A DNA stretch of 35,042 nucleotides from assembly GCA_030429925.1 (NCBI GenBank), contig JAUIGQ010000013.1, positions 1 through 35,042 of the forward strand, given 5' to 3'. Below the pieces are notes generated by a model. That model did no database searches. It was not told the origin of the DNA and saw nothing but the letters and a program-made list of their open reading frames with translations. Of the stretch, positions 1 through 35,042 are shown in pieces. The position numbers and the translations under genes were made by a program. Every line of letters begins with the position of its first letter. Position 1 is the first letter of the stretch. The stretch is from Bacteroidia bacterium. GTDB lineage: Bacteria; Bacteroidota; Bacteroidia; Flavobacteriales_E; Vicingaceae.

Positions 1-1
1 T

Positions 2-742
2 CCAATTGACTTTCTAACAGAAGATCCGGATGTAGAAAAGTTGATCAAGGGAATGTATAAGAATTCGAAGTTCGCTTCTGAAAAGGATCTTCTTCCCATC
101 TTGGAGTCAGGAGATTGGAAAAAGATCTCTTCATTGAAAGAAGACCCGGCCTTTATGTACATGAATGAATTCTTTGATATCTATTATGAGAAGATCAGAC
201 CGGAATATACTAGATTGTCCAATCGAATAGATTCAATGAATTCGATCTATGTAGAAGGACTTAGAGAGTTTGTACCTGCCAATTATTATCCTGACGCCAA
301 CTCAACCCTTAGGCTGGCTTATGGCAAGGTAGAGGGGTATTCCAATCACGACGGAGAGGTTTATTCCTTCTTCACAACTGCAGATGGTATCAAACAAAAG
401 TATCAACCTGGTCATGCTGATTTTGACCTGCCTGAAAGGCTTGTTGAACTGATCGATAATCAAGATTTCGGTCCCTATGCAGATGAAGATGGAAGTTTGC
501 ATGTTTGCTTTGTAGCATCGAATCACACAACCGGAGGAAACTCCGGTAGCCCTGTAATCAATGGAAATGGTGAGCTCATCGGACTGAACTTCGATAGGAA
601 TTGGGAAGGAACCATGAGTGACATCAATTATAATATTGATCTATGCAGGAATATCTCTGTAGATATTCGATATGTACTCTTTGTGATCGATAAGTACGCC
701 AATGCTACTCATCTGATAGAAGAGATGGACATAGTTCAATAA
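2..742 (+). CDS. S46 family dipeptidyl-peptidase, DPP11-type, 3' part only
   Basis: This is the C-terminal third of an S46 serine dipeptidyl-peptidase. The reading frame is open to the left edge, so the start lies outside the window. S46 enzymes are periplasmic or cell-surface exopeptidases that release dipeptides from oligopeptide N-termini, feeding amino-acid use. The nucleophile motif TGGNSGSP is present, with the catalytic Ser codon at 542-544. Eighteen residues downstream, in the sequence FDRNW, is Arg (codon 596-598). In characterised S46 enzymes this position sets the S1 pocket: Arg in DPP11 (Asp/Glu-specific) and Gly in DPP7 (hydrophobic P1). I therefore infer a DPP11-like acidic specificity. 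A second, full-length S46 gene at 4783-6939 has Gly here. The AMP nucleosidase gene follows after 18 bases on the same strand and may be co-transcribed. Confidence 0.93.
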   Translation, partial: PIDFLTEDPDVEKLIKGMYKNSKFASEKDLLPILESGDWKKISSLKEDPAFMYMNEFFDIYYEKIRPEYTRLSNRIDSMNSIYVEGLREFVPANYYPDANSTLRLAYGKVEGYSNHDGEVYSFFTTADGIKQKYQPGHADFDLPERLVELIDNQDFGPYADEDGSLHVCFVASNHTTGGNSGSPVINGNGELIGLNFDRNWEGTMSDINYNIDLCRNISVDIRYVLFVIDKYANATHLIEEMDIVQ

Positions 743-760
743 AGAGGAGCAGAACTTTCA

Positions 761-1540
761 ATGAATTCAAAAGAGGATATTGTCAAAGATTGGTTGCCGC
801 GTTATACGGGAACAGAGCTAAATGAATTTGGTGAGTATATTCTTCTCACCAATTTCTCTTTATACCTCAAGCTCTTTTCAGAAGAGTTCAGTGTTCCCAT
901 CAGGGGTGAAGAAAATCCAATGCAAACTGCTTCAGCCAATGGCATAACGATCATCAATTTTGGAATTGGAAGCGCAAATGCCGCCACCATCATGGACCTT
1001 CTAACGGCTATCATGCCCAAGGCGGTTCTTTTCTTAGGGAAGTGCGGAGGATTAAAGAAGAAGACACAGATTGGAGATATGATCTTGCCTATAGCCGCCA
1101 TTAGAGGAGAGGGGAGTAGCGATGATTATTTGCCACCGGAAGTTCCGGCCTTGCCTTCTTTCCGTTTGCAACGCTCAGTTTCTTCTATGATAAAGAAGCA
1201 TAAATTGGATTATTGGACAGGAACCGTTTACACAACGAATAGAAGAGTTTGGGAGCATGATGAGGAGTTCAAGAACTATATGCGTGAGATCCGCGCAATG
1301 GCCATTGATATGGAAACTGCTACCATTTTTTCAGTGGGCTTTGTCAATGAGATCCCCCATGGTGCACTTTTATTGGTTTCGGATAATCCGATGATCCCCG
1401 AGGGAGTAAAAACTTCAGCTAGTGATAAGAATGTGAGCAGCAATTACGTTGAGGCTCACTTAAAGATCGGAATTGATGCTTTATTGGAATTGAAGGATTC
1501 AGGGGAATCAGTGAAGCATTTGAGGTTTGATGAGGAATGA
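761..1540 (+). CDS. amn: AMP nucleosidase (Bacteroidota-type)
   Basis: A 259-residue member of the purine nucleoside phosphorylase/uridine phosphorylase fold, matching the short AMP nucleosidases of Bacteroidota rather than the longer E. coli Amn. AMP nucleosidase hydrolyses AMP to adenine and ribose 5-phosphate in the cytoplasm. Visible family features are the glycine-rich stretch FLGKCGGLK near residues 92-100, the RGEGSSDDYLPP loop, and IDMETAT around residue 186, where the Met-Glu pair is the nucleoside-binding signature of the superfamily, followed by LLLVSDNP. The ATG at 761 follows a purine-rich stretch (aaagaggag), and the gene starts 18 bases after the S46 gene, so it is probably in the same transcript. 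It ends 21 bases from the convergent TonB-dependent receptor. A general nucleoside phosphorylase is the alternative, but the whole-length resemblance favours AMP nucleosidase. Confidence 0.9.
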   Translation: MNSKEDIVKDWLPRYTGTELNEFGEYILLTNFSLYLKLFSEEFSVPIRGEENPMQTASANGITIINFGIGSANAATIMDLLTAIMPKAVLFLGKCGGLKKKTQIGDMILPIAAIRGEGSSDDYLPPEVPALPSFRLQRSVSSMIKKHKLDYWTGTVYTTNRRVWEHDEEFKNYMREIRAMAIDMETATIFSVGFVNEIPHGALLLVSDNPMIPEGVKTSASDKNVSSNYVEAHLKIGIDALLELKDSGESVKHLRFDEE

Positions 1541-1561
1541 CTTTTCCTTTTTCTCAACTAT

Positions 1562-4006
1562 CTAGAAATTTGCTTTCAAGCCTATGTTGAATGCTCTGGG
1601 CATTCCCGGACGCAATCCTGCAGGTCTTCTGGCCACCATGTAAACCTGATCATTTAGATTGGTGGCACTACCAAATAGAGAAATATTCTTGTGAAGATTG
1701 TAATTGGCACTGGCATCGATCACAAAATAGTCGTCTGTTCTTTCACTCTGTCGAATTTCCCCTTGTCCGGGAGCTGTTCTCATCTCATCCATGAATCTAC
1801 CACTAAGGCTCAAACTGAACTTGTGATGTTCAAGTGATAGAATAACTGTCAGCTGATTATGGGCCAGGTAGGGAAACTCATCACCTGCAACCACTGTTCC
1901 CCATCCTTCAAAGTCACTACTGAAATCATTTTGAAAGATCGCATCGGTGTAGGTATATACTATGCTCAAGGGTAAACTAAAGGCACTTTGTTGATCAAAG
2001 GCCAACAAATCATAGCTCATCTGCAATTCCAATCCTTTGGTTTCAACTTCGCCTCCGTTGTATAGGTCCCCTGATCCGGCTCCTCCTGAAGCTTCCAAGT
2101 CGGTTCCCAACAGATTGCTATAATCATTGAAGAAGATCACCGCTTGGGCAGATAAAGCGTTCTTTGTATAACGTGTTCCCAATTCATAGTTGATACTCTC
2201 TTCAGGCTTTGTCTCTTCTCTTGAACCTGGAGGAGCAAAACCTTTGTGCACTCCCGCAAATGAGCTGAGGTATTTGCTAAATTGATAATCCATTCCAATT
2301 CCCGGAATAAAAACATCAATTGTATTGCTTCGCTCACTGAGATCTACTCCTGTTCTTTCAGGATCTTTTTTACCATAGTCCTTTCTAATTGCTTGAATGT
2401 GTTCATGTCTAATTCCAGGAATAGCGGTAAACTTACCAACCTTCAGCTTGTACTGAAGATAAGTAGCTAGAGCGTCTGCAGTTTCAATTCTGTTGCTTTC
2501 CGTTCCGCCTATCCCAGCTTTGGTTAGTTCCATCACACCATTATCCATAGCATATTCATCAACCCATTGAAAACGATCGATCTCATCTTGGTGATAGCGG
2601 ATACCCAATTGAGTCTGATGCGCGATCTTACCGGTCTTGAAATCGAAGGTTAAAGCAGTTTGAACTCCTTGTGCATAATAGCTTCTATTGTTGGCCTTCA
2701 CAAATAGCGCATCATCAAAGGTGCTGCTACTTCCGCCTAGAATATCATAAGCATCGTTGTATTGATTCGGATCCTCCAATAAAGTAGAAATGCTGGTTGT
2801 ACTTCCGCTGCTATCTTTTACTTTATCCAATTTGTACCAGTTTCTTTTAAAATCACTTCTATAGGCAGTGGTAGTGATGTTCAAGAACTTGGATAGTTCA
2901 ATGAAGTGAGTTAAGGAGTATTGAGATTGTTCTGTATTCATCTGATCTTCTTGAGAAGCAGCATACCTTCGATAAGGAGTTTTCTCAAAGTCTTTTTCTG
3001 TTAAACCCAAATAGGTCTCATTGGAAGTTTCTATACTCTGCCCTATTTTGAAAGTGAGCGATTGATAGATCTTCGCATCCGCATTGCTGTTAATACGAAC
3101 CTTTGCCAGATAGTCTTGCTTATCGAAACCCGTATTTCCGCCACCATCCAAGTCCTTGAATCCATCAGAACTATATTGGAAGGTTTCAACCATATATCCA
3201 ACATTTTCGTGTGAATTCCCTACGAAAGCATGTAGATTTCTTCCTCCAAAACTTCCACCAATAAGATTAACTCTTCCTCCAAACTCATTGGGGATCTGTG
3301 TTGAGATCAAGTTGATAGCTCCGCCTGTTGTATATGGTCCGTATTTGATCTGACTACTTCCTTTTAAGATCTCAACTCCTTGCATTCTACCAATGGTTGG
3401 AAAATAGTAAGCAGCAGGAGCAGCATAGGGGGCGGGAGCCATAAGGATCCCATCTTCCATTGCTGTAATCTTTGAACTTCGCTCAACACCAGTTCCTCTC
3501 AAGCCGATGTTTGGACGAAGACCAAAACCATCTTCCTCCTGAATATTCACACCGGGAACAGCTCTAAGGGTTCGACTTACATCCGTATAACTGAAGCGTT
3601 CCAATTCTTTGGGTGTAATATAATTGACCGATCCAGGTATGTCCTTTAATCCTTTATTTCCCTGGGTCATAATGGTCACTTCCGGAAGAATGGATACTGA
3701 TTCCAACAAGATGAAGTTCGACTTCAATACTTCACCTTCATTCAATTCAATCTCCCTCTTCTGTTTTAGATATCCAATTGAAGAAACTACCAAGGTATAT
3801 TTTCCGGGAGGGATGTTTTTGATCGAGTATTTACCATTTCCATTACTTGAAGTTCCATATGAAGTGTTCTCCAAATAAATAGATGCACCGGGAAGTGAAT
3901 TGATACTGTCTTCTTGTAGGATACTACCTTCTATACTTGCATTCTGAGCTGAGATAGATTGTAAACTGAATAGACTCGCTGTAAGGATAATGAATAGTGT
4001 TCTCAT
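1562..4006 (-). CDS. TonB-dependent receptor, FecA-like
   Basis: An 814-residue outer-membrane receptor. In order it has a signal peptide (about residues 1-20), a carboxypeptidase-regulatory-like beta domain (about 22-105) typical of Bacteroidota receptors, a TonB plug (about 115-235) and a 22-strand-type barrel ending in Phe. The plug contains RPNIGLRGTG and MEDGILMAPAPYAAPAAYY, strongly reminiscent of FecA, the ferric dicitrate receptor, so iron-chelate uptake is the best guess. The substrate cannot be fixed from sequence, and no FecIR-type sigma/anti-sigma pair lies nearby. The protein stands alone, without a SusD partner, which argues against a glycan-uptake system. A promoter-like pair and an inverted repeat lie just upstream, shared with the divergent gene at 4133. 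The gene converges on amn with a 21-base gap. Confidence 0.9.
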   Translation of the reverse strand: MRTLFIILTASLFSLQSISAQNASIEGSILQEDSINSLPGASIYLENTSYGTSSNGNGKYSIKNIPPGKYTLVVSSIGYLKQKREIELNEGEVLKSNFILLESVSILPEVTIMTQGNKGLKDIPGSVNYITPKELERFSYTDVSRTLRAVPGVNIQEEDGFGLRPNIGLRGTGVERSSKITAMEDGILMAPAPYAAPAAYYFPTIGRMQGVEILKGSSQIKYGPYTTGGAINLISTQIPNEFGGRVNLIGGSFGGRNLHAFVGNSHENVGYMVETFQYSSDGFKDLDGGGNTGFDKQDYLAKVRINSNADAKIYQSLTFKIGQSIETSNETYLGLTEKDFEKTPYRRYAASQEDQMNTEQSQYSLTHFIELSKFLNITTTAYRSDFKRNWYKLDKVKDSSGSTTSISTLLEDPNQYNDAYDILGGSSSTFDDALFVKANNRSYYAQGVQTALTFDFKTGKIAHQTQLGIRYHQDEIDRFQWVDEYAMDNGVMELTKAGIGGTESNRIETADALATYLQYKLKVGKFTAIPGIRHEHIQAIRKDYGKKDPERTGVDLSERSNTIDVFIPGIGMDYQFSKYLSSFAGVHKGFAPPGSREETKPEESINYELGTRYTKNALSAQAVIFFNDYSNLLGTDLEASGGAGSGDLYNGGEVETKGLELQMSYDLLAFDQQSAFSLPLSIVYTYTDAIFQNDFSSDFEGWGTVVAGDEFPYLAHNQLTVILSLEHHKFSLSLSGRFMDEMRTAPGQGEIRQSERTDDYFVIDASANYNLHKNISLFGSATNLNDQVYMVARRPAGLRPGMPRAFNIGLKANF

Positions 4007-4042
4007 CTAAATAGTACTTGAAGGCGGTTTTTAATTTCAGGG

Positions 4043-4073
4043 CAAACTTCTTATTTAGAATGAGTCTAAACAA
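4043..4073 (-). promoter_or_regulatory. possible promoter of the FecA-like receptor gene
   Basis: Read on the minus strand, a TTG (complement of 4071-4073) is followed after 20 bases by GAAGTTTG (complement of 4043-4050). This matches the Bacteroidota -7 consensus TAnnTTTG with one mismatch at its first base. The spacing is right for a -33/-7 pair and predicts a leader of roughly 30 bases before the ATG at 4006. This is pattern matching only. Confidence 0.35.
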
Positions 4074-4089
4074 TACCCTGTTGAGGGTA
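4074..4089. repeat. inverted repeat in the divergent promoter region
   Basis: TACCCT (4074-4079) and AGGGTA (4084-4089) form perfect 6-base arms around a GTTG centre. The repeat abuts the proposed -33 element of the FecA-like gene and lies 44 bases upstream of the divergent HELGH gene, a sensible place for an operator. Short repeats like this occur by chance many times in 35 kb, so only the location makes it notable. Confidence 0.35.
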
Positions 4090-4132
4090 ATTTTTAGTTG
4101 AATTTCTTTGAACGACATTAAATTGGGATCGT

Positions 4133-4720
4133 ATGAACAATAAGCTTAAATACTTTGACTTAAGAATTTGTCTTGCCTTCTTTGTAGTTGTATTTGCAGG
4201 AACATTCCTACATGAATTGGGTCATTACGTTGTTGCCAAGCAGTACTATCAAGAAGTTGATCTATATCTGGACCATGTGAGCTATGAAAGACTTATAGAA
4301 CCTGGTGATCGTTTCTTTAAGCATTCAATTACGATTCTAGCCGGACCTATCTCCTCGAATTTGATCAGCTTGATCGGCATGGGTATTTTGCTTTTCTCAC
4401 CATTGCCAAAACTCGAGCAAAGTCGTTTTCCTTATAAATCCTTTATAGCTGTTATTGCATCCCTCTTCTGTTTGCGTTCCATGCTTATTGGAATTTTCCT
4501 TCTCAGTGGCATTCACCATTTACAGCAGGATGAATATATCGTATTGGTGCAAGGTTTTGAATTGAACCGGATTCTTGTTGGTGGAGCATTGGTGGCTTTT
4601 GGACTTATTCTTTCGTCAGCAACAATGATTCTTGGGGTGGAACGGACCTACCGGAAAGACTTTATGCTTAATGCCTCAGTTGGGATGTTTTTGGGATTCC
4701 TGCTCTTGTTGCAATTTTAG
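4133..4720 (+). CDS. small polytopic membrane protein with HELGH motif (M50-like, activity uncertain)
   Basis: A 195-residue integral membrane protein with about five hydrophobic segments (roughly 12-35, 65-88, 103-126, 145-167, 178-194). The first segment carries HELGH (residues 27-31), the HExxH zinc-protease signature. The second carries AGPISSN (70-76), resembling the AGPxxN element of site-2-protease/M50 peptidases. The usual third-ligand Asp-Gly (LDG) motif in a later segment is not visible. The only acidic residues in a comparable place are D133 and E134 in a loop. It may be a divergent intramembrane metalloprotease or a non-catalytic relative; no specific substrate can be named. The gene stands alone, divergent from the FecA-like receptor, and ends just before the terminator of the convergent S46 gene. 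Confidence 0.75.
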   Translation: MNNKLKYFDLRICLAFFVVVFAGTFLHELGHYVVAKQYYQEVDLYLDHVSYERLIEPGDRFFKHSITILAGPISSNLISLIGMGILLFSPLPKLEQSRFPYKSFIAVIASLFCLRSMLIGIFLLSGIHHLQQDEYIVLVQGFELNRILVGGALVAFGLILSSATMILGVERTYRKDFMLNASVGMFLGFLLLLQF

Positions 4721-4727
4721 CTGACGC

Positions 4728-4760
4728 AAAAAAAAGCCCCTTCGATCTCTCAAAGGGGCT
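4728..4760 (-). terminator. Rho-independent terminator of the S46 gene
   Basis: The arms AGCCCCTT (4735-4742) and AAGGGGCT (4753-4760) pair perfectly over 8 bp with a 10-base loop. On the minus strand the stem is followed by a run of eight T (complement of 4728-4735). It lies 23 bases beyond the stop of the DPP7-type gene. On the plus strand there is little T-tract, so it should act mainly on minus-strand transcripts. Confidence 0.9.
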
Positions 4761-4782
4761 CTTGATATATTGTTGATTTCTA

Positions 4783-6939
4783 TTACTTCACGATCGTCAT
4801 CTCATCCACTAGATGCTTAGCACCTGCAAATTTGTCGATGATGAAAAGTGTGTATCTGATATCCACTCCAATAGTTCTTTGCAATTCTGTTTCGAAGGCA
4901 ATATCTCCACTCATAGCTTCCCAGTTTCCGTCGAAAGCTGTCCCGATCAATTCTCCTTTTCCATTGATCATTGGAGAACCTGAGTTACCACCGGTGATGT
5001 CATTGTTGGTAATGAAGTTCACTACTAAGTTTCCATCCTTATCCGCGTACTGACCGTAATCTTTATCCTGGATCAAGGTCTTCAACTTTTCTGGAACAAC
5101 GAATTCATGATTGTTTGGATCCTCTTTTTCCAGGATACCTTGAGCGGTTGTGATGTAATCGTACTTCACCGCATCTCTTGGAACGTAATCTCCAACTTGT
5201 CCGTAAGTTACTCTCATGGTTGAATTAGCATCAGGAGCAATACTCTTGTCCTTGTTCATCTCTAACCATCCTTTGACAAATAATCTTTCAGACCTTGCCA
5301 AACCTTCTTCTTTCGTGCCGATCATCGGACGAACTTCCTGGTAGTAGTGATTCAACACTTCCTTCATAATGGTATAGATAGGATCCTTATCAATTGATTT
5401 CGCCTTAGGACTGTTCAAGAAATCAGCAGTTACCTTCTTATCGGCAAACAAAGTCTTGTCGTAGACAGATGCTGCCATTTTGTTGTAATCTCCTTTGAAT
5501 TTAGAGATCATTTCTTTCACCTTAGAAGGCTGAGTGCCGGCATCTATATCCTTGTGATAGGCTTCGATCATAGCAGCAAATACTCTCTGATCGATGGCCT
5601 TGCTGTAATCTTTGTAATGATCATCCAATCCACCTTTCAACCTCTCGATCTCTTGGTCGATCTTGGCTTGATCTTTCTCTTCAGCCTCAAGTAAACTCTT
5701 CAGATTTGAGAACTGTCTTGAGTAAGCAATGGCCTCAATTCTAAAGATGGCTTCATTCAGATAAATTCGCAATCTGTTTACTTCTTTGAGCTCGGAATAG
5801 GCTGTTTCAAATCCTTCCAATACACCGGAATAAAGTTCCTTTCTATCAGCATCCTTATCTACCCATGCTTGGAAAGCATCTTCTTGAGCTTTCTTCTTAT
5901 CGTAAACCTTTAATCTCTTCAATCCGGCACTCTGACCTTTGAAGTATTTCCAATAGTTCGAAATAGAAGCATGCTTTGAAGCATAAGCAATTCTGGTAGC
6001 TTCGCTTTTTGCCATCTCATCTTCGTAGATGTCCAAAACTTGTCTTCTCAACTTAACATAGGTAGGTTGTCTTGTCTCTAATTCATACTTGATACCTGCT
6101 GAGGTCAAGAATCTATCTGTACTACCCGGGTATCCAAAGATCATTGAGAAATCTCCTTCCTCAACTCCTTTCAAAGAGATCGGCAAATGATGCTTAGGCT
6201 TGTAAGGTACATTGTCTTCAGAATATTCTGCAGGTTTGTTGTCCTTATCCGCATATACTCTGAATAGTGTGAAGTCGCCAGTGTGTCTTGGCCACATCCA
6301 GTTGTCAGTATCTCCACCGTATTTTCCGATAGAAGAAGGAGGAGCTCCTACCAATCTTACATCCGGATAAGTTTCATAAACAAAAAGGAAGAACTGGTTT
6401 CCATTGAAGAAACTCTTCACATTCACATCATAATCAGAATCACCTTTGGTTTCTTTTTCCAAGGAGTCAGAGATCATCTTGATGGTCTTGGTTCTTTCCT
6501 CAAAACTCATCTCCTCATTCAGCTGAGAATTGATGGCCTCAGTTACATCTTCCATTCTCACTAGAAAGGAAACTGAAAAACCGGCTTTCAGTTCATCGGA
6601 TTTCTTCATTGCCCAGAATCCATTATCTAGGTAATTGTGTTCTTCAGAACTATGTTGTTGGATCACTCCAAATCCACAGTGGTGGTTGGTTAGCATCAAT
6701 CCTTGATCAGAGATCATTTCTCCGGTACAGAATCCTCTACCCAATCTTACAATGGCGTCTTTAAGACTGGAATTATTGACCGAGTAGATCTCCTCGGCTG
6801 TCAGTTCCAATCCCTTCTTCTGCATGTCAGCGTAGTTCAAACGCTTGACAAACATTGGAAGCCACATTCCTTCATCTGCTCTCACTGGAGCAAAAGCAAG
6901 CATAAAGCCCGCAATTAATATAGCTATCTTCTTCATCAT
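4783..6939 (-). CDS. S46 family dipeptidyl-peptidase, DPP7-type
   Basis: A complete 718-residue S46 peptidase, close to the family's usual length of about 710-720. An N-terminal signal peptide (about residues 1-21) sends it to the periplasm or surface. The chymotrypsin-like triad is visible: His87 in TNHHCG, Asp222 in HTGDF, and Ser653 in TGGNSGSP. Residue 671, eighteen after the Ser, is Gly (codon complement of 4927-4929). In characterised S46 enzymes Gly at this site goes with DPP7 activity (hydrophobic or broad P1), whereas the paralogue at the left edge has Arg. The start could be either Met of the ATGATG pair. A 97-base gap with a -7-like box separates it from the upstream rhodanese gene, suggesting its own promoter, and a strong terminator follows. 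Confidence 0.95.
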   Translation of the reverse strand: MMKKIAILIAGFMLAFAPVRADEGMWLPMFVKRLNYADMQKKGLELTAEEIYSVNNSSLKDAIVRLGRGFCTGEMISDQGLMLTNHHCGFGVIQQHSSEEHNYLDNGFWAMKKSDELKAGFSVSFLVRMEDVTEAINSQLNEEMSFEERTKTIKMISDSLEKETKGDSDYDVNVKSFFNGNQFFLFVYETYPDVRLVGAPPSSIGKYGGDTDNWMWPRHTGDFTLFRVYADKDNKPAEYSEDNVPYKPKHHLPISLKGVEEGDFSMIFGYPGSTDRFLTSAGIKYELETRQPTYVKLRRQVLDIYEDEMAKSEATRIAYASKHASISNYWKYFKGQSAGLKRLKVYDKKKAQEDAFQAWVDKDADRKELYSGVLEGFETAYSELKEVNRLRIYLNEAIFRIEAIAYSRQFSNLKSLLEAEEKDQAKIDQEIERLKGGLDDHYKDYSKAIDQRVFAAMIEAYHKDIDAGTQPSKVKEMISKFKGDYNKMAASVYDKTLFADKKVTADFLNSPKAKSIDKDPIYTIMKEVLNHYYQEVRPMIGTKEEGLARSERLFVKGWLEMNKDKSIAPDANSTMRVTYGQVGDYVPRDAVKYDYITTAQGILEKEDPNNHEFVVPEKLKTLIQDKDYGQYADKDGNLVVNFITNNDITGGNSGSPMINGKGELIGTAFDGNWEAMSGDIAFETELQRTIGVDIRYTLFIIDKFAGAKHLVDEMTIVK

Positions 6940-6962
6940 TAAATTTTACAGTTAAACGAGCC

Positions 6963-6970
6963 CAAAAATA
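6963..6970 (-). promoter_or_regulatory. possible -7 element of the DPP7-type gene
   Basis: The minus strand reads TATTTTTG here, an exact fit to the Bacteroidota -7 consensus TAnnTTTG, 24 bases upstream of the ATG at 6939. No clear -33 TTTG is present at the expected distance, so confidence is modest. Confidence 0.35.
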
Positions 6971-7036
6971 GCCTTTCTTCTCTATTTGTTAAAAAATGAG
7001 TTGTTGAATGGAAAAAGTGGAGGATTAACGGCTTGT

Positions 7037-7537
7037 TCAGTAGACCTTTTCTCCTTTGTCCAACCATATTCCCCACATTTTGCTGTAGGCATGGACCTTC
7101 TTGGTGGAACGATTGTTCGAGTCGACAATGGGCTTGCCTTGATTTACCCACTCAAAGATGCCTCCATATAAGTTCTTCACATCTTTGAATCCTTTAGCCT
7201 TTAGCTGCTCGGCGATCTTTTCACTCCTATACCCAACTGAGCAATATACGATCAAGGGTTTATGCTTGTCTATCTTCTCCACAGCAGTGAGGTCCAGTTG
7301 CTCATATCCCACCCATTTGGCTCCCTCAATTCTGCTTACCTCATACTCTTTGTATTCTCTGCTATCAATAAAAACAGCTTCTTCTAATTTGGCTGCTTCC
7401 TCAACACCTATCTCCTCAACTGAGTGTGAGAGAAGAGTGCCAAGCATTATATCATATGTTTTACTATTCACTTTTTGTCCCATGATAAAGCTCAGGTTCA
7501 TTAGCTGGATCACTATTAAAAAGAGCAACCTATTCAT
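7037..7537 (-). CDS. secreted rhodanese-like domain protein
   Basis: A 166-residue protein with a signal peptide (about 1-20) and one rhodanese domain (about 38-138). The active-site loop is CSVGYR with the candidate catalytic Cys at residue 99, and VFIDSR near residue 60 is the usual conserved N-terminal element. Single-domain rhodaneses transfer sulfane sulfur or handle thiol oxidants; export suggests a periplasmic role, but the acceptor is unknown. The start overlaps the stop of the DUF547 gene by 8 bases, so the two are translationally coupled. The C-terminal stretch after the domain (about 140-166) is short and unremarkable. It is probably the last gene of the long ung-to-rhodanese transcription unit. 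Confidence 0.88.
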   Translation of the reverse strand: MNRLLFLIVIQLMNLSFIMGQKVNSKTYDIMLGTLLSHSVEEIGVEEAAKLEEAVFIDSREYKEYEVSRIEGAKWVGYEQLDLTAVEKIDKHKPLIVYCSVGYRSEKIAEQLKAKGFKDVKNLYGGIFEWVNQGKPIVDSNNRSTKKVHAYSKMWGIWLDKGEKVY

Positions 7538-8306
7538 AATAGTTATTGAGGTCTAGTGTCCAATCGTATTCTTCAAATTCTATTGTTGCATCAGACTCTT
7601 TTGGCAATACCTCATAGCGGATCAAAGTACTTCTTATGCCATTGGTTCCTCCAAAATCGCCTCTGAACCAGGAAAAGATAGAAGTTGTATGGACCTTGTT
7701 CTCCACCTTATTGTAGGTGGACACTCTCTTCAAAAAGTTTCTTGCAACAGTGTTTACCTTTTTCTCATAGTTTTCCGCATTGTATATTGCTACGGGCGGA
7801 CAGCTTTTTGCGCCGCAATTCAAAGCGAAGTGGATACGTTCATCGACCTCACCCAATCTGAATTTAGCCTCGAAATCCGGCGCCACGGGATTTTTGATAT
7901 AGCCTAAGGAATATTTCCAGGTTGACCTTCTCAAAATTCCATGCTCAACATCATCAAAGCTCAGTTTCCTGCCGGCAACTGTGAAGGATGAATTGGAGAA
8001 GAATTCTGACCTATCTTCGTATAAAGTAGGGTCATTTTTTAGTTGATACAGAATGAATGCGTTATAGATATTGATCCAGAATGCTTTCTTGGCCGATGGG
8101 TTTTTAAGGTATTTATGCAGACTATCAGCCGGAATATTTTTGATCTTGCTTACTTCGGCCTTTACCTCTTTTCCTTCCATATTCTTTTTCAAGAACTCAG
8201 CTGAAAGTTCAACATAATCAGTTTTGTCAATAGACTGAGCTTTATATGGACTGAATGTTCCAATTGATATGAAAAGCAGAAAGGTTAACTTTTGTAGTTG
8301 ATGCAT
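7530..8306 (-). CDS. DUF547 domain-containing exported protein
   Basis: Recognisable as DUF547 by FWINIYNAF in the N-terminal half and by FALNCGAKSCPP in the middle, whose two cysteines are typical of the family. An N-terminal signal peptide (MHQLQKLTFLLF onward) indicates export. The function of DUF547 is not established. I chose the ATG at 8306 (258 residues); the frame also allows a TTG two codons earlier at 8312. It lies 11 bases downstream of the acyltransferase gene and overlaps the rhodanese gene by 8 bases. The pairing with a rhodanese and the conserved cysteines hint at periplasmic thiol chemistry, but that is inference from neighbourhood only. Confidence 0.87.
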   Translation of the reverse strand: MHQLQKLTFLLFISIGTFSPYKAQSIDKTDYVELSAEFLKKNMEGKEVKAEVSKIKNIPADSLHKYLKNPSAKKAFWINIYNAFILYQLKNDPTLYEDRSEFFSNSSFTVAGRKLSFDDVEHGILRRSTWKYSLGYIKNPVAPDFEAKFRLGEVDERIHFALNCGAKSCPPVAIYNAENYEKKVNTVARNFLKRVSTYNKVENKVHTTSIFSWFRGDFGGTNGIRSTLIRYEVLPKESDATIEFEEYDWTLDLNNYYE

Positions 8307-8317
8307 GATCAAGTGAA

Positions 8318-9586
8318 CTATTTAGGGGCCAAGCCAAAGGATGCCCTGATCCTGTATATTTCCTTCATCAAGGTTTGTAGCTCATTGAATGTTTCTTTGT
8401 TCCTTCTCAATCTCATCAATCTGATAGTTGATCTGATATAATGGGTATGCTCTCTAAACCACATATAAAATCTCAATGCCTGGAAGGCTAGAACGGGGTA
8501 GAGGATAGCTATCCAATGATATTCAAGAAGGTAGATCATCAATCCAAAATGCATGAACATCCAAAGCAGGGTGTTCACTACGATCCTAACAGATGCGTAA
8601 AACTCTTCCAATTTTACAGTGCTATCAGTGATCCATTTGCCTAGCAAAAAGGGTAGAATATTGATCACTAAAGCCACTAGTGCTAAAGGTGCCAATAGGA
8701 TCCATATCAGAATTTGCGATAGATCTAATCCCTTGTTCACCTTTAGCTTTCTGAAATTCAACTTGTATTGCTCAAGGATCCTATTCGCTTTCTGACAGTC
8801 TTCTTTGAGTCTGCTTGCTTGAATAGGATGTAGCTCTTGCATTTTTCTCAAGACTTTGGCGATCAATATCTTTCTGGAAAGAGAATTCTCCCTAAAGCTG
8901 CTGTCCATCTCACTCAAAGCTCTAAATTCCAACTCATTGGATGGTTCCACTTCAATGGTGTGGTCTTGAAGCTCTTTGTAGATCTGTTGGTTTAATTCTC
9001 TGATGGCCGTATGAGGATGCGAATACCCATTTAACCAATCGTTATTGATATTTATGTTGTCTCCGTTGGCGATCAATACCTTACTTCTAAATTCTTTGGG
9101 TCGATCATAGTTGATGCCAATATTGGCGATCTTGATGGATGATCCCGGCTTTTCCTTGAAGTATTCAAGAATGATCCTTCCCAATCCTTTTTTAAGAGGA
9201 CGAAGCTTCATGTCCATCACACTGATGCCTTCCACAAATATCAATAAGGCTCCATTCTCTGCTAGTATCTTAGAGCTTTCATTAAAAGTTTTTTTGTTAT
9301 TAGATAGTTTCTCCTTGCCTTCTTGTTTTCTATAAATGGGAATCAGGTTCAATTGTCTTAAAATGTAATTCGACCAAGTAGTATTGAACACATCAGAACG
9401 CGCCAAAAAGTGTAAAGGCCTATCGATCAAACAAGCGATGATCAAAGCATCTAAAAAGGAGTTGGGATGAGTGGCTGCAATAAGCAAAGGCCCTTTTTTG
9501 GGAACTTTTTGCAGGTCGGCCTTGATCTGAAGATAATGTACACTCAGACTGCGGCGCATGATCCATTGCAGTATTCTATATAGCAT
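8318..9586 (-). CDS. PlsC-like glycerolipid acyltransferase with C-terminal membrane segments
   Basis: A 422-residue protein whose N-terminal half (about 1-220) is an acyltransferase domain of the 1-acylglycerol-3-phosphate/lysophospholipid acyltransferase superfamily. The catalytic block reads THPNSFLD (His40, Asp46), which is HX5D rather than the textbook HX4D. Block III is FVEGIS, corresponding to FPEGTR, followed by LKKG. The C-terminal half contains hydrophobic segments around 295-320 and 340-385 separated by basic stretches, anchoring it in the inner membrane. The likely role is acyl transfer in phospholipid or lipid-conjugate synthesis; donor and acceptor cannot be read from sequence. 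Its ATG shares one base with the stop of the upstream glycosyltransferase (TAATG), implying translational coupling. Confidence 0.85.
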   Translation of the reverse strand: MLYRILQWIMRRSLSVHYLQIKADLQKVPKKGPLLIAATHPNSFLDALIIACLIDRPLHFLARSDVFNTTWSNYILRQLNLIPIYRKQEGKEKLSNNKKTFNESSKILAENGALLIFVEGISVMDMKLRPLKKGLGRIILEYFKEKPGSSIKIANIGINYDRPKEFRSKVLIANGDNININNDWLNGYSHPHTAIRELNQQIYKELQDHTIEVEPSNELEFRALSEMDSSFRENSLSRKILIAKVLRKMQELHPIQASRLKEDCQKANRILEQYKLNFRKLKVNKGLDLSQILIWILLAPLALVALVINILPFLLGKWITDSTVKLEEFYASVRIVVNTLLWMFMHFGLMIYLLEYHWIAILYPVLAFQALRFYMWFREHTHYIRSTIRLMRLRRNKETFNELQTLMKEIYRIRASFGLAPK

Positions 9587-11502
9587 TATCTCAGTTTATA
9601 ATAATCAAAATTAGCATCCTGATAATTTACGATCCTAAGATCATCCACCAAAGTAGACGATTGGTGAGGGTTCCAAAAGTAGATAAGTAGATCGTCTTCT
9701 TTCTCTGCGATCAAGGGTAAAGCATAAACAAATAAGAATTGATACCAGTTGTCCTTTGAATAATAGAATTGTGTATCAAATGCCCGCCAATCAATTGTTT
9801 CACCATTTCTCTCAATTGCAATTACTAGTTTAATGGAAGAAGTATCCTCTGAAAACAATTTTGCTTCTACATTGATCCAGTCAGGAGATGTGTTAAAAAC
9901 ATTAGCAACCTTCGATTTAAATGTTAAGGAGTAGACTTCCTTTTCTCCAATGTAATAACTATTTGGTGCCGAGTAAAAGATGCTGTCATTCATTGAAGCA
10001 CCATTGACCTCCCAACCCTTCTCACCTGCCTCTGCCATAAAAGTGCTTTCTCTTCTTTCATTTCTATCAGACCTTTTTAACAGAAGAACGTCAGAATTAA
10101 AATATCTGTGATGTGCAATCACTTCGGGAAATTGGATCTTGGCGATCTCATATACTTCCATTGGAACTGAAGCATTAGCGAATCCTATTGCCAAGTAGTT
10201 TGCCTTGTTGTTGTTGATAAGGTCTCTAGCGTCTCTCAAGCTCTCATAACCATTGAAGAAGTCGATATCCTCCTTTAGTTCTGCTCCTAACTGTTCATAG
10301 TAATAGTTCAAATAGTCCGGACTGCTGCTATTGCTGAAAATCATTAGATCATTTCCATATTCTTTTTTCCAATCTACCATATTCTTCGCCACGGATCTGA
10401 AGTTTCCAAATCTCTTTGGTCCTAAAGCATCTGCACTGTACAACAATGAACCGGAGGATACTAAAAGGACCAAAATTGTGAAGGCATTGGTTCTTATCGT
10501 ATTCTTTTGAAAGAAAGAGAATATAAAGATCAATAGGAAAGGGAAACTAAAGATCAATGCAGAGAATTGCATCACAGGATTGACCTTGATACTGTAATAA
10601 TGACCTATCGCATAACTAATTAGAAAAATGAACGGAATAGAAAGGGTAGAGGCAGCAGGTAGTTTCCTATGACTCAAAAGATATCCGATCAGCGGACTGA
10701 TCAGAATTACCAAGATCAACAAAAAAGATTCATTGAGACTATAAAAGAAGAATTCAACTAGGAAATCATCTTCAGGAGGAGGGAGCCATCCCAATCCTTT
10801 TCTGCTAAATTGATGCAAGCTAAGCTTAAGATGAGGGGAAAAGAAAAGCAGTGAAAGCAAACCTGAGGATAGATACTTGACCAATGAATCTCTTCTTCTA
10901 TTGATCAAACTGAATCCGCTTAAGAAGACCAAGAGGATGGTCAATGCCAGAAAGTAGTGGGTCATTGCTCCCAAAGCAGCAAAAAGCGAACTTAAGAATA
11001 CCCACTTCCAATTCTCCTCTTTGATCATCTTGATCCAGAAGAAACAAAAGATCATCAGTATGAATAATCCAATTGCATATGGTCGGGCAACCTGACTATA
11101 TATAACGAATAGCTGAGTGGTGGCAAGAACGGCTGTGGTTAAGGTGGCCGTTGTCTTGTTGTGCAGTTCTCTTATAAAAAGAAAGGCTATATAGAGTCCA
11201 AGGATGCTCATTAGCACATAGGGTAGTCTAACTGCAAATGGACTTTCTCCAAATATGCTCATCCAACTGTAGATGAATACTTCATTCACTGCCGGGTGTA
11301 CGTCAGTTTTAACCCCAATACTCAAAACTTGGCTCAAGCTTTCATACTTTGCCCTGAAGATGGTGCTGAGTTCATCATTGAACAATGACCATCTATTGAA
11401 GTCAAATAAGCGAATAAGGGCTCCGATCAGGATCGAAGAAAGCAATAAGGTGAAAGAAAGGTCAAAGCGTTTAGAAGCCACCTCTTTGTCTGCTGATTTC
11501 AC
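9586..11502 (-). CDS. GT39/PMT-type membrane glycosyltransferase with C-terminal soluble domain
   Basis: A 638-residue GT-C fold protein. The first membrane helix (about 14-34) is followed by a loop containing FNDELS (Asp-Glu around 43), the acidic pair that GT39/PMT and ArnT-like enzymes use in catalysis, then DVHPAVNE near 68-75. Ten or more membrane segments extend to about residue 355. The rest (about 370-638) is soluble, and its last 150 residues look like a beta-rich module. Such enzymes use polyprenyl-phosphate sugars to glycosylate lipids or proteins on the periplasmic side. The start is GTG at 11502, overlapping rlmB by 32 bases. A second GTG at 11481 follows a purine-rich stretch and would cut the overlap to 11 bases. 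Acceptor and sugar are unknown. Confidence 0.82.
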   Translation of the reverse strand: MKSADKEVASKRFDLSFTLLLSSILIGALIRLFDFNRWSLFNDELSTIFRAKYESLSQVLSIGVKTDVHPAVNEVFIYSWMSIFGESPFAVRLPYVLMSILGLYIAFLFIRELHNKTTATLTTAVLATTQLFVIYSQVARPYAIGLFILMIFCFFWIKMIKEENWKWVFLSSLFAALGAMTHYFLALTILLVFLSGFSLINRRRDSLVKYLSSGLLSLLFFSPHLKLSLHQFSRKGLGWLPPPEDDFLVEFFFYSLNESFLLILVILISPLIGYLLSHRKLPAASTLSIPFIFLISYAIGHYYSIKVNPVMQFSALIFSFPFLLIFIFSFFQKNTIRTNAFTILVLLVSSGSLLYSADALGPKRFGNFRSVAKNMVDWKKEYGNDLMIFSNSSSPDYLNYYYEQLGAELKEDIDFFNGYESLRDARDLINNNKANYLAIGFANASVPMEVYEIAKIQFPEVIAHHRYFNSDVLLLKRSDRNERRESTFMAEAGEKGWEVNGASMNDSIFYSAPNSYYIGEKEVYSLTFKSKVANVFNTSPDWINVEAKLFSEDTSSIKLVIAIERNGETIDWRAFDTQFYYSKDNWYQFLFVYALPLIAEKEDDLLIYFWNPHQSSTLVDDLRIVNYQDANFDYYKLR

Positions 11503-12211
11503 TTAGAATGATCGCTGTGGATGCAGCAACGTTCAGGGAGTCCGTCTTCCCACTCATAGGAATAAAAGCCATCTCATTCAGTTCTTTTACAATGGTTGAG
11601 TTAATGCCATCGTTCTCTGAGCCCATGACAATAGCTGTTGGTAGCATATACTCTAGCTGGTAGATGTTCTTATCACCTTTTTCACTGCACCCAATTAGTT
11701 GCAATCCATAATCGGTCAATGATCTACAGATCTCAGCCAGATCTCTTTCTCTTGAAATATTTACATTAAGCAGCGCACCGGAAGACCTTTTGATGGCTTC
11801 TTCATTGATCTGCGCGGAACCTTTTACCGGAATGATGATCAGATCAACACCCAAACATTCTGCACTTCTGCAGATAGCTCCAAAATTGCCAACATCACTT
11901 ACTCTGTCTAGGACTAATGCCAAGGGATTCTTTCCATCCTCAAAGCATTTGTTCAATACCTCACTGTAAGGTTGGAACTCAATAGGAGAAAGCAAGGCTA
12001 CCACCCCCTGATGGTTCTTCTTGTACAAATGGTTCAATCTTCCCAAGGGTAGGTTTTGAGAACTGATTTTGTATTGCTTCAACAGTTTTCTCAACTCGGT
12101 AATGTTTGGCCCTTTCAGGTCCGATTGGACATAAACCTTATCAATGGTTTTCTCTGCCTTGATCGCCTCCATTACAGGATGCATTCCGTATATATAATCT
12201 TCTCTGTTCAT
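11471..12211 (-). CDS. rlmB: 23S rRNA (guanosine-2'-O-)-methyltransferase RlmB (TrmH/SpoU family)
   Basis: A 246-residue SPOUT methyltransferase. The N-terminal substrate-binding domain (about 5-75) begins with YGMHPVMEAI, the RlmB-type opening. The catalytic domain carries the three SpoU motifs: NFGAICRSA (motif 1, with its conserved Asn and Arg), VMGSENDGI (motif 2) and MSGKTDSLNVAAS (motif 3), which form the trefoil-knot S-adenosylmethionine site. RlmB 2'-O-methylates G2251 (E. coli numbering) in the 23S rRNA peptidyl-transferase P-loop. Its ATG overlaps the stop of the GWxTD gene by 4 bases (ATGA), and its 3' end overlaps the glycosyltransferase gene, placing it mid-operon. Other TrmH paralogues exist in Bacteroidota, so the exact target base is inferred. 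Confidence 0.92.
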   Translation of the reverse strand: MNREDYIYGMHPVMEAIKAEKTIDKVYVQSDLKGPNITELRKLLKQYKISSQNLPLGRLNHLYKKNHQGVVALLSPIEFQPYSEVLNKCFEDGKNPLALVLDRVSDVGNFGAICRSAECLGVDLIIIPVKGSAQINEEAIKRSSGALLNVNISRERDLAEICRSLTDYGLQLIGCSEKGDKNIYQLEYMLPTAIVMGSENDGINSTIVKELNEMAFIPMSGKTDSLNVAASTAIILSEISRQRGGF

Positions 12212-13464
12212 GAATTAACTCTCCCTTGACGCCAGTCGTCTACAGCTCTGTACCAGTTGCTCTTAAAGTCCGGGTCTCTTTGTAGTAAATAAATATTGTT
12301 GCTTTCTTCGCTTCTGATCTTGCGGAACACAAATTTCACAGAAAGAATGTTGTTTTCCTCTCCATAGGTCCAGATCTCTTTGTTCGCATCTTTGAAGATG
12401 TTGGTAGGTTGTCCATAGACAATGAAGATGATCCCTCGATCTGTTTTCCACCCTTCTTTGTAGGAACTGAAATTATGATTGGCAATTTCAACTCTTGAGT
12501 AATATTCTCTGATCAGCAGTTTGGCGGTATTTTCATCCTTTCCAATCTTCAACCAAAAACTCTCTACTTCCTTCTTTTGGTTGACGGCATTTTTTACCCT
12601 TTTGTATTCAGAGGTTGTGCTGATATACCTGATAGGATCTACCATTTTTTCAGTTGTATTGACCAGTGGGAAGCCCTCTTGGAACTTGAATAGATGCAAT
12701 CTCAAAAAGACACTGTCCAATGGAATCAATCGGTTGACATTGGCTAGATCATCTATAACTATGCTATCATTGAATTCCACTCTTTCTCTGAATCTAAATG
12801 CCAACTCCTCGCTGAGAACTTTGTCGATAAAGGGGGGAGGGGTCATTCTGAAAATGTGATAGAGAGAGTCGATCTCGAAATTGTAAGTATGAAGCAGTGG
12901 ACTCTTGACAATAGTTACAGGATCATCAGTTAAAGCTATGGAGTTGTATAAGACCTCGTTGTTTTGCTTGATCAGATAAAACTCCTGGTTTCCATTCAAT
13001 CTTTTATCGAAGATGTACTCATAAATGGTGTTGAGGTCCTTGTATTCATCTCGAAAGTACAATTTCATTCTATAGATCCTGCCCAATGGCAGATAGGCAG
13101 TAGATCTACCCTCTAGATATTCAACATTCTCATCTTGGCCACGATCAATGAAGGCCAAGGTAGTACTGTCCACTAATTGTTCTTTTTCACCTTCCTCAAA
13201 AATCCTGTAGCGCACCAGAACACGCGTGGTTAGACCTGAATCGTTTCTAAGTTTTCCATAGAGCACATCCCTACTTAGGATCTTGAAGTATAGTTGACTG
13301 CTGTCTTCTTCGTGATGATAGATCTTTACTTGCGGAACGATCAACTTCTGCTCTGGGTCATATAAATAGGTGTAATCAAGTTTCGATAAGTTAGAAGATG
13401 AGTAACAGCCTATGAATCCGACAATTCCCAGAAAGAAAAGATATGGCAAGAACTTTTTTAGCAT
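12208..13464 (-). CDS. GWxTD domain lipoprotein
   Basis: A 418-residue protein with a lipoprotein signal ending in the lipobox GFIGC (Cys20) and a GWKTD element near residue 338, followed by IIFIVYGQP. This is the signature of the GWxTD domain found in Bacteroidota and related phyla. The N-terminal two-thirds is beta-rich and lacks a family I can name. GWxTD proteins are predicted envelope proteins without an assigned reaction. The gene starts 2 bases after rmuC and overlaps rlmB by 4 bases, so all three are translated from one message. Confidence 0.88.
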   Translation of the reverse strand: MLKKFLPYLFFLGIVGFIGCYSSSNLSKLDYTYLYDPEQKLIVPQVKIYHHEEDSSQLYFKILSRDVLYGKLRNDSGLTTRVLVRYRIFEEGEKEQLVDSTTLAFIDRGQDENVEYLEGRSTAYLPLGRIYRMKLYFRDEYKDLNTIYEYIFDKRLNGNQEFYLIKQNNEVLYNSIALTDDPVTIVKSPLLHTYNFEIDSLYHIFRMTPPPFIDKVLSEELAFRFRERVEFNDSIVIDDLANVNRLIPLDSVFLRLHLFKFQEGFPLVNTTEKMVDPIRYISTTSEYKRVKNAVNQKKEVESFWLKIGKDENTAKLLIREYYSRVEIANHNFSSYKEGWKTDRGIIFIVYGQPTNIFKDANKEIWTYGEENNILSVKFVFRKIRSEESNNIYLLQRDPDFKSNWYRAVDDWRQGRVNS

Positions 13465-13466
13465 GA

Positions 13467-14807
13467 TCAGTCTTCTTCCGGTTTGAATTCAGAAGGGATC
13501 TCTTTCTTTGAATGAGCCCCTAGTTCCCTTATCGTTTCTATCCTTTTGACAATATTTCCGTTTCCGCCTTTCAGTTTGTTGAAGGCTCCTTCATATGCTT
13601 CTCTAGCGGAATTCAGCCCTCTGTCGATCTTGGCCATGTCCTCTAAGAAGCCAACGAACTTATCGTATAGAGCGCCGGCCCGATCTTGTATTTCTTGTAC
13701 ATTTCTGGTGAACTTCTCATTCTTCCAAACTGAAGCGATGGTTCTGAGGGTTGCTAAAAGAGTAGTAGGGCTAACGATCACCACTTTCTTATCCCATGCA
13801 TAACTATATAATGAATGATCTGCTTGAATGGCTAAGCTAAAAGCCGGCTCAATCGGCATAAATAGCAGAACGAAATCAGGAGTATTTAGCTTTTTCCCAC
13901 TTGGATAGTTCTTCTCACTAAGTTGAGTAATATGAGTCTTAACACTTGCTACATGCAGTTTAAGTTGTTTCGCTTTTTCAGCTTCGTCATCTGCAGCTAT
14001 GTAACTATCGTAGGCCACCAAAGAAACCTTGGAGTCGATGATCAAATGCTTTTCATCCGGCAGTAAGATCACCACATCCGGTTGTATTCTATTGCCTTCA
14101 GGGGTGGTGTCGTTGTGCTGTGTTTTGTATTCTTCACCTTCTATCAACCCTGAGCTTTCTAAGATCCTTTCTAAGACAAGCTCACCCCAATTACCTCTTG
14201 TTTTACTTTCACCTTTCAAGGCAGTTGTGAGATTCTGAGCTTGCTCGTTCAAGGTTTTGTTCAACTCCATCAAGTTCTTCAACTCTGTCTTCAGAGTGAT
14301 CCTCTCTTCATTTTCATGCTTGTACTTCTTCTCGACCGACTCTTCAAAACTCTTGATCCGCTCCCTCAGAGGCTTAAGAATATTGTCTAATTCCTTTTGA
14401 TGGGATTCTGAGAAATCTTTGGTGTTGTCTTTTAGGATCTGATTGGCTACTAATTTGAACTCTTTGGTAAATCTCTCTTGCAATTCTGCCAGTCGTTTTT
14501 CTTCTTCTTCGAGCTTTTCAGCCATCTTTTTTAGCTCAGTTTGAGCAGAGGCCAGTTCTGAGCTCAATCTAGTACGATCCTCGATCAACTCCTTTTCCCT
14601 TTCTTCTTGTGCCCTAAATTCTTTCTTTGCATCTTCCAGTCGCTGTTCAAGATGCTCGTTCTTTGCCTTGATCTGAATGAGTTCCTCCCTTTGATCCAGC
14701 GAATTGACGCTTCCATTCTCTTGATTCTTCCTTCTTAACAAGAGATTCAACAAGAAAACGATAGCCATTCCGGCCAGAAGAGAGATGATGATAATAGTGT
14801 AGTCCAT
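13467..14807 (-). CDS. rmuC: DNA recombination protein RmuC homologue
   Basis: About 446 residues: an N-terminal membrane anchor (about 3-22), a long charged coiled coil (about 30-195), then the RmuC domain. That domain carries SKTRGNWGELVLERILE (about 205-222) and a PD-(D/E)XK-like core, QPDVVILLP followed by IIDSKVSL (about 250-280). RmuC is implicated in limiting recombination at inverted repeats and is thought to be a nuclease; its substrate is not settled. The frame can also begin at a TTG at 14813, but I prefer the ATG at 14807, which starts directly with the membrane segment. It is followed after 2 bases by the GWxTD gene and preceded after about 50 bases by the BamA-like gene. Confidence 0.93.
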   Translation of the reverse strand: MDYTIIIISLLAGMAIVFLLNLLLRRKNQENGSVNSLDQREELIQIKAKNEHLEQRLEDAKKEFRAQEEREKELIEDRTRLSSELASAQTELKKMAEKLEEEEKRLAELQERFTKEFKLVANQILKDNTKDFSESHQKELDNILKPLRERIKSFEESVEKKYKHENEERITLKTELKNLMELNKTLNEQAQNLTTALKGESKTRGNWGELVLERILESSGLIEGEEYKTQHNDTTPEGNRIQPDVVILLPDEKHLIIDSKVSLVAYDSYIAADDEAEKAKQLKLHVASVKTHITQLSEKNYPSGKKLNTPDFVLLFMPIEPAFSLAIQADHSLYSYAWDKKVVIVSPTTLLATLRTIASVWKNEKFTRNVQEIQDRAGALYDKFVGFLEDMAKIDRGLNSAREAYEGAFNKLKGGNGNIVKRIETIRELGAHSKKEIPSEFKPEED

Positions 14808-14860
14808 TTGCAAATGCTAAATTATCAATTAAACAGCTTGAAGAGCAATGATAAAGTCTG

Positions 14861-16588
14861 TTAGAAAATGTTGACGAACCCAAAGTGGATCTTGGCTACT
14901 CTTAGGTCAAATGGATTATTCCTTTGTTTTCCCACAGCATAATTGAAAGAGAAGATGCCAGCTTTTGTTTCAAAATTGATCCCGGCACCAATCCCGATAG
15001 GGGTGTCTTTATCATAGCCGGCAACTGTTTCACTTTCGTAAAAGCCTCCATCTGAGAACAAGGAGAAGTAAGAATTCCTTTCGAGGATGAATCTATATTC
15101 CAAGGTCATGAAGCTATAGAGAGAAGCCGCAAGCGACTCTTCATCAAAACCTCTCAGTATCTTCAGTCCCCCAAATCGCAAAAGTTCATTTTGGTAGACA
15201 TTTTCGGAATAGAGTCCTGCAGATTTATTGGCAATAAGCACAGTGCTTCTTCCTCCAATAGGAATGAAATAATTGATGTTGAAGTTTCCGCTGTATTGAG
15301 TTGTGGTCAGTTTGACCCCATCATACAGATTCGGATTTTCTTCTAAGAGTGCATTGATCTTTTCCAGTCTCTTTTGTCCGAATGCCCCATCTAGCTCTAT
15401 ACCAATTCCTCTTCTAGGATTATAGATATAGTTGTAGTTCTGAAAGCTATACCCCAGTCCAAATAGATTGATTTTTACATCTCCCAGCGCAAGGTCGGAT
15501 ATACCGCTGCTGTTCAAATTATTCCTGGAAAGTAAACTGGAAGTCTTTCTCTCAGCAAAGATCTTGATCTGCTCAGTGGCACTTTTCGCATAGCTTACTC
15601 CAATTCGGTTTGTCAGATCCAAGAAGGTGGTATCTCTCCTGAAGAGTTTGAAGTAATAGTCGACACCAAATTGAGTTTGAAAAATATAAGGGTAAGATAG
15701 ATCAAGCTGAAGGTCCTGTGAATTGCCTTTTAGTTTTCTCCAGTTGAAACCAATCCTCTCACCTCTGTTGAAGGAGTTAATAAGCAATAGGTCTACATCT
15801 CCTGTAAATTCGATCTTTCCTGTTTCTTCTTCTGTCAATAAACCCAGGATACCATCGAATCTACTAGCTTTCTTCTTTTTTGGATAGATAAGGATATTAA
15901 CTCCTTTCTCGAAGAATCTGACCTCATGATCCCTTGCTTCCTCCAAGAAGGGCACTTCTTGCATTCTGGTGCTGATCTCCTTGATCCTTCTCTCATTGTA
16001 TAGACTACCTTCTTTAATGTTAAGATAAGCCTTAAGGTAGGCTTTGTTCATTCTTTCCTCACTCTTGATATTGACGCTATCGATCTTGTAGATCTTTCCT
16101 CTGTCTACAGAAAGAGCAGCGCTGATCTGCTTACTTGAATCGATCACAATACTATCTAATTTCACACTGGCAAAAGGATACCCATGATCTTCAAAGTATT
16201 GAATACTTCTTTGATAGAGTTTTCTCAACTGCTTGGCATTGAAGCTTCTATTCATAAATAGTCGGCCGTTCATATCGATCTGGCTAACTTCAAAATCATT
16301 GAGGTTTCCGGCTCTGAGATGTACCCATTTATATTCTTTGCCTTGATCCAAGTAGATTTGAAATCTTCTCCCTATTAATACGGTAGAATCGATCATGGCT
16401 TCCATGAATGCCGATGAATGAAGTTGAGATACTAAGTTGTTAGCCATTAGTTCTCCTTCAATGCTATCGTTAATGTATTTAGGGTGATCAAGGTCAATTC
16501 CACTAACTCCATAGATCTCTACTACTAACCTTTGAGCGTTTAGAAGCTGAAAGAAGCACAGGAGGATAATGGATAAAATGAGTTTCAT
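14861..16588 (-). CDS. BamA/TamA-like outer-membrane beta-barrel protein
   Basis: A 575-residue protein with a signal peptide (about 1-19), a periplasmic part with POTRA-like character (about 110-245) and a C-terminal Omp85-type barrel ending in Phe. The sequence GGLKILRGFDEESL near residues 475-490 contains the RGF-type motif of the Omp85 lid loop. It is much shorter than BamA (five POTRA domains, about 800 residues), so it is more likely a TamA-like or orphan Omp85 protein that inserts or secretes specific outer-membrane clients. It lies between ung and rmuC on the same strand with gaps of 27 and about 50 bases. No partner resembling TamB is in the window. Confidence 0.82.
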   Translation of the reverse strand: MKLILSIILLCFFQLLNAQRLVVEIYGVSGIDLDHPKYINDSIEGELMANNLVSQLHSSAFMEAMIDSTVLIGRRFQIYLDQGKEYKWVHLRAGNLNDFEVSQIDMNGRLFMNRSFNAKQLRKLYQRSIQYFEDHGYPFASVKLDSIVIDSSKQISAALSVDRGKIYKIDSVNIKSEERMNKAYLKAYLNIKEGSLYNERRIKEISTRMQEVPFLEEARDHEVRFFEKGVNILIYPKKKKASRFDGILGLLTEEETGKIEFTGDVDLLLINSFNRGERIGFNWRKLKGNSQDLQLDLSYPYIFQTQFGVDYYFKLFRRDTTFLDLTNRIGVSYAKSATEQIKIFAERKTSSLLSRNNLNSSGISDLALGDVKINLFGLGYSFQNYNYIYNPRRGIGIELDGAFGQKRLEKINALLEENPNLYDGVKLTTTQYSGNFNINYFIPIGGRSTVLIANKSAGLYSENVYQNELLRFGGLKILRGFDEESLAASLYSFMTLEYRFILERNSYFSLFSDGGFYESETVAGYDKDTPIGIGAGINFETKAGIFSFNYAVGKQRNNPFDLRVAKIHFGFVNIF

Positions 16589-16615
16589 TCTAGGAATAAC
16601 AAGTTCAAGTCGGAA

Positions 16616-17302
16616 TTATTTTATTTCCCAATTGATAGGTTGCTTTCCCATTTGTTGCAGCAATTCATTTGTCTTGGAAAAATGTCCGCACCCCAAGAAT
16701 CCTCTGTGCGCTGAAAGCGGACTTGGGTGAACACTTTCTAACACATGGTGCTTGGAAAGATCTATCAGTGATTTCTTTTTTCTGGCATTGGAGCCCCAAA
16801 GCAAAAAAATGAGACCCTCTCTTTGTTCGCTAAGAGCAGCTATACTTGCATCGGTAAATTTTTCCCAACCAATCTTGCTATGAGAAAGGGGGGAAGCTTC
16901 TCTCACACTTAGATAGGTATTAAGGAGAAATACACCTTGCTCCGCCCAAGAACTTAAGTCGCCCGAGGATGGAAGTGGAATGGAAAGATCTGAATGAAGT
17001 TCTTTGAAGATATTCTTCAGGGATGGAGGTTGAGGAATTCCTTCCGGCACAGAAAAGCATAAACCATGTGCCTGTCCCTTTCCATGATAGGTGTCTTGTC
17101 CGAGAATAACCACTTTTACCTCTTCAAAAGGTGTTCGATTGTAGGCTTTGAAGATCAGGCCTTTTGGTGGATAGATGGTGTGCTTCTCATATTCCTTGAT
17201 CAATTCTTCTTTCAGTTTTGAAAAATATTCCGAATTGAATTCTTTCATGAGTTGATTTTTCCACCCCTCTTCAATTTTGGGCTTTACTGGAGTATTAGAC
17301 AT
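16616..17302 (-). CDS. ung: uracil-DNA glycosylase, family 1
   Basis: A 228-residue family-1 uracil-DNA glycosylase, normal in length. It excises uracil from DNA to start base-excision repair. The water-activating motif reads LGQDTYHG with Asp70 (E. coli Asp64) intact; the canonical Pro after Asp is Thr here (codon ACC on the minus strand). The leucine-intercalation/catalytic loop [10 protein letters not shown] is intact, with His192 (E. coli His187), and LLNTYLSV matches the uracil-specificity Asn region. The gene is first in the minus-strand run and divergent from the mini-lipoprotein gene; the roughly 90-base region between them must carry both promoters. The identity is secure, and only the Pro-to-Thr change is odd. 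Confidence 0.96.
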
Positions 17303-17363
17303 ATTGGCGTTTAGCTTTTCACAAGGTTGTTGTTAACAAAAATGATATTATTCAAATGAATAA

Positions 17364-17384
17364 GTACCCTTTTGGGTACATTTG
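17364..17384 (+). promoter_or_regulatory. promoter -7 element overlapped by an inverted repeat, upstream of the mini-lipoprotein and ytxJ
   Basis: TACATTTG at 17377-17384 is an exact TAnnTTTG -7 element. The inverted repeat GTACCC-TTTT-GGGTAC (17364-17379) overlaps its first three bases, a geometry expected of a repressor operator. No good -33 TTTG is visible at the expected distance. The predicted transcription start, around 17388-17391, favours translation from the ATG at 17409 over the one at 17394. Confidence 0.5.
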
Positions 17385-17408
17385 TCGTAGAGTATGAAAA
17401 ATCAAAGA

Positions 17409-17534
17409 ATGAAAAAGTTATCTGTTATCCTTGCCTTGACCTTTGTGTTAGCTTCGCTTTTCTCGTGTAAGTCTCATCAGAAATGCGCTGCATACAGTAA
17501 GGCAGATATAGAGAATACTCAAAAGCCTTGCTAA
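17409..17534 (+). CDS. very small Cys-terminated lipoprotein upstream of ytxJ
   Basis: A 41-codon frame beginning MKKLSVILALTFVLASLFSC, a textbook lipoprotein signal peptide with lipobox LFSC (Cys20). After processing only 22 residues would remain. They contain three cysteines: the lipidated first residue, an internal one in QKCAAYS, and the very last residue (PC then stop). A second in-frame ATG at 17394 would add five residues, but it sits only 9 bases past the -7 box, and the A-rich stretch before 17409 suits Bacteroidota initiation. The stop TAA (17532-17534) is followed immediately by the ytxJ ATG at 17535, so translation is probably coupled. Small lipoproteins with a CxAY-like tail occur in Bacteroidota without known function. 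The link to thiol redox is inferred from the neighbour and the cysteines. Confidence 0.72.
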   Translation: MKKLSVILALTFVLASLFSCKSHQKCAAYSKADIENTQKPC

Positions 17535-17873
17535 ATGAATTGGCAGTCCCTTTCTTCCGAAGGGGATTTTGAGCAAATCCTCCAATCTTCTCAATCTCGC
17601 ACCCAAGCAATCTTCAAGCATTCAACTCGCTGTGGTATTAGTGCTATGGCAAAGTATAGGGTTGAAGGTGATTGGGGAAAGAAGAACCCCGATACCCCGA
17701 TCTATCTTTTGGATCTTATCCAGCATAGAGACTTAAGTGATCTTATAGCTCAAAGATTGGAAGTTCATCATGAATCTCCACAATTGATCTTGGTTAGAAA
17801 TGGCAAAGCCATTTTCAATTCTTCACATATATCAATCTCTTCCTCCTCAGCAGCTAAGCATATTCAAAAATGA
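17535..17873 (+). CDS. ytxJ: YtxJ-type monothiol bacilliredoxin
   Basis: A 112-residue thioredoxin-fold protein of the YtxJ family. The motif KHSTRCGIS places the single active-site Cys at residue 33; many members have Pro where Gly34 stands here. SPQLILVRNGKAIF is the cis-Pro segment with the following strand, as in other thioredoxin-like proteins. YtxJ proteins are associated with bacillithiol and are thought to reduce bacillithiolated proteins in the cytoplasm, so this implies the organism makes bacillithiol. The genes for its synthesis are not in the window. It begins on the base after the stop of the mini-lipoprotein and overlaps the convergent OsmC gene by 20 bases at the 3' end. Confidence 0.88.
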   Translation: MNWQSLSSEGDFEQILQSSQSRTQAIFKHSTRCGISAMAKYRVEGDWGKKNPDTPIYLLDLIQHRDLSDLIAQRLEVHHESPQLILVRNGKAIFNSSHISISSSSAAKHIQK

Positions 17874-18255
17874 TCTCTTGAATCAGGCTGCTCGAGAGAC
17901 TTAAAGCAACAGGACAATTTCTTCCTTCATGTTCAAGGTATTCTTTGTCCTCCTTCGAAAGTTCTACAGAGAACTTGATGTGTACTCCAACTTTTCCAAC
18001 TTTCCTGGGATTGGAGCTCATGGTCTTTTGAATGGTAAATTCAGGATTGCCGATCTCAATACCTTTGTCTCTTGCTCTAATTCCGATTATGGTAAGAATA
18101 CATGAACCTAAGGAGGCCGCTAGCAAGTCGGTTGGAGAGAAAAACATTCCCTCTCCATGATTGTCTTTAGGAGCGTCAGTCTTAATGGTAGTGTTAGAAG
18201 GATGGGATAATTCACATCTTAAATTGCCTGAATAGGAGCCTCTGATCAATGTCAT
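17854..18255 (-). CDS. OsmC/Ohr family protein
   Basis: A 133-residue OsmC-fold protein. The two cysteines typical of thiol-dependent peroxidases of this family are present: Cys52 in LGSCILT at the start of the long helix, and Cys114 in GRNCPVALSL. The phrase MFFSPTDLLAASLGSC is characteristic of the YhfA-like/OsmC group. The family reduces organic hydroperoxides, and members of the general OsmC group often have undefined substrates. It lies tail-to-tail with ytxJ, the last 20 bases of both genes overlapping, and divergent from the barrel protein gene at 18303. The grouping with a bacilliredoxin suggests a shared oxidative-stress theme. Confidence 0.9.
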   Translation of the reverse strand: MTLIRGSYSGNLRCELSHPSNTTIKTDAPKDNHGEGMFFSPTDLLAASLGSCILTIIGIRARDKGIEIGNPEFTIQKTMSSNPRKVGKVGVHIKFSVELSKEDKEYLEHEGRNCPVALSLSSSLIQEIIFEYA

Positions 18256-18278
18256 AGTGTGTCTAATTGTGCTTTTCT

Positions 18279-18286
18279 TAAATTTG
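18279..18286 (+). promoter_or_regulatory. possible -7 element of the gene at 18303
   Basis: TAAATTTG is an exact fit to TAnnTTTG, 17 bases before the proposed TTG start codon. This gives a short leader of around 10 bases. It supports the TTG at 18303 as the start, because the frame is closed by a stop at 18279-18281. The -33 element is not obvious. Confidence 0.45.
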
Positions 18287-18302
18287 TCGTAAAGGTAAGG
18301 CC

Positions 18303-19049
18303 TTGAAGAAATTATTAGTAGTTGTTATTTCTGTCTTCATTTCATTCTTTTCATATGGACAAGAAACCATATTTGAAGAGACTACTACTATTTATGCAAA
18401 TGAGACTTCCGGAGGAATAGGAATTCATACCAATGGATTCATGGGAACCTTTAGGTATGGAAAGTACCTGACAGGATTTTCCAAGAGGATCTATGAAATT
18501 GAAATAGGGAATATCAAGCATCCCAAAGAGATCAAAAGTATCAACCCCTTTGAGAATGATGTAAGAGGATATGTCTTTGGTAAGTTGAACTACTTCTATG
18601 TTGTTCGACCAAGCATCGGATATCACAAAGTATTTATTCCAAAGCAGTCGATAAAGGGAGTATCAGTTACCTACGTCGCTCATGGAGGACTTTCCCTTGG
18701 CTTGGCAAAACCTGTTTATTTGAACATTCAGGAAGAAGAGGAAGGAACCAATAATAAGATCATAGTAAGAAGGAAATACGATCCTGATAAGCATGATCAA
18801 GGAGATATTTATGGAAGAGCCTCCTTCTTGAATGGCATGGATGAGATCCGCTTATATCCTGGTTTGTTTGGAAAGTTTGGATTGCATTTCGATTATGGAC
18901 AGAGAAGAGAATCCTTAAGATCTGTTGAGGTGGGTATTAAAACTGATGTTTATCTGGAGGATATACCAATAATGGCCTTTACTGACAATAACCCCTATTT
19001 TCTCAACCTCTATCTTGAGATATTTTTTGGGTCGAGAAAAGTTGAGTAG
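18303..19049 (+). CDS. predicted outer-membrane beta-barrel protein, unknown function
   Basis: A 248-residue exported protein with signal peptide MKKLLVVVISVFISFFSYGQ and alternating beta-strand character throughout (for example GGIGIHTNGFMGTFRYGKYL, and later FGKFGLHFDYG and LNLYLEIFFG). This fits a small outer-membrane barrel of the kind common and unassigned in Bacteroidota. The start codon is TTG: there is no in-frame ATG between it and the stop at 18279, and the -7 box upstream agrees. A charged insert (about 140-165, EEEEGTNNK to KHDQGD) probably forms an external loop. No enzyme motif is visible. It is followed by a 124-base gap before the T9SS cargo gene. Confidence 0.72.
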   Translation: MKKLLVVVISVFISFFSYGQETIFEETTTIYANETSGGIGIHTNGFMGTFRYGKYLTGFSKRIYEIEIGNIKHPKEIKSINPFENDVRGYVFGKLNYFYVVRPSIGYHKVFIPKQSIKGVSVTYVAHGGLSLGLAKPVYLNIQEEEEGTNNKIIVRRKYDPDKHDQGDIYGRASFLNGMDEIRLYPGLFGKFGLHFDYGQRRESLRSVEVGIKTDVYLEDIPIMAFTDNNPYFLNLYLEIFFGSRKVE

Positions 19050-19064
19050 GCAACAAATTGATTG

Positions 19065-19078
19065 CTAGACTTGTCTAG
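19065..19078. repeat. palindrome CTAGAC-TT-GTCTAG
   Basis: Perfect 6-base arms with a 2-base centre, 16 bases past the stop of the barrel protein gene. As RNA it could fold as a 5-bp stem with a CUUG tetraloop, and a run of T follows at 19091-19098, so a weak terminator or an operator are both possible. The rest of 19050-19173 holds only AT-rich sequence and a partial -7-like TAACTTG at 19129. Confidence 0.3.
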
Positions 19079-19173
19079 TTATCAGTTTACATTTTTTTAA
19101 TAGAAAGTTCTCAATTTAATATAATTCGTAACTTGTCGAGCTTTACTGTAGTTAATTCAAAAACCGTATCTAT

Positions 19174-22100
19174 ATGAATGTCAAGAAGTTTACCCTTTTT
19201 GTACTTCCAATTTTAGTTGTAGGGGTGTCAGCATTTACACTATTTGAAAAAGCTGAATCAAAATATTTCCCCAGAGAATCTGACATTATTTTTAATAACT
19301 CTTCCAAGTTCTTCGAGGAATTCACTCGAATGGTGAGAGCAAATAGAGAGACCGGAGTCATTGATCCGGTTGATGTGTTAATGGCAAGGAAGCATGTGAA
19401 TAAGATGAAGCTCTCTAAGAATTTCACCTTTGAGTGGGGTTTTAGAGGTCCTGATAATATTGGTGGACGAACCAGAGCTTTGGCCATCGATAGAAATAAT
19501 CCAAACCATATGTTTGCCGGAGCTGTTTCCGGTGGGTTATGGGAATCATTTGATGGTGGTAATGAATGGGAGCCCTATGATGAGAATTTTGAGGTTACTA
19601 CTATTTCATGTATTACCCAGGATGCCAATGGCGATTTTTACATAGGAACAGGATCTCATTTTGAAAGACCCGGAAATCCATTATCTTCCAATATTATCAG
19701 AAGAGGTTCTGCCTTTATAGGTAGCGGTATCTATAAGGTAGCCGGTGGAGGTACATATGAGCCGGTGGTTACAACTGACGAGTCAGGTGGTCGTGGATTT
19801 CCTCTACCATATGCGACAGTTGGGAATATTGCAGCAGATCCTGTCATACCTGGAAAGCTATATGTGGCAGCTAATCATGGCTTTAGAATTTTGGAAAAAA
19901 AGAATGGAACTTGGGAAGACACAACATCCATCAATTATCCAGAAAAATGTCTTGATGTGGAAGTAGGTTCAGATGGAAAAATGATGGTTATATTCAAGCA
20001 ACCTGGAGGAATCGGTAGTGACTCAGCTCGTGTATACACAAGCTCAGATGGAGTTAATTGGAATATGACCCAATTTGATGCTAACAGGATCGAAGGTGCT
20101 ATTGCACCATCCAATACAGATATTATGTACTTGTCAGCAACCGGTTTTAATCCTCTGAATAGTCAAGGCAATCCTTCAGATCCAAATGATGTAGATCACA
20201 ACTGCCTGAAGAATGTCTATCGTTCAAGTGATGGAGGTTTGACTTGGTACATTATTGGCCCTGGAGGATCTTCAAGTTTTGAGCCTTTTAATGTTGGTGG
20301 CGGATGTCAAGGTTATTGGGATAATCTAATGGCCGTCGCGCCTAATGATCCAGGAAAGATATTCGTAGGAGGAGTGATTCTCTTTACATGGGAGCAAAGT
20401 ACAACTGACCCGGCTCCGCCAAATGGCTCATGGAGAAGATTGGATGTGATAACTAATAGGTATGCTGACCCTCAGGGAGCATTGGATCCAAGGTACCTTC
20501 ATTCTGATAAGCATTTAATGGTGTTCCATCCTAACAATAGAAATATTGCTTACATAGCAACAGATGGTGGTGTTGCAAGATCATCTGATATTTTGGCCAC
20601 TCAACCAACCTTTGCTGAATACAATAATAATTACGGAACTGCCCAATTCTTCAATTTTGATGTAAATCAGAATGATCTAATGTTGGGAGGAACTCAAGAT
20701 AACGGTTCAAATTTGGTTGGACTGAAGTACAATAGGAATAAATCAGGATTGCAAGTATTTGGTGGAGATGGTTATGATGCAGAATTATCTGTTATCAATC
20801 CTGAAATAGGAATTGCCACATTGTACAATAATCAGTTTGCTAGGATCCAAGGAATAGGGACAACTCTTGGGAATACAAACATTTCAAGAGCAAATATTCT
20901 AACCGGCTTCTATTCGAATTTGAATAACAACAGAATGCCTCAGTATACGGTTACTCATTTCTGGGAATCTTTTAACCATGCTGCATCTGCAGACAGAGCA
21001 GAGGTGTTATATGAAAGAAAGAATCTTCCTCCAATTCCACAAGATACCATCATTCAGTTCGAAGGTAATAATAATGACGTCTTACAATTCGATACCTTAA
21101 CACAGGATGCTTATCCCTTTGATACTGCCATCGGAGGAGTGGATACTACTATTGTGAATTGGCAGATTGGTAACAGCAATAGAGTAATAGCAAACTTTGA
21201 TACCATCTACTTTGACAGGAATGGAAAGTTCATCAGTGTGGTTAGGAGAGGACAAGCTGATACTTTGATCAACTACCAGCTAAACAGAACTTATTCTTTT
21301 AGTAATGTAGTTTCTAACCCTAGAAGAACCTTTGTTGATATTATCAACGATTCAACTTATAGGGTAAGAAGAAACCAAGTAACCTTCAGGTATAAGCTGC
21401 AAATGCAAGATAAGGTTCAGTCGATCTTGGCTACTGCCAACTGGCCGGGGCTAACCAATGATGTTGCATACAATCAAAGACACATTGTGATTTCTAGAGA
21501 TATCTTGAAGAATACTACAGATATCAGATGGTATGATGTTGCAGGACCAAGGTCTACCCCAGACCCTATCCAAGATGGCAATACCATTCTATGCATGAAT
21601 ATATCTAAGGATGGAAATTATCTGTTCGCCGGAACTATCAATGGTGATCTATACAGGATCTCCGGTTTGAATCAGATCTATAATAGAAAGTTTGTCAATG
21701 TGAACGGAGATACCATTGTGATCTCTCCTTCAGTTTCTGCAAACTTATACGCTATTCAGGAGAGAGTGCTAATAGATAGTTGTAAGAAAATAGGAAGGTT
21801 CACAGGTAGAGCTATAACTGATATAGCAATCGATCCTAACGATCCTAATAATTTGATCGTTGCTTTGGGTAACTATGGTAACTCTCAGTATGTTGCCAGA
21901 ACTACTATTGCATTGACCGCTACTGATCCGAGTACTAGTTTTGAGGTGATCAGCGGTACAGGTTCAAATGCTTTGCCGGCAGCTCCTGCATTTAGCGCAC
22001 TTATTGATGGAAGGTTTAACGAAAGAGTGTTGTTGGGAACTGAAATGGGAGTGTTTATTTCTGAGAATGCATTTTCAGCTCCTGCAGGAAATGTAACCTG

Positions 22101-22626
22101 GACCAAGATGAATGAAAATCTTGGTAGTGTTCCGGTTTACGGATTGGCTCAATTGAATTATGGTGTTGTTTACCGAACAGTGCTTGATACAGTATATGTT
22201 CCAGGCACCAAAGAGATCGACACCATCATTCCAAAAAGAGATTCAACTTACTTCCCGAATGAAGGCAAAATATATGCTGCAACTCATGGAAGGGGATTCT
22301 TTGAAGAGGTGATCACTACCTCAAGTGGAAGAATTGGTGATAGAAGAGAATCGGTTGATACTCACTTCGAAAATGGACTTAAGATCTATCCTAACCCTGT
22401 TAGAGACCAAACTAGAATTGAGTTCAAATTAGCCAATAGAGCTGATGTAAGAATTCAGATCTATAATTTGAATGGCCGACTCGTTAGAGATGAGCAGTAT
22501 TCCAATCAAACTGAAGGGAAGAATAGTGTGAATCTAGATCTAACAGATCTGAGCAATGGTACTTATGTGATCAGAGCAATAAGTGAAGATAGAGTTAGCT
22601 CTTCTAAGCTGATTTTGTATAAATAA
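19174..22626 (+). CDS. large secreted beta-propeller protein with T9SS type A sorting domain
   Basis: A 1150-residue secreted protein. A signal peptide (about 1-20, ending VSA) leads into BNR/sortilin-like propeller repeats. RGPDNIGGRTRALA near residue 90 is the characteristic opening, and Asp-box-like SxDGGxxW elements recur (for example SFDGGNEWEP and SSDGGLTWYI). An Asp/Thr/Asn-rich insert at about 620-750 breaks the pattern, and repeats resume until about 1050. The C-terminal 80 residues (about 1067-1150) begin KIYPNPVRDQTRIEF and end in a short basic tail, the type A sorting signal that sends cargo through the type IX secretion system to the cell surface. Similar proteins are annotated as VPS10 or glycosyl-hydrolase-like, but I see no catalytic residues. 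A strong terminator follows. Confidence 0.9.
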   Translation: MNVKKFTLFVLPILVVGVSAFTLFEKAESKYFPRESDIIFNNSSKFFEEFTRMVRANRETGVIDPVDVLMARKHVNKMKLSKNFTFEWGFRGPDNIGGRTRALAIDRNNPNHMFAGAVSGGLWESFDGGNEWEPYDENFEVTTISCITQDANGDFYIGTGSHFERPGNPLSSNIIRRGSAFIGSGIYKVAGGGTYEPVVTTDESGGRGFPLPYATVGNIAADPVIPGKLYVAANHGFRILEKKNGTWEDTTSINYPEKCLDVEVGSDGKMMVIFKQPGGIGSDSARVYTSSDGVNWNMTQFDANRIEGAIAPSNTDIMYLSATGFNPLNSQGNPSDPNDVDHNCLKNVYRSSDGGLTWYIIGPGGSSSFEPFNVGGGCQGYWDNLMAVAPNDPGKIFVGGVILFTWEQSTTDPAPPNGSWRRLDVITNRYADPQGALDPRYLHSDKHLMVFHPNNRNIAYIATDGGVARSSDILATQPTFAEYNNNYGTAQFFNFDVNQNDLMLGGTQDNGSNLVGLKYNRNKSGLQVFGGDGYDAELSVINPEIGIATLYNNQFARIQGIGTTLGNTNISRANILTGFYSNLNNNRMPQYTVTHFWESFNHAASADRAEVLYERKNLPPIPQDTIIQFEGNNNDVLQFDTLTQDAYPFDTAIGGVDTTIVNWQIGNSNRVIANFDTIYFDRNGKFISVVRRGQADTLINYQLNRTYSFSNVVSNPRRTFVDIINDSTYRVRRNQVTFRYKLQMQDKVQSILATANWPGLTNDVAYNQRHIVISRDILKNTTDIRWYDVAGPRSTPDPIQDGNTILCMNISKDGNYLFAGTINGDLYRISGLNQIYNRKFVNVNGDTIVISPSVSANLYAIQERVLIDSCKKIGRFTGRAITDIAIDPNDPNNLIVALGNYGNSQYVARTTIALTATDPSTSFEVISGTGSNALPAAPAFSALIDGRFNERVLLGTEMGVFISENAFSAPAGNVTWTKMNENLGSVPVYGLAQLNYGVVYRTVLDTVYVPGTKEIDTIIPKRDSTYFPNEGKIYAATHGRGFFEEVITTSSGRIGDRRESVDTHFENGLKIYPNPVRDQTRIEFKLANRADVRIQIYNLNGRLVRDEQYSNQTEGKNSVNLDLTDLSNGTYVIRAISEDRVSSSKLILYK

Positions 22627-22643
22627 GATATAGATCTCAAAAT

Positions 22644-22674
22644 AAAAAAGGACTGTTAATAACAGTCCTTTTTT
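22644..22674 (+). terminator. strong, potentially bidirectional terminator
   Basis: The arms at 22644-22657 and 22661-22674 are perfectly complementary over 14 bp (A6-GGACTGTT and AACAGTCC-T6) around a 3-base loop. The plus strand ends in a T run, and the A run gives the same on the minus strand. It lies 18 bases after the T9SS cargo gene and insulates it from carB. Confidence 0.95.
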
Positions 22675-22746
22675 ATTTATAACTATTTGGGTTCTTATTT
22701 TATAAATCTGCTATTGTAAAGTATCTTCGCTGCTCAAAAATACCTT

Positions 22747-25566
22747 ATGCCAAAGGACAGCAGCATCAAACATACCCTGATCATTGGAAGTGGCCCCATC
22801 GTTATTGGGCAAGCATGTGAATTCGATTATTCAGGATCTCAAGCTTCTAGATCGCTAAGAGAGGAAGGTATAAAAGTTACCTTGATCAATTCTAATCCGG
22901 CAACCATTATGACAGACCCTGTCATTGCCGATAATATCTATCTTGAGCCACTTGAGCCGGAATCAATAGAAAAGATCCTTCAGGAACACCCGGATATCGA
23001 TACTGTCCTTCCTACCATGGGTGGGCAAACGGCTTTGAATTTGGCTATTAAATGTCAAGAGATTGGAATCTGGGAAGAACATAATGTGAGAATGATTGGT
23101 GTTGATATTGATGCCATCGAGATCACAGAGAATAGAGAAAAGTTTAGGGACTTAATGTCGGAGATTGGAGTTGCAATGGCTCCGCAGGCAGCAGCTAAGT
23201 CATTTTTAGAAGGAAAGAAAATAGCACAAGAATTTGGATTCCCACTTTGTGTTCGTGCTTCATATACCTTAGGCGGAGCAGGAGCTGCCATCGTTTATAA
23301 CGAACAAGATTTTGATAAGCTCCTAACAAGAGGATTGCATATTTCACCTATTCATGAGGTGATGATCGATAAGGCGGTTCTGGGTTGGAAAGAATATGAG
23401 CTAGAGTTATTGAGAGATGCGAACGACAATGTAATTATCATCTGCTCTATTGAGAATATGGATCCTATGGGTATTCATACCGGAGACTCAATAACAGTTG
23501 CTCCCGCCATGACCCTTTCTGATACCACCTATCAGAAAATGAGAGATATGGCTATCCATATGATGCGATCAATTGGAGATTTCGCCGGTGGATGTAATGT
23601 TCAATTTTCAGTAAGCAATGATGAAAATGAAGAGATCATTGCCATAGAGATCAATCCAAGAGTATCTCGTTCTTCTGCTTTGGCATCTAAGGCAACCGGT
23701 TATCCAATTGCAAAGATTGCAGCCAAATTGGCCATTGGATACCATCTAGATGAATTGACCAATCAGATCACAGGAACTACTTCTGCTTACTTTGAGCCAA
23801 CCTTAGACTACGTTATCGTGAAGATCCCAAGGTGGAACTTCGACAAATTCGATAGTCCTGATAAGACACTAGGACTGCAAATGAAGTCTGTTGGAGAGGT
23901 TATGGGAATAGGTAGATCATTCCAAGAAGCTCTTCAAAAGGCCTGTCAATCTTTGGAAATCAAAAGGAATGGACTTGGTGCAGATGGAAAAGAGCTGAAA
24001 GATCAAGATAAGATACTGGAAAGCTTGAAAAATCCAAGTTGGAATCGATTATTCCACCTTTATGATGCTATCAAGCTAGGTATTCCAATTAATACGGTCT
24101 ATAAGGCCACCAGGATCGATCCTTGGTTCCTGAGGCAAATAGAAGAACTCATCAAGCTAGAGAATGAGATCCAAAAGTTCAAGCTGAAAACGCTGCCAAA
24201 AGACTTACTACTGGAAGCTAAGCAGAAAGGATATGCAGACAGACAAATAGCTCATCTTCTCAACTGTCTTGAATCAGAAGTTTATTCCAAAAGGAATGAG
24301 TTGGGTATCAAAAGAGTATACAAACTTGTTGATACTTGTGCTGCAGAATTTGAGGCCCAAACACCATATTACTACAGCACTTTTGAAGAGGAGAATGAGT
24401 CAGAGGTAAGTGATAAAGAAAAGATCATAGTTCTTGGTTCTGGTCCAAACAGAATCGGACAGGGAATTGAATTCGACTATTGTTGTGTTCATGGAATCCT
24501 AGCTGCCAAAGAATGTGGATATGAAACCATCATGATCAACTGTAATCCTGAAACCGTTTCAACCGATTTTGATACTGCAGATAAGCTCTATTTCGAGCCT
24601 GTATTTTGGGAGCACATCTACGATATTATATTGCATGAAAAACCAAAAGGAGTTATTGTTCAATTAGGCGGGCAAACTGCTCTGAAATTGGCAGAGAAGC
24701 TGCATCGTTATGGTATCAATATCATTGGTACCAGCTATGAAGCTCTTGATCTTGCTGAAGATAGAGGGAGCTTTTCTAACCTGTTGAAAGATAATGACAT
24801 TCCTTATCCGCTTTTTGGATCCATAGAAACAGCAGACGAAGCTATTGAGCTGAGTCGTGAACTTGGATTTCCCTTGCTGGTAAGACCTTCCTATGTATTA
24901 GGCGGACAAAGCATGAAGATCGTTCTGAATGAAACCGAGTTGGAACAACATGTGGTAAATATCTTGAAAGATCTTCCTGGAAATAAGATCCTCTTAGATC
25001 ATTTCTTGTCGGGAGCCATTGAAGCAGAAGCCGATGCAATTTGCGATGGAGAGGATGTTTACATCATTGGAATCATGGAGCATATTGAACCTGCCGGTAT
25101 CCATTCCGGTGACTCTTATGCAGTTTTACCGGCTTTTGACCTTTCTGATAATGTAATGAACCAGATCAGGGAGTATACACATAAGATCGCTCTTGCATTG
25201 AAGACTCAAGGCTTGATCAATATTCAATTTGCTATCAAAGACGAAAAGGTTTATATCATTGAGGCTAATCCAAGAGCTTCAAGAACGGTTCCTTTCATTT
25301 CAAAAGCATATAAAGAGCCTTATGTGAACTATGCAACCAAGGTGATGTTGGGTGATAAGAAGTTAAAAGATTTTAAGATGAACCCGATCGAAAAAGGCTA
25401 CGCCATCAAGATCCCGGTGTTCTCATTTGATAAATTCCCCAATGTTAATAAGGAATTGGGCCCTGAGATGAAATCGACAGGTGAGGCTATTCGCTTTATT
25501 GACAACCTAAAAGATAAGTTCTTTAGAGAGGTATATTCTGAGAGAAACCTTTACCTTAGTAAGTAA
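22747..25566 (+). CDS. carB: carbamoyl-phosphate synthase large subunit without allosteric domain
   Basis: A 939-residue CarB. The two homologous synthetase halves are clear: SGPIVIGQACEFDYSG opens the first (carboxyphosphate) half, and SGPNRIGQGIEFDYC near residue 563 opens the second (carbamoyl phosphate) half. Each is followed by NP-E/A-T and GGQTAL elements and an ATP-grasp core. With the small subunit CarA it makes carbamoyl phosphate from glutamine, bicarbonate and two ATP for pyrimidine and arginine synthesis. E. coli CarB is 1073 residues, and its C-terminal part (from about 936) is the MGS-type allosteric domain bound by UMP, IMP and ornithine. This protein stops exactly where that domain would begin. 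As I recall, other flavobacterial CarB proteins are similarly short, so this is probably normal for the group. carA is not in the window. Confidence 0.96.
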   Translation: MPKDSSIKHTLIIGSGPIVIGQACEFDYSGSQASRSLREEGIKVTLINSNPATIMTDPVIADNIYLEPLEPESIEKILQEHPDIDTVLPTMGGQTALNLAIKCQEIGIWEEHNVRMIGVDIDAIEITENREKFRDLMSEIGVAMAPQAAAKSFLEGKKIAQEFGFPLCVRASYTLGGAGAAIVYNEQDFDKLLTRGLHISPIHEVMIDKAVLGWKEYELELLRDANDNVIIICSIENMDPMGIHTGDSITVAPAMTLSDTTYQKMRDMAIHMMRSIGDFAGGCNVQFSVSNDENEEIIAIEINPRVSRSSALASKATGYPIAKIAAKLAIGYHLDELTNQITGTTSAYFEPTLDYVIVKIPRWNFDKFDSPDKTLGLQMKSVGEVMGIGRSFQEALQKACQSLEIKRNGLGADGKELKDQDKILESLKNPSWNRLFHLYDAIKLGIPINTVYKATRIDPWFLRQIEELIKLENEIQKFKLKTLPKDLLLEAKQKGYADRQIAHLLNCLESEVYSKRNELGIKRVYKLVDTCAAEFEAQTPYYYSTFEEENESEVSDKEKIIVLGSGPNRIGQGIEFDYCCVHGILAAKECGYETIMINCNPETVSTDFDTADKLYFEPVFWEHIYDIILHEKPKGVIVQLGGQTALKLAEKLHRYGINIIGTSYEALDLAEDRGSFSNLLKDNDIPYPLFGSIETADEAIELSRELGFPLLVRPSYVLGGQSMKIVLNETELEQHVVNILKDLPGNKILLDHFLSGAIEAEADAICDGEDVYIIGIMEHIEPAGIHSGDSYAVLPAFDLSDNVMNQIREYTHKIALALKTQGLINIQFAIKDEKVYIIEANPRASRTVPFISKAYKEPYVNYATKVMLGDKKLKDFKMNPIEKGYAIKIPVFSFDKFPNVNKELGPEMKSTGEAIRFIDNLKDKFFREVYSERNLYLSK

Positions 25567-25568
25567 GA

Positions 25569-25850
25569 ATGGTTTTTCAAGCCGGATTTGTCTCATTGAT
25601 GAGAACCTTACTGATCATAGCTGCTTTCTTTTTTGTAGCAAGATTGTTTGTACGCTATCTTGCTCCACTCTTGCTTGGTCGATTTATCAAGCGACAGCAA
25701 GATAAATTTTATGGTCAGTACGGAGGTCAGCAAACTAGTGAGCAAAGCAAGGAAGGAGAGGTTCGGGTGAAAAGCTCAGGAAAACAATCACAAAAAACTG
25801 ATGATCTCGGTGAATACGTCGAGTATGAAGAAGTTGATGAAAGTAAATAA
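25569..25850 (+). CDS. DUF4834 family small membrane protein
   Basis: A 93-residue protein with one N-terminal membrane helix (about 9-37), a basic juxtamembrane stretch (RFIKRQQDKFYG) and a charged tail ending GEYVEYEEVDESK. This acidic D/GEYVxYEE ending is the hallmark of DUF4834, a Bacteroidota family without known function. It starts 2 bases after carB and ends 2 bases before the YfhO-like gene, so it is part of the same transcription unit. Confidence 0.85.
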   Translation: MVFQAGFVSLMRTLLIIAAFFFVARLFVRYLAPLLLGRFIKRQQDKFYGQYGGQQTSEQSKEGEVRVKSSGKQSQKTDDLGEYVEYEEVDESK

Positions 25851-25852
25851 TT

Positions 25853-28564
25853 ATGTCGAAAATTTCTTTTAGATCACTATTACCTTATTTAACGGCAGTT
25901 GTGCTTTTCGTTGCAATTGCCGTTGCTTATTTCTACCCTGTTCTTCAAGGGTATCGTGTAAAAACTATAGATATCACCCAGCACAAGGGAATGTCTCAAG
26001 AAGTTAGAGCGCATAAGGACAAATTTGATGAAGAGCCACTTTGGGTGGGTAATATGTTTAGTGGAATGCCAGCTTATCAGGTATCTACTGTCAGATATTC
26101 GGGAAATATCTTAAACCTATTGCACAAGATCATGACCTTGGGATTTCCTTACCCAATTGGGCTACTCTTTCTATACATGATCGGATTCTATATTCTTCTG
26201 CTTTCCATGAAAATAGATCCTTGGCTTTCAATTATTGGAGCCTTGGCCTTTGCTTTCTCCTCTTACTTTATCATCATCATTGATGCCGGTCATACTTCTA
26301 AAGCATTTGCCATTGCGTATATGCCTCCCTTACTTGGCGGTATTATTTCCATACTAAGAGGAAGGTTGCTCATAGGTGCTCTTCTAACCACTGTCTTCAT
26401 GGGATTGGAGTTGTATGCCAATCACTTTCAGATCACATATTATCTGATGTTCGTTGTCTTGATCGTAGGCTTGGTTGAAATGATCAATCAATTGAAAAGT
26501 GGTGAAGCTGCTGAATTTTTCAAGAGAGTGGCTATTGTTATTGTAACTGTTCTTATTGGTGTATTGCCCAACCTTGGAAATATTCTTTTAACCTTTGAAT
26601 ATTCAAAATCTTCAACCAGGAGTCCATCTGAATTAACTATTAATGCAGACGGAACTTCTAATGAAAGTATTAAGAGTACTGGCCTTGATAAGGATTACAT
26701 AACCAGATGGAGTTATGGGCTTCAAGAGAGCTTTTCTCTAATGATACCTAATGTTAAAGGAGGGAAGTCCGGTGCCATCATTTCTGATGAAGAAGAAGTT
26801 GCCAGATTGAGAAGAGAAGACCCTGCATTTTTCAATTTCATGGTAGAGCAATATCAGAAAGACAGGTACATCGTCAATACATATTGGGGAAATATGCCAT
26901 TTACCTCAGGTCCTGTTTATCTGGGAATCATCATTTGCTTCCTGGCCTTTCTCTCATTCTTCTACGTAAAGGATGCCTTGGTTACAGGTTTAGGACTGGC
27001 TGCTCTTTTAGCTTTAATGCTGTCTTGGGGAAAGAATTTTATGGGTCTTTCAGAATTCTTTATTGACTACTTCCCCATGTACAATAAATTTCGAGCTATA
27101 ACCATGATCCTTGTGCTAGTGGAGCTGATTGTTCCTATTCTGGCAATTCTCTTTTTGAGCAAGTTTATAATGGAAAGGGATCTAGTAAGTAAGAATCGAA
27201 AGAGATTCCTGATCATTTCAGGAAGTTTTGTTGGCTTGATCCTCCTTTTCTATATCACACCTGATACATTCTTCGACTTTTTAAGCGATGAAGACAAGGA
27301 TCAAATGAGCAAATTACTCAACTCAAATAATTCTCAATCAAATAAGATCTATACCAACTTTGAAAAGATAGAAGCTATTCGAATCGGAGTTTTCAGAGAT
27401 AACATCTTGAGCGTTCTAAAATACTTGGTACTGGCAATAGGACTGATGTTCCTTTATGCATACAAGAAGGCAAATAGGAATGTTTTGGTTATAGGAATTG
27501 GAGCATTGGTGTTTATTGATCTTTGGTTAGTAGATAAGCAGTTTCTTAATAACGAAGAAAGACAAGGAGCAAGCAGAACCTCTCCTGATCGATATCTAGA
27601 ATATGAGAAAGCTATTTCACAAAAAGCCCCATATCAAGCCGGGTCTGTAGATTATGCTATTCTTCAAACTGAAATGCGGGAAAATCCGGCATTGAAAAAG
27701 TTGATCACTCAGGCTGAAAATGAGGTAAAGGCCAAAAGCAGAAGAGCGGATGTTGGAGAGCTGGAAAAAGCCAGGTTTACAACTTTAATGCGGGAAACCC
27801 ATTTTAGAGTTTTAAATACAGCTGTCAAAATGGATGAGGATGCCAAGACTGCTTATTTCCACAAAACTCTGGGTGGTTATCATGGTGCAAAGATGAAAAA
27901 GTACCAGGAGCTGATCGACTTCAAACTAGGTATTGAGCACTACCAATTAAAGCAGGCTTTCGTTCAAGGTGGAGAAAGAATGGTGAAGAATATGCTTCCT
28001 CAGATGACTGTTACTAATATGTTGAATGCGAAGTATGTGATTGGCTTGCAGAAAACCGGTGACCGTATGTCTGAAACTCTCATCAGGAACGATTATGCAT
28101 TAGGCAATGCTTGGTTTGTTGCCAATCATAAAATTGTTGAGGACGCAAATGAGGAGATATTGGCCATTAGAGAATTTGATCCTGCTAGCACTGCTATCGT
28201 GAGAAGGGATGATGAGTCATATCTTGAAAGTGTTTCCAATGGCATGGGTCAGATCAAGCTGGTGAGCCACCTCCCCAATAAGATGGAGTACACTTATAGG
28301 TCGAATGCCGAACTATTGGCAGTCTTTTCAGAGATCTATTACGATAAAGGTTGGAATGCCTATGTGAATGGTTCAAAGGTGCCGCATATAAAGGTGAATT
28401 ACATCCTAAGAGGATTGAAGCTTCCTGCAGGTGAAGGAGAGGTTGTCTTCAAATTTGAACCTACAACCTATGATATTGGTATAGCTACTACTTGGACTAG
28501 CTCCGTGCTGATACTTCTGCTGATCGCAGGTGTGGGATACAAGTCCTTCTTCGCAAAAGAGTAA
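25853..28564 (+). CDS. YfhO-like polytopic membrane protein (GT-C type)
   Basis: A 903-residue integral membrane protein with about a dozen hydrophobic helices in the first 480 residues and one at the C-terminus (about 880-900). A soluble region of about 350 residues lies between. The N-terminus (FYPVLQGYRV, then WVGNMFSGMPAYQ) is typical of the large YfhO proteins of Bacteroidota. YfhO of Firmicutes is linked to lipoteichoic-acid glycosylation; in Bacteroidota the acceptor is unknown, but a lipid-linked-sugar glycosyltransferase acting outside the inner membrane is the usual prediction. The neighbouring cytoplasmic-type glycosyltransferase 2 bases downstream supports an envelope-glycan role. 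Confidence 0.87.
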   Translation: MSKISFRSLLPYLTAVVLFVAIAVAYFYPVLQGYRVKTIDITQHKGMSQEVRAHKDKFDEEPLWVGNMFSGMPAYQVSTVRYSGNILNLLHKIMTLGFPYPIGLLFLYMIGFYILLLSMKIDPWLSIIGALAFAFSSYFIIIIDAGHTSKAFAIAYMPPLLGGIISILRGRLLIGALLTTVFMGLELYANHFQITYYLMFVVLIVGLVEMINQLKSGEAAEFFKRVAIVIVTVLIGVLPNLGNILLTFEYSKSSTRSPSELTINADGTSNESIKSTGLDKDYITRWSYGLQESFSLMIPNVKGGKSGAIISDEEEVARLRREDPAFFNFMVEQYQKDRYIVNTYWGNMPFTSGPVYLGIIICFLAFLSFFYVKDALVTGLGLAALLALMLSWGKNFMGLSEFFIDYFPMYNKFRAITMILVLVELIVPILAILFLSKFIMERDLVSKNRKRFLIISGSFVGLILLFYITPDTFFDFLSDEDKDQMSKLLNSNNSQSNKIYTNFEKIEAIRIGVFRDNILSVLKYLVLAIGLMFLYAYKKANRNVLVIGIGALVFIDLWLVDKQFLNNEERQGASRTSPDRYLEYEKAISQKAPYQAGSVDYAILQTEMRENPALKKLITQAENEVKAKSRRADVGELEKARFTTLMRETHFRVLNTAVKMDEDAKTAYFHKTLGGYHGAKMKKYQELIDFKLGIEHYQLKQAFVQGGERMVKNMLPQMTVTNMLNAKYVIGLQKTGDRMSETLIRNDYALGNAWFVANHKIVEDANEEILAIREFDPASTAIVRRDDESYLESVSNGMGQIKLVSHLPNKMEYTYRSNAELLAVFSEIYYDKGWNAYVNGSKVPHIKVNYILRGLKLPAGEGEVVFKFEPTTYDIGIATTWTSSVLILLLIAGVGYKSFFAKE

Positions 28565-28566
28565 AG

Positions 28567-29844
28567 ATGAAAAGAGTATTGATCATCGTTTATTACTGGC
28601 CTCCCAGTGGAGGAGCCGGGGTTCAACGGTGGTTGAAATTCGCTAAATACCTGGCTGACTTCAACTGGCAGCCGGTGGTCTTTACTCCTGAGAATCCCGA
28701 TTTCAACCTCAAGGATGAGAGTCTATTGGATGAGATCCCACCCTCTGTTGAAGTGATCAAACAACCCATCTGGGAACCTTATTCCTACTATCGAAAGCTT
28801 TTCGCAAAAGAGAAGGATGAAGAACTCTCTTCAGGAATTAAAGAGAAGAAAGGGATCGCTTCCAAACTGGCTAATTGGGTGAGGGGAAATGTCTTTATTC
28901 CGGACCCTAAAGTTTATTGGAGAAAACCTTCTGTTGAATTCCTGCAGAAGTATCTCAAGGAAAACCCTGTAGATGTAATAATTAGCAGTGGTACACCTCA
29001 TTCCATGCACTTGATCGCTTTGGATCTGAAGAAAGCTCTCGAACTGCCCTGGATCGCTGATTTTAGAGATCCTTGGACGGAATTGGACATGTTGAATGAC
29101 TATCACATACATCCTCTGAGAATGAAGAAGTATCGCAAGATGGAAAAGGAAGTCTTGAATGCTTCTGATATTGCCCTTACTACTTCGAAAGTATGGGCGA
29201 GTGATCTTAAGAGATTGGGGGCCGGCAGAGCAGAATGTATTACCAATGGATATGATGAATCAGATTTTCAATTGGAAGTTGAACCTTATTCAGACTTTGT
29301 GCTTTCCCATTTTGGATTACTGAACCACTTGCGAAACCCCATCAATCTTTGGTCTTCACTAGAGGAATTAATCATTGAGAATAAAGAGTTTGCAGAAAAG
29401 TTCAAATTGCATTTGGGAGGCACCATAGATGCTGATGTATTGAAGGAGATCTATACATACCCTGCATTGAAAGCCAGAACCAAGATCTTTCCATATTTAA
29501 GTCATCAGGAGGTGATCAAAGAATACCTTAGGTCTTCCATCTTACTACTGTTGCTATTTAACTCAGACAGCGGCAGGGGCAATATTCCGGGAAAATTGTT
29601 TGAATACCTGGCCAGTAAAAAACCTATTCTGGCCTTTGGACCTAAAAGGGGTGACTCAGCTGATATAGTAGAGATGAATGAAGGTGTTTATTTGGATTAC
29701 TTAGATTCAAATACATCACAGCTTAAGAGCTTCATTTTGAAGCAGTTTTCAGAGAGAAGGCAATTGAGCAGTTCTGATGCAGAGTACAGCAGAAAGAACC
29801 TTACTAGAAAGCTGTCTGGATTACTAGATCAGCTTACATCCTGA
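28567..29844 (+). CDS. family-4-like glycosyltransferase (GT-B fold)
   Basis: A 425-residue protein opening with IIVYYWPPSGGAGVQR, the nucleotide-sugar transferase start typical of GT4 enzymes. IADFRDPW follows near residue 160, TNGYDESDF near 228, and the C-terminal donor-binding region SDSGRGNIPGKLFEYLASKKPILAF (split over 335-362) is the usual E-containing helix of retaining GT-B enzymes. Donor sugar and acceptor cannot be told. It starts 2 bases after the YfhO-like gene. Its 3' end overlaps the convergent small membrane protein gene by 16 bases, so the operon ends without room for a terminator before the opposite gene. Confidence 0.88.
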   Translation: MKRVLIIVYYWPPSGGAGVQRWLKFAKYLADFNWQPVVFTPENPDFNLKDESLLDEIPPSVEVIKQPIWEPYSYYRKLFAKEKDEELSSGIKEKKGIASKLANWVRGNVFIPDPKVYWRKPSVEFLQKYLKENPVDVIISSGTPHSMHLIALDLKKALELPWIADFRDPWTELDMLNDYHIHPLRMKKYRKMEKEVLNASDIALTTSKVWASDLKRLGAGRAECITNGYDESDFQLEVEPYSDFVLSHFGLLNHLRNPINLWSSLEELIIENKEFAEKFKLHLGGTIDADVLKEIYTYPALKARTKIFPYLSHQEVIKEYLRSSILLLLLFNSDSGRGNIPGKLFEYLASKKPILAFGPKRGDSADIVEMNEGVYLDYLDSNTSQLKSFILKQFSERRQLSSSDAEYSRKNLTRKLSGLLDQLTS

Positions 29845-30212
29845 GTCTTTCTTTTGATCCATGCATGGCAGATATGAAGAAGGCCAGGAAGAGCGATTAG
29901 CAGAAACTGTGGTTCTTTGAGCATTTCTGAAAGATTAGGATTAAGCATGCTTAATGCGATCAACATGCTTGTAAATGAGATCACCCCCCCAATCATTTCC
30001 CATTTCCATGCAAGGGCAAGGCCTACAATTGTTAGAATTGGAAAGAAGGCAAAAAGAACCATTTCATTATGATCTGTAAAGCCATTTCCTTTTTCTGCAT
30101 CACCAAGGATGTGAGCAAATATGAAGAAAAGAATGAAGGAAAGGGTTAGTGCATTCAGAACTCTGGCTGTCCATTTTATAATTATTTGAAAGATCTTGGT
30201 TGATTCCATCAT
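29829..30212 (-). CDS. small four-helix membrane protein, unknown function
   Basis: A 127-residue protein with about four hydrophobic helices (roughly 14-36, 47-67, 71-90, 100-118) and a lysine-rich C-terminus. I recognise no catalytic motif; it resembles uncharacterised small membrane proteins of Bacteroidota. Two adjacent ATG codons at the 5' end both serve as plausible starts. It follows the Crp/Fnr-type regulator by about 60 bases on the same strand and could be its co-transcribed target. Its 3' end overlaps the glycosyltransferase gene by 16 bases. Confidence 0.65.
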   Translation of the reverse strand: MMESTKIFQIIIKWTARVLNALTLSFILFFIFAHILGDAEKGNGFTDHNEMVLFAFFPILTIVGLALAWKWEMIGGVISFTSMLIALSMLNPNLSEMLKEPQFLLIALPGLLHICHAWIKRKTQDVS

Positions 30213-30273
30213 AAAGGTTTTAATGGTTTTGCCAAAGGTAGGTTGACCAAAATCCCTTTTTCATTGACTTAAG

Positions 30274-30855
30274 TTAAGAAGTCTTCTTACCATACCTTCC
30301 TCTGATCCTGCTTAAAGATTCGGGCTTGACACCCACATAAGAGGCGATCATATACTGCGGTATTCGTTGACTTAATTCTGAATAGTGTTCAATAAAATTA
30401 TGGTACCTCTCTTCATGGGAGTGCATATAAACGGAGAGCAAGCGGTTAACCATTGTGTCGAAACGATGCTCTACAATGACCCTTCCCAAGAGATTTCCAT
30501 CATTTATTGTGTTGAATACATTTTGAAGTGTTTCATAATTGATCAGTAAGACCTTGGAATCTTCAATAGCTTCTATGTTCTGTTTGGAAGGAGTTTGATG
30601 ACGAAAGCTTTGATAGTCTGAAATGAATTCCCCCTCTTGAGTGAACTCAAAGGTTGACTCCTCCTCATTCTTGAAAACAAAGTAGCGAACCAAACCTTCT
30701 TCTAAAAAGCCTACATATTTAGAGACCTCTCCTTCTCTTAAGATCATCTCTCCTTTCTTGAAATATCTTTCTGAAAACGACTGCAAGATAAATTCCTCTT
30801 CTTCAGCGGAAAGCTTTACGATTTGCCGAATGGTTTGGATCAGTTTTGAAATCAT
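30274..30855 (-). CDS. Crp/Fnr family transcriptional regulator
   Basis: A 193-residue regulator. The N-terminal two-thirds is a cyclic-nucleotide-binding-type jelly roll (FKKGEMILREGEVSKYVGFLEEG, split over residues 33-55, is the canonical strand-turn pattern). The C-terminus is a winged helix-turn-helix, IASYVGVKPESLSRIRGR (about 169-186), whose recognition helix is typical of the Bacteroidota group. The phosphate-binding Arg/Ser pair of true cAMP receptors is not seen, nor the four-cysteine cluster of FNR, so the ligand is unknown. The gene sits 75 bases downstream of the nonulosonic-acid operon on the same strand, with no convincing terminator between them. Confidence 0.9.
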   Translation of the reverse strand: MISKLIQTIRQIVKLSAEEEEFILQSFSERYFKKGEMILREGEVSKYVGFLEEGLVRYFVFKNEEESTFEFTQEGEFISDYQSFRHQTPSKQNIEAIEDSKVLLINYETLQNVFNTINDGNLLGRVIVEHRFDTMVNRLLSVYMHSHEERYHNFIEHYSELSQRIPQYMIASYVGVKPESLSRIRGRYGKKTS

Positions 30856-30930
30856 GCTTTAAATATAAATCAAGTTGCAATACCCAATCTAGAGAAAAGG
30901 AACAAGAATGCAGTTGGAAAGAGAGTGAAT

Positions 30931-32325
30931 TTAGATCCTAGATAAGAGATCCCTTACCAATGAATAGTCTACATTTTCAACCGTTGGAAGATTCATTCCT
31001 TTTGCAGATATCTCTTTCGCGTTTTTGTTGGAAAAAGCATACTCAGCATAGATCGGCATATCAGAAAGGCAATAGAAGAAAGGCCTAACATCAATATTGT
31101 TGTCTCTCAGCTGTTGGCTGATCTCTTCTTTTTTATCACTAAGACAAGAAACCAACCAGACTACTTTTTTCCTGTTGTCAAACTCTTGTTGCCACTCAAT
31201 AATGCCAAGGTCATCCAAGGCCAATTTATAGTCTCGCTCTATCTGCATTTTTCTTTCGATCAACTCATCGATCTTCTCTAGTTGAGCACAGCCAATAGCG
31301 GCTTGAAGGTTGGTCATTCGGTAGTTGTAGCCGATCTCTTCATGCCAGTACTTTTTCTCTCTGCTCATGCCGTGGTCTCTAAGCTGTCTCATCTTATCGT
31401 CTAGCTCAGCAGAGTTGGTTAGGCACATTCCACCTTCACCTGTAGTAATGATCTTGTTCGCAAAGAAGGAGTAAGTTGAAATGTCTCCAAAACTTCCTAC
31501 CCTTTGTCCATTGAACTCAGCACCATGGGCTTCAGCACAATCTTCTATCACCTTTAGGTCATTCTCCTTAGCTATATGCATGATGGAGCTCATATCGCAT
31601 GCTTGACCATAAACATGGACGGGAATAATGGCCTTGGTCTTTGGATTCAGGGCCTTTTTGATCTCTTCTACTGAAATGGTCCAACTATCCTTGTCGATAT
31701 CCACAAGAACCGGAGTTGCATTGGCTAGAAGCACAGCATTTATGGTGGCGGCAAAGGTCAGGTCGGGGATGATCACTTCATCTCCTTCACCAATTCCAAG
31801 TGCCTTTAAAGCCAGATGAATAGCAACCGTTCCATTACTTACTGCCACACCATGATTGCAATTGATGTATTTGGCAAAATTCTCTTCAAACTGATCGATA
31901 TACTTTCCTCGGCTGCTGATCCAAGTGGAGGTAAAAGCATCCATAAGAAATCGATATTCGGTATTGTCGAGACTTGGCTCTGCAATAGGAGTGAAGCGGG
32001 TTTGATGACGATAAACGAAATAGTCAACCAGAAAGCCAGCATCGTCAATGATGGGTATGATCCTGATCTTCTTGCTGGTCTTTTTGAGTAGCTCTTCCAT
32101 GCTTTCACCTTTTTTGGCTACCACATAGTCGCCTAGATCAGCTTTGGAGAGATTGTCTTGCATCGACTTTCCTTTCAGTAGCATTCTTCTGAAATCGCCA
32201 TCGGTAACAATGCCGCAGAGCTTTTCTTCTTCATCAATAATAAAGGCGGTGCCAGCAGGCTCATGATCTATTGCCTTGATCAATTCTTTTAAACTGCTAT
32301 TGTATTTGCAACAAGATCCTTTCAT
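30931..32325 (-). CDS. DegT/DnrJ/EryC1/StrS sugar aminotransferase with N-terminal CBS pair
   Basis: A 464-residue fusion. Residues about 8-108 are two CBS domains (AFIIDEEEKLCGIVTDGDFRR is the first strand-helix unit, split over 27-47; IRIIPIIDDAGFLVDYFV the second). From about 113 a complete PLP-dependent nucleotide-sugar aminotransferase follows. Asp262 in EDCAEAHGA should hold the pyridine nitrogen, and Lys291 in FFANKIITTGEGG should carry PLP. The catalytic part most resembles perosamine-synthetase/LegC-type enzymes that aminate 4-keto sugars. CBS pairs normally bind adenine nucleotides and regulate. In legionaminic-acid clusters a CBS pair is known on the nucleotidyltransferase PtmE, not on the aminotransferase. 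It overlaps the TIM-barrel gene by 4 bases and is last in the operon. Confidence 0.93.
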   Translation of the reverse strand: MKGSCCKYNSSLKELIKAIDHEPAGTAFIIDEEEKLCGIVTDGDFRRMLLKGKSMQDNLSKADLGDYVVAKKGESMEELLKKTSKKIRIIPIIDDAGFLVDYFVYRHQTRFTPIAEPSLDNTEYRFLMDAFTSTWISSRGKYIDQFEENFAKYINCNHGVAVSNGTVAIHLALKALGIGEGDEVIIPDLTFAATINAVLLANATPVLVDIDKDSWTISVEEIKKALNPKTKAIIPVHVYGQACDMSSIMHIAKENDLKVIEDCAEAHGAEFNGQRVGSFGDISTYSFFANKIITTGEGGMCLTNSAELDDKMRQLRDHGMSREKKYWHEEIGYNYRMTNLQAAIGCAQLEKIDELIERKMQIERDYKLALDDLGIIEWQQEFDNRKKVVWLVSCLSDKKEEISQQLRDNNIDVRPFFYCLSDMPIYAEYAFSNKNAKEISAKGMNLPTVENVDYSLVRDLLSRI

Positions 32326-33173
32326 AGTAGATTTTCAATGAGCTCGTATGAACTCCTTATTTCTTTGAGATCTGCATAGGTTTCCAAAGTGATGGTCTTT
32401 CCTTTCAGCTCTCTGTTCTGCAAAGATTGATAAATTTCCGATTCCTTTGTCAAGGCCCAATTAAGATCGGCTTTGCCATCGTTACCGGATAGATGAATGT
32501 AATCTGTACCATCAAATAAATGATCTAACTCTTCATCATAATTCAATCCTAAACTATGACAACTAACTCTCAAATGTGCAAGATCTAGAAGGTAGCCGGT
32601 GGCTGTATTCCCTAATGCCTCAGATAGATTGGCTGAATTGGTGAAAAAGAAGGGGTCTGTTTGATCGAACTCCATAAAGTTTGCAGAGGAGAGAACATTG
32701 TTTTCAATATACAAACGCACTTTATCTCCGCTAAAAGAATTAAGTTCTTGCAGATTTTCATGAAAGAGATGGAGGGCATCTTCTCTATTGAAGAGTTCTC
32801 TCTTTTTGATCTTCTTTCCAATTTGATCAAGGGGTATATTGATCAAGAATCCCGCATGAAATGCAAATTGCTCTGCCCCCAAACTTATGGAGAGCTCAAT
32901 AGCCCTTTTACAGTGATCTAAACTCATTTGGGCAACCTTTTTATCCAAGGATGCCAAGTTCAAGACAAAAGCTTCAGTTGGAGGGGGAAAGTAGTTGTGG
33001 CATAGGTAGTTAAGGCCGAACTCTTCCTTTAGCTCTAACAGCTCTTTCTCCAGTTCTGGATAATGCTTTGTCCCTCCGGAAAGCTCTATATTGCTAAAGC
33101 CTTCTCTAGCAAGAATTTTCACTGATTCTGATATGAAAGCAGCTTTAACACAAGAGGATGAAACATAGATCAT
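32322..33173 (-). CDS. xylose-isomerase-like TIM-barrel protein (sugar phosphate isomerase/epimerase family)
   Basis: A 283-residue protein of the AP-endonuclease-2/xylose-isomerase-like superfamily. Likely metal ligands and active-site residues are in place: His106 in FHAGF, Glu157 in YIENN, Asp197 and His200 in LDLAH, His227 in IHLSG and Glu264 in LETYA. These would support a divalent-metal site for epimerisation or isomerisation of a sugar. Its place between a NeuD-type acetyltransferase and a DegT aminotransferase, with 4-base overlaps on both sides, ties it to nonulosonic-acid synthesis. I infer it handles a hexose or 6-deoxyhexose precursor. A hydrolysing UDP-sugar epimerase (NeuC/LegG) is not seen in this window. 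Confidence 0.85.
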   Translation of the reverse strand: MIYVSSSCVKAAFISESVKILAREGFSNIELSGGTKHYPELEKELLELKEEFGLNYLCHNYFPPPTEAFVLNLASLDKKVAQMSLDHCKRAIELSISLGAEQFAFHAGFLINIPLDQIGKKIKKRELFNREDALHLFHENLQELNSFSGDKVRLYIENNVLSSANFMEFDQTDPFFFTNSANLSEALGNTATGYLLDLAHLRVSCHSLGLNYDEELDHLFDGTDYIHLSGNDGKADLNWALTKESEIYQSLQNRELKGKTITLETYADLKEIRSSYELIENLL

Positions 33174-33784
33174 GCTTCTCTCATTTTTTTGGCCGGAATA
33201 CCAATATATGTTCCCGCTTCAGTAATATCTGTGGTGACAACTGCTCCGGCACCTATGGTTACATCATCGCAGATACTAACTTTTGGCAGAATAGTGGAGG
33301 AGGCTCCCAAAAAACACCTATTTCCGATCTTTACCCTTCCACAAATAGCAACATTAACGGTGATCACATTATGATCTCCGATCTGCACCTCATGCTCAAT
33401 ACTGCTCTGAGAATAAATGATATTGTGAGAGCCCATGGCTGCTGTTTTAGCCATATAGCTCAGAGCAGATATCTGATTGGAGTTGCCAAGAGCTACTGAC
33501 TCTACCACAGCTTTTGGGTGAATAAGGTTTTTCTGTAGGATCTGGGAACTATAGCGTTCACTTAATTCCTTCAATTGAGCTGTTTCGCCTTTGGATATGA
33601 TGAGTTGATCCTCATTGGAGATACGATCTAGTCCACCCAGCAGCGGATATCCATCGATCATTTCTCCCTTCATGCTTTCATTGTATGCATCGTCATAAAC
33701 TCCTTTGATCTCTATATTCAGAAGTTCTAGGATACTGATCAATGTTCTAGCATGTCCGCCCGCTCCTATAAGTGATACTTTCAT
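33170..33784 (-). CDS. NeuD/PglD-type sugar O/N-acyltransferase
   Basis: A 204-residue protein with the two-part NeuD/PglD architecture. An N-terminal Rossmann-like nucleotide-sugar-binding domain begins SLIGAGGHART (GAGGH at 7-11), and a left-handed parallel beta helix of hexapeptide repeats runs from about residue 90 to the end (for example IGDHNVITVNVAICGRVKIG, then LGASSTILPKVSI). It ends with the GIPAKKM-type acetyl-CoA-binding segment. Family members acetylate amino sugars (PglD, PseH/LegH-like roles) or sialic acids (NeuD). It lies one base after the synthase gene and overlaps the TIM-barrel gene by 4 bases. The catalytic His is probably within the SIEHEVQIGDHN region. Confidence 0.92.
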   Translation of the reverse strand: MKVSLIGAGGHARTLISILELLNIEIKGVYDDAYNESMKGEMIDGYPLLGGLDRISNEDQLIISKGETAQLKELSERYSSQILQKNLIHPKAVVESVALGNSNQISALSYMAKTAAMGSHNIIYSQSSIEHEVQIGDHNVITVNVAICGRVKIGNRCFLGASSTILPKVSICDDVTIGAGAVVTTDITEAGTYIGIPAKKMREA

Positions 33785-33785
33785 T

Positions 33786-34835
33786 CTAGCTGATTTCTAT
33801 GATCTCATTTGCCTCATAATCCCTGCTTGCTTCCTTGCCTATGAGTTCCTTATATCTAATGGGAGAAATACCTTTTCCTCCGGTTCGCTTTCCGACAATA
33901 TTCTCCAGGGAAAATTTTTCTCCTTTATTGATCCTCTTCTTGCTAACAAGACATTTTTGCAAGGACTTTCTGGTCTGTTCTTCAGAGGCTGTAGGTACCT
34001 TTTCAGTTTTACCAAGGTACTTTTCAATTATTCTTACTTCTCTTACCAAATCTTTCAACTCTTCAGGATCCAAGGATGCCCTGTGATCAGGACCTTCGGC
34101 ATTTTTGTCAATGGTGAAGTGCTTTTCGATCATGCAAGCTCCCATGGGAACAGCATAAGGAGCTGCACCAGTACCCACTGAATGATCAGAATATCCTAAA
34201 AGCACATCAAATTCCTTTTTGTAAGTTTCTAAAACCTTCAAATTAGCTTCTTCATCTTCTATAGGGTAGTTGGCTGTGCATTGCATTAAGATCACATCCT
34301 GATTGTGAGCGTGTATTTCTTCTAGGGCCCTTCTAACCTCCTCCAGGAAACTCATACCTGTGGAGAGGAAAATTGGTTTGCCGGTCTCAGCGATCTTCTT
34401 TAAAAAGGGAAGGTTGGTAGTATCTGTTGATGCCACCTTGTATGAGGTCATGCCAACCTCCTCTAATTCTTCCAAACTCATCTCATCGAAAGGGGTAATG
34501 ATCAATATGATCCCTTTTTCTTCGCAATAGTCTTTCAGCTCTTGGTAGTGCTCTTTTTGAAGTTCCAATTTTCGCAACATATCCGACTGACTCTCAGCAT
34601 CTGAGGTGGTCTTGGTTTGATATGGTGCCTTTTCTACAGATTCAATGATCAATTCACTTGTTCGGAATGCCTGAAACTTTACTGCATCTGCCTGAGCTTC
34701 TGCAGCTATATCAATAAGCTTTTTGGCAATCTCCATATTACCACCATGGTTTACACCTGCTTCTGCAATTATAAAGCAGGGAGCATTGTTAGAGATCTCT
34801 CTTCCTTCTATCGATATGGATCTGTTGAACTTCAT
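33786..34835 (-). CDS. N-acetylneuraminate synthase family protein (NeuB/LegI/PseI-type)
   Basis: A complete 349-residue nonulosonic-acid synthase. The TIM-barrel domain opens FIIAEAGVNHGG (about 21-32) and contains DAVKFQAF. The metal ligands expected from meningococcal NeuB are present as His218 in YSDHSVG and His239 in EKHFT, with the GPDHRASLDP loop after it. The C-terminal 60 residues are a SAF/antifreeze-like domain (KKRINKGEKF, then TGGKGISP) that closes the active site in the family. Such enzymes condense phosphoenolpyruvate with an N-acyl-mannosamine or di-N-acetylated 6-deoxyhexose to give sialic, legionaminic or pseudaminic acid; which one cannot be told here. Its ATG overlaps the stop of the preceding synthase-like gene by 4 bases. 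Confidence 0.93.
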   Translation of the reverse strand: MKFNRSISIEGREISNNAPCFIIAEAGVNHGGNMEIAKKLIDIAAEAQADAVKFQAFRTSELIIESVEKAPYQTKTTSDAESQSDMLRKLELQKEHYQELKDYCEEKGIILIITPFDEMSLEELEEVGMTSYKVASTDTTNLPFLKKIAETGKPIFLSTGMSFLEEVRRALEEIHAHNQDVILMQCTANYPIEDEEANLKVLETYKKEFDVLLGYSDHSVGTGAAPYAVPMGACMIEKHFTIDKNAEGPDHRASLDPEELKDLVREVRIIEKYLGKTEKVPTASEEQTRKSLQKCLVSKKRINKGEKFSLENIVGKRTGGKGISPIRYKELIGKEASRDYEANEIIEIS

Positions 34836-35042
34836 TCTTGAAGGTCCTCTAATTTCAAATTTTCATATTGAGCAACATCTCTTGTCAATGTCTTTCCTTC
34901 CATTTTAGGAAAGGAGGTAGGAGGGATGCCCACTTCATTGTTTCTGCTAAAGAATACATCTTCCCTTCTGAGTTTGTCCCCCTTCTTTAGATCTCTGTGA
35001 GCGATCACACTTTTCTTTTGGAACTTTCTATACTTCAATTCC
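34832..35042 (-). CDS. C-terminal SAF domain of a probable second NeuB-family synthase, partial
   Basis: About 70 codons are visible, with the frame open to the right window edge, so the gene begins outside. The visible part is a SAF/antifreeze-like domain: KSVIAHRDLKKGDKLRRED, then VGIPPTSFPKMEGKTLTRD, with the spacing found at the C-terminus of NeuB-family synthases. The residues preceding GIPP (SRNNEV) differ from the KRTGGK of the neighbour, so it is not a recent duplicate. The stop overlaps the ATG of the complete synthase by 4 bases. The other possibility is a SAF-tailed dehydrogenase-type protein, which needs the upstream sequence to exclude. Confidence 0.75.
   Translation of the reverse strand, partial: ELKYRKFQKKSVIAHRDLKKGDKLRREDVFFSRNNEVGIPPTSFPKMEGKTLTRDVAQYENLKLEDLQE

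Follow-up and report, generated by a model that had tools for sequence, protein, structure and literature searches.

The question raised by this locus is what a lipopeptide of 22 residues might do when it is encoded flush against the gene for a cytoplasmic bacilliredoxin. The window, that is, the whole stretch of 35,042 nucleotides analysed here (contig JAUIGQ010000013.1 of a Bacteroidia bacterium, positions 1 to 35,042), carries on its forward strand a short open frame (17394-17534) whose TAA stop codon (17532-17534) abuts the ATG of ytxJ at 17535. The original prediction, made from the letters of the window, described this frame as having a signal peptide, a lipobox, an exact -7 promoter element and a TAAATG junction with ytxJ, all of which are present as described, and proposed that the product is an envelope thiol sensor or a substrate working with YtxJ. 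Annotation often overlooks small lipoproteins, several of which have recently proved to be working subunits of envelope machines.

The frame is open over the entire predicted span, but its start has to be moved. Comparison with relatives places the conserved start of the lipoprotein at ATG 17409 rather than at 17394, because the relatives begin at MKK, and a relative from the same genus (L004) has no ATG at the position that corresponds to 17394. Furthermore, ATG 17394 would be nearly leaderless if transcription starts a few bases past the -7 element, which also favours 17409. The gene accordingly spans 17409-17534 on the forward strand (41 codons and the stop), and its product consists of a 19-residue signal peptide, MKKLSVILALTFVLASLFS (17409-17465), and a 22-residue mature peptide, CKSHQKCAAYSKADIENTQKPC. 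The -7 element, TACATTTG (17377-17384, forward strand), is of the Bacteroidota type (TAnnTTTG) and recurs across the GTDB family of the window, with TAnnTTTG present no more than 70 nt from the lipoprotein start in 28 of 30 loci, compared with 1.8 expected from shuffled sequences.

The conservation of the frame was assessed by searching the GTDB family with the YtxJ protein alone, so that the lipoprotein was not assumed. YtxJ is present in 42 of the 46 genomes of the family, and all 30 loci that were fetched (the window and 29 relatives) have a lipoprotein frame of about 41 codons immediately before ytxJ, so the conservation in close relatives on which the original prediction depended is found throughout. 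Among pairs of equal length, pN is below pS in 131 of 136, which is indicative of purifying selection; dN/dS has a median of about 0.29 among the unsaturated pairs and lies at 0.03-0.3 in the closest ones, and the window and its same-genus relative differ by a dN of 0.13 and a dS of about 2. On these comparative grounds, the frame is a gene selected for its product, and that it is a real gene appears virtually certain. The possibility that it is spurious or a pseudogene, to which its very small size and the lack of a database family match would lend some credence, has next to no chance of being correct given the conservation in 30 of 30 loci, the excess of pS over pN, the retention of the promoter and the wide distribution.

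The product is, with high confidence, a lipoprotein processed by signal peptidase II, as judged from MKK, the hydrophobic core and LFSC in the window, and from the conservation of the hydrophobic core and the lipobox among relatives. In the alignment of 29 of the 30 ytxJ-selected loci (A2), seven positions are invariant, namely, K3, S19, C20, K21, C26, A28 and Y29, so that S-C-K is retained at the lipobox without exception; the lipobox pattern is also shared by 134 relatives, a number that is partly built in by the pattern used for parsing. Three cysteines are indeed present in the mature peptide, as the original prediction held, but the first of these (17466-17468, mature position +1) is the one predicted to be acylated, which leaves at most two free thiols. 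The second cysteine (17484-17486, mature position 7) lies in a C[PA]AY core and is invariant in A2 as well as in all 30 ytxJ-selected loci, among which this residue, Cys26, is the only conserved one with a free thiol. Thus, the expected conservation holds for the lipobox and the internal cysteine. It does not extend to the C-terminal cysteine (17529-17531), which is the last residue in L003 and L004, both from the genus of the window; elsewhere in the GTDB family, the terminal residue is mostly Ser, Ala or Val, and we therefore rejected the terminal cysteine as a family feature, its occurrence being confined to these two members of one genus.

Among 134 distinct sequences, the spacing between the two conserved cysteines is 5 residues in 117, 6 in 13 and 4 in 3, and the mature length varies between 16 and 31 residues (median 22), with a variable tail past position 12. 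That Cys7, Ala9 and Tyr10 seem invariant in this set is in part a product of the search and parsing patterns, which contain CxAY, and the ytxJ-selected loci are the unbiased set by which invariance is to be judged. Conservation is essentially limited to the ten residues that adjoin the lipid (C-K-S-H-x-[KRT]-C-[PA]-A-Y-[SG]-K), and the family signature can be written as acyl-Cys-x5-Cys-[PA]-A-Y-[SG]-K. In the AlphaFold model, residues 2-21 form a helix that covers the signal peptide, and the mature part, with a pLDDT of about 58, shows no fold; the mature part is thus predicted to be unstructured, and a peptide of this length probably does not fold by itself.

The family is widespread in the class. 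Among the matches listed, strong hits to the A2 profile were found in 136 of 247 Bacteroidia genomes; weak matches were left out because signal peptides also score against the profile. A sample taken across the phylum comprised 148 genomes, the share of other classes in it being unstated; all of its matches at E <= 1e-4 came from the same class, although confinement of the family to Bacteroidia is not thereby proven. A pattern scan of named genomes, mostly MAGs, identified loci in Flavobacteriales, Vicingaceae, Crocinitomicaceae, Sphingobacteriaceae and Bacteroidales. The lipoprotein has no match above the cut-off to any Pfam, NCBIfam or PDB family; among PDB chains, only chance matches to photosystem PsbL helices were obtained, with E above 5, and the open-licence literature yielded no paper that describes the family. 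The best weak NCBIfam match is the PG1828 family lipoprotein (NF050142), also a small Bacteroidota lipoprotein with a similar signal peptide, but the best match, 25.6 bits in a relative, covers little beyond the signal peptide and the lipobox; with 14.8 bits for the window protein and a cut-off of 50, membership was rejected. We therefore consider this an unnamed family of a known kind, the small envelope lipoproteins, that appears to combine an unusual, minimal design with recurrent coupling to a bacilliredoxin. A family that has spread this widely in a large bacterial class, that is absent from Pfam and NCBIfam, and that combines a single conserved thiol, seven residues from the lipid, with coupling to a redox gene merits attention.

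The downstream gene (17535-17873, forward strand) is a clear member of the YtxJ/BrxC family of monothiol bacilliredoxins (TIGR04019, 117.1 bits against a cut-off of 77.25; PF11009, 117 bits against 24.2), with a monothiol active site in which the single cysteine of the protein lies in STRCGIS; the lipoprotein itself is no member of this family and occurs also without YtxJ. At its 3' end, ytxJ overlaps the convergent osmC gene by 20 bases (17854-17873). The positions of the lipoprotein, YtxJ and Ung were compared in the same 247 class genomes. Lipoprotein and ytxJ are both present in 82, and in 38 of these, from 15 GTDB families, the lipoprotein is directly upstream of ytxJ, always on the same strand; chance adjacency is estimated to account for essentially none of the 82. 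A cultured relative, Acidiluteibacter ferrifornacis S-15 (L072), has the pair as well. This linkage to ytxJ is meaningful in evolutionary terms. The neighbour found most often beside the lipoprotein is ung, the gene for uracil-DNA glycosylase (PF03167; 16616-17302, reverse strand, in the window), which is adjacent in 89 of 107 genomes that list both, always divergently. The Ung protein of the window looks unusual in having a Pro-to-Thr replacement in the active-site motif; the Ung of L137 has the usual GQDPYH.

The combinations of these neighbours are varied. Ung, the lipoprotein and ytxJ occur together in 23 genomes. In 15 genomes, the lipoprotein adjoins ytxJ but no listed ung; in 26, it adjoins ung, and ytxJ lies elsewhere; and in about 39, it adjoins ung, and no PF11009 gene is detected (40 genomes without a listed PF11009 match minus G196, whose weak match was unlisted). 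Several of the genomes in this last group are 99-100% complete (for example, G045, G048, G060 and G074). Loci without ytxJ also tend to have, on the far side, three further genes: one for OsmC, one for LipA, and one for a homologue of the protein encoded at 18303-19049 in the window. This window gene (forward strand) encodes a secreted protein of 248 amino acids that belongs to no database family and is possibly a small outer-membrane barrel; of the loci without ytxJ, 25 contain a homologue of it together with ung, the lipoprotein, OsmC and lipA.

The junction between the two genes is tight. In 75 of 79 loci, a set that includes a few genomes fetched twice, the lipoprotein stop and the ytxJ start are separated by -8 to +10 nt; the ytxJ start was taken as the in-frame start nearest to the stop that gives a YtxJ-like N-terminus, a rule that leans towards short spacing. 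In the family of the window, 21 of 29 loci have a ytxJ that opens with TTG or GTG, the window's own ATG notwithstanding, whereas ytxJ genes without a preceding lipoprotein mostly start with ATG, in a raw contrast that ignores kinship; outside the family, adjacent lipoprotein-ytxJ pairs mostly start ytxJ with ATG as well. These spacings and start codons fit termination-reinitiation, and ytxJ is probably translationally coupled to the lipoprotein. The short frame could then be a leader cistron, the translation of which delivers ribosomes to ytxJ, the product being secondary. We see little chance that this is the main role of the gene, even with the close spacing and the frequent TTG and GTG starts in the family in its favour, because purifying selection on the amino acids and persistence without ytxJ imply that the product itself is selected; moreover, ytxJ starts with ATG in the window, and the start-codon contrast takes no account of relatedness.

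The same body of data bears on the original proposal that the lipopeptide is an envelope thiol sensor or a substrate dedicated to the cytoplasmic YtxJ. The linkage part of this proposal stands: the two genes are coupled across the 15 GTDB families with near-zero spacing and a constant orientation, the pair is kept together in the 15 genomes away from a listed ung, and the second cysteine is invariant. The dedicated role does not follow. The lipoprotein is retained beside ung in genomes in which ytxJ is undetected or located elsewhere, and such a role is therefore unlikely; in addition, the two products are predicted to reside on opposite sides of the inner membrane, and ytxJ genomes without a recognisable upstream copy are common. 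Taken with all of this, the dedicated role is quite improbable, and a function independent of YtxJ is likely on the comparative evidence; the internal cysteine being conserved, the product may still have a role that involves an envelope thiol. BshC, detected in 230 of the 247 class genomes, is no guide to whether a genome has the lipoprotein. The window's own genome (G000) gives no match to BshC (PF10079) despite carrying ytxJ, nor to LptD_2 (PF19838), both of which may be explained by the incompleteness of the assembly (93.5%).

Among known systems, the nearest functional analogue is LptM (YifL; PF13627, NF047847), a small lipoprotein of the LPS translocon. LptM is an outer-membrane lipoprotein that acts through its first ten mature residues, which are the ordered and conserved part (PMC12644819; PMC10567701). 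It shares with the family described here its tiny size class and the confinement of conservation to about ten residues after the acylated cysteine (PMC12644819). The two differ in that the tail of LptM is longer, whereas our lipoprotein has the conserved cysteine at mature position 7 and is linked to ung and ytxJ rather than to lpt genes. By analogy, the acylated decapeptide might be a clip that intercalates into an outer-membrane barrel (the LptD of Bacteroidota, for instance) and directs how that barrel is assembled or oxidised. Of 13 family genomes, 11 contain LptD_2 (PF19838), and the short K-[GC]-P-x-Y resemblance of the lipoprotein to the LptM motif is, presumably, a further lead, if only a lead. 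Nevertheless, we know of no second conserved cysteine in this segment of LptM; no linkage to lpt genes was seen; and membership in the LptM family was rejected, with PF13627 missing the locus in the profile search of its own genome (the best match in the genome, 14.5 bits, lies elsewhere; cut-off 27.3) and the NCBIfam LptM model scoring far below the cut-off on the relatives. The absence of the classical LptD (PF04453) from 31 family genomes, which could be counted against such a clip, is uninformative because genomes of the window's family carry PF19838 instead. On balance, a clip of this type is improbable.

The reading that we favour, with roughly even prospects of being right as a whole, is that the product is a lipid-anchored peptide of about ten residues that faces the periplasm and engages its conserved thiol in an intermolecular disulfide. 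It probably works in the envelope rather than as a helper of YtxJ. The surface-export (LES) motif of Bacteroidota lipoproteins, defined as K-(D/E)2 (PMC5080379), is absent in this form, and in the form Q-A-(D/E)2, after the +1 cysteine in CKSHQKC, and the want of a K-(D/E)2 surface signal makes the periplasmic face of the outer membrane the somewhat favoured location of the protein. Since so short a peptide would probably not fold by itself, its most likely mode of action is to bind a partner at the membrane surface. The juxtamembrane decapeptide would dock either onto an envelope protein or onto another copy of the peptide, and this contact would be fixed by an intermolecular disulfide of Cys26, as a single conserved cysteine in an oxidising compartment suggests. 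That Cys26 is disulfide-bonded in use seems to us plausible, if somewhat short of an even chance, and docking specifically onto an outer-membrane complex is doubtful. The coupling would coordinate production of the lipoprotein and YtxJ, with no action of the latter on the former; probably, the same thiol or oxidative conditions call for both proteins. Alternatively, Cys26 may bind a metal, or its conservation may have some other cause.

A precedent for lasting disulfides exists in the gliding motility and type IX secretion machinery of Bacteroidota, where SprF/PorG and GldK form stable intermolecular periplasmic disulfides (PMC12635249). The likeness consists in a conserved cysteine in an envelope protein of Bacteroidota; the difference is that SprF/PorG employs twin-Cys motifs in larger outer-membrane proteins, in contrast to the one conserved cysteine in a lipopeptide of 22 residues. 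If our reading were extended to the entire class, the decapeptide lipoproteins would be an outer-membrane component with one essential thiol that forms a lasting disulfide either with a second copy or with a barrel protein; in many lineages, its expression would be linked to bacillithiol repair. We put this generalisation forward as speculative and, at present, unlikely.

Variants of the lipoprotein are also encountered. Of the genomes that carry ytxJ and give no strong lipoprotein match, 20 from as many GTDB families were compared; in 5 of these, a diverged form, C-x(3-6)-C-P-[AS]-[YF], is encoded upstream of ytxJ (L181, L188, L194, L195 and L196), so that the family extends beyond what the profile detects. 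Tandem lipoprotein copies precede ytxJ in several loci (L039, L162-L164, L181 and L188; G284, G259, G247 and G161), often as one typical and one diverged copy, for example, CRSMGYCPAYAIELIVK followed by CRSHERCPAYGKIDQEKAEKSV. In L181, L186 and L196, longer lipoproteins are found at the same place upstream of ytxJ, with a Cys-rich start followed by a basic tail that contains GLMDPKM, GLFPKG or NLFPKKM; these possibly represent a second, related type. In L059 (1501-1938), a member of the family (CKSHELCPAYGK) is extended by a run of imperfect repeats that resemble TPGASALTPGARPS.

Follow-up and report, generated by a model that had tools for sequence, protein, structure and literature searches.

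A xylose isomerase-like TIM barrel protein was identified as a conserved member of a gene cassette whose content and order support a nonulosonate pathway that apparently lacks NeuC, LegG and PseG. The protein is tentatively read as the nucleotide-release enzyme of a nonulosonic acid (NulO) pathway that would start from GDP-mannose, an assignment that comes close to an even call and stays just below it. The cassette as a whole might represent a further NulO class, present in about ten phyla, in which an Endo IV-like TIM hydrolase replaces NeuC/LegG/PseG and a 7-N-acyl-5-hydroxy (7-acylamino-7,9-dideoxy-Kdn) sugar is made from GDP-mannose; this broader proposal is held with somewhat less than even confidence. 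The underlying observation is real and wider than the reading of a single window could show, and a fused form had already been noticed in Leptospira in 2012, as described in PMC3438082.

Genomic context of the TIM barrel gene

The window, i.e., the whole stretch of DNA that was analysed, is an entire contig of 35042 bases and derives from a 2.6-Mb genome that is 93% complete. The cassette is located at its right end (Table 1) and is transcribed from the minus strand in the order NeuB2 end, NeuB1, NeuD, TIM barrel and CBS-domain aminotransferase. As stated in a preliminary description of this DNA, the TIM barrel open reading frame (ORF) is overlapped by pathway genes at both ends, sharing 4 bases with the upstream NeuD ORF (33170-33173) and 4 bases with the downstream aminotransferase ORF (32322-32325). 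NeuB1 exceeds the NCBIfam equivalog cut-off of TIGR03569 (406 vs. 399.65 bits) and is assigned by this score to the N-acetylneuraminate synthase family, with a substrate that may differ. The NeuD gene product narrowly exceeds the cut-off of TIGR03570 (161.2 vs. 160.8).

Table 1. Cassette genes at the right end of the window.
Feature	Position	Strand	Length (aa)	Remarks
CBS-domain + DegT/DnrJ/EryC1/StrS aminotransferase	30931..32325	-	464	Nearest solved relatives are perosamine synthetases; under LegC cut-off
TIM barrel gene	32322..33173	-	283	ATG start; AP_endonuc_2; proposed metal-dependent GDP-sugar hydrolase
NeuD/PglD-type N-acyltransferase	33170..33784	-	204	Proposed 4-amine acylation; formyltransferase or GNAT instead in other loci
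NeuB1, nonulosonate synthase	33786..34835	-	349	TIGR03569; Thr in KVASTD motif
NeuB2, C-terminal SAF end	34832..35041	-		Second, divergent NeuB, broken off at contig end

The N-terminal 252 amino acids of NeuB2 are encoded on another contig of the same genome (G000:C45, 3078 bases; L003:1-756, minus strand), which carries, besides most of NeuB2, genes for a PhyH-like protein, a PseF-like CMP-transferase and a DHDPS-family protein. Judged by homology, this contig is the start of the operon. With the 351-aa NeuB2 of L028 as a reference, the C45 part spans residues 5-256 and the window part residues 284-350; about 27 codons are absent between the two contigs, whose ends do not overlap. In a genome of the same genus (G001), the operon start and the cassette are found together on one contig.

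Conservation of the cassette across phyla

The TIM protein is present in nine of the 60 genomes searched, the source genome counted. Eight other intact-gene loci of relatives exhibit the arrangement NeuB1, NeuD (or formyltransferase), TIM barrel and CBS-aminotransferase, together with a CMP-transferase. A wider scan with one genome per species yielded 38 loci, eight of which match genomes already among the close relatives, and these span the Bacteroidota, Campylobacterota, Deferribacterota, Thermodesulfobacteriota, Bdellovibrionota, Verrucomicrobiota, Omnitrophota, Planctomycetota, Pseudomonadota and Myxococcota. The aminotransferase gene adjoins the TIM barrel gene in 33 loci (34 counting a truncated gene in L047) and a CMP-transferase is part of the locus in 28. 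Co-occurrence with NeuB, which the preliminary description had singled out for comparison, was confirmed at a distance of up to 4 kb in 35 of the 38 loci, or in 36 if a 31% NeuB match in L059 is counted; L041, L059 and L060 have no member of the NeuB cluster nearby. With this order of genes repeated in 38 loci from many phyla, the association is not attributable to chance. An N-acyltransferase gene is located within 4 kb of the TIM barrel gene in 32 loci and belongs to one of three unrelated families (NeuD in 26 cases, GNAT in four, formyltransferase in two), as would be expected if the amine made by the aminotransferase becomes N-acylated.

In a separate sample of 397 Campylobacterota genomes, the TIM family was detected in six at E<=1e-60, one of them being the known Arcobacter. 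Four small Campylobacterota genomes combine the TIM barrel gene with aminotransferase and methyltransferase genes and have no adjoining NeuB. In an Arcobacter operon, a NeuB and a TIM barrel are fused into a single protein of 636 aa (L110:1382-3292), accompanied by HddC-, HddA- and GmhA-like genes of the GDP-heptose type. A pattern match was obtained for 13 stretches of viral contigs, none of which proved to be a relative.

Distribution of NeuC, LegG, PseG and LegB

It had been noted that no NeuC, LegG or PseG gene is visible in the window, and this holds for the source genome at 93% completeness, where a search confined to the NeuC/LegG superfamily (PF02350) and PseG, as distinct from AGE/NanE-type 2-epimerases, gave no match. 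Following the operon past the window end by homology, as had been suggested, recovered the CMP-transferase and most of the remaining NeuB2 on contig C45. A NeuC-like enzyme hidden elsewhere in this genome was considered and rejected on the same PF02350 and PseG searches. The TIM protein itself matches neither PF02350 nor PseG.

PF02350 is absent from six of the nine genomes in the family set of the source genome. In the 38 TIM-bearing genomes, matches over the curated cut-offs were obtained for NeuC in six and for PseG in six, so that eight contain either and 30 contain neither; any match to the NeuC model at E<=0.001, weaker ones included, is found in 27. Where NeuC or PseG genes could be placed on the contig of the cassette, they are part of another NulO cluster besides it (L052/L111; G089). 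LegB exceeds its cut-off in seven of 39 genomes, and no LegB-grade dehydratase was found in the 38 loci (best identity <=29%). Absence of NeuC and PseG is a weak argument for any single genome, these being mostly metagenome-assembled drafts, and a stronger one as a repeated pattern. The earlier suggestion that the route is non-standard is supported.

Fold and metal ligands of the TIM barrel protein

The description as a metal-ligand-complete, xylose isomerase-like protein proved accurate. The only Pfam match is AP_endonuc_2 (PF01261, xylose isomerase-like TIM barrel) with 50.8 bits against a cut-off of 31.1, and the residues E157, D197, H227 and E264, which form the single-metal E-D-H-E set of xylose isomerase and D-tagatose 3-epimerase types, are invariant across the 38 sequences. 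No NCBIfam model was matched at E<=0.001, and in the absence of a curated family the protein is likened to Endo IV and not classed as one. The AlphaFold2 model (mean pLDDT 96.3) and the PDB matches agree on the fold. Its nearest structural neighbor is MJ1311 (3wqo; Z 26.7, rmsd 2.3, 246 aligned residues), followed by other isomerase-type proteins including xylose isomerases, and Endo IV is among the Foldseek matches. Endo IV is equalled or exceeded in score by xylose isomerases and by D-tagatose 3-epimerase-like proteins, and the fold by itself does not tell a hydrolase from an isomerase. When the TIM profile was compared with PDB sequences, only MJ1311 (E 1e-8) and, weakly, endonuclease IV (E 0.0074; in a stretch ending in HAG/HPG) were recovered.

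The tri-zinc center of E. coli Endo IV is held by nine ligands (H69, H109, E145, D179, H182, H216, D229, H231 and E261). In the TIM family, the E-D-H-E residues are joined by H59, H106, H200, D236 and N238 as invariant or nearly invariant positions. The family aligns with Endo IV, represented by three proteins of the same genomes (hhalign E 4.7e-07), and in the profile of these three proteins H106, E157, D197, H200, H227 and E264 pair with H109, E145, D179, H182, H216 and an E261-type Glu. All six ligands align in L079, and alignment with L080 or L081 as single proteins leaves some unpaired in either case. The family does have H59 and D236, with an alignment to Endo IV ligands that is not clean, and the position of the ninth ligand, the last His, is occupied by Asn238. 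Among 13 other AP_endonuc_2 proteins compared, ten lack the His at position 59, at position 106 or at both, and the pair is found only in L084, L085 and L097. The ligand pattern appears to resemble that of endonuclease IV more closely than that of sugar isomerases with four ligands. A multi-metal center suits phosphoester hydrolysis. Within the same superfamily, CbiR hydrolyzes the phosphoribosyl bond of cobamides, i.e., of a small molecule (PMC7733943).

The aminotransferase and the nucleotide sugar precursor

The best PDB matches of the window aminotransferase are the perosamine synthetases 3dr7, 3bn1 and 3dr4 (E about 1e-89), with 45.5% identity to 3dr7, and also 7b0m. Its best NCBIfam model is LegC (TIGR04181), at 352.8 against a cut-off of 420. 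In a phylogenetic tree, the LegC rows form a clade of their own with the window enzyme outside, and 7b0m groups with LegC from L116 and L118, away from the cassette enzymes. Perosamine synthetase (PerA), represented by a single row, is located at a node of low resolution. Judged by clade, the cassette aminotransferase is not a LegC.

Five of the 38 operons (L045, L052, L054, L057 and L062) contain a full-score gene for the GDP-mannose dehydratase Gmd (545-604 bits; TIGR01472 cut-off 415), located at different positions. The operon of L045/L109, the only one that also contains ManC, reads ManC-Gmd-NeuB1-NeuD-TIM-aminotransferase-methyltransferase-NeuA (L109 coordinates 6524-14522). Gmd lies between the TIM barrel and aminotransferase genes in L057 and L062, the aminotransferase following 168 bases further in the latter; L054 exhibits the order aminotransferase-Gmd-NeuA and L052 contains Gmd-Fcl-NeuB1. 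In L052, a GDP-fucose synthase gene directly follows Gmd, which may therefore serve GDP-fucose formation. A Gmd-Fcl pair is also located about 6 kb upstream in L044. In an Omnitrophota genome (G091:C43), a CBS-Gmd fusion, an aminotransferase of the window clade (51% identity to that of the window) and the TIM barrel form one set, which adjoins a separate LegB-LegC-NeuD-NeuB cluster. The fusion reaches 371.6 bits with the Gmd model, below the cut-off of 415, and 366 bits with Pfam GDP_Man_Dehyd; its arrangement suggests that the CBS domain has shifted from the aminotransferase to the dehydratase. The [ST]SE...Yx3K motif is characteristic of GDP-mannose dehydratases (PMC8987622), and TSE is found in all six canonical Gmd copies and SSE in the fusion.

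The presence of Gmd in the operon, once together with ManC, points to GDP-mannose as the precursor. Against this, 33 of the 38 operons contain no Gmd, and five further Campylobacterota loci added no new Gmd operon. At the genome level, Gmd was found in 36 of 39 cassette genomes vs. 51 of 60 relatives; genome presence is common in relatives without the cassette too and was dropped as evidence, so that only adjacency was counted. A housekeeping Gmd, which also serves the GDP-fucose route, may supply those cassettes that have none in the operon.

Specificity residues of NeuB1

Of 36 cassette NeuB1 proteins, 32, that of the window among them, carry Thr at position X of the K-x-x-S-X-[DE] motif; Ala is found there in two, and Ser and Gly in one each. 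An additional NeuB encoded beside NeuC in L052 has Gly at this position. The arginine corresponding to R314 of N. meningitidis NeuB, which contacts the N-acetyl group, is kept in NeuB1 and counts against the pathway proposed below. A one-residue insertion in the Arg314 loop (KRTGG) had been considered as a mark of a 5-hydroxy product and was dropped, as the Gmd-bearing loci L057 and L062 lack it. Position X faces C2 of the substrate and is Gly in Neu and Leg synthases and Phe in Pse synthases (PMC7371886). Thr would fit a different C2 substituent without proving one.

Proposed pathway and alternative readings

The family-level gene identities, their order, the absence of NeuC and PseG, the Gmd and ManC genes and the ligand pattern are features of the sequence, from which we infer the reactions, the substrates and the attack at phosphorus. 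In this scheme, GDP-mannose would be converted overall into GDP-4-N-acyl-perosamine before the TIM step. The CBS-aminotransferase would generate GDP-perosamine (4-amino-4,6-dideoxy-mannose), whose 4-amine would be acylated by NeuD or by a formyltransferase or GNAT. As GDP-mannose is already manno-configured, no 2-epimerase would be needed, and the step missing without NeuC would be nucleotide release, not epimerisation alone. Among the recurrent enzymes of the cassettes, the TIM barrel alone has no assigned role, and this is the strongest logical argument for placing it at the release step. A water bound to its Endo IV-like metal cluster would attack the sugar-side phosphate and yield GDP and free, manno-configured 4-acylamino-4,6-dideoxy-mannose. 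NeuB1 would then join PEP to this sugar to give a 7-acylamino-3,7,9-trideoxy-5-hydroxy nonulosonate, which the CMP-transferase would activate. It might be speculated that the fused NeuB-TIM protein of Arcobacter fits the same rule, taking GDP-manno-heptose and passing the free sugar to NeuB.

The preliminary description had suggested that the TIM barrel could supply the manno-configured substrate by a different chemistry. The different chemistry is borne out in part; an epimerase is probably the wrong choice and hydrolysis the likelier one, given the signs of a GDP-mannose precursor, which would be manno-configured from the start, and the Endo IV-like ligands. That the protein is after all a sugar isomerase or epimerase giving NeuB its manno substrate, with nucleotide release by an enzyme encoded elsewhere, is unlikely but deserves serious consideration, since enzymes related to xylose isomerase and D-tagatose 3-epimerase, and these two themselves, have the same fold and Pfam family, and both the single-metal E-D-H-E set and a DxxH motif are intact. 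However, H59, H106 and D236 are conserved in addition and agree with the pattern of Endo IV, and one or both His are missing from most other family members compared. Furthermore, the operons with Gmd or ManC would provide a sugar that requires no C2 epimerisation, and no alternative candidate hydrolase recurs in the cassettes.

A legionaminic-type route is considered improbable. In such a route, the aminotransferase would act on GDP- or UDP-4-keto-6-deoxy-GlcNAc, and LegG/NeuC would be replaced by the non-homologous TIM barrel, which would catalyze hydrolysis together with C2 epimerisation. It draws on the LegC model as best match of the aminotransferase, on the retained Arg314 and on the CBS domains, which NTP transferases in clusters of this type can carry as well, a CBS-NTP-transferase-like gene being found near the TIM barrel gene in L127-L130; the scarcity of LegB in the genomes and the absence of LegB-grade genes from the 38 loci, the separate clade of LegC proteins and the fact that NeuB1 has Thr and not Gly at its C2 position all argue against it. 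It is also conceivable, though in our view very improbable, that the TIM barrel acts on some other intermediate as a phosphatase or phosphodiesterase, for instance on a sugar-1-phosphate or a NulO 9-phosphate. One NulO synthase is on record whose C-terminal domain has homology to phosphodiester-cleaving endonucleases (PMC3438082), and the fused Arcobacter relative is homologous to the window protein (hhalign E 6.5e-06). Yet a 6-deoxy sugar derived through Gmd would have no 6-hydroxyl and so could not give a 9-phosphate, and no recurring kinase gene was recognised among those cassette neighbors that were scanned, a part of all neighbors.

Relation to known systems

The GDP-perosamine/GDP-N-acetylperosamine pathway consists of Gmd, PerA and PerB, the last being of the NeuD/PglD kind. 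It shares with the cassette Gmd, a PerA-like aminotransferase and an N-acyltransferase of the NeuD/PglD family, whereas the cassette sugar would be passed to NeuB and not to a glycosyltransferase, and a CBS domain and the TIM barrel are added. The GDP-linked CMP-legionaminic acid pathway of Campylobacter comprises PtmE, LegB, LegC, LegH, LegG, LegI and LegF (PMC3438082). Both systems have a DegT aminotransferase, an N-acyltransferase, NeuB, a CMP-transferase and CBS domains and would proceed through a GDP-linked 6-deoxy-4-amino sugar. In contrast to the legionaminic pathway, the cassette has neither LegB nor LegG, contains Gmd in some operons and has the Endo IV-like TIM barrel in the place of LegG; its CBS domain is located on the aminotransferase (on Gmd in L116), and 5-OH is predicted instead of 5-N.

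For the fusion of NeuB with an endonuclease-like domain in Leptospira interrogans, a function as Neu5Ac 9-phosphatase was proposed (Ricaldi et al. 2012; PMC3438082). This protein resembles the cassette in the coupling of NeuB to an endonuclease-like domain within a NulO cluster; unlike it, the cassette TIM barrel is a separate protein of its own subfamily, and GDP-mannose is not considered in the available sections of that article. CbiR of Akkermansia is likewise an AP_endonuc_2 TIM barrel and hydrolyzes a phosphoester bond of a small molecule that carries a nucleotide, but its substrate is a cobamide and its genes are located in cobamide loci (PMC7733943). MJ1311, a D-tagatose 3-epimerase-like protein and the best match of the TIM protein both by fold and by PDB sequence, was deposited as an uncharacterised protein.

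In the open-access literature searched, no published description of a GDP-mannose-based NulO cassette was found. NeuB clusters are usually read as pathways for sialic, legionaminic or pseudaminic acid; if GDP-mannose is indeed the starting point, this reading would fail for many bacteria of marine and sediment origin, and the cassette would constitute an additional way to sialic acid-like sugars as well as to a new product. Nucleotide-sugar hydrolysis would then be a new task for xylose isomerase-like TIM barrels, open to a simple assay. The trideoxy NulO mentioned in the available part of PMC7371886 is of another pattern (5-N; 3,5,9-trideoxy). The predicted product would instead belong to an unseen NulO class and could be searched for directly by its predicted neutral mass of 293.11 (7-acetamido form).

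Partner genes and variant forms of the cassette

In the genome under study, the divergent second NeuB (NeuB2) is coupled to two further genes, one of the DHDPS/NAL family and one for a PseF-like CMP-transferase, and DapA-type genes were identified at five of the 38 cassette loci (L028, L029, L031, L038, and L040), all of which possess NeuB2. In the closest relative of the window, a formyltransferase-family gene substitutes for NeuD and a 7-N-formyl form of the product is therefore predicted. One genome (G012) harbors an intact cassette besides a decayed copy.

Features of variant cassettes and associated genes
Feature	Location	Strand	Remarks
NeuB2, DHDPS/NAL-family gene, PseF-like CMP-transferase	G000:C45 (L003:1-1674) + window 34832-35041	-	
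Formyltransferase-family gene in place of NeuD	L015:8699-9460 / L028:7238-7999; L055:1643-2431		
Decayed second cassette copy	L023:1146-4330 (G012:C10)		TIM-barrel gene with in-frame stops; NeuB and CMP-transferase broken
NeuB + AP_endonuc_2 TIM-barrel fusion, 636 aa	L110:1382-3292		Arcobacter sp. EP1 contig
CBS-domain fusion genes, examples	L116:9322-10647; L110:39-1406; L116:7827-8927		

The operon partners of the Arcobacter NeuB-TIM fusion are an HddC-like guanylyltransferase, a CBS domain joined to an HddA-like kinase, and a GmhA-like isomerase, and its route may lead from GDP-heptose to a longer ulosonic acid. A similar fusion is on record for Leptospira (PMC3438082).

Among other Campylobacterota, two flagellin-like genes, judged by eye, lie immediately 5' of the cassette in G492 (L126:1-3134), which hints at flagellin glycosylation in this organism. 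In four small genomes (L127-L130), the CBS-aminotransferase, a methyltransferase, and the TIM-barrel gene are clustered opposite a CBS-NTP-transferase-like gene, and NeuB does not adjoin them. Across sugar-nucleotide pathways, one type of N-terminal CBS domain recurs in fusion with different enzymes, namely aminotransferase, GDP-mannose 4,6-dehydratase (Gmd), GHMP kinase, and NTP transferase.
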